The position numbers and the translations under genes were made by a program. A stretch of DNA of 64,000 nt from Peptostreptococcus equinus (GTDB lineage: Bacteria; Bacillota; Clostridia; Peptostreptococcales; Peptostreptococcaceae), in assembly GCF_027125355.1 (NCBI RefSeq), contig NZ_CP114052.1, forward strand, positions 1,736,001 to 1,800,000, in the 5' to 3' direction. Of this stretch, positions 1-64,000 are shown piece by piece. The notes under the pieces were generated by a model. That model was not told where the DNA came from. It made no database searches and worked only from the letters and a program-made list of their open reading frames with translations. The stretch's first letter is position 1, and each line of letters starts with the position of its first letter.

Positions 1-2201
1 CCCAATATTTTATTTCCATCATATACAAAATCACTTGGGTTCCATTTAGCTAATTCACTATACTCCAGATTAGAAAGTAAATCTTTTAATTGTGCCACTT
101 TATTATCTACTTCTGTTTGACTTACTTTATCATTGTTTATAATTGATTGAGTACTAATAATTTCAGCTTTGATTTTACTAGTTGAATCCTCATTTAATAA
201 ACTTGGGTTTATTGATGATATTTTATTGTACAATTCTTTTAACTCGTTTTTATCAGCACCTATACTTACAAGTTTTTTCATCGATTCACTTAGCATGTTA
301 TCTGCCTCATCTATTTGATTTTGATTTGCATCAAAATTAGAGAATACAGCTTTCGCCTTACTTAAATTAGAATTAAATTCATCAAAAGAATTTTTTTCAT
401 AGTTGCTAGCGATTTTAGTATTTGCTGTATTAATAGTTTGAAAAAGTTTGCTTCTATCTACTATGTTTGTTGGTAAAATAAATTTTTGATATTTACTCTC
501 GGCTGTGTATACACTAGACTCTATATGATTAGGATTTCTAGTATACATAAATACAGTTCCGCTATTTTCATCTCCAGGCTGAAGCTGACCTGCTGGTATT
601 TTTTCCATACCTGTATTACGTGCGAATACATAGCCTTGAATTTTAAATATGTTATAAGGTATATTCACGCTCTTGATATGATTGTCTTCAAAACTATAAT
701 TATCCAACTGTAGTTGCACCACATCATCAGAAATCATTAATTCGTCTATACTGTTTTTGGAAAATGCTCTATTTCCAACTTTGACAATTGTAGAAGGTAA
801 ATTAATCTTACTTATTTTATTATTTTGAAAAGCATACGAGTCGATTATTTTTACACCTTTATTTATGTTTAATTCACTGATATTATTGTTTTTAAATGCT
901 GCAACACCTATATAAAAATCCTTAAAATCCTCTTTCATACTTGGCAATTTTATCGAATTTATCCCCTTATCACTAAAAGCACTGGGTCCTATTCCTGTTA
1001 TAGGCTTCTTTATTTTCACTCCATTTTCTTCAACTTCATTAAAATCTGGTATCACAACATCCTTATAGTTTTCAAATTTACTTAATCCTTGAGGAGAAAA
1101 TCCTGTAACCGCATAATATGTCATCCCTTTAATCATCTTTTCCTGTAAAGTTGAATATGTAAAATCATCTTGATTCCATGAAACAGATTTTTCATCAACT
1201 ACAGCCTTAATTTTTATATTTAAATTAGATATAAATCCATTAGCCGCATCTTGATCACTTAAAACATTATCTTTATATTCTGAAAATTTACCTGAAATTT
1301 CTACTGTTTTACCATTAAAATTATCTACATTCCATGTAATTCCTGTCTCATGTTCATTATATACACCCTTTAACATAACTTTTTTGTTCAATATTTTTAT
1401 AAGCTCTTGTTTGCTAGTAGAAGCAGGAACATTTATTTCTCCTAAATTTATATTTAAAGCATTTGAAACTGGAGCAAGTAAATACATTTTTGTTTCACGT
1501 TCATAAGGTATATTTATTTCATTTAATGTCGTAGGTATTGATTTTTCAATAAATTTTATTGGAACTCCTTGATTTGATATAGCAAAGTTGCTTACTTGCG
1601 TTTTATCGAATACATTAGCTGATAAGACACCAAAATTTTGCCCAAAATCTATTTGACTATTTAACAAAGGACAGTTTAAAAATGCTTTTCCTCCTATTTC
1701 TTTGATGCTACTGGCCATTTTTACACTTTCTAGGTTGGCACAATTACTAAAAGATAAGGTTGAAATTTTTTCTAAACCTTCATTTAAATTTAAAGCTTTG
1801 ATACCTGTTTTAATAAAAGCACCCTCTTGAATTTCTTTTAATGTAGATGGAAATTTAACATCAATTAAAGAGTTCTGCATTCCAAAAGCTTGTTTTTCAA
1901 TTACTTCTAGTCCTTCATTTAGTTGTAGTGACGATATTTTTGTTACACCATTAGTGGCTGTAGTATAAAATGCCTTTGATCCAATTCTTTTTACTGCATG
2001 CCCTCCTATTGTTTCTGGTATAATTACATTTGTTTCTTTTCCTTTGTAAGCAATAATAGCACCAGTATTTGAATCAAATACAAAATCTTCTTCTGAATTT
2101 TCGGCTAGTGCAGGTTCATTTATATATGTATAAGTTGGAACTATAGGTGTAAACGACATTGTAAAAGCTATTAGTAGTACTAATATTTTCTTTTTATTCA
2201 T
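1..2201 (-). CDS. BspA-like leucine-rich-repeat surface protein (C-terminus off the window)
   Basis: The reading frame is open from an ATG at 2201 to the window edge, giving 733 visible residues with no stop. The N-terminus (MNKKKILVLLIAFTMSF) is a charged stretch followed by a hydrophobic core, a Sec signal peptide. Two blocks of LRR_5-type repeats follow, at about residues 60-190 and 385-540, with the recurring pattern of a hydrophobic beta strand, 'LP/IP', then 'I...AF'. Between them lie W-x-x-D-F modules starting near residues 290 and 342; the second runs into 'VTGFSPQGLSKF', typical of Gram-positive LRR surface proteins. Residues about 579-713 are lysine/asparagine-rich helices resembling FIVAR modules, followed by another W-N-P-S-D-F start. 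It is probably an exported adhesin-like protein. How it is anchored cannot be seen. The specific ligand is unknown. Confidence 0.85.
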   Translation of the reverse strand, partial: MNKKKILVLLIAFTMSFTPIVPTYTYINEPALAENSEEDFVFDSNTGAIIAYKGKETNVIIPETIGGHAVKRIGSKAFYTTATNGVTKISSLQLNEGLEVIEKQAFGMQNSLIDVKFPSTLKEIQEGAFIKTGIKALNLNEGLEKISTLSFSNCANLESVKMASSIKEIGGKAFLNCPLLNSQIDFGQNFGVLSANVFDKTQVSNFAISNQGVPIKFIEKSIPTTLNEINIPYERETKMYLLAPVSNALNINLGEINVPASTSKQELIKILNKKVMLKGVYNEHETGITWNVDNFNGKTVEISGKFSEYKDNVLSDQDAANGFISNLNIKIKAVVDEKSVSWNQDDFTYSTLQEKMIKGMTYYAVTGFSPQGLSKFENYKDVVIPDFNEVEENGVKIKKPITGIGPSAFSDKGINSIKLPSMKEDFKDFYIGVAAFKNNNISELNINKGVKIIDSYAFQNNKISKINLPSTIVKVGNRAFSKNSIDELMISDDVVQLQLDNYSFEDNHIKSVNIPYNIFKIQGYVFARNTGMEKIPAGQLQPGDENSGTVFMYTRNPNHIESSVYTAESKYQKFILPTNIVDRSKLFQTINTANTKIASNYEKNSFDEFNSNLSKAKAVFSNFDANQNQIDEADNMLSESMKKLVSIGADKNELKELYNKISSINPSLLNEDSTSKIKAEIISTQSIINNDKVSQTEVDNKVAQLKDLLSNLEYSELAKWNPSDFVYDGNKIL

Positions 2202-2264
2202 AATTTCCCCCAAATTAAATTTATCTTATTGATATCGATAGCCATTATAAATATTTACTACTAC

Positions 2265-2298
2265 AACAAACCGCCCTTAATTTTAAGCGCGGTTTGTT
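2265..2298. terminator. Hairpin, likely terminator of ptb
   Basis: A near-perfect inverted repeat has 16-base arms at 2265-2280 and 2283-2298 with one mismatch. It sits between the 3' end of ptb and the start of the LRR gene. The T-run is weak on the minus side, so termination is likely but not certain. It may act in both directions. Confidence 0.55.
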
Positions 2299-2319
2299 TA
2301 TAAAAGTATCAATTTTTTA

Positions 2320-3240
2320 TTATTTATTTTCTGCTTCAGCTGCCATCATACAAGCTGTTGCTATAGAAACTAATTTAGCATCTTCACCATCAGATCTTGA
2401 GCAAACAACTACAGGGACTTTGGCTCCAACTATTACTCCACCGAAAGTCCATCCACCTAAGTACTTAGCTGTTTTAAGTAATACATTACCTGCTTCTATA
2501 GCTGGTACTATAAGTATATCAGCTTTTCCTGCTACTGGATCATCTATTCCTTTTACTTCCACTGCATGTGCATCTACAGCATTGTCCATCTGAAGTGGTC
2601 CACTTACTATACATCCTTTTATTTCTCCTGACTGGTTCATTTTCTGAAGTTCAGTAGCATCTACTGTAGCAGGCATTTTATCATAATATTTTTCTTTAGC
2701 ACAAATCATTGCTACTTTTGGTTCTTTATTCCCAAGAGCATGTGCTACTTCCACTGCATTTTCTATTATACCCTTCTTCTGTTCCACAGTAGGTGCTATA
2801 AGCATAGCTCCATCAGAAGTTAAGAAGTATTTATCAAATCCTTCTTTGAATAATATACCAACATAACTTAGAGTCTTACCTGTTCTAAGATTGTTTTCTT
2901 TCTTTACAACAGCCTTTAATATTATTGAAGTATCTAATAATCCCTTCATTACTAAGCTTGCTTTACCAGAATTAACCTGTTCTACTGCCTTTTGTGCTGC
3001 ATCTGGAAGATCTTCGGCATGTACGATTTCCATATCGTCTATGTTCACATTACCTTCTTTAGCTGCTTTCTTTATAAGATTTTCATCACCAACTAATATA
3101 GCTTTAGCGAATCCCATATCGATTGCATTTCTCAATGCTTGTAGAGTAGAGTCGTCATGTGGAGCTGCAACTGCAACTGTCTGTAACTTATCTCCTGATT
3201 TTTCTTTTGCTAGATTAATAAAATATTCCTTATTGATCAT
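2320..3240 (-). CDS. ptb: Phosphate butyryltransferase (phosphotransbutyrylase)
   Basis: A 306-residue protein of the phosphate acetyl/butyryltransferase family. It moves phosphate onto a short or branched acyl-CoA, releasing CoA and giving acyl phosphate for butyrate kinase. Family features visible are the C-terminal 'KGIDDPVAGKADILIVP' stretch and 'EAGN' motif, plus full family length. Ptb enzymes commonly accept isobutyryl- and isovaleryl-CoA as well as butyryl-CoA (family knowledge). The partner kinase is not adjacent here: buk lies about 35 kb away beside a 2-oxoacid:ferredoxin oxidoreductase, which suggests a role in branched-chain amino acid oxidation (inference). The gene stands alone, with a hairpin after it. 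Confidence 0.92.
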   Translation of the reverse strand: MINKEYFINLAKEKSGDKLQTVAVAAPHDDSTLQALRNAIDMGFAKAILVGDENLIKKAAKEGNVNIDDMEIVHAEDLPDAAQKAVEQVNSGKASLVMKGLLDTSIILKAVVKKENNLRTGKTLSYVGILFKEGFDKYFLTSDGAMLIAPTVEQKKGIIENAVEVAHALGNKEPKVAMICAKEKYYDKMPATVDATELQKMNQSGEIKGCIVSGPLQMDNAVDAHAVEVKGIDDPVAGKADILIVPAIEAGNVLLKTAKYLGGWTFGGVIVGAKVPVVVCSRSDGEDAKLVSIATACMMAAEAENK

Positions 3241-3373
3241 CTTTTACACTCCTTAGAAAATATATGTTTTATTTTTTATTTACATAACTCTATATAATAT
3301 ATTAACACACTTTTTTGAATTAAAAAACATTTTCCCTATTAATTAATATTTTAATTATTTGCATAATAAAAAA

Positions 3374-3405
3374 ATAAGTTAGGCAATATACTATGCCTAA
3401 CTTAT
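3374..3405 (-). terminator. Intrinsic terminator after ribU
   Basis: Arms at 3374-3384 and 3395-3405 form an 11-bp stem; read on the minus strand it is followed by a run of T. It lies just past the ribU stop codon. Confidence 0.75.
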
Positions 3406-3464
3406 CATTTAAAAATTATTTTTCTTTTTTATTTATTTTATAAAAATTTTTTCTTACTTATTTT

Positions 3465-4103
3465 TTATTTTGATTTCAATATATTATCCAATTTTTTAAA
3501 AAACGGAACTGATAATATCGACAATATCAATCCTTTTAATAAATTAAAAGGTGCTATAAACCAAAGTACAAATGATAACAAATCATTTACTTTTGGATTT
3601 ACTGCCTTACCCATACCAATTATTGCATCCATACCCATAAGTTGACCGTAAAATGGTAGCAAGAAGAAGTAATTTACTATTGATCCTACCAAAGTCATCA
3701 CTATTGTTGCTGCTAAAAATGCTTTAATGTACGATTTAGCATCTCTGTTTTTTCTATAAATCATAGAGCTAGTAACTACAAATGAACCTCCTACTATTAC
3801 ATTGGCAAGCTCTCCTACACCACCAGTTTGTGTAGATGTAATCAAATGCAGTAAGTTTTTTATAAATTCTACCATAAAACCTGCTATAGGTCCTAAGGCA
3901 AGTCCAGCTACTAAAGCAGGTATATCTGATATATCTATCTTTAAAAAGCTTGGAAATATAGGTATTGGCATTTCTATAAACATTAATACGAATGATATAG
4001 CTGATAATAAAGCTACTTTTACCAATACATTAGTACTGAGATTTCTTTTTTGGTTTCCTGCGACAAAAGTTTGTCTTCCATTTTTTTCACTAATATTTTC
4101 CAT
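3465..4103 (-). CDS. ribU: Riboflavin ECF transporter S component RibU
   Basis: A 212-residue, strongly hydrophobic protein with about six predicted membrane segments after a polar N-terminal tail of about 25 residues. The stretch 'FLKIDISDIPALVAGLALGPIAG' (split here as FLKIDISDIPAL and GLALGPIAG) and the following 'ELANVIVGG' are characteristic of RibU/ECF S components. It binds riboflavin in the membrane and works with the shared EcfT/EcfA module encoded elsewhere. An FMN riboswitch and terminator lie directly upstream, which fixes the substrate assignment well. The gene is single and ends at its own terminator. Confidence 0.93.
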   Translation of the reverse strand: MENISEKNGRQTFVAGNQKRNLSTNVLVKVALLSAISFVLMFIEMPIPIFPSFLKIDISDIPALVAGLALGPIAGFMVEFIKNLLHLITSTQTGGVGELANVIVGGSFVVTSSMIYRKNRDAKSYIKAFLAATIVMTLVGSIVNYFFLLPFYGQLMGMDAIIGMGKAVNPKVNDLLSFVLWFIAPFNLLKGLILSILSVPFFKKLDNILKSK

Positions 4104-4126
4104 AATTGTCTCCTTTTTTTTCGAGG

Positions 4127-4158
4127 GAAAAAAGTCCTGAAGCTAAAGACTTCAGGAC
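4127..4158 (-). terminator. Regulated terminator of the FMN riboswitch
   Basis: Arms at 4134-4143 and 4149-4158 form a ten-base-pair stem. Read on the minus strand it is followed by a T-rich stretch, between the riboswitch aptamer and the ribU ribosome-binding site. This is the expected expression platform for transcriptional attenuation by FMN. Confidence 0.8.
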
Positions 4159-4186
4159 AGTAGTAACAATTATTAATTCTAAATAA

Positions 4187-4291
4187 TTCTTCTCACATCC
4201 AGACTTTACTGTCGGCTTTGGAATTTCACCAAATCAGCTTACGCTCGCGGGCTATTACCGCCGGTAGGGACTTTCACCCACCCCCGAAGAT
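4187..4291 (-). promoter_or_regulatory. FMN riboswitch (RFN element)
   Basis: On the minus strand the segment carries the conserved RFN blocks in order: 'GGGTGAAAGTCCCTACCGGC' with 'GGTAATAGCCCGCGA', then 'GATTTGGTGAAATTCC', 'AAAGCCGACAGT' and 'AGTCTGGATG.GAGAAG'. The outer P1 strands are CTTC and GAAG. It lies upstream of ribU, so bound FMN should stop transcription of the riboflavin importer. Confidence 0.95.
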
Positions 4292-4424
4292 TAATTTTAA
4301 TTTGTAATTTAATTATATTAAATTTTTATGGATTTGTCAAATATTTACCGTTTAAATTTAGTGAATATTCTTAGCACTTTTTATACTTTTAGTCTAACTA
4401 ATCTATTTGAGTAATTTTGAAATA

Positions 4425-6578
4425 TTAAATATTTTTAACATCTTTCATAGATAGTGAAACCTTACCTTTATTGAGGTCTATACCTATAACTTTGACTTTT
4501 ACAATATCTCCTACAGTTAATAAATCTGATGGATTTTTCACTCTTTTATTTGATATTTTGGAAATATGAACTAGACCATCATTCTTTATACCTATGTCTA
4601 TAAATGCACCAAAATCAACTACATTTCTTACTGTTCCAGACAGTTCCATACCTTCCTCTAAGTCTTCAATAGACATTACATCTTTTCTAAGAATTGGCTT
4701 TATACCACCATCTCTTATATCTCTTCCTGGTTTTTTTATTTCATCAATTATGTCTCTAAGAGTTGCAATACCAACTTCCAATTCATCAGCCAATTTATCA
4801 AATCCAATTAACTTAACCCTTCTATCGATATCAGTTAGTTTTCCTAAATACAAATCGTCATAAGTATAATCTAATTTTTTAAGCAATTTATCACAGACTT
4901 CATAGCTTTCTGGATGAACTCCTGTATTGTCAAGAGGATTTGATGCATTTGTTATTCTTATAAAACCAGCAGCTTGTTTAAATGCAGCAGGCCCAAGTCT
5001 TTTTACTTTTTTTAGCTGATTAATATTTTCAAATTCTCCATTTTCATCCCTGTATAACACAATATTTTTAGCTACACTATTTGAAATACCTGCTACATGC
5101 TCCAATAGAGAATATGACGCCGTATTTACATCTACACCTATACTATTTACAGTTCCTTCTACTACACCATCTAATACTTCAGTAAGTCTTTTTTCATTTA
5201 CATCATGTTGATATTGACCCACACCAATGCTTTTAGGATCAATCTTTACTAATTCTGCAAGAGGATCCTGCAATCTTCTAGCTATTGAAATCGCACCCCT
5301 AATAGATACGTTTATATCTGGATGTTCTTCATTTGCAAGCTTTGAGGCTGAATATACTGACGCACCTGCTTCATTTACTATTACATAGTTTATTTCTCTA
5401 TCAATTTCTGAAATCATTTGAGCTACAAATTGTTCTGATTCTCTTGAAGCCGTACCATTACCTATAGAAATTATATCTACTTTATATTTTTCTATTAGTT
5501 TTTTTAATTCTTCTTTTGCTTCCTTTACTTTTTTTTGTGGCTTGGTTGGATATACTGTCGTAAAATCTAAAAGCTTACCATTTTTATCAACTACTGCAAT
5601 TTTACACCCTGTCCTATACGCTGGATCAAACCCCATCACTACGACATCTTTTATAGGGGCCTGCAGTAATAAACCATTTAAATTTTGACCAAATACTTTT
5701 ATTGCCCTTTCTTGTGCTATTTCACTAAGATGATTTCTGATTTCTCTTTCTATTGATGGAAAAATCAATCTCTTATAGGCATCCATAGCTATTTCTTTAA
5801 TTATATCTTCGTTGCCTACATTTTGTTGATTCATATATTTTTTAGAAATTTTTTCTATCATATCACTATCATCAATTTTGATTTTTACAGAAAGTATATC
5901 TTCTTTTTCCCCTCTATTTATAGCTAATACCCTATGAGGCAATATTTCTCTTACTCTCTCTGAAAACTCATAGTACATTTTATATACTGAGTCCTCTTCA
6001 GTCTTTGCATTAGACTCCACTATCCCTCTTTTTAATGCTTCTTCTCTGATTATCTTACGTATATCAGCATCATCACTCATTATTTCAGCCAGTATATCTT
6101 TGGCTCCTGCTATTGCTATTTGAGCATTATCTATATTTTTTTCTGGATCTATAAATGGCTTAGCTTCTTTCTCTATATTTAAATTCTTACTAAGTAATAT
6201 CATATTTGCCAAAGGTTCTAAACCTCTTTCTTTGGCTATTGTAGCTCTAGTTCTCTTTTTTTGCTTAAAAGGAGCATAAATATCTTCCACTTCTTGCAAA
6301 GTCATTGCCTTTTCAACAGCTTTTTCAATTTCATCACTAAGCTTCTCTTGTTCAGCTATCAATCTAATAACATCTTCTTTTCTAGCTTCCATATTCCTAA
6401 GATATATAAGTCTTTCGTTAAATTCTCTTAGTTGAACATCTGTCATTTCACCGGTAAGCTCTTTTCTATATCTAGCAATAAATGGTATAGTATTGCCTTC
6501 ATCTATTAGATTTATTGCATTTTCAACCTGCTTTGGTCTCAATGACATTTCTTTTATCAAAATTCCCTTTATATCCAT
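4425..6578 (-). CDS. tex: Tex family RNA-binding transcriptional accessory protein
   Basis: A 717-residue protein matching full-length Tex. Visible are the N-terminal helical region with 'TIPFIARYRKELTGEM', the central YqgF/RNase H-like fold starting near 'MGFDPAYRTGCKIAVVD', the helix-hairpin-helix region with 'VKRLGPAAFKQAAGFIRI', and a C-terminal S1 RNA-binding domain ('GTVRNVVDFGAFIDIGIKNDG'). Tex homologues bind nucleic acid and influence transcription in several bacteria; the exact role here is unknown. The start ATG follows an AGGGGAAA ribosome site. It lies 20 bases after prfB and is probably co-transcribed with it. Confidence 0.95.
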   Translation of the reverse strand: MDIKGILIKEMSLRPKQVENAINLIDEGNTIPFIARYRKELTGEMTDVQLREFNERLIYLRNMEARKEDVIRLIAEQEKLSDEIEKAVEKAMTLQEVEDIYAPFKQKKRTRATIAKERGLEPLANMILLSKNLNIEKEAKPFIDPEKNIDNAQIAIAGAKDILAEIMSDDADIRKIIREEALKRGIVESNAKTEEDSVYKMYYEFSERVREILPHRVLAINRGEKEDILSVKIKIDDSDMIEKISKKYMNQQNVGNEDIIKEIAMDAYKRLIFPSIEREIRNHLSEIAQERAIKVFGQNLNGLLLQAPIKDVVVMGFDPAYRTGCKIAVVDKNGKLLDFTTVYPTKPQKKVKEAKEELKKLIEKYKVDIISIGNGTASRESEQFVAQMISEIDREINYVIVNEAGASVYSASKLANEEHPDINVSIRGAISIARRLQDPLAELVKIDPKSIGVGQYQHDVNEKRLTEVLDGVVEGTVNSIGVDVNTASYSLLEHVAGISNSVAKNIVLYRDENGEFENINQLKKVKRLGPAAFKQAAGFIRITNASNPLDNTGVHPESYEVCDKLLKKLDYTYDDLYLGKLTDIDRRVKLIGFDKLADELEVGIATLRDIIDEIKKPGRDIRDGGIKPILRKDVMSIEDLEEGMELSGTVRNVVDFGAFIDIGIKNDGLVHISKISNKRVKNPSDLLTVGDIVKVKVIGIDLNKGKVSLSMKDVKNI

Positions 6579-6597
6579 ACTTTCCCCTAACTATAAA

Positions 6598-7738
6598 TCA
6601 TTTTTTATTATTTTCATTTTCTTTATTTATATTTTGTTTCAAATATTCATACATGAAATTATCTAATTTCCCATCCATGACAGCATCTAAATTAGTATTT
6701 TCAGCATTTGTCCTATGATCTTTTACCAGTTTGTATGGTTGGAAGACATAAGATCTTATCTGGCTACCCCAAGTAATTTGTGTGTATTTTCCCTGAATAT
6801 CTTCTATTTTTTCTTTATTTTCTTCTTCTTTAATGTGAACTAATTTTGCCATCAGCATTTTCATAGCAACTTCTCTATTCATTCTCTGACTTCTTTCATT
6901 TTGGCATTGAACTACTACACCAGTTGGTATATGTGTAATTCTAACTGCTGAATCAGTTGTATTTACATGTTGTCCACCTGCTCCTGATGCTCTATAAGTA
7001 TCAATCTTTATATCGCTTTGATTTATTTCTATCTCTGTATCATCATCCAATTCCGGTACTACGTCAATTGACGCAAAAGATGTATGCCTTTTTCCAGAAG
7101 AGTCGAATGGAGACATCCTCACCAATCTATGAACACCTTTTTCAGACTTTAAATATCCATAGGCATTTTCACCTTTTATTAGTAAAGTAGCAGTTTTTAT
7201 ACCCGCAGCTGGATCTGATATTAAATCAAGGAGTTTTACTGTCAATCCTCTAGCCTCTGACCATCTAATATACATTCTAAGAAGCATTTGAGCCCAGTCT
7301 TGAGCATCTAATCCACCAGTTCCAGAATTTATAGATACGATGGCATTATTAGAATCATATTGTCCAGAAAATAGCATGTTTATTGTTATCTCTTCTATTT
7401 GTTCCTTTGTTTTTACTATTGTATCTTTTAATTGATCTTCTATCATACATTCTTCTTCTGTATCCTCTACTTCTTCAGACATTTCTATCAATATTTCCAT
7501 ATCAGATACCATAGTTTGTATCATATCAAACTCTTCAATTTTATTATTTATATTTTTATTTTCTTGCAAAATAGAATTTGCTTTTTCGCTATCGTTCCAA
7601 AAATCTTGTTCTTCTAGCTGTTTTTCTATCTCTTTTTTTCTTATTTTTAGACTATCCAAGTCAAAGAGAAACACCTAGCTTCTCTACTTTGATTTGGATA
7701 ATTTCGTATTCAGCTTTATATTCCTGAATATTTATCAT
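6598..7738 (-). CDS. prfB: Peptide chain release factor 2, with programmed +1 frameshift
   Basis: The protein is made from two frames. A 25-codon opening segment starts at ATG 7738, behind an AGGGGTG ribosome site, and reaches an in-frame TGA at 7663-7661 in the context CTT-TGA-C. A +1 shift over one base joins it to the long frame, which continues DLDSLKIRKKEIEKQL. This is the classic RF2 autoregulatory site: low RF2 lets ribosomes slip. A Shine-Dalgarno-like AGGTG lies a few bases upstream of the slip site. The long frame has the release-factor GGQ loop ('RASGAGGQHVN') and the RF2 codon-recognition 'SPF' tripeptide ('VRMSPFDSSGK'). RF2 ends translation at UGA and UAA. A plain reading-frame call would wrongly start it at GTG 7674. 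Confidence 0.95.
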
Positions 7739-7826
7739 CAAATTCACCCCTATCAACTTTTTTATTCAACTATTATACCACATATAAAAATTTATTTCTT
7801 TGCCTTGATAAACAATATGACAAAAC

Positions 7827-7854
7827 AATGCCGATGGCAAGAACCATCGGCATT
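7827..7854 (-). terminator. Terminator of the dehydratase/dehydrogenase operon
   Basis: A strong inverted repeat has 12-base arms (AATGCCGATGGC-type) at 7827-7838 and 7843-7854. It is followed on the minus strand by a T-rich stretch and lies downstream of the D-2-hydroxyacid dehydrogenase. Confidence 0.75.
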
Positions 7855-7940
7855 AAGTAAAAAGCAACCTATAATTTTCTAGTATGACCCCCAATATGTC
7901 AAACTAGATTTTCGACATTGTTATAAATGTAATATTTATA

Positions 7941-8942
7941 TTACATATTTGTTCCATTTTGAAGTTTTCCTGTTTCTTCTGTTTTCTTTATGTTATCTAG
8001 AGCTGTATTAACTATATTGTCAACAGCTGTTTCAGTAAAGAAAGCAAAGTGACCTGTATGTATTACATTATCCATAGATCTCAATTTTTCCACTACACAC
8101 TTACAATATACATCTTCTGGTGCAACCTTTTGATTTACATATACTGTTTCACATTCTAATACATCTAATCCTGCACCTGCAAGCTTTCCACTTTCTAGTG
8201 CTTCTATAACATCATCAATGTTTATAAGAGCACCTCTACCTGTATTTATTAGTATAGATCCATCTTTCATTAATTTTAAGTTTTCTTTGTTAATTAGATG
8301 GTAAGTATCATCAAATAAAGGAAGATGAAGTGATATAATATCAGCTTCTTTTAATAAATCCTCTAGATTTTCTCTATATTCTAATACATCTTCTGCCTCT
8401 GGATTTTTGAACTTATCATAACCTATGATTTTTGCTCCTAACCCTTTAAATAATTTTCCTGCTGTTAAACCTATCTTACCTGTACCTATAATACCAACTG
8501 TACATGATCTGACTTCTCTTGCTATATGTCTTTTGTCCCAAGAGCAATCTCCGCTGTCCATAGCTGTTTTTATATGGTTCATATTTCTAAGCAAAGACAT
8601 CGCTTGTGTTACTGCCATTTCTGCTATTGCATTTGGGGAGTATCTTGGAACATTTGTGATTGCAACATTGTAACTTGCAGCAAGTTTACCATCGAACATA
8701 TCAACACCTGCTGTTCTAGATGAAATTTGTTTAATTCCATATTCTTGCATCTTCTTGAATATTTCTTCATCCTTTACAGGTATTACTTGTTGAGTTGTAA
8801 TACCATCGAATCCCTTAGCTTTTTCTATTGACTCAGCTGTAATTAAACCCTTATCCATTACAACTTCAATATTATTTTCCTTAGACCATTTTTCAAAAGC
8901 TGGTACTTCATATGGCTGTACATGATAAGCTAATATTCTCAT
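7941..8942 (-). CDS. ldhA: D-2-hydroxyacid dehydrogenase, LdhA/2-hydroxyisocaproate (or phenyllactate) type
   Basis: A 333-residue NAD-dependent D-isomer 2-hydroxyacid dehydrogenase. Visible are 'SRTAGVDMFD' and 'YSPNAIAEMAVTQAMSLLRN' in the catalytic domain, the Rossmann motif 'VGIIGTGKIG', 'NTGRGALIN', and a C-terminal 'HTGHFAFFTETA' carrying the catalytic histidine region. It reduces a 2-oxoacid to the (R)-2-hydroxyacid. The sequence pattern recalls the Clostridioides difficile LdhA that serves leucine reduction. It is the last gene of the CoA-transferase/dehydratase/Etf cluster and is separated from etfA by about 200 bases containing a hairpin, so it may be partly uncoupled. Its substrate could be 4-methyl-2-oxopentanoate, phenylpyruvate or indolepyruvate; sequence alone does not decide. 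The ATG follows an AGGAGG site. Confidence 0.9.
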   Translation of the reverse strand: MRILAYHVQPYEVPAFEKWSKENNIEVVMDKGLITAESIEKAKGFDGITTQQVIPVKDEEIFKKMQEYGIKQISSRTAGVDMFDGKLAASYNVAITNVPRYSPNAIAEMAVTQAMSLLRNMNHIKTAMDSGDCSWDKRHIAREVRSCTVGIIGTGKIGLTAGKLFKGLGAKIIGYDKFKNPEAEDVLEYRENLEDLLKEADIISLHLPLFDDTYHLINKENLKLMKDGSILINTGRGALINIDDVIEALESGKLAGAGLDVLECETVYVNQKVAPEDVYCKCVVEKLRSMDNVIHTGHFAFFTETAVDNIVNTALDNIKKTEETGKLQNGTNM

Positions 8943-9066
8943 AACTTCCTCCTATTTATACATAAATCATAATAAACTATCATACTAAATAAAATAAAAT
9001 TTTTATCTTAATTTTATTTAAATAAATATTTTTTTAACATAGTAATTTTTAATAAATATAGCAATG

Positions 9067-9088
9067 GATAGCCCTATATAGGGCTATC
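9067..9088. terminator. Hairpin between etfA and ldhA
   Basis: A perfect 8-bp stem (GATAGCCC / GGGCTATC) with a six-base loop. There is no strong T-run on the minus side, so it may be a leaky terminator, an attenuator or a processing site rather than a full stop. Confidence 0.45.
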
Positions 9089-9138
9089 ATCACCATATTT
9101 ATTATTATATATTTTTACTATTATACTTATTTCTAAGA

Positions 9139-10152
9139 TTATTTTCTCATAGCTTCTATTTCACTGATCATTTCTGGGATAATTTTATACAAATCTCCTA
9201 CTAAACCAAAGTCAGCTACATTAAATATAGGTGCGTCAGCATTTTTATTTATAGCTATTATCATATCTGAGTCTTTCATACCTGCTAGATGCTGTATTGC
9301 TCCTGATATACCACAAGCTATATATACATTAGGTTTTACAGTAACACCTGTCTGACCTACCTGATGCGCTCTTTCAATCCATCCAGCATCAACAGCTGCT
9401 CTTGATGAACCAACTACACCACCCAATGCATCAGCTAATTGCTTGATTAATTCAAATCCATCTGGTGTTCCTAGTCCCTTACCTCCAGATACTATTATAT
9501 TTGCATCTGTTAGAGAAACTTTTTCATTCGCAGATTTTACTATTTCTATTACCTTAGTTCTTATATCAGATTCTTGTAATTTAACATCAATTTTTACAAT
9601 TTCACCTGTTCTACTTTCGTCCTTATCAGCCTTATCCATAACTCCTGGTCTAACTGTAGACATCTGAGGTCTATTATCAGGACATATAATAGTAGCCATG
9701 ATATTACCGCCAAATGCCGGTCTAGTCTGCATGATTTTTCCATCTTCTGGATCAATTTCTAACTTAGTACAGTCAGCTGTAAGTCCTGTATTTAATCTAG
9801 AAGCTATTCTTGGAGCTAAATCTCTACCTATATGAGTAGCACCAACCAATACTATTTCAGGCTTTAATTCCTTTATAGCATCAACTATTACATTTGCATA
9901 ACCATCAGTTGTATAATTTTTTAATAATTCATTATCAGCTTGATATACTGTTTCTGCTCCGTAGCTTATAAGTTCTTTAGCTAAATGATCTACATTGTGT
10001 CCAAGTAAGATTGCATTTACCTTTATACCCTTAACTTGAGCTAATTTTCTTGCTTCTCCTAGCAGTTCGATTACTACTGGAGTAAGTTTTCCTTGTCTCT
10101 GTTCAGCATAGACCCAGATGTTCTTGTACTGATTTAGTTCATTTCTCTCCAT
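9139..10152 (-). CDS. etfA: Electron transfer flavoprotein, alpha subunit
   Basis: EtfA of 337 residues from ATG 10152, which has an AGGAGAG site eight bases before it. The frame also opens at a GTG at 10176 overlapping the etfB stop, but that start has no suited ribosome site. The C-terminal FAD domain shows '[30 protein letters not shown]' features (quoted in part), '[28 protein letters not shown]' and '[16 protein letters not shown]', which are standard EtfA signatures. It pairs with EtfB and the adjacent acyl-CoA dehydrogenase. In related clostridia such an Etf/dehydrogenase set can be electron-bifurcating, coupling NADH to ferredoxin reduction. That is an inference here. Confidence 0.95.
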
Positions 10153-10175
10153 AATATTCTCTCTCCTATAATCCA

Positions 10176-10961
10176 CTAAATAATATGTACAGCCTTTAGT
10201 TCTTTTACTATACTAGCTGCTACTTCTTTTTCAGTTCCTTCTAAGATTACTCCCTGTCCCTTTACTTCTGGCGTAAATGATTTAAACACCCTTGTAGGTG
10301 ATGCTTTTAATCCAACCTGAGTAGGTTCAATATCCACATCATTGATTGAAAGTACTTTTATATCTTTTTTATAGGCATCAAATATTTTATCTATGTACAT
10401 ATGTCTTGGTTCGTTAAGTTCCTTAACCGCTGTTAGAAGAGCTGGCATCTGTAATTCTATCATTTCATATCCATCTTCTAACTGTCTTTTTACAGTAAGT
10501 TTATTTCCATCAACCTTTATGTCTTCAACATAAGTCACTTGAGGTATATCAAGTTTTTCAGATATCTGAGGTCCAACCTGAGCTGTATCTCCATCTATAG
10601 CCTGTCTACCTGCAAATATTATGTCATAATCTCCTATTGCCCTTATTCCAGCTGCAATTGCATTTGAAGTTGCCCATGTATCTGATCCACCAAAAGCTCT
10701 ATCACTTAATAATATAGCTTCATCTGCACCCATAGCTAGGCATTCTCTTAACATTACATCCGCTTGAGGAGGCCCCATTGATATTACAGTTACATGAACA
10801 TCTTCATTTTTATCCTTTAAGGCTAAAGCTGCTTCTAGCGCATTAGCATCATCTGGATTTAATATACTTGGAACTCCTTCTCTAATTAGTGTATTCGTCT
10901 TCTTGTCTATTTTTACTTCAGTTGTATCTGGTACTTGTTTAGCGCATACTATGACCTTCAA
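10176..10961 (-). CDS. etfB: Electron transfer flavoprotein, beta subunit
   Basis: EtfB of 261 residues beginning '[12 protein letters not shown]', a standard EtfB N-terminus. '[16 protein letters not shown]' is the conserved nucleotide/flavin-binding loop. The only suited start is a TTG at 10961, 15 bases after the acyl-CoA dehydrogenase stop; no ATG is near the N-terminus. The uncommon start may set its translation level. It forms a heterodimer with EtfA, whose gene follows at once. Confidence 0.95.
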
Positions 10962-10976
10962 ATTTCACACCGTCCT

Positions 10977-12119
10977 CTACTTTAATAATTTTCCTGCTAT
11001 TACTATCTGCTGAACCTGAGATGTACCTTCATATATTGAAAGTATTCTAGCATCTCTATATATTCTTTCTATTCTGTAGTCCTTAACAAATCCGTAACCA
11101 CCATGTAACTGTAGTGCCTTATATGCTACTTCATTTGCTATTTCTGCTGCGTAGTATTTAGCCATTGAAGACATTATAGCTGGACTCTGTCCTGCATCCT
11201 TCATCTGTGCTCCCTGATATACTAATAATCTAGCTGCTTCTACTTTTGTAGCCATATCAGCTATTGTAAACTGAGTATTCTGGAAAGCTGAAAGTGTTCT
11301 ACCAAATTGAACTCTTTCCTTAGTGTATTTTATAGCTTCATCTAAAGCTGATTGTGCAACACCAACAGCTTGAGCTGCAACACCTATTCTACCTGCTTCT
11401 AATGTATTCATCATTACTCCAAATCCTTTGCCTAACTTACCAAGTAAGTTTTCCTTTGGAACCTTGACGTTTTCAAATATAAGGTCAGATGTTCTTGTAC
11501 CTCTGATACCCATTTTATCTTCATGAGCTCCATGAGAGAATCCTTCCCATTTTGCTTCTACTATGAAAGTAGAGATACCTTTTGTACCTTTGCCTTTTTC
11601 TGTTACCGCTGAAACTATAGCAAAGTCACAGAATGGAGCATTTGTTATCCAACACTTTCTACCATTCAAGATATAATAATCTCCATCTAATTCTGCAGTA
11701 GTCTGTGTTGCACCAGCATCTGATCCTGCACCTGGTTCAGTAAGACCAAAAGCACCTACCATTGTACCTTCAGCTAAAGGTTTTAAATACTTTTCTTTTT
11801 GTTCTTCTGTACCAAAGTTTATAAGTGGTAATGCAACTAATGAAGCACCTGCTGTTACGTAAGTACCACAAGATGCATCTGCTCTTGATAATTCTTCCAT
11901 TATTAGAGCATATGATACATAATCTGCACCAGCTCCACCATATTCTTTTGGAACTATTGGGCAAGAGAACTTATATTTAGCTAGTTTATCTACAAATTCC
12001 TTAGGCATTTCAACGCCTTCTCTGTCCATTTTTTCAGCTAAATCAGTATCATATAATTCACGCTGGCAAAAATCACTAATTGATTTTTTTACTAATTCAT
12101 GCTCTTTATTTAGTATCAT
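10977..12119 (-). CDS. Acyl-CoA dehydrogenase (enoyl-CoA reductase of the reductive branch)
   Basis: A 380-residue full-length acyl-CoA dehydrogenase. The FAD/substrate motifs 'FGLTEPGAGSDAGA' and 'YILNGRKCWITNA', the FAD-binding 'RVQFGRTLSAFQNTQF' and the C-terminal 'QLHGGYGFVKDYRIERIYRDARILSIYEGTS' block are visible; the last holds the catalytic glutamate region (segments quoted in part). With EtfAB it reduces the 2-enoyl-CoA made by the dehydratase to the saturated acyl-CoA, as AcdB does in C. difficile leucine reduction. It sits directly between the dehydratase subunits and etfBA in one run of genes. Substrate specificity (isocaprenoyl-, cinnamoyl- or indoleacryloyl-CoA) is undetermined. 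Confidence 0.93.
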   Translation of the reverse strand: MILNKEHELVKKSISDFCQRELYDTDLAEKMDREGVEMPKEFVDKLAKYKFSCPIVPKEYGGAGADYVSYALIMEELSRADASCGTYVTAGASLVALPLINFGTEEQKEKYLKPLAEGTMVGAFGLTEPGAGSDAGATQTTAELDGDYYILNGRKCWITNAPFCDFAIVSAVTEKGKGTKGISTFIVEAKWEGFSHGAHEDKMGIRGTRTSDLIFENVKVPKENLLGKLGKGFGVMMNTLEAGRIGVAAQAVGVAQSALDEAIKYTKERVQFGRTLSAFQNTQFTIADMATKVEAARLLVYQGAQMKDAGQSPAIMSSMAKYYAAEIANEVAYKALQLHGGYGFVKDYRIERIYRDARILSIYEGTSQVQQIVIAGKLLK

Positions 12120-12140
12120 TTTTAACCTCCAAAATTGATT

Positions 12141-13262
12141 TTACGCTAAGATTTCAGCGAATGTTTGAATTCTTGTTCTTATTTGTTCTATACTAGTCGT
12201 TCCTTGTTCTATTTCTATATACAGATGAGGCATACCTGCATCTTCCATATCTTTCTTGAATAGAGGATAATCATATTCTTCTGGATCACAGAATTTCATA
12301 AGTGCGTAAATTACCCCCTCAGCACCATGTTTCTTCGCATCTTCTAGTACCATTTTTCCTCTTAATTTCTTAGGATCATAAGCTAGTGAACATCCTTCAA
12401 TTTCAGACCACTGCTTAGCAAGTCTTTCAATAGCATTAGATCCTTCTGGTACTAGTGTTCTAAACTGTCTAGTTTCTTGGGCGATATTATCGTAAACTAT
12501 AGCTATGTTGTTTTCTTCTAGAGCTTTTAATACTTCTTTGTCATCAAGTATTATTCCAGAAGTAACCACTTTCTTTCCCTTGAAATCTTCTTTTGGCATT
12601 TCTTTAAGTGCTTCTATTAGTTCTTTAACTAATTTTGTATGTTCTTCTTTCTTCATAAAGTGTCCACTCTTTATTACTACATTTCTATAGTAAGGAGTAA
12701 ATGTGTTTAGATAATTTGGAACTATCTCAACAAATTCTTGCATAACTTTTCTATGTTCATTGTATATATCTATACTATTTAATAGTGATTCTTCAGTAAT
12801 TTCATGACCACAAATATCTTCCATTTTTTTCTTTATATCTGTATATTCATCTGCTAGAAAATCAACACCCGCTTGAATTTTTCTACTTTGAGGATATGTT
12901 AATCCAATCATAGGTATTTTAACTCCAGATTTCCATATCTGTGACATAGTGATTAAAGTATCACACATACCTGGTATTATTACAGCTGATAATCCATCAT
13001 AGCTTCCCTTTAGCCCGAATTCTAAAGTTGATTGCATAATTGAACATGCAAAAGCTGGAAAGTATTGTTTTGCTTTTTCGATTTCAGTATTTCCACCCCA
13101 AATTGCCATTGGTACCATTCCAGCTGCATGAATTATTTCTTCTGGAGTATACACAGGTAGGCAGCCTACAACTTTTTCTCCTGCATTTAGATAATCCTTC
13201 ATCATTTCTTTTGGATTATTTGATACATGTTCTAATTTTGAAATTATATCATTTAAAGTCAT
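12141..13262 (-). CDS. fldC: (R)-2-hydroxyacyl-CoA dehydratase, beta-type subunit
   Basis: A 373-residue 2-hydroxyacyl-CoA dehydratase D-component subunit (HadC/FldC type). Motifs '[19 protein letters not shown]' and 'MAIWGG' carry the first cluster-ligand cysteine; further conserved cysteines are in '[12 protein letters not shown]' and '[10 protein letters not shown]'. It holds an oxygen-sensitive [4Fe-4S] cluster and, with its partner, removes water from (R)-2-hydroxyacyl-CoA by a ketyl-radical mechanism (family knowledge). The start ATG shares one base with the stop of the preceding subunit (TAATG), indicating translational coupling. No activator ATPase gene is interleaved, unlike the had and fld clusters I know. 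Confidence 0.93.
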
Positions 13263-14485
13263 TATTGAGCGCCTCCTTTATTTTTTCTTTCTTCCATAAC
13301 TTCTACTAGACCATCTGCTCTAGTTTCAAACTGTGCCTGTGCAAAGTTTCTTGGGTCAGCTTGATCTCCGTCAAATCCTGCATAAGGAAGACCTGTTTCT
13401 TCAAATACTCTTCTTTGCATTTCGTATTGGACAAAACTCATCAATTTGCAAGATCTATTCATATGGTAGAAGGCACCATCACAGTTACCATCTTTTAGTG
13501 CATTTACTCTGTATTCAACCATTTTTTCTATATTTACATTGTTGAACATTGAACTGTATGCTCTTGCCATTCCATCTAGGTCATTTGCTTCATATACTAA
13601 AGCCCAAGCATGAGGATAAACAGATCCAGTCATATTTACACCCTTCTTAGCAAGAGTTTTCATTTTAAATCCTATTGATGGCCAGCAAGGTATACCTTCC
13701 ATCATTATTCTATACTTTTCTTTACCTCTAAATGAAGATTTACCTTCTTTAGCATTCTGTTCTAATTCTTCTATTAATAACTTAAATGCTTCTGTTGTTT
13801 CTTTCTTACCTCTAGCCGCAACTATTGCCGCCATATAATTGAATAAATCAAAACCATTCATTGGAGACGGGAAGTTTCCTTCTGGAAGGCTCATTGAATA
13901 CTTCCATAACTTACCGTTTTCTGAAGAAATTTTCATTACTTCTTCTAATCTCTTTGGATCAAATTTCTTTCCAGAAATCTTTTCAAATTGCTTTATAGCT
14001 TCTTCAAACTGACCTCTCATGTATTTAACTCTCTTGTCAGATATTTCATATTCGAAATTGTAAGGAGTATCTATCATAATTAATGGTATATCCAATTCTC
14101 TTGATATATTTTCATACCATTTTATAACTTCATTACAGATATTGTTACAACAACATAAAAAATCTGGTTCTGGCATTGGAAGAGCATCTGAATGTCCCTT
14201 TAATAGAACACCAAAGTTTGTTCTAGCATATGCACAAAGGTCATTAGAATATCCTATTCCCTCAGATAATTCGCAAAGCTCTAATGACTCTTTCTTAGCT
14301 GCAACACCTGCTGCATGATTTTCTGGATAAAGCAACTGAAGATCAAATATCTCTGCTAATTCCTGTGGAAAAACAGAAGTAGCCCAACCTATTGGTTTAC
14401 CTGCTTCTTTATCTTTAAATGCGTTGTCATATTGTGCTTGTAACAAATCAGCTATGGCAGTTTTTGCGTCTTTCTTTTGTTCCAT
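13262..14485 (-). CDS. fldB: (R)-2-hydroxyacyl-CoA dehydratase, alpha-type subunit
   Basis: A 407-residue dehydratase subunit (HadB/FldB type). ATG 14485 is preferred: a GGGGGTG stretch lies eight bases upstream, and the GTG at 14494 is part of the same leader. Conserved features include '[28 protein letters not shown]' (quoted in part), '[22 protein letters not shown]', 'CCCNNICN' and '[19 protein letters not shown]', whose cysteines bind the iron-sulfur cluster. It works as a heterodimer with the product of the next gene, which overlaps it by one base. Activity needs one-electron transfer from an ATP-hydrolysing activator that must be encoded elsewhere in this genome. Confidence 0.93.
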
Positions 14486-14527
14486 TTCATACACCCCCGT
14501 CTTGAAATTTATGTTGAAACTTCTATA

Positions 14528-15757
14528 TTATTTATTTATCTTTTGGCAGTCTTTTACTATACCATTTTCCATTAATTTATCAAATTCTGACTGATCTATA
14601 CCTATTTCACTAAGTATTTCTCTTGAATGTTCACCAAATTTAGGAGCTCTAACATATTCTCCTCTCTTGTTTTCAGTAAACATTACTGGAGTATTATATA
14701 TTACACCCTCATGTCCGTTTTCATATGTATGTCTAATCAAGTAATCATTTGCCCAACATTGTTCATCATGCAATACATCTACTGGAGTAGCTAGTTTTTC
14801 GTAAGGTATTCCAGCTTCTTGCAATCTCTCACACCATTCATCACATGGTCTCTTTATAAATTCTTTCTCCATCATATCAACAAATTCTTCCACATAGTTT
14901 ACAGCGCTCTTTAATGTGCTGTACTTACTTCCTATTAAGTCAGGTCTTTCTATAACTTTTTCACAGAAACCTGGGAACCACTTGTCATACTGGAAGAATG
15001 CTATCTGTATCCACTTATCATCTGCACACTTGAAAGTAGTATTTAATGGGTTAGGTGGTTGACGACGAGTTATTGGCATTTCATAACCATAATCAGCTGC
15101 TGATACCATTATACCCATTCCAAATACTGCTGTATGGAATAGTGAAACTGTAACTCTCTCACCCTTGCCTGTCTGTTCTTTCTTTCTTAGAGCTGCTAAT
15201 ATACCAGCTGCTAAACTCATACCTGCATAGTGATCACCAAGCCCTGCTACAGGGTTACATGGAGATGTTCCCTTTTCCATAAGAGACATTGCTACACCAC
15301 CTCTTGCAAAATATGCTGTATAGTCAAATGCTGGATTATCTTTTGCTGGTCCATTTTCTCCATATCCAAGTAAATGAGCAAATATAATATGTGGAGCTCT
15401 TTCTTTTATCGATTCATAGTTTAATCCACTTCTATCAAGTGCTTTTTGTCTAGTATTTGTTAGGAATATGTCAGCTTTATCCAATAATTTATATATAATT
15501 TCAACACCTTCTTTTGATTGAGTGTCTATAACTATATCTTTCTTTCCAGAGTTCTCATTTTCAAACATTGGGTTTTCTTCATCTGTTGCTGGAAAACACC
15601 ACTGAATTCCAACAAATCTCATTGAATCTCCGAATGTTGGTTCAATCTTGATTACTTCAGCCCCCCAATCAGCTAGTAATCTACCGCATACCGGAGCAGC
15701 AACGAAATTTGCATACTCGATAACTCTTACACCTTCTAATGGTAAACCTTTTGACAT
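14528..15757 (-). CDS. fldA: Family III CoA-transferase for 2-hydroxyacids (FldA/HadA type)
   Basis: A 409-residue class III (CaiB/BaiF) CoA-transferase. ATG 15757 is chosen because it follows an AGGAGGTAGAGAA ribosome site; the in-frame upstream extension lacks one. 'LEGVRVIEYANFVAAPVCGRLLADWGAEVIKIE' is the family N-terminus (quoted as LEGVRVIEYANFVAAP and LLADWGAEVIKIE), and 'GLGDHYAGMSLAAG' carries the catalytic aspartate. It loads CoA onto the (R)-2-hydroxyacid using the enoyl- or acyl-CoA product as donor. It is the first gene of the operon and has a sigma-54 promoter about 78 bases upstream. The phenyllactate (FldA) and 2-hydroxyisocaproate (HadA) enzymes are too alike to separate by eye, so the symbol is provisional. 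Confidence 0.88.
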   Translation of the reverse strand: MSKGLPLEGVRVIEYANFVAAPVCGRLLADWGAEVIKIEPTFGDSMRFVGIQWCFPATDEENPMFENENSGKKDIVIDTQSKEGVEIIYKLLDKADIFLTNTRQKALDRSGLNYESIKERAPHIIFAHLLGYGENGPAKDNPAFDYTAYFARGGVAMSLMEKGTSPCNPVAGLGDHYAGMSLAAGILAALRKKEQTGKGERVTVSLFHTAVFGMGIMVSAADYGYEMPITRRQPPNPLNTTFKCADDKWIQIAFFQYDKWFPGFCEKVIERPDLIGSKYSTLKSAVNYVEEFVDMMEKEFIKRPCDEWCERLQEAGIPYEKLATPVDVLHDEQCWANDYLIRHTYENGHEGVIYNTPVMFTENKRGEYVRAPKFGEHSREILSEIGIDQSEFDKLMENGIVKDCQKINK

Positions 15758-15833
15758 TTCTCTACCTCCTATAATTAAATAAACATAATAGTAAACATAG
15801 AAGTTCATAACTTCTTTATTTGTTATTTATAAT

Positions 15834-15849
15834 AGCAACTAATATGCCA
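15834..15849 (-). promoter_or_regulatory. Sigma-54 (-24/-12) promoter of the CoA-transferase/dehydratase operon
   Basis: Read on the minus strand this is TGGCAT-ATTAG-TTGC-T. It matches the consensus TGGCAC-N5-TTGC-W with one transition in the -24 box, and GG and GC are 12 bases apart. It lies about 78 bases before the CoA-transferase ATG, giving a leader of about 66 bases. A sigma-54 activator gene lies less than 4 kb upstream. Confidence 0.85.
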
Positions 15850-16014
15850 ACTTTTAAATTTATATATTTTTTGTTATATTTTTATTTATATCTTTAATTT
15901 AACTATGTTTTAGCTATAATTTTTTATAAATAATATTTTATAAAATTATAAATATAGATCATTATTTTAGTTTATCTTTATTATTTTTTTGCAAAATACA
16001 AATTTTTAACACTA

Positions 16015-16052
16015 AAAAAGATGAGTTAAAAATTAGGCAAACTCATCTTTTT
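16015..16052. terminator. Terminator of the YkvI-family permease gene
   Basis: AAAAAAGATGAGTT-type arms at 16015-16027 and 16039-16052 form a stem with T-runs on both sides, so it can act in both directions. It separates the permease from the operon promoter downstream. The rest of 15850-16253 is AT-rich and may hold activator-binding sites, but I see no clear repeat. Confidence 0.8.
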
Positions 16053-16253
16053 TAAAAAATATTAATGTATTTTAAGCACAAAAACTAATAATATAAAAGA
16101 ACTTTGTTTAATTTTAAACTTTAGAACTTAATATAATTAGTTTTTGCAATCTGCAAATTTTTGCATTATGCGAATTATTTTTTGTTTAAATATAAACTTT
16201 ATATTAAATATATTTACATTTATTTAGCTTTTAAACATTTATTTTGTTTAAAT

Positions 16254-17441
16254 TTACTCACCAGCTTGATCTTCTCCATCTCTAACTCTTTGTGCATGCC
16301 ACTTGTAATCTGGATTTTCTTTTTTAAATTTCCTGTTTTTATATATACCTATTGTTAAGAATGGAACAATTATAGCGAAAATACCTAAATAACCACAATA
16401 CCCATATCCATATTTTACAATATTACTTAATCCAGTTAAAGATAACAATATTGCTACTATCATGATTGCACAAGCTGTGAATATTCTTCTTTTTTGTCTT
16501 GTTTTTAACCACATTAATTTTTTGTAATCTTCAAATCTATTTACTAGTCCATATATGCAAGTAACACCTGTAGATATTAGACATAGTAGTAAAGAAACTT
16601 GATAAGCAACTGCAATAGCTGTACTACCCGTATGCTTAGCTACAAATAAAGTAGGTAATGTCATCTGTCCTGCAGCCTTAAATTCACTAAACCACCCAAG
16701 CAACATAGTTACTGCTAATCCCAGTGCTATTGCATTCATTATAAATGATAAAACCATAGACCAAGTAGCTTCTTTTTCATTGCATATTAGCTCTCTTGAA
16801 GCTGCAGCAAGTGAAGGTATTACTACTGATTGGAAACCTGCATAAGTAAACACTAGTATAAATGGAGTAAGCTTATTTGCACCCCAAAACTCTCTATTTG
16901 TAAGTATTTTAGAAATTTCAGGAGATCTAAGATTTATACCAGTTAAGAAAATAAGTAAACAACATACCAATATAATTATCGACATAATCCCAGCTGCACT
17001 TGAAACAACTAATGCTCCATAAATTGTAAGTATTAACAGTACAAAACCTACTAATAAAACAGCTACAAGATAAGGTACACCCATAGTCTTAAATACTGCA
17101 GCCGCTCCTGCAATTACTGCACTTACTGCAATTATAACCATTAAATAATAATATATCTCCCATAATATTTCTAATTTTGGATATGGATCCCATAATTTAG
17201 TAAATAATTCCTTATAGTTTTTACAGTCATTGTTGTTGTAAAAAACTATCATCTCTCTCATTGTAAAAGTCAATAAGAGCATAGCCAAAATTGCTGTTAG
17301 AGGTGCTGTCCAACCGTACTGAACGTAAAATTGTGTTTCTTGATTTCCCGTTGCAAACCCTCCACCAGCATGTGAACCAAATAAAACTGATGCAACACCA
17401 AATATTGCACCAAGTGATCCGACTCTTTTTGCTTTTTTCAT
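16254..17441 (-). CDS. YkvI-family membrane permease, sigma-54 controlled
   Basis: A 395-residue integral membrane protein with about ten hydrophobic segments. The N-terminal 'GVASVLFGSHAGGGFATGNQETQ' pattern (quoted in part as GSHAGGGFATGNQETQ) resembles YkvI-type members of the APC transporter superfamily. The C-terminus is a short charged tail. It is a paralogue of the plus-strand gene at 26192, which shares the same N-terminal motif. It lies between the sigma-54 activator and the reductive fermentation operon and has its own -24/-12 promoter, so it probably imports the amino acid being fermented (or exports a product). The substrate is not known from sequence. Its ATG is behind a GGGAGG site. 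Confidence 0.82.
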   Translation of the reverse strand: MKKAKRVGSLGAIFGVASVLFGSHAGGGFATGNQETQFYVQYGWTAPLTAILAMLLLTFTMREMIVFYNNNDCKNYKELFTKLWDPYPKLEILWEIYYYLMVIIAVSAVIAGAAAVFKTMGVPYLVAVLLVGFVLLILTIYGALVVSSAAGIMSIIILVCCLLIFLTGINLRSPEISKILTNREFWGANKLTPFILVFTYAGFQSVVIPSLAAASRELICNEKEATWSMVLSFIMNAIALGLAVTMLLGWFSEFKAAGQMTLPTLFVAKHTGSTAIAVAYQVSLLLCLISTGVTCIYGLVNRFEDYKKLMWLKTRQKRRIFTACAIMIVAILLSLTGLSNIVKYGYGYCGYLGIFAIIVPFLTIGIYKNRKFKKENPDYKWHAQRVRDGEDQAGE

Positions 17442-17522
17442 AACACTTTACCTCCCAATAATTATAATAAAATAAATAATTGATAAATAGACACTAAAAA
17501 TAATTATGTCAATATATTATCA

Positions 17523-17538
17523 AGCAATTTTCATGCCA
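17523..17538 (-). promoter_or_regulatory. Sigma-54 (-24/-12) promoter of the permease gene
   Basis: On the minus strand the sequence is TGGCATG-AAAA-TTGC-T, with the exact -24/-12 spacing and only the last base of the -24 box differing from TGGCAC. It lies about 82 bases before the permease ATG. It shares TGGCAT-N5-TTGCT with the site before the CoA-transferase gene. Confidence 0.87.
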
Positions 17539-17599
17539 TATGTTAATTTTTTAAAATTTACCTTTTATCTATAAAAATGTTTTTTTAATAATTATATAA

Positions 17600-17646
17600 A
17601 TAAAAATAACCCTGCAGTTCTCACTTACTACAGAGTTATTTTTATT
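17600..17646 (-). terminator. Terminator of the sigma-54 activator gene
   Basis: A long stem of TAAAAATAAC..CTG and CAG..GTTATTTTTA arms with T-rich flanks, just past the activator stop codon. It insulates the activator from the permease. Confidence 0.7.
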
Positions 17647-17677
17647 TATTCGAATTTTTCATTTTTTATACAACATT

Positions 17678-19372
17678 TTATATTTCTATATATCCACTTT
17701 TTATTTTTCTATAGACTGTTGATGGGTTTATGCCAACAGCTTCTGCTGCTTTTGTAATATTTCCATATTTCGCCACTGCCCTTTTAAGGATTTCCTGCTC
17801 TACTATTCTATGAGCTTCATCTATATTCATAATATTGTCTATGATGATTTTATTGTCAATATCAACTTCTTCACTAGGATTCATAAACTCACAAGTATGG
17901 CACATCCTCTTTTCTTTAAGTGAATCACTTTCTGCTGGAATATTATTCACTTGACCCAAAGCTAAAACTCTCTGAATTTGATCGGAATAAATATTTTCCT
18001 GGGCAGATAGTATCACTAATCTTTCCATTACATTTCTTAGTTCTCTTATATTGCCCTTCCAATCATTGTTCCATAAAATATCCTCTGCTTCAGCTGATAA
18101 TTTTATTTTTCTATTATATCTATTGTTAAAATACTCAATATAATAATTGGCTATTGGAAGTATATCTTCCCTTCTCTCTCTAAGAGGCGGTATTATCAAA
18201 GGTATTACATTTAATCTATAGTATAAATCTTGTCTGAATATTTTTGGATTTTTTAACTCCTCTCCAGTTTTATTGGTAGCACATATATATCTTACATCTA
18301 TCTTTCTAGGTTTAATACCTCCTATTCTGGTTAAGGATGACTCTTGAATAACTCTTAAAAACTTTTTCTGCATTTGTAATGGTAGTTCACCTATTTCATC
18401 CAAAAATAATGTTCCACCATTTGCAGCTTCTATTAAACCTACCTTTCCCTCTTTACTAGCCCCTGTAAAAGCTCCTTTTTCATAACCAAATAATTCAGAC
18501 TCTATAAGTTCAGCAGGTATACTTGCACAATTTATAGCAACAAATGCTTTATCCCTTCTAAGACTTTGATTAAGTACAGTTCTTGCTATTATTTCCTTAC
18601 CTACACCAGATTCACCAACTATAAATATAGGCGCATCTGAAGGTGCAACTCTCTCGATTATACCTTTTACTTTATCAATCTCTTTGCTATTTGATATATA
18701 CTCTACTCTATCATCATTCAGCAAACTGCTTGTCTTAGCTAAATTAATTATTCTAGATACATCTCTTCCAGTCAAAACTCCACCCTTTAATCTTCCTGAG
18801 GAACCAAAAATTGGTATAGCAGTATATGATATGACCTTACCATTTGGATAAGTTATTTCCTTATAAACATTTTTTTTAGTTTCTATCATTTGTGATATTA
18901 TAGGATTTTCTACTTTTTTATCACTAACCAATTGTCTAATGTTTTTTCCTAGAACCTCACTTCTTTTGAATGGTAATATTTGATCACATATACTATTCAT
19001 TCTCTGAAGTACTCCCTTTTCATCAAATATTACCACGATTTCGTCAATATGCTCTATTACATTTGTAATTAGTCTGTCAGATGCAAAATTTTTCTCAAAT
19101 ATATACAATTCATAATCTTGCTCTTCAATATTTACTGCATACATCATGCCTTTTAAAGAAGTTTTTTCAATTTGAAAGTACATAATATTTTCATATTCTG
19201 TAGATACTCTCTTAAAATCGATATCTTCTAATTTTGGAAGTTCATGATTTTCTAAGAATTTATCTATAAAAGACATATGATAATTTCTACATACTATTGA
19301 CGCCCTTTTTTTCCTTAAAAAGCACGGAGTATTTATATTCATAACAATGCTAGTTAATAAGAAATAATTCAT
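17678..19372 (-). CDS. Sigma-54-dependent transcriptional activator (PAS, AAA+, Fis-type HTH)
   Basis: A 564-residue enhancer-binding protein. ATG 19372 is favoured because GGAGGA lies five bases before it; the ATG at 19384 has no ribosome site. Residues 1-105 are an unassigned N-terminal region, then a PAS-like domain at about 105-205 ('DEIVVIFDEKGVLQRMN'). The AAA+ domain has Walker A 'GESGVGKE' near 253-260, the sigma-54-contact loop 'GAFTGA' near 300-305, 'LFLDEIGELPLQMQKKFLRV' and 'GNIRELRNVMERL'. The C-terminus has a helix-turn-helix ('ITKAAEAVGINPSTVYRKI'). It should activate the two -24/-12 promoters just downstream in response to a small-molecule signal, perhaps an amino or keto acid (inference). 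A CHTCEF cysteine pair lies between the AAA+ domain and the HTH. Confidence 0.93.
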   Translation of the reverse strand: MNYFLLTSIVMNINTPCFLRKKRASIVCRNYHMSFIDKFLENHELPKLEDIDFKRVSTEYENIMYFQIEKTSLKGMMYAVNIEEQDYELYIFEKNFASDRLITNVIEHIDEIVVIFDEKGVLQRMNSICDQILPFKRSEVLGKNIRQLVSDKKVENPIISQMIETKKNVYKEITYPNGKVISYTAIPIFGSSGRLKGGVLTGRDVSRIINLAKTSSLLNDDRVEYISNSKEIDKVKGIIERVAPSDAPIFIVGESGVGKEIIARTVLNQSLRRDKAFVAINCASIPAELIESELFGYEKGAFTGASKEGKVGLIEAANGGTLFLDEIGELPLQMQKKFLRVIQESSLTRIGGIKPRKIDVRYICATNKTGEELKNPKIFRQDLYYRLNVIPLIIPPLRERREDILPIANYYIEYFNNRYNRKIKLSAEAEDILWNNDWKGNIRELRNVMERLVILSAQENIYSDQIQRVLALGQVNNIPAESDSLKEKRMCHTCEFMNPSEEVDIDNKIIIDNIMNIDEAHRIVEQEILKRAVAKYGNITKAAEAVGINPSTVYRKIKSGYIEI

Positions 19373-19542
19373 ATCTTCCTCCATTTATTCTGATTAATAA
19401 TTATTTAACATATTGAAGCGAAATAATATTTATTGTAATTTTTCAGATATACTTTAGGTATTTTTTTACTAAATATTAAATTTTATTCAAGTACGTTCAA
19501 AATTTATCAAGATAACCTATTCCTAGTATAACATAAATTTAT

Positions 19543-19630
19543 ATAAAAAAATAGCATAGCTATGTACCTACCTCTAATTGTTAGATTTTTAATTCTAACT
19601 TTTGAAGTTCGCTATACTAAGCTATGCTAT
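19543..19630 (-). terminator. Long-stem structured terminator after secA
   Basis: Perfect 11-base arms (ATAGCATAGCT / AGCTATGCTAT) at 19551-19561 and 19620-19630 enclose about 58 bases. That interior has an inner GTTAGA / TCTAAC stem. Read on the minus strand the outer stem ends in a T7 run at 19550-19544. It closes the secA transcript; the large interior is more than a simple terminator needs. Confidence 0.65.
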
Positions 19631-19643
19631 ATTTATATATTTA

Positions 19644-22325
19644 TTAATTTCTGCCGCAACAGTTTTTATATTTCTTTCCACTTCCACATGGACAAGGTTC
19701 GTTTCTTCCAACTTTAGGGGTTGTATTTGCCTCGGCAATTATAGGTCTGCTTTCTTCTACTTCTGGTGATTCAAGATTTTCAACATCAACTACAGCTGTT
19801 CTTTCTACTGGTACTTCTACCTGTAAATTGTATAGATAAGACACAGTGTCTTCTCTAATAAGCTTATTCATATCGTCAAACATTTCAAATCCTTCCATCT
19901 TGTAAGCTATTACTGGATCAATTTGGCCAATAGCCCTTAGACCAATACCTTGTCTTAACTGATCCATAGCATCTATATGATCTATCCAATGATTATCTAC
20001 AGATTGAAGTAATACGATTCTCTCAACCTCTCTCATTCTTTCAGAACCAATAAACTCTTCTCTTTCTGCATATGCATCAAGTAGCTTTTCATATGTAAGC
20101 TCTATTGCTCCAGCTGGATCATTTTGATTGTATTCTACATTATCTATTAGCCCACCTGGTACAAATTTATGATATAGATATGCTTTGAATTCAGCTACAT
20201 CTAATATATTCTTTTCGTTTGTGTTTAATTCTACACCATCAACTATTACATCTCTTATCATAATTAGAATCTGATCTTGTAAATTTTCTCCAGACAGAAC
20301 TCTTCTTCTCTCAGCATAAATAATCTCTCTTTGCTTATTCATTACATCGTCGTATTCTAAGACATGCTTTCTTATTCCAAAATTCTTTCCTTCAACCTTC
20401 TTCTGTGCATTTTCTATAGACTTAGTCAATATTCTATGTTCTATTGGTTCATCATCTAGTCCCAACTTACCTAGTATTCCCTGTACTCTTTCGCTACCAA
20501 ATAATCTCATTAAATCATCATCTAATGCTAAATAAAATTTAGATGTACCAGGGTCACCCTGTCTACCAGCACGACCTCTTAACTGGTTGTCTATTCTACG
20601 AGATTCATGTCTCTCTGTACCTAATATACAAAGCCCACCTGCTTCTCTAACAGCTATCTGTTCTTTATCTGTAATTTGCTTGAATTCTTCATATAGTTTC
20701 TTGTATGTAGATCTAGCTGCATCATATTCTTCTCTATCTTCTACACCTGCTATTTCATTTGCAGAATTTACTCTATTTATCATTTCATCAGTGAAGTTTA
20801 GTCTTTTCATCTCTCTAAGAGCCATAAAAGAAGGGCTACCGCCTAAAAGTATATCTGTTCCTCTACCTGCCATATTAGTAGCTATAGTTACAGCGCCCAA
20901 TCTACCAGCCTGCGCAATAATTTCAGCTTCCTTTTCATGGAATTTTGCATTCAGTACTTCGTGCGTTATTCCAACTTCTGTAAGAATTTCAGAAAGTAAT
21001 TCTGATTTTTCTATTGATACAGTACCTACAAGTACTGGCTGATTTTTCGCATGCCTTTGTTCTATTTCTTTTGCAACAGCCTTAAACTTTGCTAATTGGT
21101 TTGCATATACTGAATCGGATAAATCTTCTCTTATTGTTGGCTTGTTGGTAGGCACTTGGAATACATCCATTTTATAGATTGACTTAAATTCCTCTTCTTC
21201 TGTCTTTGCTGTACCCGTCATACCAGAAAGCTTATTGTACATTCTAAAGTAATTCTGGAATGTAACAGTTGCCATTGTCTTTGATTCTCTTTGTATAGTT
21301 ATTTCTTCCTTAGCTTCAATTGCTTGATGAAGTCCATCAGAATATCTTCTACCAAACATAAGTCTACCTGTAAATTCATCAACTATTATAATTTCATCAT
21401 TTTTAACTACATAATCGACATCTTTTTTCATTATTGTATGAGCCTTTAAAGCTTGGTTTATATGGTGATAAAGCTCTGTATGCTCAATTGTAGTAATATT
21501 ATCTACATTGAAGTATACTTCTGCTTTTTGAATACCAGTTTCTGTAAGTGCAACAGCCTTGTCTTTTTCTTCTTTTTCATAGTCATTTTCATCTAATGTT
21601 GTAACAAACACATTTGCATCAGAATATAGGTGAGTTGACTTATCTCCAGGTCCTGATATGATAAGTGGGGTTCTTGCTTCATCAACAAGTATTGAATCTA
21701 CCTCATCGACTATGGCATAGTTAAGACCTCTTTGAACCATCTGCTCTTCATGAATTACCATATTATCTTTTAGGTAGTCAAAACCATATTCGTTATTTGT
21801 ACCATATGTGATATCGCAATCATACTGGGCTTTTCTTTCCTTAGGATTCTGACCGTGCACAATAACACCTACGCTCATTCCTAAGAATTCATAAACCTTA
21901 GCCATCTGATCACGGTCACGCTTTGCCAAGTAATCATTTACTGTTACAACATGTGCTCCTTTACCCTCAAGCGCATTCAAATACACTGGACAAGTAGCAA
22001 CTAATGTCTTACCTTCACCAGTTTTCATTTCAGCTATACGACCTTGATGTAAGACCATACCACCTATTAGCTGCACTCTATAATGTCTCATTCCTAATAT
22101 TCTAGTAGAAGCTTCTCTTACAACTGCAAAAGCATCCACTAATATATCATCAAGTGTTTCACCATTTCTTAGTCTCTCTTTAAATTCAGGAGTCATCGCT
22201 TGTAACTCCTCGTCAGTCATTTCTAAATATTTAGATCCTACTTTTTCGATTTGATCTACAATTTTATTAAATTTTTTCAAATCTTTTTTATCGGCTCTAT
22301 TAAATACTCCGTCTAAAAAACTCAT
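19644..22325 (-). CDS. secA: Preprotein translocase ATPase SecA
   Basis: An 893-residue SecA, starting at ATG 22325 with AAGGAG eight bases upstream (an earlier in-frame GTG is less likely). Walker A '[13 protein letters not shown]', the DEVD box '[21 protein letters not shown]' (quoted in part), 'GTDILLGG', the '[13 protein letters not shown]' motif and the C-terminal zinc/SecB-binding tail '[18 protein letters not shown]' are all present. It drives protein export through SecYEG. In relatives hpf/raiA normally lies just upstream; here that space holds only a structured RNA. Confidence 0.98.
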
Positions 22326-22504
22326 TAGCACCTCTCCTTAGTCTATTTTTAAACTCAATATATATGAAATATGTAAAAACATAATTTTTCACAAAATTAT
22401 ACATGTATAATATTTTATCATAAATTCAATACTTATAGTCGATTTTTACTAAAATATTACATTATAAATGATTGTTTTTTTCACTTCTATAGATTTTTAA
22501 AATA

Positions 22505-22738
22505 AAAAAAGCTTCCTACTATAACGGAAACTTTTAAGTAAATAGCTGACCTGGTCTTTGACCCCACACTCGCCTGCTGGAACTTTCGCTACGGGGTTGC
22601 CTCACTACTAATCCTCTCGATTTTCTCGGCAGGACTTACTTCTAAGCCGCGCCATGCTCACTCTTCTATTTTTAAAGTAGCTTACGTGGATCCTTTTGCC
22701 CGCGACTGGCTTGGACTTACAACCACAGACCTATATAC
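22505..22738 (-). ncRNA. Structured non-coding RNA, candidate raiA RNA
   Basis: A GC-rich island in AT-rich intergenic DNA between comFC and secA, with no reading frame. It starts just after a strong sigma-A promoter and ends at an intrinsic terminator (stem AGTTTCC..GGAAGCT with T7, about 22505-22536). Internal segments such as GGCGCGGCTTAG, TAGTAAGTCC-like and CCAGCAGGCGAGTGTGGGGT look like conserved RNA blocks. The raiA RNA motif of Clostridia sits at this genomic place, normally before the raiA/hpf gene. I assign it from position, size and general look, without a covariance search. Alternatives are 6S RNA or another large ncRNA class. Confidence 0.65.
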
Positions 22739-22744
22739 CTAATT

Positions 22745-22773
22745 ATTTTATAATTTTGTCGGACAAAAGTCAA
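22745..22773 (-). promoter_or_regulatory. Sigma-A promoter of the structured ncRNA
   Basis: TTGACT (22773-22768), a 17-base spacer, then TAAAAT (22750-22745) on the minus strand. This near-consensus promoter sits a few bases before the start of the GC-rich RNA and supports it being transcribed on its own. Confidence 0.8.
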
Positions 22774-22818
22774 CTATTTTATATTTATTTTGTTTTTTAC
22801 ATAAGTAATTATGTCGTT

Positions 22819-23613
22819 TTACTCATCCGTCACATCTTTTAAATACTTTCCTGTAGCAAAACTTAATGATAATATTTTTCCTACTCCAGATAATTTTAAA
22901 ACCTTTGCTATTTCATTCATAGTAGAGCCCGTGGTAAACACATCATCTACTATTATTAAATTTTTATTATATATTAATTCTTTTTTTCCTTCGCATATTT
23001 TAAAAGCATTTTTTAACTCTCTACTTCTATCTTTTTCTGATAGTTTATGGAGTTTTTTAGTATTTTTATTTCTTTCTACGCAATCTACTATAGTAATATC
23101 AAAATATTGACTAATATAGGAAGTTATTAATTTAGCTTGATTGAATCCTCTTTCTTTTTCTCTTTTTTTACTAAGAGGAACAAAGCTAATATAATCGAAT
23201 TCTTTGATTATATTACTATAGTAGCTATTTATTTTGTCTATAATAATCTGAGATATCAACTTTGCATAAAATGTTTTTTTGCTATATTTCAATCCAAATA
23301 TCATCTTTTTCGACATTTCATTATACTCTACTATAGATATGTTCCTGTCAAATAAAAAATTTTTATGCTTGCAAAAATCACAGTTTTCTATTAATACTTC
23401 TTTATCCAAATTCAAGTTTATAAATGGCTTGCCACATTTTGGACATACATCATTTAAAATAATCATTTCATTATAGCATTTAAAACACATAGAATATTTA
23501 TTATTTTTATGAATTGGCATTTTGCAATATATACAATTTAGATTTTCAGGAAATAGTATCTCTATTGTTAGATTATAAATTTTTATCAGTGTATACTTTA
23601 TATCAAAAAGCAT
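22819..23613 (-). CDS. comFC: ComF family phosphoribosyltransferase-like protein
   Basis: A 264-residue ComFC homologue. The N-terminal half has paired cysteine motifs (CIYC, CFKC, CPKCGKP, CDFC) that form a zinc site. The C-terminal half is a phosphoribosyltransferase-like fold with the PRPP loop 'NLIIVDDVFTTGSTMNE'. ComF proteins help DNA uptake during natural transformation and may act in replication restart (family knowledge). It follows recD2 by 22 bases and is likely in the same transcript. The DNA helicase ComFA is not here. Confidence 0.9.
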   Translation of the reverse strand: MLFDIKYTLIKIYNLTIEILFPENLNCIYCKMPIHKNNKYSMCFKCYNEMIILNDVCPKCGKPFINLNLDKEVLIENCDFCKHKNFLFDRNISIVEYNEMSKKMIFGLKYSKKTFYAKLISQIIIDKINSYYSNIIKEFDYISFVPLSKKREKERGFNQAKLITSYISQYFDITIVDCVERNKNTKKLHKLSEKDRSRELKNAFKICEGKKELIYNKNLIIVDDVFTTGSTMNEIAKVLKLSGVGKILSLSFATGKYLKDVTDE

Positions 23614-23635
23614 AAAAGCCCCCTATTCTGGAGGC

Positions 23636-25855
23636 TTAGTCTTCATATAAATCAGTTAATTTTGAGTTGCTTAACCTATATGATAAATTAGAAAATCTTT
23701 CGCTATTTTTATTATTTTCTATCATATGATTTAAGTATTTTTTCATACCTACTATTACAACTAATTTCTTTGCTCTTGTAACAGCTGTATACAACAAGTT
23801 TCTGGATAACAACATAGGCGGTCCCCATGTCATAGGTAAAATAACCACTGGAAATTCACTTCCCTGGCTCTTATGGACTGTAGTACAAAAACAGTGCTCT
23901 ATTTCATCTAGTTCGTCATACTTGTATTTGAAAATTTTATATTCGTCAAATTGAATATACAAATTCTTATTTTCTTTATCTATATGAAAAATATATCCTA
24001 TATCTCCATTGTAAATACCTTCTCCAGAATCTGTACTTTTTTCATCTTCCCAAGGTTTTGAATAGTTATTTTTAATCTGCATAACTTTGTCTCCAACTCT
24101 GAATATCCTTTTTTGAAGTACTAATTCCGTTCTATCACCTCTAGATGGATTCAATATATTTTGAACTTCTTGATTTATGCTGTTTACTCCTGCTTCTCCT
24201 TTTCTCATAGGAGAAAGGATTTGTATATCTTTTTTTGAATCTACATTATAAAATTTTGCCAATCTACCACTAACCAATGATTTTATTTCTTCTATAATTT
24301 CCTTATCATTTTCCCTATTTATAAAATAAAAATCACCATTTTTTCTATTTGATACTATATCTCTACCTTCATTAATCCTATGAGCATTTACAATAATATC
24401 ACTTTCTTGAGCCTGCCTAAATATTTCTGTAAGCTTTATAGTAGTTACTATGCCAGAATTGATAATATCCATTAATACATTGCCTGCGCCTACAGATGGT
24501 AATTGATCTACATCTCCCACTAAAATAAGTCTTGTCTTTGTACTCATAGCCTTCAAAAGACTATCCATTAGAAATATATCCATCATTGAAGCTTCATCCA
24601 CTATTATTACATCTGCTTCAACTGGTTCGTCTTCATTTTTAGAAAAAATAAGCCTATCATCTGTATCAAAAGCCATCTCCAACAATCTATGTATAGTTTT
24701 TGCTTCATAACCAGTAGTTTCAGTCATTCTTTTGGCCGCTCTACCTGTTGGTGCCGCCAATACCACTTTTTTATTGTTAATTCTAAATAGATTTATTATA
24801 GAATTTATAGTCGTAGTTTTACCTGTACCTGGCCCACCTGTCAACACCATAACTCCATTTTCGAATGCTGCTCTTACTGCTTGCTTTTGAGCAATGGCTA
24901 AAAAAATATCATTATTTTCTTGAAAATCTTCAATTTCTTGATCTATATCTATTAAAACATCCCTGTGTTCAGAGCCATGTAAATTTAAAAGTCTACTACA
25001 AACATCTACTTCAGCTTTATAATACTGACTTAAATATATAATATTTATTTCACCCATCTTTTCAATAATTATTTTTCTATCTAAGCAAAGTTCAAATAGA
25101 CTAGATTCTATTTTTTCCATTTCTACCATTAAAAGATTATATGACTCAGCTTTTACAATATACTCAGGTAAAAAAGTATGTCCCGAATTTATAGAATTTT
25201 TCAATATATGGAGTATACCATGCTCTATTCTATATTCAGAGTCATTGCCCATTCCAGATTTTTTCGCTATTTCATCTGCAACTTTAAAACCGACACCTAC
25301 TACATCATCTATCAATTTGTATGGATTCTTACTTACTACATCTAAAGAAGATTCTCCATACTTTCTAAATATTTTCATACTCATTTTTGGACTGATTCCA
25401 TAGGGTGAAAGTGCTATTATTACATTTTTTACTCCCATATTTTCATTAAAGCTGTCGATTATTGGTTGAAGTTTCTTCTTTCCAATACCTTCTATTGATA
25501 GTAACTCTTCCGGACTATTTTGTATTATTTCTAGAGACCTAATACCAAACTTGTCTACTATTCTCTTCGCTGTTTTTTCTCCAACACCTCTGATTACACC
25601 AGAAGATAAAAAAGCTAAAATACCTCCTGCTGTAGATGGAATAACTATGGAATAGGAATCAACTTTTAATTGTCTACCATATGATTCGCGAATAGTCCAT
25701 TCACCATTTACTTCTATATTCTCGCCAACGCTAATTCCAGGCATATACCCTGTGATAGTTTCAATAAAATCTTCAGTTTTTATTCTAGCTATTGTATAGC
25801 CATTTTTTTCATTTGCATACACAATGTCACTTATCGTGCCTTCAAATTTAGTCAT
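23636..25855 (-). CDS. recD2: RecD2-type ATP-dependent DNA helicase
   Basis: A 739-residue superfamily 1 helicase. The N-terminal OB-like and helix-hairpin-helix region ('GVGEKTAKRIVDKFG', 'IEGIGKKKLQPIIDSF') marks RecD2 rather than RecD of RecBCD. Helicase motifs include Walker A 'VLTGGPGTGKTTTIN', Walker B 'VIIVDEASMMD', 'GDVDQLPSVGAGNVL' and the C-terminal 'TVHKSQGSEFPVVILP'. It unwinds DNA 5' to 3' and acts in repair and replication-fork maintenance in Firmicutes without RecBC. Full length, with no unusual features. Confidence 0.95.
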   Translation of the reverse strand: MTKFEGTISDIVYANEKNGYTIARIKTEDFIETITGYMPGISVGENIEVNGEWTIRESYGRQLKVDSYSIVIPSTAGGILAFLSSGVIRGVGEKTAKRIVDKFGIRSLEIIQNSPEELLSIEGIGKKKLQPIIDSFNENMGVKNVIIALSPYGISPKMSMKIFRKYGESSLDVVSKNPYKLIDDVVGVGFKVADEIAKKSGMGNDSEYRIEHGILHILKNSINSGHTFLPEYIVKAESYNLLMVEMEKIESSLFELCLDRKIIIEKMGEINIIYLSQYYKAEVDVCSRLLNLHGSEHRDVLIDIDQEIEDFQENNDIFLAIAQKQAVRAAFENGVMVLTGGPGTGKTTTINSIINLFRINNKKVVLAAPTGRAAKRMTETTGYEAKTIHRLLEMAFDTDDRLIFSKNEDEPVEADVIIVDEASMMDIFLMDSLLKAMSTKTRLILVGDVDQLPSVGAGNVLMDIINSGIVTTIKLTEIFRQAQESDIIVNAHRINEGRDIVSNRKNGDFYFINRENDKEIIEEIKSLVSGRLAKFYNVDSKKDIQILSPMRKGEAGVNSINQEVQNILNPSRGDRTELVLQKRIFRVGDKVMQIKNNYSKPWEDEKSTDSGEGIYNGDIGYIFHIDKENKNLYIQFDEYKIFKYKYDELDEIEHCFCTTVHKSQGSEFPVVILPMTWGPPMLLSRNLLYTAVTRAKKLVVIVGMKKYLNHMIENNKNSERFSNLSYRLSNSKLTDLYED

Positions 25856-26069
25856 TTATTGCCTCCTATCACTTATAGCCATTTTATATTATTATTAAAC
25901 CTAAAATATACCCATTAATAAATTATATATTATAAAAATAAACTTGTCCAATTCATCTATATGTGCGAAAGAAAATAATTAATAAATCTTTATTATATTA
26001 AAAAAATTATAGTTCATATGTATTTTAGATTAATTAAATATAATATTTTTAAAATTACAATAAATAAAA

Positions 26070-26118
26070 AACGAACTTTCGTTAAAACTATATCAAAAAA
26101 ATAATTCTATGTTATAAT
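26070..26118 (+). promoter_or_regulatory. Promoter region with a palindromic operator-like site
   Basis: A -10-like TATAAT at 26113-26118 precedes the permease gene at 26192, with no good -35 at the usual spacing. Just upstream is a 6-2-6 palindrome AACGAA-CT-TTCGTT (26070-26083), which could be a repressor or activator site. No sigma-54 site is seen, unlike the paralogous permease. The remaining 25856-26069 is AT-rich with nothing recognisable. Confidence 0.4.
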
Positions 26119-26191
26119 TAACTTGTATATTAAGTTATATCTTTATATACATCAGAAATTATATTTTTACTATTATTTAGGAGGTATTATA

Positions 26192-27385
26192 ATGGAGAAA
26201 AAAAGTAAATTTTTAACTTCTATTAGTATCGGTGTTGCTACTGTATGGTTTTCTACACACTGTGGCGCCGGTTTTGCATCTGGTACACAAGAGCTTCAGT
26301 ATTTTGCTAATCATGGATGGTTTGGAGTGTTGATGCCAATAATTACATTTATTTTAATTGGTATCACATATTACGTAGGTCTAGAAACAGCTAGACAGAC
26401 AGATAAATGGTCTTATGATGCTTGGTCAAAAGAGGCTTTTGGCGGCGGAACTCTTGCAAAAGTTCTAGCAATTCTAATGGATATAAGTATCGTGATAACT
26501 ACTATAGCAGCTTCTGCAGCTACGATAGCTACTGGTGGCTTACTTGGTCAACAGTACCTAGGACTTCCAGTTGCACTTGGTTCCATAGCAATGGTTGTAA
26601 TAGTAACTTTATTATGTATATTTGGTGAAAGTCTAGTTAGAAAAAATGCTATGTTCATGACTGCAGGTATACTTATTATAGTTACAATAGTAATAGTTGC
26701 AGGTTTAATGAAATTTGCTCCAGATATTCAAAGATTGTTTGCCGAGGGTTATGTAAATCCTCATTCAGCTCAATGGTCAATAACTGGTAAAGGTGGACAG
26801 GTACCAGGTAATATCGGAAATGCTCTACTTTGGGCATTGACTTATACTGGTTTCCAAATAAGTGCAATTGGTGGTATCACTTCTTCGTTCAAGGGTGGAC
26901 AGTTTAGAGAAGAAGCTAAGGGTGCTATGATTATAGGAGCATTTATAAATATATTGATGCTTGTTGGAATTTGTTTATTAATTTTCTCTCAAATGCCTAA
27001 CATCTATACTAATGAGGCTGCAAGACAGTTACCTACTATATTTGTTGTAAAACAATTGAATGTCCCTGCATTATCAGTATTATATCCAATATTATTGTTC
27101 CTTGCTCTAATAACTACTGCAGTAGGATTTATATTCGGTATGGTATCAAGAATTGAACCTTATGCATTTAAGAACATGGAAAATCAAACTCTAAAAAAAG
27201 CTATTATATGCATACTTAGCTTAGCAATATGTTATGCAGTATCTAAATTAGGTTTAATGTGGATAGTACAAAACGCTTACAGATATTTAGGTATATATAA
27301 TTGGATTTTCATGATATTACCTTTATGGTTCTTCGGATTTAAAAATATAAAAAGAAGAGATAGAGAAAGATTAGAAGTTAAATAA
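26192..27385 (+). CDS. YkvI-family membrane permease (second paralogue)
   Basis: A 397-residue integral membrane protein from ATG 26192, which follows an AGGAGGT site; an upstream in-frame ATG at 26123 adds an unlikely tail. About ten hydrophobic segments are seen. The N-terminal 'GVATVWFSTHCGAGFASGTQE' pattern (20-residue core THCGAGFASGTQE) matches the permease at 16254. This is the only plus-strand gene in the first 51 kb, with its own promoter and terminator. It probably transports an amino acid or similar solute by a cation-coupled route (superfamily inference). The substrate is unknown. Confidence 0.8.
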   Translation: MEKKSKFLTSISIGVATVWFSTHCGAGFASGTQELQYFANHGWFGVLMPIITFILIGITYYVGLETARQTDKWSYDAWSKEAFGGGTLAKVLAILMDISIVITTIAASAATIATGGLLGQQYLGLPVALGSIAMVVIVTLLCIFGESLVRKNAMFMTAGILIIVTIVIVAGLMKFAPDIQRLFAEGYVNPHSAQWSITGKGGQVPGNIGNALLWALTYTGFQISAIGGITSSFKGGQFREEAKGAMIIGAFINILMLVGICLLIFSQMPNIYTNEAARQLPTIFVVKQLNVPALSVLYPILLFLALITTAVGFIFGMVSRIEPYAFKNMENQTLKKAIICILSLAICYAVSKLGLMWIVQNAYRYLGIYNWIFMILPLWFFGFKNIKRRDRERLEVK

Positions 27386-27413
27386 GTTGACTTTCTTAAA
27401 ATATTATATATAT

Positions 27414-27447
27414 AAAAACAACCTCTAAAATTAGAGGTTGTTTTTTT
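27414..27447 (+). terminator. Intrinsic terminator after the second permease
   Basis: AAAACAACCTCT and AGAGGTTGTTTT arms with a six-base loop and a T7 run on the plus strand. The opposite strand also has a T-run, so it can serve metK too. Confidence 0.88.
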
Positions 27448-27486
27448 GCTAGAATCATTTTTTTATGATTTATATACTTAATTAAA

Positions 27487-28680
27487 TTATTTTTCTGAAA
27501 GGTATTTTTTTAAATCATCTACCTTATCTAATCTTTCCCATGGAAGATCTACATCAGTTCTTCCAAAATGACCATAAGCTGCAGTTTGCTTGTATATAGG
27601 TCTTAGAAGATCCAAATTTTTAATTATTGCACCTGGTCTTAAATCAAAGTTTTCTCTTACAATTTCAACCAATCTTTCATTTGAAAGTTTTCCAGTACCA
27701 AAAGTATCTACAAATATAGAAAGAGGTTTTGCCACACCTATTGCATAGGCAACTTCTATCTCACATTTGTCGGCTAATCCTGCTGCTACGATATTTTTTG
27801 CAACATATCTAGCTGCATAACAAGCTGATCTATCTACTTTTGTAGGATCCTTTCCTGAAAAAGCTCCACCGCCATGTCTTGAATATCCACCGTAAGTGTC
27901 TATAATTATTTTTCTTCCAGTCAGTCCAGTATCTCCATGTGGTCCTCCGACAACAAATCTTCCTGTAGGATTTACATAATATAAAGTTTCATCATCCAAT
28001 AATTCTGCTGGAATTGTAGCTTTTATTACCTTTTCTATAATATCATTTCTAATTTGATCATTTTCAACATGTGGATCATGCTGCGAAGAAATCAGAACTG
28101 TATGTACTCTAACAGGTTTTTCATCTTCATATTCAACTGTTACCTGAGTTTTTCCATCAGGTCTAAGATATGATAATTCACCAGACTTTCTAATTTCTGT
28201 AAGCTTTCTTGATAGCTTATGAGCCAAAGAAATTGGAAGTGGCATTAACTCTGGAGTTTCATTACAAGCAAACCCAAACATAATCCCCTGGTCTCCTGCT
28301 CCTACTTTTTCTAAATCATCTTCAACTTTTTCTTCAGTCTTAGACTCTAGACCTTCATTAACTCCCATTGCTATATCATTTGACTGTTCATCAATGGCTG
28401 TTATTACAGCACAGTTTTCTGCATCAAATCCAAATTTCCCTCTTACATATCCTATTTCTTCTACTGTATCTCTTACAAGTTTTGGAATGTCTACGTAAGC
28501 ATTGGTAGTTATTTCACCTGCAACTAATATTAGTCCCGTTGTAGCTGTTGTTTCACAAGCAACTCTTGAATATGGGTCTTTTTCAATTAGTGCATCAAGT
28601 ATAGCGTCAGATACTTGGTCACAAAGTTTATCAGGATGTCCTTCAGTAACAGATTCTGATGTAAATAAATGTCTTGCCAT
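27487..28680 (-). CDS. metK: S-adenosylmethionine synthetase
   Basis: A 397-residue MetK starting at ATG 28680 behind GGAGGAAAAAATA; the upstream in-frame ATG gives five extra residues only. Motifs '[16 protein letters not shown]', '[12 protein letters not shown]', '[21 protein letters not shown]' (quoted in part) and '[16 protein letters not shown]' are the ATP and methionine site signatures. It makes SAM from methionine and ATP. A SAM-I riboswitch and terminator directly upstream provide feedback control. Confidence 0.98.
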
Positions 28681-28740
28681 TATTTTTTCCTCCATTTAAT
28701 AAAATAAATTTTATCTAATTTACCCCATATTTTCTAATAA

Positions 28741-28766
28741 AAAAACCTCTTCACAAAAAGAAGAGG
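28741..28766 (-). terminator. Regulated terminator of the SAM riboswitch
   Basis: CCTCTT and AAGAGG arms (28746-28751 and 28761-28766) followed by a T-run on the minus strand, between the SAM aptamer and metK. Confidence 0.85.
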
Positions 28767-28790
28767 CAATAAATTACTTTATTAGCTAAC

Positions 28791-28885
28791 CTCATCTTTC
28801 AAGAAAATATTCTTGTAGGATTTAGCACCGTAAAACTTCGGTTGCCGGGCTTCATAGGGCCTGTCCCTCTGCCACTCTTGATAAG
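28791..28885 (-). promoter_or_regulatory. SAM-I riboswitch (S box)
   Basis: On the minus strand the blocks CTTATCAAGAGTGGCAGAGG, GACAGGCCCTATGAAGCCCG, GCAACC, GGTGCTAAATCCT and GAAAGATGAG occur in the S-box order. P1 forms from CTTATC and GATGAG. It controls metK by transcription termination. Confidence 0.96.
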
Positions 28886-28962
28886 GTAAATCAAGATTTT
28901 TTTAATTGTACTGGATTATTTTATCATCCATAGATAATTTTGTCAATACCACATTTTCTGTT

Positions 28963-30063
28963 TTATTTTATACTTAATATTTCATCATATATAGAGCCTA
29001 TATCTTCAAAGTTCTTTTCAAAAGAATAATTTTCCACTACAAACTCTCTTGCATTATTAGCAAGTTTATTTCTTAATGACTCATCCCTTAGTAAGCGATT
29101 CATAGCATTTAGTAGTTCTTGTGCTGAATTTGATTCTACAATTAGACCAGTCTCATTTTCTATTACTGTTTCTGGATGTCCTCCAACCCTAGTAATAATT
29201 ACTGGTATAGCGCATGCCTCTGCTTCTATTACAGATACTCCAAAACCTTCGCTAAGTGATGGAAATACACATACATCACAAGAATTATATACATATTCAA
29301 GTTCATGACTTGGAACTCTACCCAATAAACTTATGTTATCCCTAGAATTAAGTGTTGAAATCTGTTGGATTAAATTTTCTTTTTCATTACCTTCGCCGCC
29401 TATTTTAAGTCTCAATTTTTTCCCGAACAATTCTCCTGAATACCTATTATAAAGCATTTCAAAAGCATCAATTAAATATTTAATACCATATTTCTTTTCT
29501 AGACTTTTTACTATACCAAAGGTAAAATATTTTTCATCTCTATAACCATTTAGTGGTCTAAATTTATCTACATCCACCCCAAAATAAGTTATTTTCGCTT
29601 CTTTTTTTGTATATAGATTTACTTCTCTAGCCATATCAATACTATTTGTAAAAATATAATCTGCATATTTGAAATTATGTTTTATTATATTCTTTTGTAT
29701 AAATCCGTTTCTTGGAAAGTCATATATATCTGTCCCCCAGACAGATATAATATAAGGTCTATGCCCCAAAAGCGTACCTATAAAACCATAGCTACTAGCA
29801 TAGTGGGCATGCAGTATATCTGGATTAATTTTCTTTACTAGAGATCTAATATTTTTAATATGACCTAAATATGATAATTTTTTATATATTTTTTCATTTT
29901 TAACTTCATTTACATTAGTTTGGAAATTATGAACATTTACACCATCAATATCTCCACCATTTAATGAAATAACATGAATCTCGTAATCCTTATTTTTGAA
30001 GAAGTTGCACCACTTAATAACATGTGAGTTATTTGCATCTCCTAAGTAACATATTTTTTTCAA
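28963..30063 (-). CDS. Family 4 glycosyltransferase
   Basis: A 366-residue GT-B fold protein. The N-terminal domain shows 'ILHAHYASSYGFIGTLLG', and the C-terminal nucleotide-sugar domain shows 'GIVKSLEKKYGIKYLIDAFE', 'LLGRVPSHELEYVYNSCDVCVFPS' (quoted in part) and the EX7E motif in 'EGFGVSVIEAEACAIPVI'. It probably transfers a sugar to a cell-surface or lipid acceptor on the inner face of the membrane. It follows mbl by 73 bases and may be co-transcribed, which hints at an envelope role. Donor and acceptor cannot be told from sequence. Confidence 0.85.
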   Translation of the reverse strand: MKKICYLGDANNSHVIKWCNFFKNKDYEIHVISLNGGDIDGVNVHNFQTNVNEVKNEKIYKKLSYLGHIKNIRSLVKKINPDILHAHYASSYGFIGTLLGHRPYIISVWGTDIYDFPRNGFIQKNIIKHNFKYADYIFTNSIDMAREVNLYTKKEAKITYFGVDVDKFRPLNGYRDEKYFTFGIVKSLEKKYGIKYLIDAFEMLYNRYSGELFGKKLRLKIGGEGNEKENLIQQISTLNSRDNISLLGRVPSHELEYVYNSCDVCVFPSLSEGFGVSVIEAEACAIPVIITRVGGHPETVIENETGLIVESNSAQELLNAMNRLLRDESLRNKLANNAREFVVENYSFEKNFEDIGSIYDEILSIK

Positions 30064-30136
30064 GAGATACCTCCTTTATATTCAAATAATAAATATGCTT
30101 CTCATAGAATATACTATAAGAAGCACATATTAATTA

Positions 30137-31147
30137 TTATACAGTTCCTGCCATTTCTAATATTTCAACCGATGACAAGGCTATAGCTGTTCCTCTGACA
30201 ACACATGATATTGGATCATCCGCTAATCTAACAACTAAACCAGTTATTTCAGATATTTTTTTATCCATTCCATATAATAGGGCACCCCCACCTGTAAGAA
30301 CTATTCCTGTATCTGCTATGTCAGATGCTAGTTCTGGTGGTGTATCTTGTAGGGCGCTTATTACTAGATTACATATTTGACCTACACTTATAGACATTGC
30401 ATCCATTATTTCTATAGAACTTACTGTAATAGCTTTTGGTAAACCGCTAGCTAAATCTCTACCAGTTATCTTTACAAATCTTTCTTCTTGTCTACTATAA
30501 GCACAACCTATATCTTTTTTAATTCTTTCAGCTGTTCTCTCACCGATCATTACATTATAATTTCTTTTTATATATCTTCTGATATCTTCATCAAATTTGT
30601 TACCAGCTATTTTTATTGACTTACTAAGTACTGTTCCACCAAGAGAAATAACAGCAACATCAGTGGTTCCTCCACCTATATCTACTACTAAGTGTCCACC
30701 TGGCTTTGTAATATCTATTCCTGCTCCTATGGCTGCGGCTATAGGTTCTTCTATTAAAAGAACTTCTCTTGCTCCAGCCTGTCTAGTAGCATCTTCTACA
30801 GCTTTCTTTTCAATATCGTTAATTTTAGAAGGTACAGATACCATTATTCTAGGCATAACTATTTTTCCCATACCCTTCTTTTCTCCAATTATTGAGATAA
30901 AGCCTCTTAGCATTTTTTCTGCATTATCATAATCAGATATTACACCATTCATCATAGGTCTTATAGCCTCAATTTCCTTTGGTGTTCTACCTATCATTCT
31001 ATATGCATCATTTCCAACTGCAATTACTTCATCTATTCTATTGTCTACTGCAACAACTGAAGGTTCATTTAACACTATACCTTTATCATCTACAACCATT
31101 TGTACATTTGCAGTACCTAAATCGATCCCTATATCTATACCAGCCAT
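30137..31147 (-). CDS. mbl: MreB/Mbl family actin-like protein
   Basis: A 336-residue bacterial actin. Phosphate motifs 'IDLGTANVQMVVDDKGIVLNEPSVVAVD' (quoted in part as IDLGTANVQM) and 'VDIGGGTTDVAVISLGG', plus 'EEPIAAAIGAG' and the adenosine motif 'GIVLTGGGALLYGMD', are intact. It assembles on the membrane and guides lateral wall synthesis. It lies 21 bases after murA, the place of mbl in clostridial genomes, but the sporulation genes that normally lie between are absent and no mreC/mreD follow. If the host is a coccus, its role is not classic elongation. MreB versus Mbl is judged by synteny only. Confidence 0.9.
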   Translation of the reverse strand: MAGIDIGIDLGTANVQMVVDDKGIVLNEPSVVAVDNRIDEVIAVGNDAYRMIGRTPKEIEAIRPMMNGVISDYDNAEKMLRGFISIIGEKKGMGKIVMPRIMVSVPSKINDIEKKAVEDATRQAGAREVLLIEEPIAAAIGAGIDITKPGGHLVVDIGGGTTDVAVISLGGTVLSKSIKIAGNKFDEDIRRYIKRNYNVMIGERTAERIKKDIGCAYSRQEERFVKITGRDLASGLPKAITVSSIEIMDAMSISVGQICNLVISALQDTPPELASDIADTGIVLTGGGALLYGMDKKISEITGLVVRLADDPISCVVRGTAIALSSVEILEMAGTV

Positions 31148-31168
31148 AAAAACCTCCGAAATTATATA

Positions 31169-32422
31169 TTAGTCTTCAACTATTTCTACATCGCCACCAA
31201 GCGATCTAAATTTCTTATCAATATCAACATATCCTCTTTGAATATGATATATTTCTCCGATATTAGTTACACCCTCTGCAATCAAACCACAGAGAATTAA
31301 GGCTGCACCTGCTCTTAGGTCAGTTGCTCTTACATCTGCACCTACAAGTTGATCCACACCGTTTACTACAGCGCTTCTTCCATCTATTTTGATATTTGCA
31401 CCCATACGATTAAATTCAGTTACATGCATAAATCTATTTTCAAATACTGTTTCTATAACAACACCAGTACCTTCAGCTACCGTTAACATAGCCATAAATT
31501 GTGCCTGTACATCTGTTGGAAAGCCTGGGTGTGGTAAAGTCTTTACATCTATTGGCTTTATTATTTCTGGACCTACAACTCTTACTGAATTTTCATCTTC
31601 TTCTACTTTTGCACCAGCTTCTCTAAGCTTTGCTATTACTGGTTTTAAGTGATCTAATATTACATTTTCTAAAGTAATATCTCCCTTAGTCATAGCAGCT
31701 GCTACCATATATGTAGCTGCTTCTATTCTATCTGGTATTATTGTATGTTCAGCACCATGCAGCTTTTTTACGCCCTTTATTTTTATAGTATTAGTTCCAG
31801 CACCTCTAATTGATGCTCCCATTTCATTTAGAAAATTAGCTAAATCAACAATCTCTGGTTCTTCGGCTGCATTTTCAATTATAGTTATTCCATCAGCTAG
31901 TACAGCTGTCATCATAATATTTTGAGTTGCACCTACAGAAGGAAAATCTAAGTATAATTTATTACCTATTAAATTCTCTGCCTTTGCTTCTACAAAACCA
32001 TGATCCATATTAATTTCTGCTCCAAGAGCCTTAAAACCTTTTAAATGTAGGTCTATAGGTCTAGTTCCTATAGCACATCCACCTGGCATGGAAATTTTAG
32101 TGTGGTTAAATCTCGCTAGCAATGGTCCCATTACTAGAAAGGATGCTCTCATTTTCTTAACTAATTCATATGGAGCTTCACAAGTCTTAATATTTGATGA
32201 GTCAACTATTAATGTACCATCTTTATATTCTACTTCTGCACCTAAGTGTCTAATTAAATCACTTATTACGTGTACATCTCTTAGATTTGGTACACTATTT
32301 AAAACACATTTCCCATCAACTAATAAAGTCGCAGCTATTATTGGTAATACTGCATTTTTTGCTCCATCTATCTTCACCGTACCATTTAACGGTGCACTCT
32401 TTCTAACTCTAATTCTTGGCAT
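31169..32422 (-). CDS. murA: UDP-N-acetylglucosamine 1-carboxyvinyltransferase
   Basis: A 417-residue MurA. The N-terminal '[23 protein letters not shown]' (core [12 protein letters not shown]) and the active-site loop '[18 protein letters not shown]' with the catalytic cysteine are seen. So are '[10 protein letters not shown]'-type '[12 protein letters not shown]' and the C-terminal '[14 protein letters not shown]'. It starts peptidoglycan precursor synthesis by adding enolpyruvate to UDP-GlcNAc. The ATG follows a GGGAG site. It forms a pair with mbl. Confidence 0.97.
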
Positions 32423-32616
32423 ATTTTTCTCCCTAATTTCTAAAACTGTATATTTATCTGCATTTATAAAACTTAAAAATCAACTTTCCAAATCTTATAA
32501 ATGATAATAAACATATATTAATAGTATATAAATTTTTTATTAAATATGTCAACTATTTTCATATAAATACAAAGCATAATTTCAAGCGTTTCTATTTTAG
32601 ATATAATTATTTGTAG

Positions 32617-32645
32617 ATAAAAAAGGAGATAATAGGTATCTCCTT
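32617..32645 (-). terminator. Terminator of glmM
   Basis: AAGGAGATA and TATCTCCTT arms (32623-32631 and 32637-32645) with a T-run on the minus strand. The rest of 32423-32750 is AT-rich and presumably carries the murA promoter; I see no other feature. Confidence 0.82.
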
Positions 32646-32750
32646 CAATCTAAACAAAATACATCTATATTATATCAAACAAACAGTCTATAAATCAACA
32701 AATTATCATATTTTTACTGACATTATTCTATTATTTATACTTATTAATCA

Positions 32751-34100
32751 CTATAATCCAATTTTTTCTTCTATTATTTTAGCAAGTCCATTAGCAAGGT
32801 CACCTATTTGATTTATGTCTTTACCTTCAAGCATAACTCTAACAAGAGGTTCTGTACCTGATGGTCTAATTAAGACTCTTCCATGACCATCCATCAGTTT
32901 TTCTATTCTTTCTATTTCCTGTGCTATATCGTCAATTTCCATATACTTACTTTTATACTCGTTTTTAACTTTAACATTGACTAATACCTGTGGATACTGA
33001 TCCATTACAGAGGATATTTCAGATAAAGACTTATCATTCTCTTTGACAATAGAAGCTAAAACTAATGATGACATTGTCCCATCACCTGTAGTATTATAAT
33101 CCAAAAATACTAGGTGGCCAGATTGCTCTCCGCCTAAACAATATCCATTCTTCAACATCTCTTCTAACACATATCTATCTCCTACACCAGTTGTAGCAAT
33201 ATTAATATCATTTTCTTTAGCGGCAACAATCAGACCTAGATTAGACATTACTGTTACGACCAATGTATTATTTTTTAATTCATTATTATTTTTCATATGT
33301 ATAGCGCTAAGAATCATTATCTTATCGCCATCAACTATTTGCCCTTTTTCATCCACTGCTATTAGTCTATCTGCATCACCATCATAGGCAAGTCCCATCT
33401 GGGCTTTTTCTTCCACTACCTTTTTCTGCAACATTTCTGGATGTGTAGATCCACAATTATTATTTATATTGCTTCCATCAGGATTTGCGTTTATTTCAAT
33501 TACTTGTGCACCTAACTCTTTAAATGCCATCGGTGCCACCTTATATGCTGCACCATTTGCACAATCTAAAACCACCTTCATTCCTGTAAAATCTTCATTT
33601 ATTTTAGATTTTAAATAATCAACATATATTCTACTTGCTTCATGATCAAATACTTTTTTTCCTAAATCTAATGCTACTGGAGTTTTTAGTATTTTTTCAG
33701 GATTATCTATATATTTTTCAATTTCTAATTCTACTGAATCATCTAATTTAAAACCTTTGCTGTTAAAGAATTTTATACCGTTATATTCCACAGGATTATG
33801 TGATGCAGATATTACCACCCCACAATCGGCTTTATAATATCTAGTCAAATAAGCTACTGCAGGAGTAGGTATTATACCAACTGTTATAACATCACAACCA
33901 ACTGACATCAAACCTGCTATAAGAGCAGATTCCAGCATATCTCCTGATATTCTAGTGTCTCTTCCAACGACCACTTTTACTTTTTCTTTACCATCAGCTA
34001 ATACATAGCCTCCAGCACGTCCTAATTTGTAAGCAAGTTCGCAATTCAATTCTGTATTGGCAATTCCTCTTACACCATCAGTTCCAAAATATTTTCTCAT
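32751..34100 (-). CDS. glmM: Phosphoglucosamine mutase
   Basis: A 449-residue GlmM with N-terminal 'YFGTDGVRGIAN', the phosphoserine loop 'VVISASHNPVEYNGIKFF', the metal site 'YDGDADRLIAVDE', and the C-terminal phosphate-binding 'GRVLIRPSGTEPLVRVM'. It converts glucosamine-6-phosphate to glucosamine-1-phosphate for UDP-GlcNAc. In most Firmicutes it follows cdaA-cdaR directly; here about 5 kb of fermentation genes separate them. The ATG follows AGAGGTG. Confidence 0.97.
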   Translation of the reverse strand: MRKYFGTDGVRGIANTELNCELAYKLGRAGGYVLADGKEKVKVVVGRDTRISGDMLESALIAGLMSVGCDVITVGIIPTPAVAYLTRYYKADCGVVISASHNPVEYNGIKFFNSKGFKLDDSVELEIEKYIDNPEKILKTPVALDLGKKVFDHEASRIYVDYLKSKINEDFTGMKVVLDCANGAAYKVAPMAFKELGAQVIEINANPDGSNINNNCGSTHPEMLQKKVVEEKAQMGLAYDGDADRLIAVDEKGQIVDGDKIMILSAIHMKNNNELKNNTLVVTVMSNLGLIVAAKENDINIATTGVGDRYVLEEMLKNGYCLGGEQSGHLVFLDYNTTGDGTMSSLVLASIVKENDKSLSEISSVMDQYPQVLVNVKVKNEYKSKYMEIDDIAQEIERIEKLMDGHGRVLIRPSGTEPLVRVMLEGKDINQIGDLANGLAKIIEEKIGL

Positions 34101-34144
34101 CTATATACACCTCTTAATTTACTTAATAATTTATTTACATTTAT

Positions 34145-34198
34145 AAAATAAAATACATAATAGATTTTTACACAAAAACCCACTATGTATTTTATTTT
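34145..34198. terminator. Long AU-rich inverted repeat upstream of glmM
   Basis: Arms of about 17 bases (AAAATAAAATACATA-type) at both ends of the segment form a nearly perfect AT stem. It may add to termination of the upstream operon or be a secondary stop; it lies in the glmM leader. Confidence 0.45.
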
Positions 34199-34231
34199 AC
34201 CATAAAAAAGTCCATTTTTGTTACTTATTAT

Positions 34232-34261
34232 AAAAAAAGACTGCCACAAAATGTGACAGTC
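34232..34261 (-). terminator. Terminator of the 2-oxoacid oxidoreductase operon
   Basis: GACTG(T)CAC..GTG(G)CAGTC stem (34239-34261) followed by T7 on the minus strand, just after the gamma subunit stop codon. Confidence 0.85.
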
Positions 34262-34274
34262 ATATTTTATAATA

Positions 34275-34832
34275 TTAATTTTTCTTCTGAGCCATAACTG
34301 CATTATATCCAGCTTCTAAAGCTTGTCTATTTACAGGTATGAATTTTTCTTTTCTCTTTCCGAAAACTTTCTTGAATGCTTCAAGAACAGAGTCTATATC
34401 AACACTGTTATCAACAGCTAAGAAAGCTCCAAGCATTACCATATTCGCAAATTTAGGCCCACCTAATTCGTTAGATAGATCATTGGCATCTACATAGTAT
34501 ACTGATATATCATCTCTTTCACTCTTTTCGTGAACTAGAGAACTGTTTATTAATAAGTTTCCTCCTGGTATAACGTCTCCTTCAAACTTAGTTAAAGATG
34601 GAGAGTTCATGATGATAGCAGCTGTTGCATCATCAGTTATAATTGGAGAACCTACTGGCTTGTCTGAAATTGTAACAGCACAGTTAGCTGTACCGCCACG
34701 CATTTCTGGACCATAAGAAGGTAACCAAGAAACTTCCTTATTTTCAATCATTCCAGCATAAGTCATTAACTGACCCATAGACATAACACCCTGACCACCG
34801 AATCCGGCACAAATAACTCTAGATGTACTCAT
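34275..34832 (-). CDS. 2-oxoacid:ferredoxin oxidoreductase, gamma subunit
   Basis: A 185-residue gamma (catalytic accessory) domain. 'VICAGFGGQGVMSMGQLM' is the family start, with 'WLPSYGPEMRGGTANCAVTISD' (core YGPEMRGGTANC) downstream. It is part of the four-subunit enzyme that oxidatively decarboxylates 2-oxoacids to acyl-CoA and CO2 with reduction of ferredoxin. It starts two bases after the beta subunit and ends the operon at a terminator. Subunit makeup and the VorB-like alpha chain point to branched-chain 2-oxoacids. Confidence 0.92.
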   Translation of the reverse strand: MSTSRVICAGFGGQGVMSMGQLMTYAGMIENKEVSWLPSYGPEMRGGTANCAVTISDKPVGSPIITDDATAAIIMNSPSLTKFEGDVIPGGNLLINSSLVHEKSERDDISVYYVDANDLSNELGGPKFANMVMLGAFLAVDNSVDIDSVLEAFKKVFGKRKEKFIPVNRQALEAGYNAVMAQKKN

Positions 34833-34834
34833 TA

Positions 34835-35596
34835 TTATTTTTCCTCCTTAGCAGCTTCAATATCAACGTCTCTAAAATTCTGAACTGGGAAATAAGGAAC
34901 CATATTGTCTCTTAACCACTGTAAAGCGTCTGGTGCAGTTTTACCCCAGTTTGTTGGACAAGTAGAAAGCACTTCTACCATTGAGAATCCAAGACCTGCT
35001 TTCTGAACTTCGAAAGCTTTTCTAATACATTTTTTAGCCTTTCTAACTTCTGCAGGAGTATCTACTCTTACTCTTTCTACATATACAGCACCAGTTAAAG
35101 TAGATATCATTTCAGCTATTCTGATTGGGTAACCATGAAGCTCAGGATCTCTACCACCCTGACATGTAGTTCCTTTTTCACCTATTAGTGTAGTAGGAGC
35201 CATCTGTCCACCTGTCATACCGTAAGTAGTGTTGTTAACGAATATAACTGTTATTTTTTCACCTCTATTAGCTGCATGAACTATTTCAGCAGTACCAATT
35301 GAAGCTAAGTCACCATCTCCCTGATATGTAAATACAGTATGATCTGGTAAAACTCTCTTTATACCTGTAGCACATGCTGGTGCTCTACCATGAGCAGCTT
35401 CATGCATGTCGCAATTAAAATAATTATATGCAAGTACTGAACATCCAACAGGAGCAACTCCTACTGCATTTCCGCACTGATCCATTTCTTCTAAAACTTC
35501 TGCAACTAGTCTATGGATAATACCATGAGTACATCCTGGACAGTAATGTGTCTGTGCATCAGTTAAACCTTTAGTTCTTTCGAAAATTACAGCCAT
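34835..35596 (-). CDS. 2-oxoacid:ferredoxin oxidoreductase, beta (thiamine diphosphate) subunit
   Basis: A 253-residue TPP-binding subunit. The TPP/Mg motif spans 'YQGDGDLASIGTAEIVHAANRG' (core GDGDLASIG) to 'VIFVNNTTYGMTGGQMAPTT'. Cysteines in 'HYCPGCTHGIIHRL' and 'CATGIKRVLP' fit an iron-sulfur ligand set typical of this family. Its ATG overlaps the alpha subunit stop by one base, suggesting coupling. It forms the active core with the alpha subunit. Confidence 0.94.
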   Translation of the reverse strand: MAVIFERTKGLTDAQTHYCPGCTHGIIHRLVAEVLEEMDQCGNAVGVAPVGCSVLAYNYFNCDMHEAAHGRAPACATGIKRVLPDHTVFTYQGDGDLASIGTAEIVHAANRGEKITVIFVNNTTYGMTGGQMAPTTLIGEKGTTCQGGRDPELHGYPIRIAEMISTLTGAVYVERVRVDTPAEVRKAKKCIRKAFEVQKAGLGFSMVEVLSTCPTNWGKTAPDALQWLRDNMVPYFPVQNFRDVDIEAAKEEK

Positions 35597-36657
35597 TACT
35601 TAACACCTCCCATAATTTCTTTTGCTCTTCTTACTATTTCCTTTGGTTCTGGAACCATTCCACCTGGTCTACCATAGAAGTGTACGTTATGTCTTCCGTT
35701 TGAGCCTAACTTAACATCTTCCACCATCTGCCCCATTGACATTTCGATTACGAATAAATCCTTGCAAGCTGGGATTTCATCAAATGCGTGGTATGGATAA
35801 GGCCATACAGTCTTAGGTCTTATTAGACCAACCTTGTATCCTTCTTCACGTAGATCTTCAACACAGTTCTTAACAACCCTTGCCATTGTTCCATAAGCAA
35901 CGAATACTAATTCTGCGTCTTCAGTTCTATCCATTTCAACCTGAACTTCTTCTTTTTCTATAAGATCATATTTTCTACCTAAATGATAGTTATGTTCTTC
36001 AAGAATTTCAGGAGATAAGTATAGAGAGTTTATTATGTTTGGTTTTCTTTCTCCCTTTGTTCCAGTTGTAGCCCAATCCTTAGCAGGAATTTCTCTCTGC
36101 TTTCTTGGTCTATCAAAATCAACTGGTTCCATCATCTGTCCTATCATACCATCTAGTAATACTAGGACAGGAGTTCTATATACTTCAGCAACATCAAAAG
36201 CATCCTGAATCATATCACATGCTTCTTGTACACTTGATGGAGCGTAAACTGGAGTTCTGTAGTCTCCATCACCACCACCTCTTGTACACATAAAGTAGTC
36301 AGATTGAGAAGGTTGTATTGATCCTAGACCAGGGCCACCTCTCACTACGTTTAATATAACACATGGTACTTCAGCACCTGCACAATAAGTTATACCTTCT
36401 TGCTTTAATGCTAGTCCTGGAGAAGATGAAGAAGTTAGTACTCTAGCACCACATCCACCTGCACCATAAACCATGTTTATAGCAGCTACTTCAGATTCAG
36501 CCTGAACAAAAGTTCCTCCTATTGCTGGTAATTCTCTTGATAAATATTCTGGTAACTCACTTTGTGGAGTTATTGGGTAACCGAAGAAATGTCTACATCC
36601 TGCTGTTATAGCAGCCTTACCGAATGCTTCGTTACCTTTCATTAGTATCTTAGCCAT
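35596..36657 (-). CDS. vorB: 2-oxoacid:ferredoxin oxidoreductase, alpha subunit (VorB-like)
   Basis: A 353-residue alpha subunit beginning 'KILMKGNEAFGKAAITAGCR'. 'FFGYPITPQSELPEYLSREL', 'QAESEVAAINMVYGAGGCGARVLTSSS' (split) and 'SSPGLALKQEGITY' are typical of the 3-methyl-2-oxobutanoate dehydrogenase VorB group. It probably acts on the keto acids of valine, leucine and isoleucine, giving branched acyl-CoA. Butyrate kinase two genes upstream and ptb elsewhere would turn these into acid plus ATP. Indolepyruvate- or 2-oxoglutarate-specific relatives are less likely but not excluded. Confidence 0.92.
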   Translation of the reverse strand: MAKILMKGNEAFGKAAITAGCRHFFGYPITPQSELPEYLSRELPAIGGTFVQAESEVAAINMVYGAGGCGARVLTSSSSPGLALKQEGITYCAGAEVPCVILNVVRGGPGLGSIQPSQSDYFMCTRGGGDGDYRTPVYAPSSVQEACDMIQDAFDVAEVYRTPVLVLLDGMIGQMMEPVDFDRPRKQREIPAKDWATTGTKGERKPNIINSLYLSPEILEEHNYHLGRKYDLIEKEEVQVEMDRTEDAELVFVAYGTMARVVKNCVEDLREEGYKVGLIRPKTVWPYPYHAFDEIPACKDLFVIEMSMGQMVEDVKLGSNGRHNVHFYGRPGGMVPEPKEIVRRAKEIMGGVK

Positions 36658-36675
36658 TAATAATCCCCCCTAAAA

Positions 36676-36891
36676 TTAATCTCTTTCTACAGTAATTACT
36701 GCATCAGGACACATCATAGCGCAGCTTGCGCATCCGATACATTCTTCCATTTTTTCAACATGTGCTGGGTTATATCCCTTTGAGTTAACCTTTGATAGGT
36801 CAAGCTCAATTATTCCTTTTGGACATACAGAAACGCAAAGTCCACAACCCTTACAGTACTTTTGATCAAAAGATACTCTACCTTTAGCCAT
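36676..36891 (-). CDS. 2-oxoacid:ferredoxin oxidoreductase, delta (ferredoxin-like) subunit
   Basis: A 71-residue protein with two classic [4Fe-4S] motifs: 'CKGCGLCVSVCPKG' near residues 14-27 and 'CIGCASCAMMCPDA' near residues 52-65. It passes electrons from the TPP centre to soluble ferredoxin. It heads the four-subunit block (delta, alpha, beta, gamma) with short spacing. The ATG is behind a GGAGG site. Confidence 0.95.
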   Translation of the reverse strand: MAKGRVSFDQKYCKGCGLCVSVCPKGIIELDLSKVNSKGYNPAHVEKMEECIGCASCAMMCPDAVITVERD

Positions 36892-36949
36892 TGTGTTGCC
36901 TCCTTAAAATAAAAATTAGTCTAAATAGTTTAATATATAAAAAACACAG

Positions 36950-37627
36950 CTACATCATCCATCCTTCTCTTAGCATCAATTTGATAGGTATAATTTCACC
37001 TTCAAAATCAGCTGGGATGTCCTTAACTAAAGATTCCAAACAAGAAACGTACCTAATAGGCAAATTTCTCTCTTTAGATACCTGACGGCATACTTCTTGG
37101 CCTCTTTCTAAGTCTTCAATAGTTGTTGCTTTTAGCATATGAGTATTATTGATTAATCCAGTTATCTTCAATTTTGAAGCTTCCTCAATTTCGTCAATAT
37201 ATTTCATAACTTCTTCAGCAGTCTGTGTCTTTTCTCTGTTTGCATTAACCACGAAAAACATATCGTAGTCATCATCTTTTATCATATCTCTATAACGAGC
37301 TATAACTGTGGCTCCTACTTTGTCACCACCTAAATCTATTATATTGTTGTAGTCATCATTTAGTAATGGAGTGTGAATTTCAGCAGATAATGCTGGAATA
37401 TCAAGTGTAGGAGCATCAACTGAACTAGAAATCATGTGTATACCATTTTCTTCAAACATATCTTTTAAACCTCTTGATCTGAAATAAACGTTTACCACAT
37501 CTAGGTCAGTTACAGCAAATTTACCTTCTATTTCTTTTCTAAGCTTTAATGCATAATTCGCAGTAAATTCGCTCTTACCACTACCATAGTGACCAGTTAT
37601 TATTCTTATTCTCTTAGTCTTTTCCAT
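36950..37627 (-). CDS. P-loop ATP/GTP-binding protein of unknown function
   Basis: A 225-residue protein from ATG 37627, which has GGAG before it; an ATG at 37639 is the alternative. The N-terminus is a Walker A motif 'IITGHYGSGKSEFTANYAL', followed by 'VTDLDVVNVYFRSR' and 'NNIIDLGGDKVGATVIARY', which resembles the SIMIBI/MinD-like class. 'FVVNANREKTQT' and 'LINNTHML' fit a nucleotide-binding fold. The gene lies between buk and the oxidoreductase subunits with no terminator inside, so it is likely part of that operon. I do not know its function. A cofactor-insertion or maturation role for the iron-sulfur enzyme is only a guess. Confidence 0.75.
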   Translation of the reverse strand: MEKTKRIRIITGHYGSGKSEFTANYALKLRKEIEGKFAVTDLDVVNVYFRSRGLKDMFEENGIHMISSSVDAPTLDIPALSAEIHTPLLNDDYNNIIDLGGDKVGATVIARYRDMIKDDDYDMFFVVNANREKTQTAEEVMKYIDEIEEASKLKITGLINNTHMLKATTIEDLERGQEVCRQVSKERNLPIRYVSCLESLVKDIPADFEGEIIPIKLMLREGWMM

Positions 37628-37665
37628 TTCTTTCTCCATTCCTAGTTACTCAGTACTATTTAAAT

Positions 37666-37696
37666 CTATATGGTATGCAAAACACATACCATATAG
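37666..37696. other. Perfect 12-bp hairpin between buk and the P-loop gene
   Basis: CTATATGGTATG and CATACCATATAG arms with a seven-base loop. There is no T-run on either side. It could be a processing or mRNA-stability element that separates buk from the downstream genes. Confidence 0.5.
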
Positions 37697-37709
37697 AAAT
37701 TTAGTTAAA

Positions 37710-38792
37710 TTACTGTGCATCGTAACTTTGAGCTTCTTCTTCTCCCTTTAATACTCTTAGTGCACCAAGAGTAAGCGCTATCATTTCATCTTCACCAGGA
37801 TATACCTTTACATTTCCTATAAATGATACTCTTTCTTCTATCATCTTTGTAAATGATTTAGAATAAGCTATACCACCTGTTAATAATACTGCATCAACCT
37901 TTCCTGATAATACCGAAGCACAAGCTCCTATTTCTTTAGCTATTTGATAAGCCATTGCTGAATATACTAATTCAGCCTTCTTATCTCCTTTTTCTATCAT
38001 AGCTTCAACATCTCTAGCATCATTTGTATTTAAATACGATACAAGTCCACCAGCACCTGTTATAAGCTTCTTAATATCATAAATTGTATATTTTCCACTA
38101 TAGCACATTTCTACCAACTGACCTATTGGCACTCCACCACTTCTTTCAGGTGAGAATGGTCCTTCTCCATCAAGAGCGTTAGCTACATCCACTACACATC
38201 CAGCCTTGTGAGCTCCTACAGAAACTCCTCCACCCATATGTGCAACTATTAAGTTAAGATCAGTATATTTTTTACCAATTTCTTCAGCGTATCTTCTTGC
38301 TATAGCCTTTTGGTTAAGTGCATGAAAAATACTCTTTCTTTCTATATTAGCCATACCTGATATTCTTGCTATTTCTTCCATTTCATCAACAACAACAGGA
38401 TCTACTATATAAGCAGGTATATTAAGTTCCTTTGAAAATTCGTTAGCTATTATACCGCCTAAATTCGATGCATGCTGTCCAGATACACCTACCCTTAAGT
38501 CTTCTAACATATTTTCAGTTACACTATAAGTTCCGCCCTTTATAGGCTTCAATAAACCACCTCTACCTACTACACAATCTAAACTTGATAGTTCGATATT
38601 GGCAGATTTTATTTCATTTTCTATAACTTCTTTTCTAAAGTTAAATTGATCTGATATTTGTTTAAACTGAGCAATTTCCTCTGATGAATGACGTAAAGTA
38701 GTCTCAAAAACTTCCTTATCATTGTCATATACAGCTATCTTAGTTGAAGTTGATCCTGGATTTATAGCTAGTATTCTATATACTTCCTTCAT
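37710..38792 (-). CDS. buk: Butyrate kinase
   Basis: A 360-residue ASKHA-fold kinase from ATG 38792 with GGAGGTATAAA upstream; the longer frame adds 27 unlikely residues. The N-terminal '[18 protein letters not shown]' phosphate motif, '[16 protein letters not shown]', '[10 protein letters not shown]'-type '[16 protein letters not shown]' and '[15 protein letters not shown]' mark butyrate kinase. It makes ATP from acyl phosphate. Its position ahead of the branched-chain 2-oxoacid oxidoreductase suggests it works on isobutyryl-, isovaleryl- and 2-methylbutyryl phosphate as well as butyryl phosphate (inference). Confidence 0.95.
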
Positions 38793-39184
38793 TTTATACC
38801 TCCAAACATTTTTCCCATTATTATTTGATAATAGATTATTTATTTTATCTTTGCAAAAAAAATATTTATACATCCTATCTCTTGTTGTAACGTTTTCATA
38901 TTACACAAAATGTATAAAAATCTTTCTTTCATATACTATTTTATTACTAAAGTAAAAAACTTGCAAGAAAAATATAAAATTAACAATAAACCGATAACCT
39001 TATTTTTTTAATGCAAGCAAATTTTATATTATATTTAATTTTATTTTTTTAAGCATATACAAATAGTATTTTAATTTTACTTATATATATATTATTTTTC
39101 ACAAGTGATTTTTAACAAGTATTATATTTTCAATTTGTTTTATTTTTATACAAAATTCTATAAAATTTAATATTTTTTAATAAA
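38793..39184. other. AT-rich intergenic region between cdaR and buk
   Basis: A 392-base gene-free stretch upstream of buk that should hold the buk promoter. It is very AT-rich with short repeats such as CTTGCAAG. I find no sigma-54 site, riboswitch or clear terminator. Confidence 0.6.
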
Positions 39185-40093
39185 TTATTTTTTATTAAGA
39201 TCTACTTCACTTATAGAATCCTTTATCTCAATTGAATTAGGTATAAGCAATTTTATTTTTTTCCCAATAAAATCCTTAATATTACTATCATCAATATTTT
39301 GTGTTTTTATTTCACTTATATGATCTATAGAATCTTTTGTTCCCTTAATTGTAACTTCACTTGGTGATATGGTAAGATTCTTAGCATCATATTGACTTCC
39401 ATCATAATCTATTTTTATAGGTACATTTTTTTCAATGTAAAAAGTTACTTCTGCCTCTACTTCTTTTTCTGATATATCTACATTTACCTGATGTCCATCT
39501 TTATCAAAAGCCAATAGCTTAACTTTTTGATTGACTTTCGAATTCGTTTTATCCCCTAGTTTTAGACTACCTCCTACATAATCAACGAGATTTATAAGAC
39601 TTCTAGGTCCACTAACTGTCACCTCATCAAATGATTGTTCTATAGAATAAATATTCTCTTTAGGCATACTATTTTGCTTTATCTTAACTGGAACTCTCTT
39701 TGTAAGTTTTTTCTCAAGATTTATTACATAAGTATTATCCTTTAATTCCCTAGAAACCCGGTTTGAAATGTTGGTAGTCAAGTTTACAATATTCTTACCT
39801 TCTACTGGTCTTACCACTTCTCCATAAACTCGTACATTATTTGCATTTAATTTCTGCAGTTCGGATAACTTACCAGAAACAGTGACATTTGTAGTCACAT
39901 TTTTATTTGGATAAATCACATATCTTTCTTTTTCTATTTCACTTACATTTGTAATTGTAATTGGAACATTTTCTATGACCTTTTTGTCATCTGGATCCAC
40001 AACAGCAATTACATATAGCCAAAGAGCTATAGAAGCAACAACAGAAATAACCTTATATTTTATATTAGCTTTATCTCTAATCTTTTTTTCCAT
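39185..40093 (-). CDS. cdaR: CdaR, YbbR-domain regulator of diadenylate cyclase
   Basis: A 302-residue protein with one N-terminal membrane segment ('VISVVASIALWLYVIAVVDP') and an extracytoplasmic part of repeated YbbR domains, each with a 'VTVSG/V-IKG' turn pattern ('VTVSGPRSLI', 'VTIKGTKDSID'). CdaR proteins bind CdaA in the membrane and modulate c-di-AMP synthesis. It follows cdaA by 36 bases in the usual order. Confidence 0.92.
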   Translation of the reverse strand: MEKKIRDKANIKYKVISVVASIALWLYVIAVVDPDDKKVIENVPITITNVSEIEKERYVIYPNKNVTTNVTVSGKLSELQKLNANNVRVYGEVVRPVEGKNIVNLTTNISNRVSRELKDNTYVINLEKKLTKRVPVKIKQNSMPKENIYSIEQSFDEVTVSGPRSLINLVDYVGGSLKLGDKTNSKVNQKVKLLAFDKDGHQVNVDISEKEVEAEVTFYIEKNVPIKIDYDGSQYDAKNLTISPSEVTIKGTKDSIDHISEIKTQNIDDSNIKDFIGKKIKLLIPNSIEIKDSISEVDLNKK

Positions 40094-40129
40094 TCATTAC
40101 ACCTCTACTCTACCTATTACATTTTTACA

Positions 40130-40978
40130 TTATTTTTTTATCTTATCTCCAATAAACTTCCAGTTACTCTCTGATTTTGTCTTGTAAAAATTTTTAAGTA
40201 TATTGTATAGTCTTTCTCTTGTGACATCTCTATATATTTTTCCTGATCTAGCTATAGATACTCCACCAGTTTCCTCAGATACAATCAATGTAAGACAATC
40301 TGATATTTCACTTATACCTATTCCTGCCCTATGTCTTGTTCCCAATTCACTGCTTAAATCTTTTCTTTGAGTCAATGGCAAAAAACAAGCTGCAGACTTT
40401 ATTTTTGTATCTCTTATTATTACAGCTCCATCATGTAATGGGGTATTAGGAATAAAAATATTTCCTAATAACTGTTTAGTTACTTGACCATCTATTTTTA
40501 TACCAGTCTCTACTATTTCTTTTATCTTTGTCTTTCCTTCTAATACCAGTAGAGCTCCTATCTTCTTTGAGGCAAGGTCATAAGTGCTCTCTAAAATTTC
40601 TTCTACTAAATCTTCTATTATTTTATCATTTTCAACATCAGAATTTTTGCCAATTCTAACTATACTTGTATTTCTACCTATATGTTCTAAACCTGCTCTA
40701 AGCTCTGGTTGGAATATTATAAACGGCAATATAAATCCAACTTCTAGTATTTTTACTAACACCCAGTACAAAGTATGTAATTTAAACAATCCACTTAATT
40801 GAGTAGCTATGAGCAAAAATATTACACCTTTTAATAATTGTTCTGCTCTTGTATCTTTAATAAATTTTAACATTTGATAAAAAATATAGGATATTATCAA
40901 TATATCAACTACATCATTTATACTTATTTTTGTCAGGATTTGAGTTATATTGTTTATAATCAAGTTAATTGCTAACAT
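40130..40978 (-). CDS. cdaA: Diadenylate cyclase CdaA
   Basis: A 282-residue CdaA from ATG 40978, behind AGGAGGTCTTCA; the longer frame adds 25 residues without support. Three N-terminal membrane segments (e.g. 'DVVDILIISYIFYQML') precede the DAC domain with the DGA motif 'NTPLHDGAVIIRD' and RHR motif 'ELGTRHRAGIGISE'. It joins two ATP to make c-di-AMP, which controls osmolyte and potassium balance and wall homeostasis. Forms a pair with cdaR. Confidence 0.95.
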   Translation of the reverse strand: MLAINLIINNITQILTKISINDVVDILIISYIFYQMLKFIKDTRAEQLLKGVIFLLIATQLSGLFKLHTLYWVLVKILEVGFILPFIIFQPELRAGLEHIGRNTSIVRIGKNSDVENDKIIEDLVEEILESTYDLASKKIGALLVLEGKTKIKEIVETGIKIDGQVTKQLLGNIFIPNTPLHDGAVIIRDTKIKSAACFLPLTQRKDLSSELGTRHRAGIGISEISDCLTLIVSEETGGVSIARSGKIYRDVTRERLYNILKNFYKTKSESNWKFIGDKIKK

Positions 40979-41155
40979 TGAAGACCTCCTAGATTTTACT
41001 AAGATTACTTTTTCGAAATAAAATTTTTTCGTTTTAATTAATGAATTTCCCAAAAAATAATTCTACATTTTATTTTACCACATATAAGAGATGGGTAATA
41101 GTCTATATCAATTTATAAATCTTAAAAAATTTTAAAAAATTAATAAAGAAAAATA

Positions 41156-41185
41156 CAAAAAAAAGACTACCTTTATAAGTAGTCT
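41156..41185 (-). terminator. Terminator of the rRNA/tRNA operon
   Basis: AGACTAC and GTAGTCT arms (41164-41170 and 41179-41185), then T8 on the minus strand, right after the last tRNA gene. Confidence 0.9.
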
Positions 41186-41188
41186 TAA

Positions 41189-41262
<74 letters not shown>

Positions 41263-41278
41263 ATGATAATAAATATTT

Positions 41279-41353
41279 TGGAGCGGGAAACGAGATTCGA
41301 ACTCGCGACTTCGACCTTGGCAAGGTCGCGCTCTACCACTGAACTATTCCCGC
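41279..41353 (-). tRNA. tRNA-Gly(GCC)
   Basis: Acceptor GCGGGAA/TTCCCGC, anticodon arm CGACC-TTGCCAA-GGTCG, encoded CCA. Confidence 0.95.
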
Positions 41354-41362
41354 ATATAAAAA

Positions 41363-41439
41363 TGGCGACCTGGAAGGGGCTCGAACCCTCGACCTCCAGC
41401 GTGACAGGCTGGCATTCTAACCAACTGAACTACCAGGCC
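41363..41439 (-). tRNA. tRNA-Asp(GTC)
   Basis: Acceptor GGCCTGG/CCAGGTC with G73, anticodon arm CCAGC-CTGTCAC-GCTGG, encoded CCA. Confidence 0.95.
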
Positions 41440-41457
41440 GCATTAATTTCTTTCTTA

Positions 41458-41533
41458 TGGTGGGAGTAACAGGGCTCGAACCTGTGACCCCCTGCTTGTA
41501 AGGCAGATGCTCTCCCAGCTGAGCTATACTCCC
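41458..41533 (-). tRNA. tRNA-Val(TAC), copy near the 23S 3' end
   Basis: Acceptor GGGAGTA/TACTCCC, anticodon arm TCTGC-CTTACAA-GCAGG, encoded CCA. Nearly identical to the copy at 47352; a single base differs near the end of the D arm. Confidence 0.95.
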
Positions 41534-41545
41534 ACATACAGAAAA

Positions 41546-41619
41546 TGGAGCGGGTGAAGGGGATCGAACCCTCACAGCTGGCTTGGAAGGCCAGAACTCT
41601 ACCATTGAGCTACACCCGC
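41546..41619 (-). tRNA. tRNA-Gly(TCC)
   Basis: Acceptor GCGGGTG/CACCCGC, anticodon arm CTGGC-CTTCCAA-GCCAG, encoded CCA. Confidence 0.95.
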
Positions 41620-41639
41620 ATATAAAATATAAAAAAAAA

Positions 41640-41711
41640 TGACTCCTAGGGGAATCGAACCCCTGTTACCGCCGTGAAAGGGCGGTGTCTTAACCGCTTG
41701 ACCAAGGAGCC
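41640..41711 (-). tRNA. tRNA-Glu(TTC), copy near the 23S 3' end
   Basis: Acceptor GGCTCCT/AGGAGTC, anticodon arm CCGCC-CTTTCAC-GGCGG, no encoded CCA. Identical to the copy at 47431. Confidence 0.95.
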
Positions 41712-41721
41712 AGAATAAATC

Positions 41722-41797
41722 TGGTTGCGGAGGAAGGACTCGAACCTCCGACCTTCGGGTTATGAGCCCGACGAGCTGCCAACTGCTCCACTCCGCG
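41722..41797 (-). tRNA. Initiator tRNA-fMet(CAT)
   Basis: Anticodon arm CGGGC-TCATAAC-CCG region with three consecutive G-C pairs, and a C1-A72 mismatch in the acceptor (CGCGGAG/CTCCGCA). Both mark an initiator tRNA. CCA is encoded. First tRNA after 23S. Confidence 0.93.
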
Positions 41798-41850
41798 ATA
41801 TTGTTTGTACCTTCAAAACTGAATATATTATGTATTATGTCATCTTTTTT

Positions 41851-46616
<4,766 letters not shown>

Positions 46617-46800
46617 AAATTTGTTCTGCGCTCAGACTATTGTTATCTCTAAAATATCTGGCTTGGTTTGTTTGTGGTTTAAATCTTGAAAAACTATTGT
46701 CTTATCAAGTTTAAACGATTAATCAATTTGCTATTTAAAGCTTATTGAATTAACCTGCTGTTCAATTTTCAAAGTTCATTCCATTTATTAAAAGTTCAAA

Positions 46801-46877
46801 TGGTGGACCATCAGGGACTCGAACCCCAGACCTACCGGTTATGAGCCGGGCGCTCTAACCAACTGAGCTAATGGTCC
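46801..46877 (-). tRNA. tRNA with CAT anticodon, probably Ile2 (lysidine) rather than elongator Met
   Basis: Acceptor GGACCAT/ATGGTCC, loop CTCATAA, encoded CCA. The body resembles Firmicute tRNA-Ile2 genes, where C34 is changed to lysidine. A C27/T43 mismatch is seen at the top of the anticodon stem. Automated tools often label it Met. Confidence 0.85.
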
Positions 46878-46893
46878 TCGTTAGGCAAAAAAA

Positions 46894-46970
46894 TGGTCGA
46901 GGTGAAGGGACTCGAACCCCCGGCCCCATGGTCCCAAACCACGTGCGCTACCAAACTGCGCTACACCTCG
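46894..46970 (-). tRNA. tRNA-Pro(TGG)
   Basis: Acceptor CGAGGTG/CACCTCG, anticodon loop TTTGGGA, encoded CCA. Confidence 0.95.
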
Positions 46971-46976
46971 TCCTAA

Positions 46977-47069
46977 TGGCGGAGAAGGAGGGATTCGAAC
47001 CCTCGCACCGGTTTAATCCAGCCTAATCCCTTAGCAGGGGATCCTCTTGAGCCTCTTGAGTACTTCTCC
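46977..47069 (-). tRNA. tRNA-Ser(GCT)
   Basis: A class II tRNA with long variable arm; acceptor GGAGAAG/CTTCTCC, anticodon arm ATCCC-CTGCTAA-GGGAT, encoded CCA. Confidence 0.93.
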
Positions 47070-47080
47070 AAAATTAAAAA

Positions 47081-47169
<89 letters not shown>

Positions 47170-47176
47170 GTAGAAA

Positions 47177-47249
47177 TGATCTATCCGCGATTCGAACGCG
47201 GGACACCTTGATTAAAAGTCAAGTGCTCTACCGACTGAGCTAATAGACC
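47177..47249 (-). tRNA. tRNA-Lys(TTT)
   Basis: Acceptor GGTCTAT/ATAGATC, anticodon arm CTTGA-CTTTTAA-TCAAG; CCA is not encoded. Confidence 0.94.
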
Positions 47250-47270
47250 ATGATAAAAATATTCTTTTAG

Positions 47271-47345
47271 TGGAGCTGGTGATAGGAATCGAACCTACAA
47301 CCTGCTGATTACAAGTCAGCTGCTCTACCGTTGAGCCACACCAGC
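47271..47345 (-). tRNA. tRNA-Thr(TGT)
   Basis: Acceptor GCTGGTG/CACCAGC, anticodon arm GCTGA-CTTGTAA-TCAGC, encoded CCA. Confidence 0.94.
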
Positions 47346-47351
47346 TTAATA

Positions 47352-47427
47352 TGGTGGGAGTAACAGGGCTCGAACCTGTGACCCCCTGCTTGTAAGGCAG
47401 ATACTCTCCCAGCTGAGCTATACTCCC
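47352..47427 (-). tRNA. tRNA-Val(TAC), copy upstream of 16S
   Basis: Same as the 41458 copy except one base (GAGTATC against GAGCATC after the D arm). CCA is encoded. Confidence 0.94.
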
Positions 47428-47430
47428 ATA

Positions 47431-47502
47431 TGACTCCTAGGGGAATCGAACCCCTGTTACCGCCGTGAAAGGGCGGTGTCTTAACCGCTTGACCAAGGAG
47501 CC
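47431..47502 (-). tRNA. tRNA-Glu(TTC), copy upstream of 16S
   Basis: Identical to the 41640 copy; CCA is not encoded. The same Glu and Val pair thus occurs on both sides of the rRNAs. Confidence 0.95.
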
Positions 47503-47513
47503 AAGTGTGAAAG

Positions 47514-47585
47514 CTCCAAGGGTGGGGCTCGAACCCACAGCCTACCGGTTAACAGCCGGTTGCTCCACCATTGAGCTACCTTGGA
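47514..47585 (-). tRNA. tRNA-Asn(GTT)
   Basis: Acceptor TCCAAGG/CCTTGGA, anticodon arm ACCGG-CTGTTAA-CCGGT; follows the 5S gene by a few bases. CCA is not encoded. Confidence 0.93.
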
Positions 47586-47589
47586 ATAA

Positions 47590-47705
47590 CGTGGCTACGT
47601 CCTATTCTCCCAGGCAGCTTCCCACCAAGTACCTTCAGCGCTAAAGAGCTTAACTTCTGTGTTCGGTATGGGAACAGGTGTATCCTCTTTGCTATAATAA
47701 CCACA
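47590..47705 (-). rRNA. 5S ribosomal RNA, first gene of the operon
   Basis: About 116 bases. Contains the conserved CCATACCGAACACAGAAG and TTAAGCTC segments and complementary ends (GTGGTTATT.. / ..GTAGCCAC). It lies at the 5' end of the transcript, ahead of the tRNAs and 16S, not after 23S. Confidence 0.95.
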
Positions 47706-47744
47706 TTTTCTTTCATTTTTCCGTCCCTCACAAGGACAAGTATT

Positions 47745-47773
47745 ATATTATCATAATCATATATAGCCGTCAA
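47745..47773 (-). promoter_or_regulatory. rRNA operon promoter
   Basis: TTGACG (47773-47768), a 17-base spacer and TAATAT (47750-47745) on the minus strand, about 40 bases before the 5S start. A short GTCC..GGAC hairpin lies in the leader. This is the only strong promoter seen upstream of the whole block. Confidence 0.78.
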
Positions 47774-47879
47774 CACTTTTTGAAAAGTTTTTTTATTTTT
47801 TTTTCATTATTTTTCCAACTTCACTTGTATATATTGAAATTTAAGGTTTTTTTATTTTAACCTTATTGAAAAAAAATAC

Positions 47880-47920
47880 AAAAAAATGGGTCAAGTTTAT
47901 AATTAATAATAAATGACCCA
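47880..47920 (-). terminator. Terminator of the transketolase gene
   Basis: TGGGTCA and TGACCCA arms (47887-47893 and 47914-47920) with a 20-base loop, followed by T7 on the minus strand. Confidence 0.7.
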
Positions 47921-48027
47921 TAATTTTTTATAAAATATTTTTTATTTTTCTCTAATCATTATTACACTATTTATAAAAATAACGTAATAATTTAATATAT
48001 TTTTTGTTATTTGTAAAATAATAGTAA

Positions 48028-50019
48028 TTACTTTAATAAAGCCTTAGCTTTGTTAACTACGTTCTCTACTGTAAATCCAAAGTGCTTAAATAGTTCTTCA
48101 GCAGGTGCTGATGCTCCAAATGTAGTCATTCCTACTACATCGCCTTCGAATCCAACATACTTATACCAAGGCATTGGTTCCCCAGCTTCAACTGCCAGTC
48201 TAGTTCTCACACTTGATGGTAATATTTCTTCTTTGTATGCACAATCCTGATCTTCAAATAAATCTATACAAGGAACTGATACTACTCTTACTGATTTACC
48301 GGCTTTTTCTAGTTCTTCCTTTGCACCTACAGCAAGTTCAACTTCTGATCCAGAAGCCATTATTATTAAATCAATATTTTCTTTATTAGAAGCTTCTTCT
48401 AGTATGTACGCTCCCTTAAAGGCATCTTGAGAAGATCCCTTTAACTGTGGTAAATTTTGTCTAGTAAGTACTAATGCTGTTGGTCTATCCTTTGACTGCA
48501 TAGCAGTAGCCCAAGCTACAGCAGTTTCTGTATAATCTGCTGGCCTAAATACATTTATATTAGGTATTGATCTTAACATAGCTAATTGTTCTACTGGTTC
48601 ATGAGTTGGCCCGTCTTCGCCTACACCTATACTGTCATGAGTTAATACATATGTCACTGGTAATCCCATTAATGCAGCTAATCTTATCATCGGTTTCATA
48701 AAATCACTGAATACAAAGAATGTAGCACAGAATGGCTTTAATCCACCATGTAGATATATACCACTTGTTATTGCTGTCATACCCATTTCTCTTACTCCGA
48801 AGTGTATGTTTCTTCCTCCTCTATTCTGTGGAGAGAAGAATCCTGCATCTTTCATTTCTGATTTATTTGAAGGTGCAAGGTCTGCAGATCCTCCCACTAA
48901 GTTTGGATACAAATCTTTTAATTTATTTATAATCGTTCCTGATGTCGCTCTTGTAGCCATAGACTTATTTTCAAATTCCCAATATTCTTTAGAATCCATT
49001 ATTTTAGACATATCTACATCAGCAAAATATTCATCCCATAATTTTTTCATTTCAGGATATTCTTTTGTATATGCTGCAAACATTTCATTCCACTCATTTT
49101 CTTTTTGAATGCCATTTTCAGCCAATTCACTATAGTGATTATATATATCATCAGAAATTTCAAATTCATTTTGACTTTCCCATCCTAAGCATTCTCTAAA
49201 AGCTTGTACATTTTCAGCGCCTAGAGGTTCACCATGAGCACTCGCCTTACCTACCTTAGCTGGACAACCAAATCCTATTTGTGTTTTATTTATTATTATA
49301 GATGGTTTATTTTTTTCGGCCTTAGCTTCTTCAATAGCCTTAGAAATTGCCTCTAAATCATTTCCATCTTTTACTACTATTACCTGATATCCAAAGGCCT
49401 TGAATCTTGCTTCTACATCTTCAGTAAATGCAAAATCAGTATCTCCTTCTATTGTAATATTATTTGAATCATAAAGTATTATAAATTTGTCTAGCTTTAA
49501 AGTACCTGCTAAAGATAATGCTTCATAAGATACACCTTCCATCAGGCAACCATCTCCTGTCATTGCAAATGTATAATGGTCAACTACTGGATAGTTTTCC
49601 TTATTAAATACTTCTGCAAGGTGAGCTTCTGCTATAGCCATACCAACTGCTGTAGATACACCAGCACCTAGAGGACCTGTAGTTGCTTCTATCCCTTTAG
49701 TGTGACGATACTCTGGATGCCCTGGAGTCAAAGATCCAAACTGTCTAAATTTCTTTAATTCTTCGATAGTTACACCTTCATATCCAAACATATGAAGTAG
49801 AGAATATATTAAAGCTGAGCCATGACCTGCAGATAAAATAAATCTATCTCTATTTTCCCAGTTAGGATTTTTTGGATTGTGGTTCATATGGTTGGCCCAC
49901 AATTCATAGGCTGCTGGCGCTGCTCCTAAAGGTAAACCAGGATGTCCTGAGTTCGCTTTTTGAACCTGATCAGCTGATAAAACTCTTAATGCGTTTACTG
50001 CTTTTTGATTTATATTCAT
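48028..50019 (-). CDS. tkt: Transketolase
   Basis: A 663-residue full-length transketolase. The TPP site is seen in 'GDGCLMEGVSYEALSLAG' and 'YDSNNITIEGDTD', with N-terminal 'KANSGHPGLPLGAAP', the pyrimidine domain 'GVREMGMTAITSGIYLHGG' and 'THDSIGVGEDGPTHEPVEQL'. It moves two-carbon units in the non-oxidative pentose phosphate pathway. It stands alone between the rRNA promoter and a hydrolase gene on the same strand. Confidence 0.97.
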   Translation of the reverse strand: MNINQKAVNALRVLSADQVQKANSGHPGLPLGAAPAAYELWANHMNHNPKNPNWENRDRFILSAGHGSALIYSLLHMFGYEGVTIEELKKFRQFGSLTPGHPEYRHTKGIEATTGPLGAGVSTAVGMAIAEAHLAEVFNKENYPVVDHYTFAMTGDGCLMEGVSYEALSLAGTLKLDKFIILYDSNNITIEGDTDFAFTEDVEARFKAFGYQVIVVKDGNDLEAISKAIEEAKAEKNKPSIIINKTQIGFGCPAKVGKASAHGEPLGAENVQAFRECLGWESQNEFEISDDIYNHYSELAENGIQKENEWNEMFAAYTKEYPEMKKLWDEYFADVDMSKIMDSKEYWEFENKSMATRATSGTIINKLKDLYPNLVGGSADLAPSNKSEMKDAGFFSPQNRGGRNIHFGVREMGMTAITSGIYLHGGLKPFCATFFVFSDFMKPMIRLAALMGLPVTYVLTHDSIGVGEDGPTHEPVEQLAMLRSIPNINVFRPADYTETAVAWATAMQSKDRPTALVLTRQNLPQLKGSSQDAFKGAYILEEASNKENIDLIIMASGSEVELAVGAKEELEKAGKSVRVVSVPCIDLFEDQDCAYKEEILPSSVRTRLAVEAGEPMPWYKYVGFEGDVVGMTTFGASAPAEELFKHFGFTVENVVNKAKALLK

Positions 50020-50178
50020 ATATAAACTCCTCTCAAATTAATAGTTAAGATATATTATAGTACATTTATACAAATACTTAAATATATCTTTATAAAATAT
50101 TTGAAAATTACAAATTTCCTATAATAAGTTTAGTTTTTATGGAAATCGCTTTCTTTTATTTATTTCTTTCTTTTTTAT

Positions 50179-51081
50179 CTATTTTATTAAATTTTTATCT
50201 ATCAATCTTAAAAAATCTCTGTATTTTACGATATATTCTTTTTTGAAATTTTTATAAGATTTACAGTGACCTTTATTATCAAAAATGATTAATTCAGTAG
50301 TTGCTACGCTTTTGTCCCGCAGCTTGACGCTCTCACCATAAGGAATCACCCTATCACTTTTTCCATGAATAAGCAAAATCGGACAAACTACCTTACATAT
50401 TTCATCTAAAGGACTTATATCTTTAGGATCAATTCTACTTTTCTTTTCCATAAATTTTAATACTAGATAATTAAATGGTATTTTGGGAAGCTTTGTCCAA
50501 ACATTTAAATTGTTTTCTAAATAATTTTTTAAATTAGAAAATGGGCTATCACAAACTAAGCCAATTATATCTTTATTATTTGATGCTGCTAATATTGCAG
50601 TTGAGGCTCCCATAGAAATACCATGAACTATTATAGGACAGTTAGATTTTTTCTTAGCAAAAGCTATAGCCTCCAATAAATCCTCTTTCTCTCTTTTTCC
50701 ACTAGTCGTATTTCCACCTTGGGATCTGCCTTGACCAGAATAATCAAAAGTCAATATATTAGCCCCTATAGAGTTCATCCAAACAAAAAAATCATATGCT
50801 GAAAAAGTAGGACTTTCTCTATTTTCCATGTAACCATGCGAATAAACTAGTGTGAATGTTGGATTATGTGCTGGTATATACCAACCATATATTTGGTTTC
50901 CTTGGGACATAAATTGTATATTTTCGTAATCTAGTCCTAACATGTCCTTAGGGTTTGACATAAGAGCTAGTCTCTTCGGATTATTTAATTTATAACTTAC
51001 TTGATGACTAATATAAAAAATAATAAAAATACTAATCATAACTGCTGTAAATACTATAATCAATAAATATTTTAAAAACAT
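50179..51081 (-). CDS. Membrane-anchored alpha/beta hydrolase
   Basis: A 300-residue protein. Residues 1-25 are a single hydrophobic anchor ('YLLIIVFTAVMISIFIIFYI'). The rest is an alpha/beta hydrolase with 'YSHGYMENRES' (oxyanion region), 'ILTFDYSGQGRSQGG', the nucleophile elbow 'VHGISMGAS', an aspartate in 'ILLIHGKSDRVIPYG' and a histidine in 'DNKGHCKSYKN'. The catalytic triad Ser-Asp-His is therefore complete. Similar YqkD/YfhR-type proteins are of unknown substrate. It may be an esterase or peptidase acting at the membrane. Confidence 0.85.
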   Translation of the reverse strand: MFLKYLLIIVFTAVMISIFIIFYISHQVSYKLNNPKRLALMSNPKDMLGLDYENIQFMSQGNQIYGWYIPAHNPTFTLVYSHGYMENRESPTFSAYDFFVWMNSIGANILTFDYSGQGRSQGGNTTSGKREKEDLLEAIAFAKKKSNCPIIVHGISMGASTAILAASNNKDIIGLVCDSPFSNLKNYLENNLNVWTKLPKIPFNYLVLKFMEKKSRIDPKDISPLDEICKVVCPILLIHGKSDRVIPYGESVKLRDKSVATTELIIFDNKGHCKSYKNFKKEYIVKYRDFLRLIDKNLIK

Positions 51082-51231
51082 AAGGGCCTACTTTCTATTA
51101 TTATTTTCGTTTGTACTTACTATAACTTATATTTTAATGTATACATAAAAAATATGTAAGAGATTAAAACTTATTTTTTCAATAATTTTCGAAAATTTAA
51201 AAATATTTTTTATTTTATTTTCAAATAAGTA

Positions 51232-51260
51232 TTTACTTTATAGTTTTTTTGCTATATAAT
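51232..51260 (+). promoter_or_regulatory. Sigma-A promoter of the lysine biosynthesis cluster
   Basis: TTTACT (51232-51237), a 17-base spacer and a perfect TATAAT (51255-51260). It sits about 20 bases before the lysine riboswitch. Confidence 0.8.
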
Positions 51261-51278
51261 TAATCTCAACTTAATAAA

Positions 51279-51445
51279 GGATAGAGGTGCGATCGACATC
51301 AGTACTTTCAAACAATGTAGGCAAACAGTTTGTAAGGAAAGGGGACGTCGCCGAAATTGTATATGTTTTGCTTGGCATATACTTTTGGAATGATGGTTAA
51401 GAGCTGTTGTTTTGTCATTATTTAGGTAATAATGGAGTGCTAACC
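51279..51445 (+). promoter_or_regulatory. Lysine riboswitch (L box)
   Basis: Conserved L-box segments appear in order: GATAGAGGTGCGATC, AAGGAAAGGGGACGTCGCCG, GCTTGGCATATAC, TTGGAATGATGG and the closing TAATAATGGAGTGCTAACC. P1 can form from GGATAG at the start and CTAACC at the end. It precedes lysC and should reduce transcription of the dap/lys genes when lysine is high. Confidence 0.92.
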
Positions 51446-51476
51446 GGTATAAATCAAACTATTGAATTGTTGCGGG

Positions 51477-51507
51477 ACAAATGTATACTCTACATTTGTT
51501 TTTTTAT
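51477..51507 (+). terminator. First lysine-riboswitch terminator
   Basis: ACAAATGTA and TACATTTGT arms with a five-base loop, then T7 on the plus strand, 31 bases after the aptamer. Confidence 0.87.
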
Positions 51508-51515
51508 TTATAAAA

Positions 51516-51560
51516 CCGTGGCTACACTCCATATACCAAAAAATAATGGAGTGCTAACCA
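51516..51560 (+). promoter_or_regulatory. Second copy of the L-box 3' segment, with a complementary strand
   Basis: AATAATGGAGTGCTAACC at 51543-51560 repeats the aptamer 3' end (51428-51445) exactly. CCGTGGCTACACTCCAT at 51516-51532 is complementary to this segment and also to the aptamer's own copy. The stretch can therefore form a local hairpin or compete with the aptamer's P1 strand, as an antiterminator might. Confidence 0.7.
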
Positions 51561-51577
51561 CAATGTCAAAAACTTTT

Positions 51578-51613
51578 AGACAAATGTAGGCCTCCTATAT
51601 TTGTCTTTTTTTA
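51578..51613 (+). terminator. Second lysine-riboswitch terminator
   Basis: AGACAAATGTAGG and TATATTTGTCT-type arms, then T7, about 60 bases before lysC. The stem resembles the first terminator (shared ACAAATGTA), consistent with a duplication. Confidence 0.87.
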
Positions 51614-51671
51614 TAGGCAAATCTATCCACCAAAAATTTATATTGAGTTTAATATTAAAATTGGAGGAATT

Positions 51672-52877
51672 ATGAAAAGTATATCAGTTTTAAAATTTGG
51701 AGGAAGTTCCGTAAGTACTATTGGAAAAATTAAAAACATTTCATCTTACTTAAAAAATAGGATAGAAAATAATGAAAAGTTAGTAGTGGTTGTCTCAGCG
51801 ATGGGTAAAACGACTGATAGCCTTTTAAAACAAGTCGAAGAAATAACAGAAAATCCAGATGTTAGAGAGCTTGATTCTCTACTTGCCATAGGTGAGCAAA
51901 ATACAATTTCCTTAATGGCAATCACCTTAAATGATATAGGTGTAAAATCTAGATCTCTAACTGGTATTCAAGCAGGTATAAAAACATTTGGACAGCATAC
52001 AAAAAGTAAAATTGCAGATATAAATTCAGATTATTTGCTAAAACAGCTTGAAGAATATGACATTCTAGTTATTGCAGGATTTCAAGGATTCAATGAAAAT
52101 CTAGAAATCACTACTCTAGGAAGAGGGGGATCTGATACTAGTGCGGTAGGGCTAGCCGCTTCTATTGCCTGCCCTTGTGAAATATATACAGATGTTGATG
52201 CTGTATATGGGACTGATCCTAGAATATATCCAGATGCTAAGGCAATAGAACAAATATCTTACGAAGAAATGTTAGAGCTTTCAGCTTTAGGTGCTGGAGT
52301 ATTGGAAACAAGATGTGTGGAAATAGCAAAAAACTACAATGTACCACTATATTTAGGAAAAACTTTAGCTAATACGAAAGGAACTTGGATTATGAGTAAT
52401 ACAGATTTGATAGAAAAGAAAGTAGTAACAGGAGTTGCATTAGATCAAGATATATTACATGTTACTTTAACTTGTAAAAAATGCAATCCAGATTTTGTTC
52501 AAGCTTTATTTGACCAATTGGATAGACTTAGCATAAATATAGATATGATTAGCCAAATTCTAGTAAATGATGAAATCAGTATCTCATTCACTTGTAAGAA
52601 TACTGACAAAAACTTTTTAAAAGATGCACTAGATACTCTAAAGACATCTTATCCAAGCTTAAATCATTCAATTAGAACAGATTGTGCCAAAGTATCTATT
52701 GTAGGTTCAGGAATGAGAGATGTCAGTGGTGTAGCTGCAAGAGCTTTTAGAATATTAGGTTCAAATGGAATAGATTTTTATCAAGTAACAACTTCAGAAA
52801 TATCTATCTCATATGCAATAGATGCACAAAAATCATTGGATGCAGTAAGAATTCTATGCGAAGAATTCAATATATAA
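51672..52877 (+). CDS. lysC: Aspartate kinase
   Basis: A 401-residue aspartokinase: N-terminal 'VLKFGGSSVST', substrate motif 'TLGRGGSDTSAVGLAA', 'YTDVDAVYGTDPRI', and two C-terminal ACT domains ('IVGSGMRDVSGVAARAFRIL' in the second). It phosphorylates aspartate, the first step to lysine and diaminopimelate. Its ATG follows GGAGGAATT. It is under a lysine riboswitch and leads the cluster of eight genes. Confidence 0.97.
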   Translation: MKSISVLKFGGSSVSTIGKIKNISSYLKNRIENNEKLVVVVSAMGKTTDSLLKQVEEITENPDVRELDSLLAIGEQNTISLMAITLNDIGVKSRSLTGIQAGIKTFGQHTKSKIADINSDYLLKQLEEYDILVIAGFQGFNENLEITTLGRGGSDTSAVGLAASIACPCEIYTDVDAVYGTDPRIYPDAKAIEQISYEEMLELSALGAGVLETRCVEIAKNYNVPLYLGKTLANTKGTWIMSNTDLIEKKVVTGVALDQDILHVTLTCKKCNPDFVQALFDQLDRLSINIDMISQILVNDEISISFTCKNTDKNFLKDALDTLKTSYPSLNHSIRTDCAKVSIVGSGMRDVSGVAARAFRILGSNGIDFYQVTTSEISISYAIDAQKSLDAVRILCEEFNI

Positions 52878-52899
52878 CTATAATTTTGGAGGTAATTGA

Positions 52900-53880
52900 A
52901 TGGCAAATTTTGCAATAGTTGGAGCTACAGGTGTAGTCGGAACAAAAATGATAGAGCGACTAGAAGAATCAAATCTACAGGTTGATAATATATATTTGAT
53001 GGCATCATCAAAATCTGCTGGTAAAATCTTAAAATTTAGAGGTAAGCAAGTTATAGTTGAAGAGCTAAATGAACATTCATTTGATAAAGATATAGATTAT
53101 GCCCTCTTCTCTGCTGGTGGTTCTACATCAAAAAAATTTGCACCTATAGCGGAAAAACATGGAGTAATAGTAATAGACAATTCAAGTGCTTGGAGAATGG
53201 ATCCACAAATTGATTTAGTAGTACCAGAGTGTAACAAACCTATGCTAAATAGAAAGATAATAGCTAATCCCAACTGTTCTACTATTCAATCCGTAGTACC
53301 TCTAAAGCCTATACATGAAACTTTTGGATTAAAAAGAATTACCTATACAACTTATCAGGCTGTATCTGGATCAGGAATCGGAGGAATTAACGATTTAAAA
53401 AATGGACAAGAAGGTATAGAACCACAAAAATATCCTCACCCAATTTACAATAACGTCTTACCGCATATAGACGATTTTTTAGAAAATGGATACACAAAAG
53501 AAGAAATGAAAATGATAAACGAAACAAAGAAAATCTTATCTCTTGATGATAATGTACAAATAACAGCAACATGTGTTCGAGTTCCAGTTTTTAATTCACA
53601 CTCTGTTGAAATAGATATCAGCCTTGAAAAACCTGCTAGTGTAGATGGAATCAGACAAATTCTAGAAAATGCCCCAGGTGTAGTATTAATAGATAAGCCA
53701 CAAAATAATCAATACCCTATGCCATTAAATGCTACAGGTCAAGATAAAGTTCTAGTTGGAAGAATTAGAAAAGATATATCACAAGAAAATAGTTTTCATA
53801 TTTGGTGTGTTGCTGACAATATCAGAAAAGGAGCCGCAAGTAACGCAGTACAAATCGCAGAAATGTTAGAAAATAAGTAA
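52900..53880 (+). CDS. asd: Aspartate-semialdehyde dehydrogenase
   Basis: A 326-residue Asd. N-terminal Rossmann 'FAIVGATGVVGTKMIERLEE', the catalytic cysteine in 'IIANPNCSTIQSVVPL', and 'TYQAVSGSGIGGINDL' and 'VRVPVFNSHSVEID' with the active-site histidine are seen. It reduces aspartyl phosphate to the semialdehyde. It starts 22 bases after lysC. Confidence 0.97.
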   Translation: MANFAIVGATGVVGTKMIERLEESNLQVDNIYLMASSKSAGKILKFRGKQVIVEELNEHSFDKDIDYALFSAGGSTSKKFAPIAEKHGVIVIDNSSAWRMDPQIDLVVPECNKPMLNRKIIANPNCSTIQSVVPLKPIHETFGLKRITYTTYQAVSGSGIGGINDLKNGQEGIEPQKYPHPIYNNVLPHIDDFLENGYTKEEMKMINETKKILSLDDNVQITATCVRVPVFNSHSVEIDISLEKPASVDGIRQILENAPGVVLIDKPQNNQYPMPLNATGQDKVLVGRIRKDISQENSFHIWCVADNIRKGAASNAVQIAEMLENK

Positions 53881-53940
53881 TAGAAACACTAATCTAAAAA
53901 CAAATAATTTCGTATTTATACAATACTGGAGGTATTAAAA

Positions 53941-54840
53941 ATGACATCACTATTTAGAGGAGTAACAACAGCACTAGTAACCCCAATGAACCAAGATATG
54001 ACCGTAGACTATGACTCATACAGAAGATTTGTAAGATTTCAATTGGATTCTGGTATAAATGGTCTGGTCATATCTGGCACTACAGGAGAAGGCTCAACTT
54101 TAACAATGGATGAAAAATTGGAATTACTAAAAATAGCTTTAGAAGAAAGAAAAAATTTAGATGTCCCAGTTATTTTAGGTACTGGATCAAACAATACAAC
54201 ACAAACTATAATAAATACTAGAATTGCAAAGGAAAATGGAGCTGATGCTGCCCTAATAGTTACACCTTATTACAATAAAACTAGTCAAAAAGGATTGATT
54301 GCTCACTACTTTGCAATAGCAGATGCTGTAAATATACCGATAATACTTTACAACGTACCTGGACGTACTGGCATGACAATTAGCCCTGAAACAGTAGCAG
54401 AACTATCTAAGCACAAAAATATAATAGCCTTAAAAGATGCAACTGGAGATATGAATTACTTAGAAAGTATTAAAGCTATAGTTGATGAAAATGCAGACTT
54501 TTCTTTATATAGCGGGGATGATGGTACATTCTTTGATTTTTTAGTACATGGTGGAGATGGCGTAATTAGCGTAATATCAAATACTTCCCCAAAATCATTT
54601 ATTGGAGTATATAAGGCATTTACAAATGGGGATATTCAATCCGCCAGAAAAATACAAAACAGATTAAATCCATATATAAAATCACTCTTCTCTGATGTCA
54701 GCCCGACTCCAGTAAAAGTTGTATTAAATGATATGGGATATTGCAAAGATATTTTTAGATTACCTTTAATACCTACGAATGACACAGTGAGAAAAAACGT
54801 ACTAGAACATTATAGAAAAGTACTAGACTTGGAGGTATAA
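53941..54840 (+). CDS. dapA: 4-hydroxy-tetrahydrodipicolinate synthase
   Basis: A 299-residue TIM-barrel aldolase-family enzyme. 'GLVISGTTGEGSTLTMDEKL' (substrate loop), 'LIVTPYYNKTSQKGLIAHY' (catalytic tyrosine), 'ILYNVPGRTGM' and 'NIIALKDATGDM' with the Schiff-base lysine are present. It joins pyruvate to aspartate semialdehyde. One base separates it from dapB. Confidence 0.97.
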   Translation: MTSLFRGVTTALVTPMNQDMTVDYDSYRRFVRFQLDSGINGLVISGTTGEGSTLTMDEKLELLKIALEERKNLDVPVILGTGSNNTTQTIINTRIAKENGADAALIVTPYYNKTSQKGLIAHYFAIADAVNIPIILYNVPGRTGMTISPETVAELSKHKNIIALKDATGDMNYLESIKAIVDENADFSLYSGDDGTFFDFLVHGGDGVISVISNTSPKSFIGVYKAFTNGDIQSARKIQNRLNPYIKSLFSDVSPTPVKVVLNDMGYCKDIFRLPLIPTNDTVRKNVLEHYRKVLDLEV

Positions 54841-54841
54841 T

Positions 54842-55573
54842 ATGAAATTAATTTTAAGTGGATATGGTACTATGGGAAAAGTAGTCGAGGAGCTTGCTAT
54901 AGAAAAAGGTCACCAAATAGTAGGTGTATTTTCTACTATTAATATAGAAAATTGCCCATACCAAATAATCAGTGATGCTGAACGTTTAGCTAATGCAGAT
55001 GCAATTATAGACTTCTCTCATCCAAACAACACAAAAAGATTATTAGAAGGAGCAAAGATACATAAATTGCCAATTATAGTTGCAACCACAGGAGCTAGAG
55101 ACCAATTGCAGAATCTTATGAATCAAGCTTCACAATACTGTCCTATATTTTTCAGTGCCAATATGAGTTACGGTGTTCATGTTTTTACTCAGGCATTAAA
55201 ATACCTGACTCCCCTATTATCAGAGAGTTTTGATATAGAAATAATAGAAAGGCATCACAACAAAAAAATAGATGCCCCAAGTGGTACTGCTATAAAACTA
55301 TTAGAAGCAATACAAGAAATAGATTCTTCATTTATACCTATTTACGATAGAAGTCAAACTGAACATAAAAGAGATAAAAAAGAAATTGGTATGAGTTCCA
55401 TTAGAGGTGGCACAATAGTAGGCGAACATGAGGTCTTATTTGCTGGAACAGATGAAGTAATTGAAATTACCCATAGAGCTCAATCGAAACGAATATTCGC
55501 AGATGGTTCAATAAAAGCTGCTCAAAAAATAAAAGATTTTTCTGCAGGCTTTTATACATTCAGTAATTTATAA
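54842..55573 (+). CDS. dapB: 4-hydroxy-tetrahydrodipicolinate reductase
   Basis: A 243-residue DapB: N-terminal 'LSGYGTMGKVVEELA' nucleotide-binding start, 'IIERHHNKKIDAPSGTAIKL' and 'RGGTIVGEHEVLFAG'. Somewhat shorter than the 260-270 residues of many homologues, with the loss in the Rossmann half. It makes tetrahydrodipicolinate. About 170 bases follow before dapH. Confidence 0.95.
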   Translation: MKLILSGYGTMGKVVEELAIEKGHQIVGVFSTINIENCPYQIISDAERLANADAIIDFSHPNNTKRLLEGAKIHKLPIIVATTGARDQLQNLMNQASQYCPIFFSANMSYGVHVFTQALKYLTPLLSESFDIEIIERHHNKKIDAPSGTAIKLLEAIQEIDSSFIPIYDRSQTEHKRDKKEIGMSSIRGGTIVGEHEVLFAGTDEVIEITHRAQSKRIFADGSIKAAQKIKDFSAGFYTFSNL

Positions 55574-55744
55574 AATTTTTGTAAATTACAAGACTATATT
55601 AAAATTATGCCTATAAAACATTTATCAATGTAAATAATAAACTGATATAAAAATAAATATAATAATCTTATCCTGTCCAAGTATATTCAATAAAAATCAA
55701 ATACTTGGGTAGGAATAACTATATATAATAAACTAGGAGGAAAA

Positions 55745-56461
55745 ATGGAAAAGAATTTTTTAACTTCAGAGGAAATAATAAATTATATCGCTACATCTAA
55801 AAAGCAAAGTCCTGTAAAGGTATATATAAAGGGAAATTTGGATCAGATAGACTTTGCAGATATAAGAAATTTTGGAAGCAATATTTCTAAGGTACTTTTT
55901 ACACACCAAGATATTTGGGAAAAACTACTGGAAGAAAATAAGGACTCCATTGAAGATTACATCGTGGAAAGTGATAGAAAAAATAGTGCTATTCCCCTAA
56001 TAGATATGTCAAACATAAAGGCAAGAATTGAACCAGGAGCATTTATTAGAGAACACGCCATAATAAAAGATAATGCTGTAGTAATGATGGGAGCAATCAT
56101 AAATATTGGAGCTGTAGTTGGAGAAGGAACTATGATAGATATGGGAGCTGTACTAGGCGGAAGAGCTACAACAGGAAAAAATGTTCATGTTGGAGCAGGT
56201 GCTGTACTAGCTGGTGTAATCGAACCAGCAAATGCTGATCCTGTAATAGTAGAAGATAATGTACTAATAGGTGCAAATGCTGTAATACTAGAAGGTGTAC
56301 ATATAGGGAAAGGTGCTGTAGTCGCAGCGGGTGCTATAGTCACTGAAGATGTTCCAGCAGGTGCTGTAGTCGCAGGTGTACCAGCAAAAATAATCAAGAA
56401 ATCAAGCGATGTAAATGGAGAAAAAATAAGCATAATAGATGCGTTAAGAAATTTAGATTAA
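55745..56461 (+). CDS. dapH: Tetrahydrodipicolinate N-acetyltransferase
   Basis: A 238-residue left-handed beta-helix acyltransferase. Hexapeptide repeats run from '[20 protein letters not shown]' to '[20 protein letters not shown]', with '[19 protein letters not shown]' in the middle. The 238-residue length and sequence fit the acetyl-CoA-dependent (DapH/DapD of Firmicutes) branch, not succinylase. Behind AGGAGGAAAA. Confidence 0.95.
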
Positions 56462-56519
56462 TTGAGTTATAGGCTCAAGTCTACCTAGTTTATATATTTT
56501 ATAGAGAAAGGAAGATTAT

Positions 56520-57671
56520 ATGAATATAACGACATTAGATGATATAAAAAGATGGAGGCATCATATACACAGTAGACCCGAGCTTTCTATGCAAGAATTT
56601 GAAACGGCTAAGTACATTAGAACGGAATTGGAAAAGATGGACATCAAGTATATGACTCCTATGCAAACAGCTACTATAGTATATTTAGAAGGAAAATCAG
56701 ACAAAACAATAATGCTAAGAGCCGATATAGATGCCCTTCCCATAATGGAAGAAAATAATATAGAATATAAATCTTTAAATCCTGGAGTAATGCATGCATG
56801 TGGACATGATGCGCATGCTACTATGCTACTAGGTGCTACAAAAGAATTAAACGAATTGTATAAATCTGGCGAATTGGCAAACAATGTACTAATAGTATTT
56901 CAACCTTCTGAAGAAGCAAACTCAGGAGCATACCATTTGATAAAAAATTTCGACTTTAGATCATATAATATAACTGCTGCATTCGCTCTACACGTAAATC
57001 CAGATTACGAAGAAGGGACAATTATCAGCCGTTCTGGTGCAATAATGGCAAGCTGTAATGAATACCACATTGATTTTCACGGAAAATCTGCACATGTGGG
57101 CCTAAGAGAAAAAGGAATTAATGCTTTACATGCCGCTGTAATGGTTTATCAGGAATTATCAACTATACCAACATATTACTTGGATAGCAAACATACAAAT
57201 ATTATACACGTGGGTAAAATGGACGTAGGCGAAGTGATGAATGCCGTACCATCTTTTGGACATATTCAAGGAACAATTAGAACTTACGATATTAAGGATA
57301 GAGAGTTAATAAAAAAGAGGATTAAAGAAATCTGTGATGGTATAGAAAAATCTACAAAATGTAGAATTGAGCCTCGTTTTAATCCAGCTCATCCACCTGT
57401 CATGAATGTCCAAAAATTAATACCATATGCTGAAAAAGCGACTATGAGCGTAGGTGCTAAATTTATATTAAAAGAATATCCTTACCTACTAGGTGAAGAT
57501 TTCTCTTTTTATTCTGATATAGCTCCTATAAACTTTTCATTTATAGGCATTAGAAATGAGGAATTAAAATACACTTCAGGGTTACATACTCCTACAATAA
57601 TGATGAGAGATGAGGTACTTCCATACGGTGTAGATTATTTCGTTAATATAGCCAATGCAGAATATCAATAA
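56520..57671 (+). CDS. N-acetyldiaminopimelate deacetylase (M20 family)
   Basis: A 383-residue M20 metallopeptidase-family amidohydrolase. Metal motifs 'MHACGHDAHATMLLGA' and 'FQPSEEANSGAYHLI', 'FALHVNPDYEEGTI', and C-terminal 'LLGEDFSFYSDIAP' with the last metal ligand are seen. It removes the acetyl group from N-acetyl-LL-diaminopimelate. It corresponds in position to the gene called hipO in the staphylococcal dap cluster. An aromatic acyl-amino acid hydrolase is a less likely reading. Confidence 0.88.
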   Translation: MNITTLDDIKRWRHHIHSRPELSMQEFETAKYIRTELEKMDIKYMTPMQTATIVYLEGKSDKTIMLRADIDALPIMEENNIEYKSLNPGVMHACGHDAHATMLLGATKELNELYKSGELANNVLIVFQPSEEANSGAYHLIKNFDFRSYNITAAFALHVNPDYEEGTIISRSGAIMASCNEYHIDFHGKSAHVGLREKGINALHAAVMVYQELSTIPTYYLDSKHTNIIHVGKMDVGEVMNAVPSFGHIQGTIRTYDIKDRELIKKRIKEICDGIEKSTKCRIEPRFNPAHPPVMNVQKLIPYAEKATMSVGAKFILKEYPYLLGEDFSFYSDIAPINFSFIGIRNEELKYTSGLHTPTIMMRDEVLPYGVDYFVNIANAEYQ

Positions 57672-57683
57672 GCAATAAACATA

Positions 57684-57713
57684 TAAGACACTATAGATTT
57701 CTATAGTGTCTTA
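57684..57713. terminator. Perfect hairpin between the deacetylase and alanine racemase genes
   Basis: TAAGACACTATAG and CTATAGTGTCTTA arms with a four-base loop (13-bp stem). Only a short T-rich tail follows, so it may only reduce read-through. Confidence 0.6.
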
Positions 57714-57746
57714 TTAATCTAAAATATAGAATTTGAAGGTGATAAT

Positions 57747-58826
57747 ATGGAAAATGCAAATCTCACAATAGACTTAAATGCTCTATATAAAAATGCTAAA
57801 TATATAAACGACAATACCAATGGTGGCTTAATAGCTACTGTAAAGAATAACGCTTACAATTTTGGTTTAAAAGAGTCTGTTGAAACATTTTACAAAGCTG
57901 GTGTACGTAATTTTGCAACAACATCCATTAGAGACGCTATATTTATTAGAAATTTGTATAAAGATGTCATGATTTTATCCCTAAACCCTTGTATAGAATT
58001 TGAGACTCTCAAAGAACATAAAATTTCATGTGTTCTTCCAACACTAAGTTTTTTGAAAAATAATTTAGAAAACATGAAAGATATTTCTTGGCACCTCGAG
58101 TGGGCAGGTTTAATGAGACGCTCAGGTTGTACTAGCCAAAATGAGCTAATAGAAATTATAAAACTAGCTAAAGAAAATAATATAAAGCTAGATGGGATTT
58201 GGATGCATTTTTCTTATGCAGATGAATTTGATCAAAATAATACATATGAAAAAGAAAAAGAACTATGGTTTGATATACTTGAACAAGCCATAAAAATTCA
58301 TAAATTTAATTACATACACGCTCAAAATAGTGCATCATATGCAAGAGATTCTAAATTTAAAAATCATACACATGTGAGGATTGGAATTAGCCTATATGGT
58401 TGTCCACCATATTCTAAGTGCGATTTATCAAATAACCACTATGGATTGACTTTATCAGCAAAAGTTGTAGCTATAAATCACTTGAAAAAAAATGAATCCA
58501 TCGGTTACTCATCTTCTTTCATAGCAAATGAAGATACTAAGGTAGCCATAATAAATTTAGGATATGGTGATGGTTTAATTAGAAAAAGAGTAAATGGTTT
58601 TGATGTAGAGATAAATTCTACAAGATATCCTCTAGTCTCAATGATGATGAGCCACACAGTAGCAATAGTAGATGATAAAGTAAATGTAGGAGATACGGTA
58701 TATTTTTACAGTAAATCTATACCAGTCTATGAATTTACTCAAAAAGGAGTCGGAACAAATTCTGAACAAATATCTCCTCTTAACTACGACTCTTTAGATG
58801 TAAAGTATATACCTTGCAATTATTAA
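57747..58826 (+). CDS. Alanine racemase-family protein within the lysine cluster
   Basis: A 359-residue PLP barrel enzyme of fold type III. The PLP lysine is in 'TVKNNAYNFG' (residue 33); the usual motif is VKANAYGHG, so the second half differs. The catalytic tyrosine is in 'SIGYSSSFIANEDTKVAIIN', near residue 250, and 'LGYGDGLIRK' matches the IGYADG block. It corresponds to alr2 in the Staphylococcus aureus dap operon. It could be an alanine racemase, a broader amino-acid racemase or part of diaminopimelate metabolism, since no dapF is present in the window. Confidence 0.85.
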   Translation: MENANLTIDLNALYKNAKYINDNTNGGLIATVKNNAYNFGLKESVETFYKAGVRNFATTSIRDAIFIRNLYKDVMILSLNPCIEFETLKEHKISCVLPTLSFLKNNLENMKDISWHLEWAGLMRRSGCTSQNELIEIIKLAKENNIKLDGIWMHFSYADEFDQNNTYEKEKELWFDILEQAIKIHKFNYIHAQNSASYARDSKFKNHTHVRIGISLYGCPPYSKCDLSNNHYGLTLSAKVVAINHLKKNESIGYSSSFIANEDTKVAIINLGYGDGLIRKRVNGFDVEINSTRYPLVSMMMSHTVAIVDDKVNVGDTVYFYSKSIPVYEFTQKGVGTNSEQISPLNYDSLDVKYIPCNY

Positions 58827-58950
58827 TATATTTTAGTAAAATACTATTAATGACAATAATCATATAAAATTATTTAAGCTTTACATAATATGCTATAATA
58901 TAATTATGAATTAAAAGAAAAACTGAATTTTTTCAGGAAAGGGAAATATA

Positions 58951-60246
58951 ATGAAATTACATGGAAATTCGATAATAAACGAATCTTCGCACTTAGAAAT
59001 AGGTGGAATGGACTGTGTAGATTTAACTACTGTATATTCTACTCCCATTTTCGTTTATGATGAAAATTTAATACGCCAACAGTGTAGAAGATTTCATAAA
59101 GTCTTGTCAGAATCCGGTTTGGATTATCATATATCATATGCTAGTAAGGCTTTTTTATGCAAAGAAATTGTAAGGATTATGCAAGAAGAAAACATGGGAC
59201 TAGATGTTGTATCCCAAGGTGAAATGTTTAATGCTCTATCAGTAGAATTTGATTCTAAATCAATACATTTTCACGGCAACAATAAAACTCCAAGCGAAAT
59301 TGATTATGCAATAAAAAATAATATAGGCTGTTTTGTAATAGATAGCATCGATGAAATTTACAAAGTGGAAAAAGCATGTGCTCGTGCTGAGAAAAGTGTA
59401 AATTGTCTTTTAAGGTTAACACCTGGCGTAGAAGCACATACACATGAATTCATCACTACTGGCAATGAAGATTCAAAATTTGGAATGAATATAGATAATG
59501 GAGAAGCTTTAAAGGCTTTTAAAATATTAATAGAATCTGAATATCTTAATTTAAAAGGTTTTCATTTTCATATTGGTTCACAAATTTTTGGTACTGATGG
59601 CACAAAAGCTGCTATTAATAAAGTATTCGATTGGATGAGTTCAATAGAAACAAACTACCCATTTAAAACTGAAGTTCTAAATATTGGTGGCGGATTTGGT
59701 ATTAGATATACTGCCGAAGACATTTCTTATCCTATAGAGGATGCCCTAAATGATATAATTTTGCACTTAAAAGAATCTTCAGTATTTTATAGCATAGATA
59801 TGCCACAGCTTTGGTTAGAACCAGGTAGATCAATTGTAGGCGAAGCAGGTACTACACTTTATACAATTGGCACTATAAAAGAAATACCAGGTATAAGAAC
59901 ATATGTATCAGTTGATGGAGGAATGACAGATAATATCAGAACATCTCTATATGGTGCAAAATATGAAGTAGCCATAGCTAATAAAATGAATGACAAGGCT
60001 ACTGAATTGGTTACTATTGCAGGTAAATGTTGTGAATCTGGTGACATTTTAGCAAGAGATGTAAAGATTCCTAAAGCAGAAGTAGGTGATATTTTAGCAA
60101 TGTCTTGTACAGGCGCTTATCACTACTCTATGGCATCAAATTACAACCATATGCCAAAACCATCAGTCATATTCGTAAAAGATGGTCAGTCTAAAGTTGC
60201 TATTAAAAGGGAATCTTATGAAGATATGATAAAAAACCAAGTATAA
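58951..60246 (+). CDS. lysA: Diaminopimelate decarboxylase
   Basis: A 431-residue LysA. PLP lysine in 'ISYASKAFLCKEI', 'GLDVVSQGEM', 'GFHFHIGSQIFG', 'LNIGGGFGIRY', 'LEPGRSIVGEAGTTLY' and the C-terminal 'KCCESGDILARD' with the cysteine from the partner subunit are present. It converts meso-diaminopimelate to lysine, the last step of the cluster. The 124 bases before it lack a clear terminator. It follows an AGGAAAGGG site. Confidence 0.96.
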   Translation: MKLHGNSIINESSHLEIGGMDCVDLTTVYSTPIFVYDENLIRQQCRRFHKVLSESGLDYHISYASKAFLCKEIVRIMQEENMGLDVVSQGEMFNALSVEFDSKSIHFHGNNKTPSEIDYAIKNNIGCFVIDSIDEIYKVEKACARAEKSVNCLLRLTPGVEAHTHEFITTGNEDSKFGMNIDNGEALKAFKILIESEYLNLKGFHFHIGSQIFGTDGTKAAINKVFDWMSSIETNYPFKTEVLNIGGGFGIRYTAEDISYPIEDALNDIILHLKESSVFYSIDMPQLWLEPGRSIVGEAGTTLYTIGTIKEIPGIRTYVSVDGGMTDNIRTSLYGAKYEVAIANKMNDKATELVTIAGKCCESGDILARDVKIPKAEVGDILAMSCTGAYHYSMASNYNHMPKPSVIFVKDGQSKVAIKRESYEDMIKNQV

Positions 60247-60287
60247 GATGATATACTCATAACATAAAAATATATAATTTGTATAAT

Positions 60288-60338
60288 AAAAAGTAAGTTC
60301 TAAAAACACATTACAAAGTTTTCTGAACTTACTTTTTT
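60288..60338. terminator. Bidirectional terminator between lysA and the LOG-family gene
   Basis: AAAAAGTAAGTTC and GAACTTACTTTTTT arms with T-runs on both strands, between convergent genes. Confidence 0.85.
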
Positions 60339-60371
60339 ATTATATAAATCTTATATTAATTATCACAAAAA

Positions 60372-60932
60372 TTATTTTAAGGTATATAACACATTTTTTA
60401 ATTCTTCAATAGAATCCACAAAAACCAAGGATTCCTTGTAGTCATAATGTGATTGGACTTTTAAAGACTCATATATTTGTCTAAAATTATCACTAATCCC
60501 ACCAAAACCCTTTAATATTATTATTTTTTTGCCAGTTATTATAGCTGTCACCAATTCAAATAAAGTTCCCCAATTACCTTCCAAACTGAGTACAATATTT
60601 GCTTCCTCAATCAATGGTAGCGATCTTAATAAAAATCTACTATTATGAGATTTGTCATTCTTGTCTAGATAAATAAAGCTACTACATCCATCTATTGGAT
60701 GTTTATATTCATTAGTGTGCTCTTCATAATTTGCAGCTGGAGAATATCCTATTACCCTGCCTCCACTCTCAACACATGCTTTTCCTAATAAATATGGAAA
60801 TCCGTCACAAGCTCCTGTTGAAAGTTCAATTTTATTTTCTGCAAGCCACTGCCCTATATTTTCTATATCTTGCCTTTGATCTTCTGTGAACTGATTACCC
60901 AATGAAGATCCTCCTATTACAGCACATCTCAT
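60372..60932 (-). CDS. LOG/TIGR00725-like Rossmann protein
   Basis: A 186-residue SLOG-superfamily protein. 'VIGGSSLGNQ' at the N-terminus, 'LSTGACDGFPYLLGKACVESGG', quoted in part, and 'LSLEGNWGTLFELVTAII' correspond to the Rossmann start and the PGG-x-GT-x-x-E site of the family, here with the second motif degenerate (EGNWGTLFE). Relatives release cytokinin-like nucleobases, or sense nucleotides in defence systems. No defence partners are visible nearby. Function unassigned. Confidence 0.75.
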   Translation of the reverse strand: MRCAVIGGSSLGNQFTEDQRQDIENIGQWLAENKIELSTGACDGFPYLLGKACVESGGRVIGYSPAANYEEHTNEYKHPIDGCSSFIYLDKNDKSHNSRFLLRSLPLIEEANIVLSLEGNWGTLFELVTAIITGKKIIILKGFGGISDNFRQIYESLKVQSHYDYKESLVFVDSIEELKNVLYTLK

Positions 60933-60966
60933 AATACCACTCCTTTATTCAATGACCTTTTACTAT

Positions 60967-61647
60967 CTATTTTTTTCTGAGTGTTCTCAAATAATTCTTT
61001 ATATGGTCTGGCACTCTTCTACTCTCTATGGCTTTTTGAATGGATTTATTATGCACAAATTTATCTAATTTTCCATCTTCAATTAGCTTAATTGCCATAT
61101 CATATTGCTTTATAATTGCATAACTGTAATACCAAGCAATAGCCATATTTATATAATAATGATCTGACTTTATTTTTGCAAGTTCATACAGCATATCTTC
61201 TCTAAAATTATCATCTAGATAATTATTCATAAGAGTAACTATTGCAAATCTGACAGTATAGGGATGATTACTTTTTATCCACTCCATTATTTTATCTAAT
61301 ACTTGAACAGGATATTTTTTGAAAAGCTTTGGAGAAAATGAGTCACAAGTTGACCAATTATCTATATATGGTAATATTTTTTCAACTTCAATAATTAGTT
61401 TATCAAAGTCTTTAATTGATGCAACTATCTGGCAATGTAAGAAATATTCCTCAAAATATTGGTGTGGCAATTCATTTATAAATTCTTCTGATTGACTACT
61501 TTTTATAAATTCATTGGCAAATTTCCTAAGTACAGGTACTCTCACTCCTATAATTTTTTCCTTATCTATATTCGGAATCAATTTTGCAGCAAAATCCCTA
61601 TAACTTAAATCTTGCAATTTAAAAAGTTCTTCTTTTACAGCAATCAT
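60967..61647 (-). CDS. AlkD-like DNA alkylation repair protein
   Basis: A 226-residue all-helical HEAT-like repeat protein. 'IGVRVPVLRKFANEF', 'HQYFEEYFLHCQIVA', 'IDNWSTCDSFSPKLF' and 'RRVPDHIKNYLRTLR' are DNA-alkylation-repair family blocks. The W and D in NWSTCD match the catalytic tryptophan and aspartate of AlkD. It probably excises 3- or 7-alkylated purines. Ends three bases before the next gene's stop side, likely in the same transcript as the DODA-like gene. Confidence 0.88.
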   Translation of the reverse strand: MIAVKEELFKLQDLSYRDFAAKLIPNIDKEKIIGVRVPVLRKFANEFIKSSQSEEFINELPHQYFEEYFLHCQIVASIKDFDKLIIEVEKILPYIDNWSTCDSFSPKLFKKYPVQVLDKIMEWIKSNHPYTVRFAIVTLMNNYLDDNFREDMLYELAKIKSDHYYINMAIAWYYSYAIIKQYDMAIKLIEDGKLDKFVHNKSIQKAIESRRVPDHIKNYLRTLRKK

Positions 61648-61650
61648 ATA

Positions 61651-62439
61651 TTATACCTCTATACCAAAAGCGTATGAAGTCATAGATATTGATCCTAGTG
61701 AAATTTCTTCGTTAAAAACTCTTGGTTTCTGTCCCACACTTGCACCAAGAACATATATTAATGGCAAGTAGTGATCCGGTGTCGGTACAGCATACATAGA
61801 ACTTGGGTTTTCTTTGTAATTAATCACATTCTCATATTTATTATTTATTATACTATCTTTTATATATTTATCAAATTCCTCTGATTCCTTAGTCCCTTTC
61901 CCATTATTCCATTGAACTTGCCTAAGGTTATGTACTATATTTCCACTTCCTACAATTAGATAACCTTCTCTACGTAATTTACTAATTTCTTGGCCAAATT
62001 TATACATTTCCTCTGTGCTAATATTATCATCAACACTCAATTCCACGATTGGTATATCTGCCTTAGGGAACATATGAACCATTACAGTCCAAATTCCATG
62101 ATCTATACCCCACTCATTATTAATATTCAAATTCAACTTCTCATTATCTGCCAATCTTTTTGCCAATTCAGGTAAGCCTTCTACAGGATATTTAACTTGA
62201 TATAATTCATCAGGAAATCCATACATATCATATATCTGCTTGGGATTTTTTTCAGAATTCACATATGAACCCTTTGTAAACCAATGAGCAGATATTGCTA
62301 TAATTGCCTTTGGTTTTCCAAACTGGCTTACTATTTTATCACCTAATTCCTTAAATTTTCTTGTTACATTGCTATCTTCCAAAGCCATCATAGGACTACC
62401 ATGACCTAAAAAAATTGTTGGCATCATATCATTTTTCAT
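61651..62439 (-). CDS. DODA-type extradiol dioxygenase-like protein
   Basis: A 262-residue protein of the class III extradiol ring-cleaving dioxygenase fold (YgiD). 'IFLGHGSPMMALEDS' has the first metal histidine, 'AIIAISAHWFT' another, with 'GIDHGIWTVMVHMFP' and 'TPDHYLPLIYVLGAS'. Called 4,5-DOPA dioxygenase in annotation, but in strict anaerobes an oxygen-using role is doubtful. The true substrate is unknown. Confidence 0.82.
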   Translation of the reverse strand: MKNDMMPTIFLGHGSPMMALEDSNVTRKFKELGDKIVSQFGKPKAIIAISAHWFTKGSYVNSEKNPKQIYDMYGFPDELYQVKYPVEGLPELAKRLADNEKLNLNINNEWGIDHGIWTVMVHMFPKADIPIVELSVDDNISTEEMYKFGQEISKLRREGYLIVGSGNIVHNLRQVQWNNGKGTKESEEFDKYIKDSIINNKYENVINYKENPSSMYAVPTPDHYLPLIYVLGASVGQKPRVFNEEISLGSISMTSYAFGIEV

Positions 62440-62539
62440 AAAAGCCTCACTTTCATTTTATAAGATATTTTATAAAATAAAAGATAAGTCAATCGCCTTA
62501 TCCTTTATTTTAATTTCAATAGTGATTTAAATTTTATTT

Positions 62540-63271
62540 CTACAATAGCCCCATCTCTACCAAGTCTTTTACGAATGGTGTTGCTGGCCTTTCTTTTATA
62601 TCTTCTGGAGTACCAAATTGTTGAGCTATTCCGTTATCCATAACCAAGACCTTAGTACCAAGTTTTAAGGCTTCCAAAATATCATGAGTTATCAAAACTA
62701 TGGTGATACCAGTTTGTTTATGTATTTTTTTCATTTCTCTTTGTAACTGGTACCTAGTAATTGCATCTACTGCTCCAAATGGCTCATCCATAAGTAATAT
62801 ATCAGGTGAAGATGCATAAGATCTAGCTATCCCTACTCTCTGTACCTGACCTCCCGATAATTCAGAAGGGTACCTTTTTCTAATATCTAATGGCAAATCT
62901 ACCATCTCTAAATTTTTATTGACAATATCATTAATTTCTTCTTTTGACATTTTCAGGAGTTTTGGAACATATGAAATATTTTCTTCTACAGTCATATGAG
63001 GAAATAATACATTACCTTGAATTGCATATCCTATTTTCTTTCTTAGCTCTATGACATCAGTATCTTTAATATCTTGTCCATGAACCAAAACCCTTCCTTC
63101 ATCTGGGGTTACTAGCCCATTTATCATTTTCATTAAAGTAGTTTTTCCACTACCTGAACCACCAATTATTGTCAAGAATTCTCCTTTTCTAATTGATAAG
63201 TTAATATTATCTACAGCTTTTTTATCTTTATATATTTTGCTTACATTTTCATATTTAATCACTTCTGGCAT
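62540..63271 (-). CDS. ABC transporter ATP-binding protein, osmoprotectant (OpuCA/ProV) type
   Basis: A 243-residue ATPase. Walker A 'IIGGSGSGKTTLMKMING', Q-loop 'GYAIQGNVLFPHMTVEENISYV' (core GYAIQGNVLFPHMT), signature 'LSGGQVQRVGIARSYAS', Walker B 'ILLMDEPFGAVDAITR' and the H-loop 'ITHDILEAL' are present. It lacks the CBS domains of longer OpuCA proteins. It starts directly after the substrate-binding gene stop. The substrate (glycine betaine, carnitine, choline or ergothioneine-like) is not decidable. Confidence 0.92.
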   Translation of the reverse strand: MPEVIKYENVSKIYKDKKAVDNINLSIRKGEFLTIIGGSGSGKTTLMKMINGLVTPDEGRVLVHGQDIKDTDVIELRKKIGYAIQGNVLFPHMTVEENISYVPKLLKMSKEEINDIVNKNLEMVDLPLDIRKRYPSELSGGQVQRVGIARSYASSPDILLMDEPFGAVDAITRYQLQREMKKIHKQTGITIVLITHDILEALKLGTKVLVMDNGIAQQFGTPEDIKERPATPFVKDLVEMGLL

Positions 63272-64000
63272 TTATTTTTTCACCTCCAATAAACCGGCTT
63301 CTTTTAGGAATTTTCTTGCCACATCACGAGGTTTTTTCTTATTAGTCTCTACATCATTATTCATTTGTGCCATCTTTTCCTCTGAAATTTTTCCTTCCAG
63401 CTTTTTCAACACTCTCTTTAATTCAGGGTGCTTTCTCAAAGTTTCATTTCTTATAAGGGTTCCTGCTTTATATGAGGGATAGAATTTTTTATCATCTTTT
63501 AGTACTACTATATTAGGATCTGTAAGCTGCCCGTCAGTTGTAAATACAGTCATTGCATCTATCTCTTTTTTCTTAATTGCCTCATATTTTAAACCATTAT
63601 CCATATCTTTTTCAGACTTAAACTTAAAATCATAGGCCTTACTAATAGCTTTAAATCCATCTTCTCTTTCAAAAAAGTCATATTCTGCACCAAATATAAA
63701 TTCTGAAGAATGTTTTGCAAGATCTGAATAAGTTTTTATTTTATATTTTTCAGCCAAATCTTTTCTAATAGCAATGGAATAAGAATTATTAAATCCATAC
63801 ATTCCTACCCAACTCATATCATATTTTTTATTATATTGACTTTGCAATTTATTGAACATTGATTCATCATAAGGATTTTCATTTTTCAATACTATCTGCC
63901 AAGCTGTTCCAGTATATTCTGTATACATATCAAAATCACCTTTTTCCATACCTGGATGAATATTTCCAGTTCCTCCACCTACACCTTGTGTAAGCTCAAC
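63272..64000 (-). CDS. Osmoprotectant-type ABC substrate-binding domain (N-terminus off the window)
   Basis: The frame is open to the window edge (243 codons); the ATG at 63949 is internal. 'GGGTGNIHPGMEKGDFDMYTEYTGTAW' (core NIHPGMEKGDFDMYTEYTG) is the OpuAC/ProX-type binding-domain signature. The C-terminus is a charged helix. It may be a separate lipoprotein or the C-terminal half of a permease fusion (OpuBB-BC or EgtU type); the missing sequence would decide. It is the gene ahead of the ATPase in one operon. Confidence 0.85.
   Translation of the reverse strand, partial: VELTQGVGGGTGNIHPGMEKGDFDMYTEYTGTAWQIVLKNENPYDESMFNKLQSQYNKKYDMSWVGMYGFNNSYSIAIRKDLAEKYKIKTYSDLAKHSSEFIFGAEYDFFEREDGFKAISKAYDFKFKSEKDMDNGLKYEAIKKKEIDAMTVFTTDGQLTDPNIVVLKDDKKFYPSYKAGTLIRNETLRKHPELKRVLKKLEGKISEEKMAQMNNDVETNKKKPRDVARKFLKEAGLLEVKK

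What the first reader, a model, noticed from the sequence alone, without database searches (positions are those of the whole stretch)
15834..19372. A compact sigma-54 regulon controlling Stickland-type amino acid reduction
Both the permease and the CoA-transferase/dehydratase operon are preceded by near-consensus -24/-12 elements (TGGCAT-N5-TTGCT in each, 12-base spacing exact). A GAFTGA-bearing activator with a PAS-like domain is encoded immediately upstream. The three units are thus a physically linked activator-transporter-pathway set. I do not recall sigma-54 control being a standard description of had/fld operons, so this could be a lineage-specific control circuit that senses the amino or keto acid.
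Basis: partly seen in the sequence, partly recalled or inferred. Interest (0 to 1): 0.8.

Follow-up and report, generated by a model that had tools for sequence, protein, structure and literature searches.

The report
LeuR/sigma-54 leucine-reduction regulon in Peptostreptococcus
An anaerobic Peptostreptococcus seems to switch on its leucine-reducing genes, and a neighbouring transporter, through a special promoter type and an activator already proposed for a related pathogen; what looks new is that the transporter joined the circuit and may share its control sites from downstream.

Summary
In detail: two exact -24/-12 sites precede the permease and the hadA operon, an activator gene (PAS, sigma-54 AAA+, Fis-type HTH) lies just upstream, and the genome has a complete rpoN. 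The operon is had-type (leucine to isocaproate); a separate fld-type operon in this genome has no exact site. I add: a palindromic candidate LeuR site, TTGCA-N3-TGCAA, found with the promoter in 20 of 21 had loci that hold leuR and in 0 of 11 that do not; a Peptostreptococcus layout in which a YkvI-family permease has its own sigma-54 promoter but no such site in the 750 bp upstream (7 of 7); and 2-3 sites between permease and hadA in the same 7 of 7. Best reading: one shared enhancer acting downstream on ykvI and upstream on hadA, as described for B. subtilis rocG/rocABC. That step is inferred, not shown. New variant of a known kind.

The parts
17678..19384 (-). leuR: sigma-54 enhancer-binding activator (orthologue of C. 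difficile LeuR/CD0402); likely start codon at 19372
   Evidence: PAS_9/PAS, Sigma54_activat, AAA_lid_14, HTH_8; clade of 16 LeuR sequences apart from 7 other activators, support 100/99; 47-52% identity to the Clostridioides-type LeuR that sits beside hadAIBC
17595..17650 (-). terminator-like hairpin after leuR
   Evidence: dG -26.8 kcal/mol, z -9.25; not found by the tool's terminator scan
17523..17538 (-). -24/-12 promoter of the ykvI permease, TGGCATGAAAATTGCT
   Evidence: exact match; present in 7 of 7 permease-bearing Peptostreptococcus (6 exact, 1 with one mismatch), 2-140 bp after the leuR stop
16254..17441 (-). YkvI-family permease, APC/LeuT-type fold
   Evidence: P. faecalis orthologue named 'YkvI family membrane protein' by its source; no Pfam match over cut-off; AlphaFold2 pLDDT 86.9; Foldseek rows are Nramp, BasC, LeuT, LAT and similar structures, E 1e-5 to 5e-4 in the 50 rows shown
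16160..16174 (.). candidate LeuR site 1 (distal pair), TTTGCATTATGCGAA
16143..16157 (.). candidate LeuR site 2 (distal pair), TTTGCAATCTGCAAA
   Evidence: the only exact TTTGCAN3TGCAAA in this 2.0-Mb genome
16005..16070 (-). terminator-like hairpin between ykvI and hadA
   Evidence: dG -17.9, z -6.2; a hairpin with T-rich tail stands between distal and proximal sites in 6 of 7 genomes; in strain MV1 the best one was weak and elsewhere
15988..16002 (.). candidate LeuR site 3 (proximal), TTTGCAAAATACAAA (1 mismatch)
15834..15849 (-). -24/-12 promoter of the had operon, TGGCATATTAGTTGCT
   Evidence: exact match; at most 1 mismatch in all 8 leuR-bearing Peptostreptococcus examined, own genome included
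14528..15757 (-). hadA, family III CoA-transferase (likely start at 15757; longest ORF to 15808)
   Evidence: PF02515, E 9e-86; 53% to Clostridioides HadA, 41% to own FldA
13262..14494 (-). hadB, 2-hydroxyisocaproyl-CoA dehydratase alpha
   Evidence: NCBIfam NF052455 762.6 bits, cut-off 750; PDB 3o3m_A E 1e-215
12141..13262 (-). hadC, dehydratase beta
   Evidence: best NCBIfam match NF052456, 600 bits, below its cut-off of 700; 60.5% to Clostridioides HadC, 43.6% to own FldC
10977..12119 (-). acdB, acyl-CoA dehydrogenase
   Evidence: 69% to Clostridioides AcdB
10176..10961 (-). etfB
   Evidence: PF01012
9139..10176 (-). etfA
   Evidence: PF01012, PF00766
7941..8942 (-). ldhA-like D-2-hydroxyacid dehydrogenase, last gene of the cluster
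   Evidence: PF02826/PF00389; same position in the 7 named Peptostreptococcus had loci

Best explanation
This is the Peptostreptococcus form of the LeuR regulon. LeuR, probably controlled by ligand or redox binding in its PAS region, binds palindromes TTGCA-N3-TGCAA in the ykvI-hadA intergenic region. By DNA looping and ATP hydrolysis it opens sigma-54 RNA polymerase at two -24/-12 promoters: one upstream-type target (hadA-hadBC-acdB-etfBA-ldhA, reductive leucine to isocaproate branch) and one downstream-type target (the ykvI permease, whose promoter lies about 1.3 kb before the sites). Shown by sequence: promoters, activator orthology, rpoN, sites, pathway type. Published for a relative: sigma-54 dependence of hadA in C. 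difficile. Inferred: that LeuR binds these sites, the looping to ykvI from downstream, the effector, the permease's substrate. The confidence given is for the LeuR/sigma-54 control of the had operon; the ykvI part is at about 0.5 (see novel case).
For: Promoters and activator; rpoN. LeuR orthology by tree and synteny. Of 33 had loci (own window plus 32 fetched; 1 undecidable at a contig end, dropped), a promoter with at most 1 mismatch is found in 20 of 21 that hold leuR and in 0 of 11 that do not, and a candidate LeuR site in 20 of 21 against 0 of 11 (Fisher 9e-8, but rows are related). The one miss, L164, has two sites and a one-mismatch promoter before an extra gene at the operon head. In the own genome 3 of 22 positions with at most 1 mismatch lie in the single ykvI-hadA gap. 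ykvI promoter in 7 of 7, with no site in the 750 bp upstream of ykvI in 7 of 7. Layout of site pair, hairpin, proximal site, promoter in 6 of 7. P. russellii Calf135 lacks both had operon and LeuR orthologue. C. difficile data: PMC6615313, PMC7438776. rocG precedent: PMC4941409 passages.
Against: No expression or binding data were found for this genus. Nie's LeuR motif letters are not in the text I could read, so I cannot say that my palindrome is theirs. A weight matrix trained on the non-Peptostreptococcus sites scored two of the window's sites only 5.5-6.1 (the third is not in its top 20), below chance maxima (mean 14.2 per 64 kb): core palindrome conserved, flanking bases not. Lone one-mismatch sites also occur elsewhere (window 23515; one in the P. 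anaerobius locus). ykvI may be controlled otherwise: sigma-A-like matches are plentiful (37 against 27.8 in shuffles), and the close Clostridioides orthologue has no exact sigma-54 site. 'Without leuR' means not in the fetched stretch (up to 10 kb each side); 4 of those 11 genomes have rpoN over the cut-off, and 1 of 5 checked leuR-bearing genomes, MAG UBA6806, shows none.
Confidence: 0.85

Rival explanations
1. LeuR controls only the had operon; the -24/-12 site before ykvI is served by a different activator or by LeuR from solution without binding sites.
For: No LeuR-type site within 750 bp upstream of ykvI in 7 of 7 genomes; four other activators exist in the genome; the Clostridioides orthologue of this permease shows no LeuR-type site or exact sigma-54 site.
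Against: Each of the other four activators has its own adjacent sigma-54 site; ykvI lies between leuR and the candidate LeuR sites in 7 of 8 leuR-bearing Peptostreptococcus; more distant YkvI relatives sit in had operons of other lineages, and in Proteocatella a ykvI-type gene is the first gene behind LeuR-type sites and a sigma-54 promoter.
Confidence: 0.35
2. The -24/-12 matches are chance and both units use ordinary sigma-A promoters.
For: Many sigma-70-like matches in this AT-rich region (37 against 27.8 in shuffles); about 6.5 exact -24/-12 matches would be expected genome-wide by scaling.
Against: Only 2 exact matches in 64 kb, both just before the predicted targets of an adjacent activator; present in 7 of 7 and 8 of 8 relatives where the surrounding non-coding sequence is poorly conserved; SigL dependence of the C. 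difficile orthologue.
Confidence: 0.03
3. The operon is an fld-type aromatic pathway rather than a leucine pathway.
For: P. anaerobius makes 3-phenylpropionate (PMC9241533 passages); HadC falls below its NCBIfam cut-off; hadI is missing from the operon.
Against: HadB passes the 2-hydroxyisocaproyl-CoA dehydratase equivalog cut-off; HadA/B/C are 53/77/60% to Clostridioides Had but 41/49/44% to the genome's own Fld paralogues; an fld-type cluster lies at 457.8-471.0 kb; P. anaerobius consumes leucine and makes isocaproate.
Confidence: 0.06

Closest known systems
C. difficile LeuR/SigL control of hadAIBC-acdB-etfBA (PMC6615313, PMC7438776)
   Same: Orthologous activator, sigma-54 promoter before hadA, same pathway genes, activator gene adjacent.
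   Different: Activator gene upstream instead of downstream; YkvI permease in between with its own sigma-54 promoter; hadI missing from the operon; ldhA at the operon end; in most species a site pair 17-19 bp apart plus a third site, instead of one or two sites.
B. subtilis rocG-rocABC shared enhancer (RocR), as told in PMC4941409 (passages)
   Same: One activator-binding intergenic region lies 3' of one sigma-54 gene (about 1.3-1.5 kb from its promoter) and 5' of the next sigma-54 operon.
   Different: Different activator and pathway; here only predicted.
Proteocatella sphenisci had locus (L150)
   Same: leuR, LeuR-type sites, sigma-54 promoter, a ykvI-type gene, then had genes.
   Different: There the sites and a single exact promoter precede ykvI, which heads the operon; hadI is kept; the permease is only 37% identical.

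Membership tests
LeuR regulon | Activator orthologous to LeuR | tested here: met
   Tree clade 100/99, 47-52% identity, synteny with had genes
LeuR regulon | -24/-12 promoter before hadA | tested here: met
   15834-15849, exact
LeuR regulon | Candidate upstream activator sites before the promoter | tested here: met
   Three sites at 15988-16174; identity with the published LeuR motif could not be checked
LeuR regulon | Transcription depends on LeuR and sigma-54 | not testable with these tools
   Needs mutants; known for sigL in C. difficile
sigma-54-dependent system | rpoN in the genome | tested here: met
   448 aa with AID, CBD, DBD
sigma-54-dependent system | Activator with AAA+ sigma-54 interaction domain and GAFTGA loop | tested here: met
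   PF00158 E 8.5e-64; GAFTGA
had (leucine to isocaproate) operon | hadA, hadB, hadC, acdB, etfBA present and had-type | tested here: met
   caveat: HadC 600 bits against cut-off 700
had (leucine to isocaproate) operon | Own activase hadI in the operon | tested here: not met
   Absent from the operon; closest activase in the genome is FldI, 53.9% to HadI, in the fld-type cluster
rocG-type downstream enhancer (for ykvI) | No activator site upstream of the promoter | tested here: met
   0 sites with at most 1 mismatch in 750 bp upstream of ykvI, 7 of 7 Peptostreptococcus
rocG-type downstream enhancer (for ykvI) | Activator site 3' of the gene drives its promoter | tested here: inconclusive
   Sites lie 3' of ykvI in 7 of 7; function not testable here
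fld (aromatic) operon | fld-type dehydratase | tested here: not met
   44-49% (HadC, HadB) to own Fld paralogues against 60-77% to Clostridioides Had

The most novel reading that the evidence does not exclude
In Peptostreptococcus a single LeuR enhancer between ykvI and hadA drives two sigma-54 promoters in opposite geometries: had from upstream and, about 1.3 kb away, ykvI from downstream. It would be an independent evolution of the rocG-type downstream enhancer, created when a permease that lies outside the regulon in Clostridioides came to stand between activator gene and enhancer.
Probability: 0.5. Interest if true: 0.5.

Novelty: new variant of a known kind. Interest (0 to 1): 0.38.

Why it matters
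It carries a control circuit proposed in C. difficile into Peptostreptococcus (a genus of human commensals, recalled) and several other lineages, supplies a concrete candidate binding sequence for LeuR, and offers seven natural examples of what looks like a downstream bacterial enhancer. It predicts which Peptostreptococcus make isocaproate from leucine (for example not P. russellii Calf135) and suggests that the leucine dehydratase borrows the activase of the aromatic branch, tying the two pathways together.

Tried and rejected
Rejected: chance promoters; an fld assignment; further LeuR targets in the own genome. None of the other 19 positions that match TTTGCAN3TGCRAA with at most 1 mismatch lies within 1 kb of any of the 14 promoter matches (positions compared). 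In the genus, the 5 exact TTTGCAN3TGCAAA sites outside had loci lie inside ORFs 4 times and once upstream of a 204-aa ORF (RuvA by my reading of its sequence) with no sigma-54 site beside it. Two of the 9 genomes have no exact site at all (P. canis, strain D1); theirs carry one mismatch.

Led nowhere: a weight matrix from the non-Peptostreptococcus sites did not single out the window's sites; the fold search with the LeuR model returned, in the 50 rows shown, sigma-54 activators matched through their AAA+ part, so the fold of residues 1-96, which looks PAS-like in the secondary structure, stays unproven, and the effector unknown; the permease fold is APC/LeuT-type but gives no substrate; the tool's terminator scan missed both hairpins, which folding found; a paper search for YkvI listed nothing on its function that I opened (listing only). 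In the LeuR tree 8 outside activators were tried from loci L025-L032 and only the 4 with a GAFTGA-bearing ORF went in, besides 3 from the own genome. PMC8473912 was searched for passages and not used.
Full report
What is there. The window is C1:1736001-1800000 of a 1,995,029-base single-contig genome. The genus is therefore Peptostreptococcus; the species was not determined. On the minus strand the order is secA, leuR, ykvI, hadA, hadB, hadC, acdB, etfB, etfA, ldhA (secA named from its sequence, recalled). Hairpins follow leuR (dG -26.8, z -9.3) and lie between ykvI and hadA (dG -17.9, z -6.2), which fits three transcription units.

Promoters. The two -24/-12 elements are the only exact TGGCAY-N5-WTGCW matches in 64 kb (0.21 expected). 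Genome-wide there are 14; all 5 genes that encode sigma-54 activators (four ordinary ones and one PRD/LevR type; 3 further weak AAA matches are left out) have one nearby, and leuR has two. By neighbourhood the other sets look like cysteine desulfidase, proline reductase (prdA), a dihydropyrimidine dehydrogenase-like set and a PTS; these names rest on domains, my reading of the sequences and recalled C. difficile parallels. One further site, at C1:1810442, precedes a CoA-transferase gene by 463 bp without an adjacent activator. RpoN is complete.

Who is the activator. The best full-length relatives of the activator in other genera of the family (50-52%) are genes beside hadA-hadI-hadB-hadC-acdB-etfB-etfA. 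A tree puts 16 LeuR sequences in one clade (100/99) apart from 7 other activators (outgroup branches are long). In Peptostreptococcus the gene stands upstream of the targets, in Clostridioides downstream.

What is known. I read passages, an abstract and one section of two papers. PMC6615313 predicts LeuR/sigma-54 control of the operon in C. difficile and reports gel shifts of C. beijerinckii SigL on the hadA fragment; its Table 1 lists LeuR for Clostridioides only, and its main text does not hold the word Peptostreptococcus. PMC7438776 lists the promoter among those with mapped starts and reports <0.001 expression of hadA in the sigL mutant and a strong drop of isocaproic acid. So sigma-54 control of had genes is not new. 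My searches for Peptostreptococcus with sigma-54 and Stickland terms and for LeuR listed no study of this circuit in this genus; they cover only the open-licence library.

Candidate LeuR site. Upstream of hadA in leuR-bearing lineages I saw palindromes TTGCA-N3-TGCAA. I examined 33 had loci: the window and 32 loci with HadB at least 69% identical (of 80 fetched; the other 48 are at most 56% identical and were not scored). One (L157) ends before leuR would appear and was dropped. With leuR in the stretch, 20 of 21 have a promoter with at most 1 mismatch (19 of 21 strict) and 20 of 21 have at least one site; without, 0 of 11 and 0 of 11. The exception L164 carries two sites and a one-mismatch promoter before an extra gene that heads its operon. 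leuR could lie elsewhere in some of the 11 genomes. The rows are related, so the Fisher value (9e-8) overstates independence. In the own genome 22 positions match TTTGCA-N3-TGCRAA with at most 1 mismatch, and 3 of them lie in this one gap (the backward control gave 4 strand-matches against 39, but it holds CpG and is a weak control); in the window 6 strand-matches against 1.23 expected, reached by 2 of 100 shuffles. Against: a matrix trained on the other lineages does not single out the window's sites, so the flanks differ between lineages.

The permease puzzle. In 7 of 7 Peptostreptococcus that carry ykvI here, a sigma-54 promoter follows the leuR stop by 2-140 bp (6 exact, P. anaerobius with 1 mismatch) and is, by eye, the main block conserved outside coding sequence. 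No candidate LeuR site lies within 750 bp upstream of ykvI in 7 of 7. In all 7, two or three sites lie between ykvI and hadA; in 6 of 7 as a pair 17-19 bp apart plus one 145-170 bp further on (the middle site of P. faecalis has 2 mismatches; in strain MV1 two sites were found), and in 6 of 7 a hairpin stands between pair and proximal site. P. russellii RT-10B has leuR and had but no ykvI there. In the Clostridioides genus the orthologous permease (66-69%) is unlinked to had, without LeuR-type site or exact promoter in the fetched 4-kb stretches, 8 of 8. B. subtilis rocG offers the mechanism: the RocR-binding region between rocG and rocABC serves rocG from 1.5 kb downstream and rocABC from upstream (PMC4941409 passages). 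I therefore propose a shared enhancer, at about even odds for the ykvI part.

Pathway. HadB passes its NCBIfam equivalog cut-off; HadA, HadB and HadC are closer to Clostridioides Had (53, 77, 60%) than to the genome's own Fld paralogues (41, 49, 44%). The fld-type cluster (AMP-ligase, FldA, FldI, FldB, FldC, AcdA, EtfBA, dehydrogenase, BrnQ-type carrier, an ORF I read as an aminotransferase, with a GntR regulator upstream) has no exact sigma-54 site (fld names by similarity and recall). hadI is missing from the had operon; the nearest activase is FldI, 53.9% to HadI, so FldI probably activates both dehydratases (inference). P. anaerobius consumes leucine and makes isocaproate and 3-phenylpropionate (PMC9241533 passages).

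Evolution. HadA of Peptostreptococcus groups with the Peptoniphilus/Lachnoanaerobaculum type (100/100), while HadB and HadC do not, which points to a replaced hadA. The LeuR-bearing locus of Gallibacter (another family) is close to that of Peptostreptococcus, which suggests transfer. YkvI-like genes at 31-37% recur in had loci without leuR: 8 of those 11 (C. pascui, Tissierellia MAG, E. yurii, three Lachnoanaerobaculum, Pseudoramibacter, one Peptoniphilus), plus a closer one (67%) in MAG L145. This supports a transport role tied to this pathway. rpoN was found over the cut-off in 4 of the 11 genomes without leuR in the stretch, and in 4 of 5 checked with it.

Verdict. What remains of interest is the extension to new lineages, a testable binding motif, the shared activase, and above all the possible downstream enhancer for the permease.

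Noticed in passing
G000:C1:457800-471007 (L134:2800-16007): fld-type aromatic reduction cluster with its own activase, dehydrogenase, BrnQ-type carrier and an aminotransferase-like ORF, next to a GntR regulator and with no exact sigma-54 site.
   Followed up: partly
window:9139-15808: The had operon lacks hadI; in P. russellii RT-10B and Gallibacter a HadI gene (60-62%) stands at the operon end, in the other named Peptostreptococcus had loci none is seen.
   Followed up: partly
window:14528-15757: The HadA tree conflicts with the HadB and HadC trees: Peptostreptococcus HadA is of the Peptoniphilus/Lachnoanaerobaculum type, suggesting gene replacement.
   Followed up: partly
L076:5245-7740 (G000:C1:1298245-1300740): Behind the presumed proline-reductase sigma-54 promoter a 142-aa ORF begins like the following 644-aa PrdA-like ORF (43 of the first 45 residues the same, all that I saw); looks like a partial duplication.
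   Followed up: no
LeuR rows and alignment A2: Only 6 of 16 LeuR sequences have a canonical GAFTGA loop; others read GSFTGA, GAFSGA, GTFTGA or GAFTGS.
   Followed up: no
   Followed up: no
L078:5948-8962 (G000:C1:20948-23962): The N-terminus of the LevR-type activator matches the Sigma54_DBD profile (25.2 bits, cut-off 22.8), an unexpected domain for an activator.
   Followed up: no
window:26123-27385: A second YkvI-like permease gene (27% identical to the first) on the other strand; a 73% identical gene stands near the locus in P. porci and strain D1.
   Followed up: no
L079:7442-7457 (G000:C1:1810442): An exact -24/-12 site 463 bp upstream of a 516-aa CoA-transferase gene with no activator gene adjacent.
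   Followed up: no
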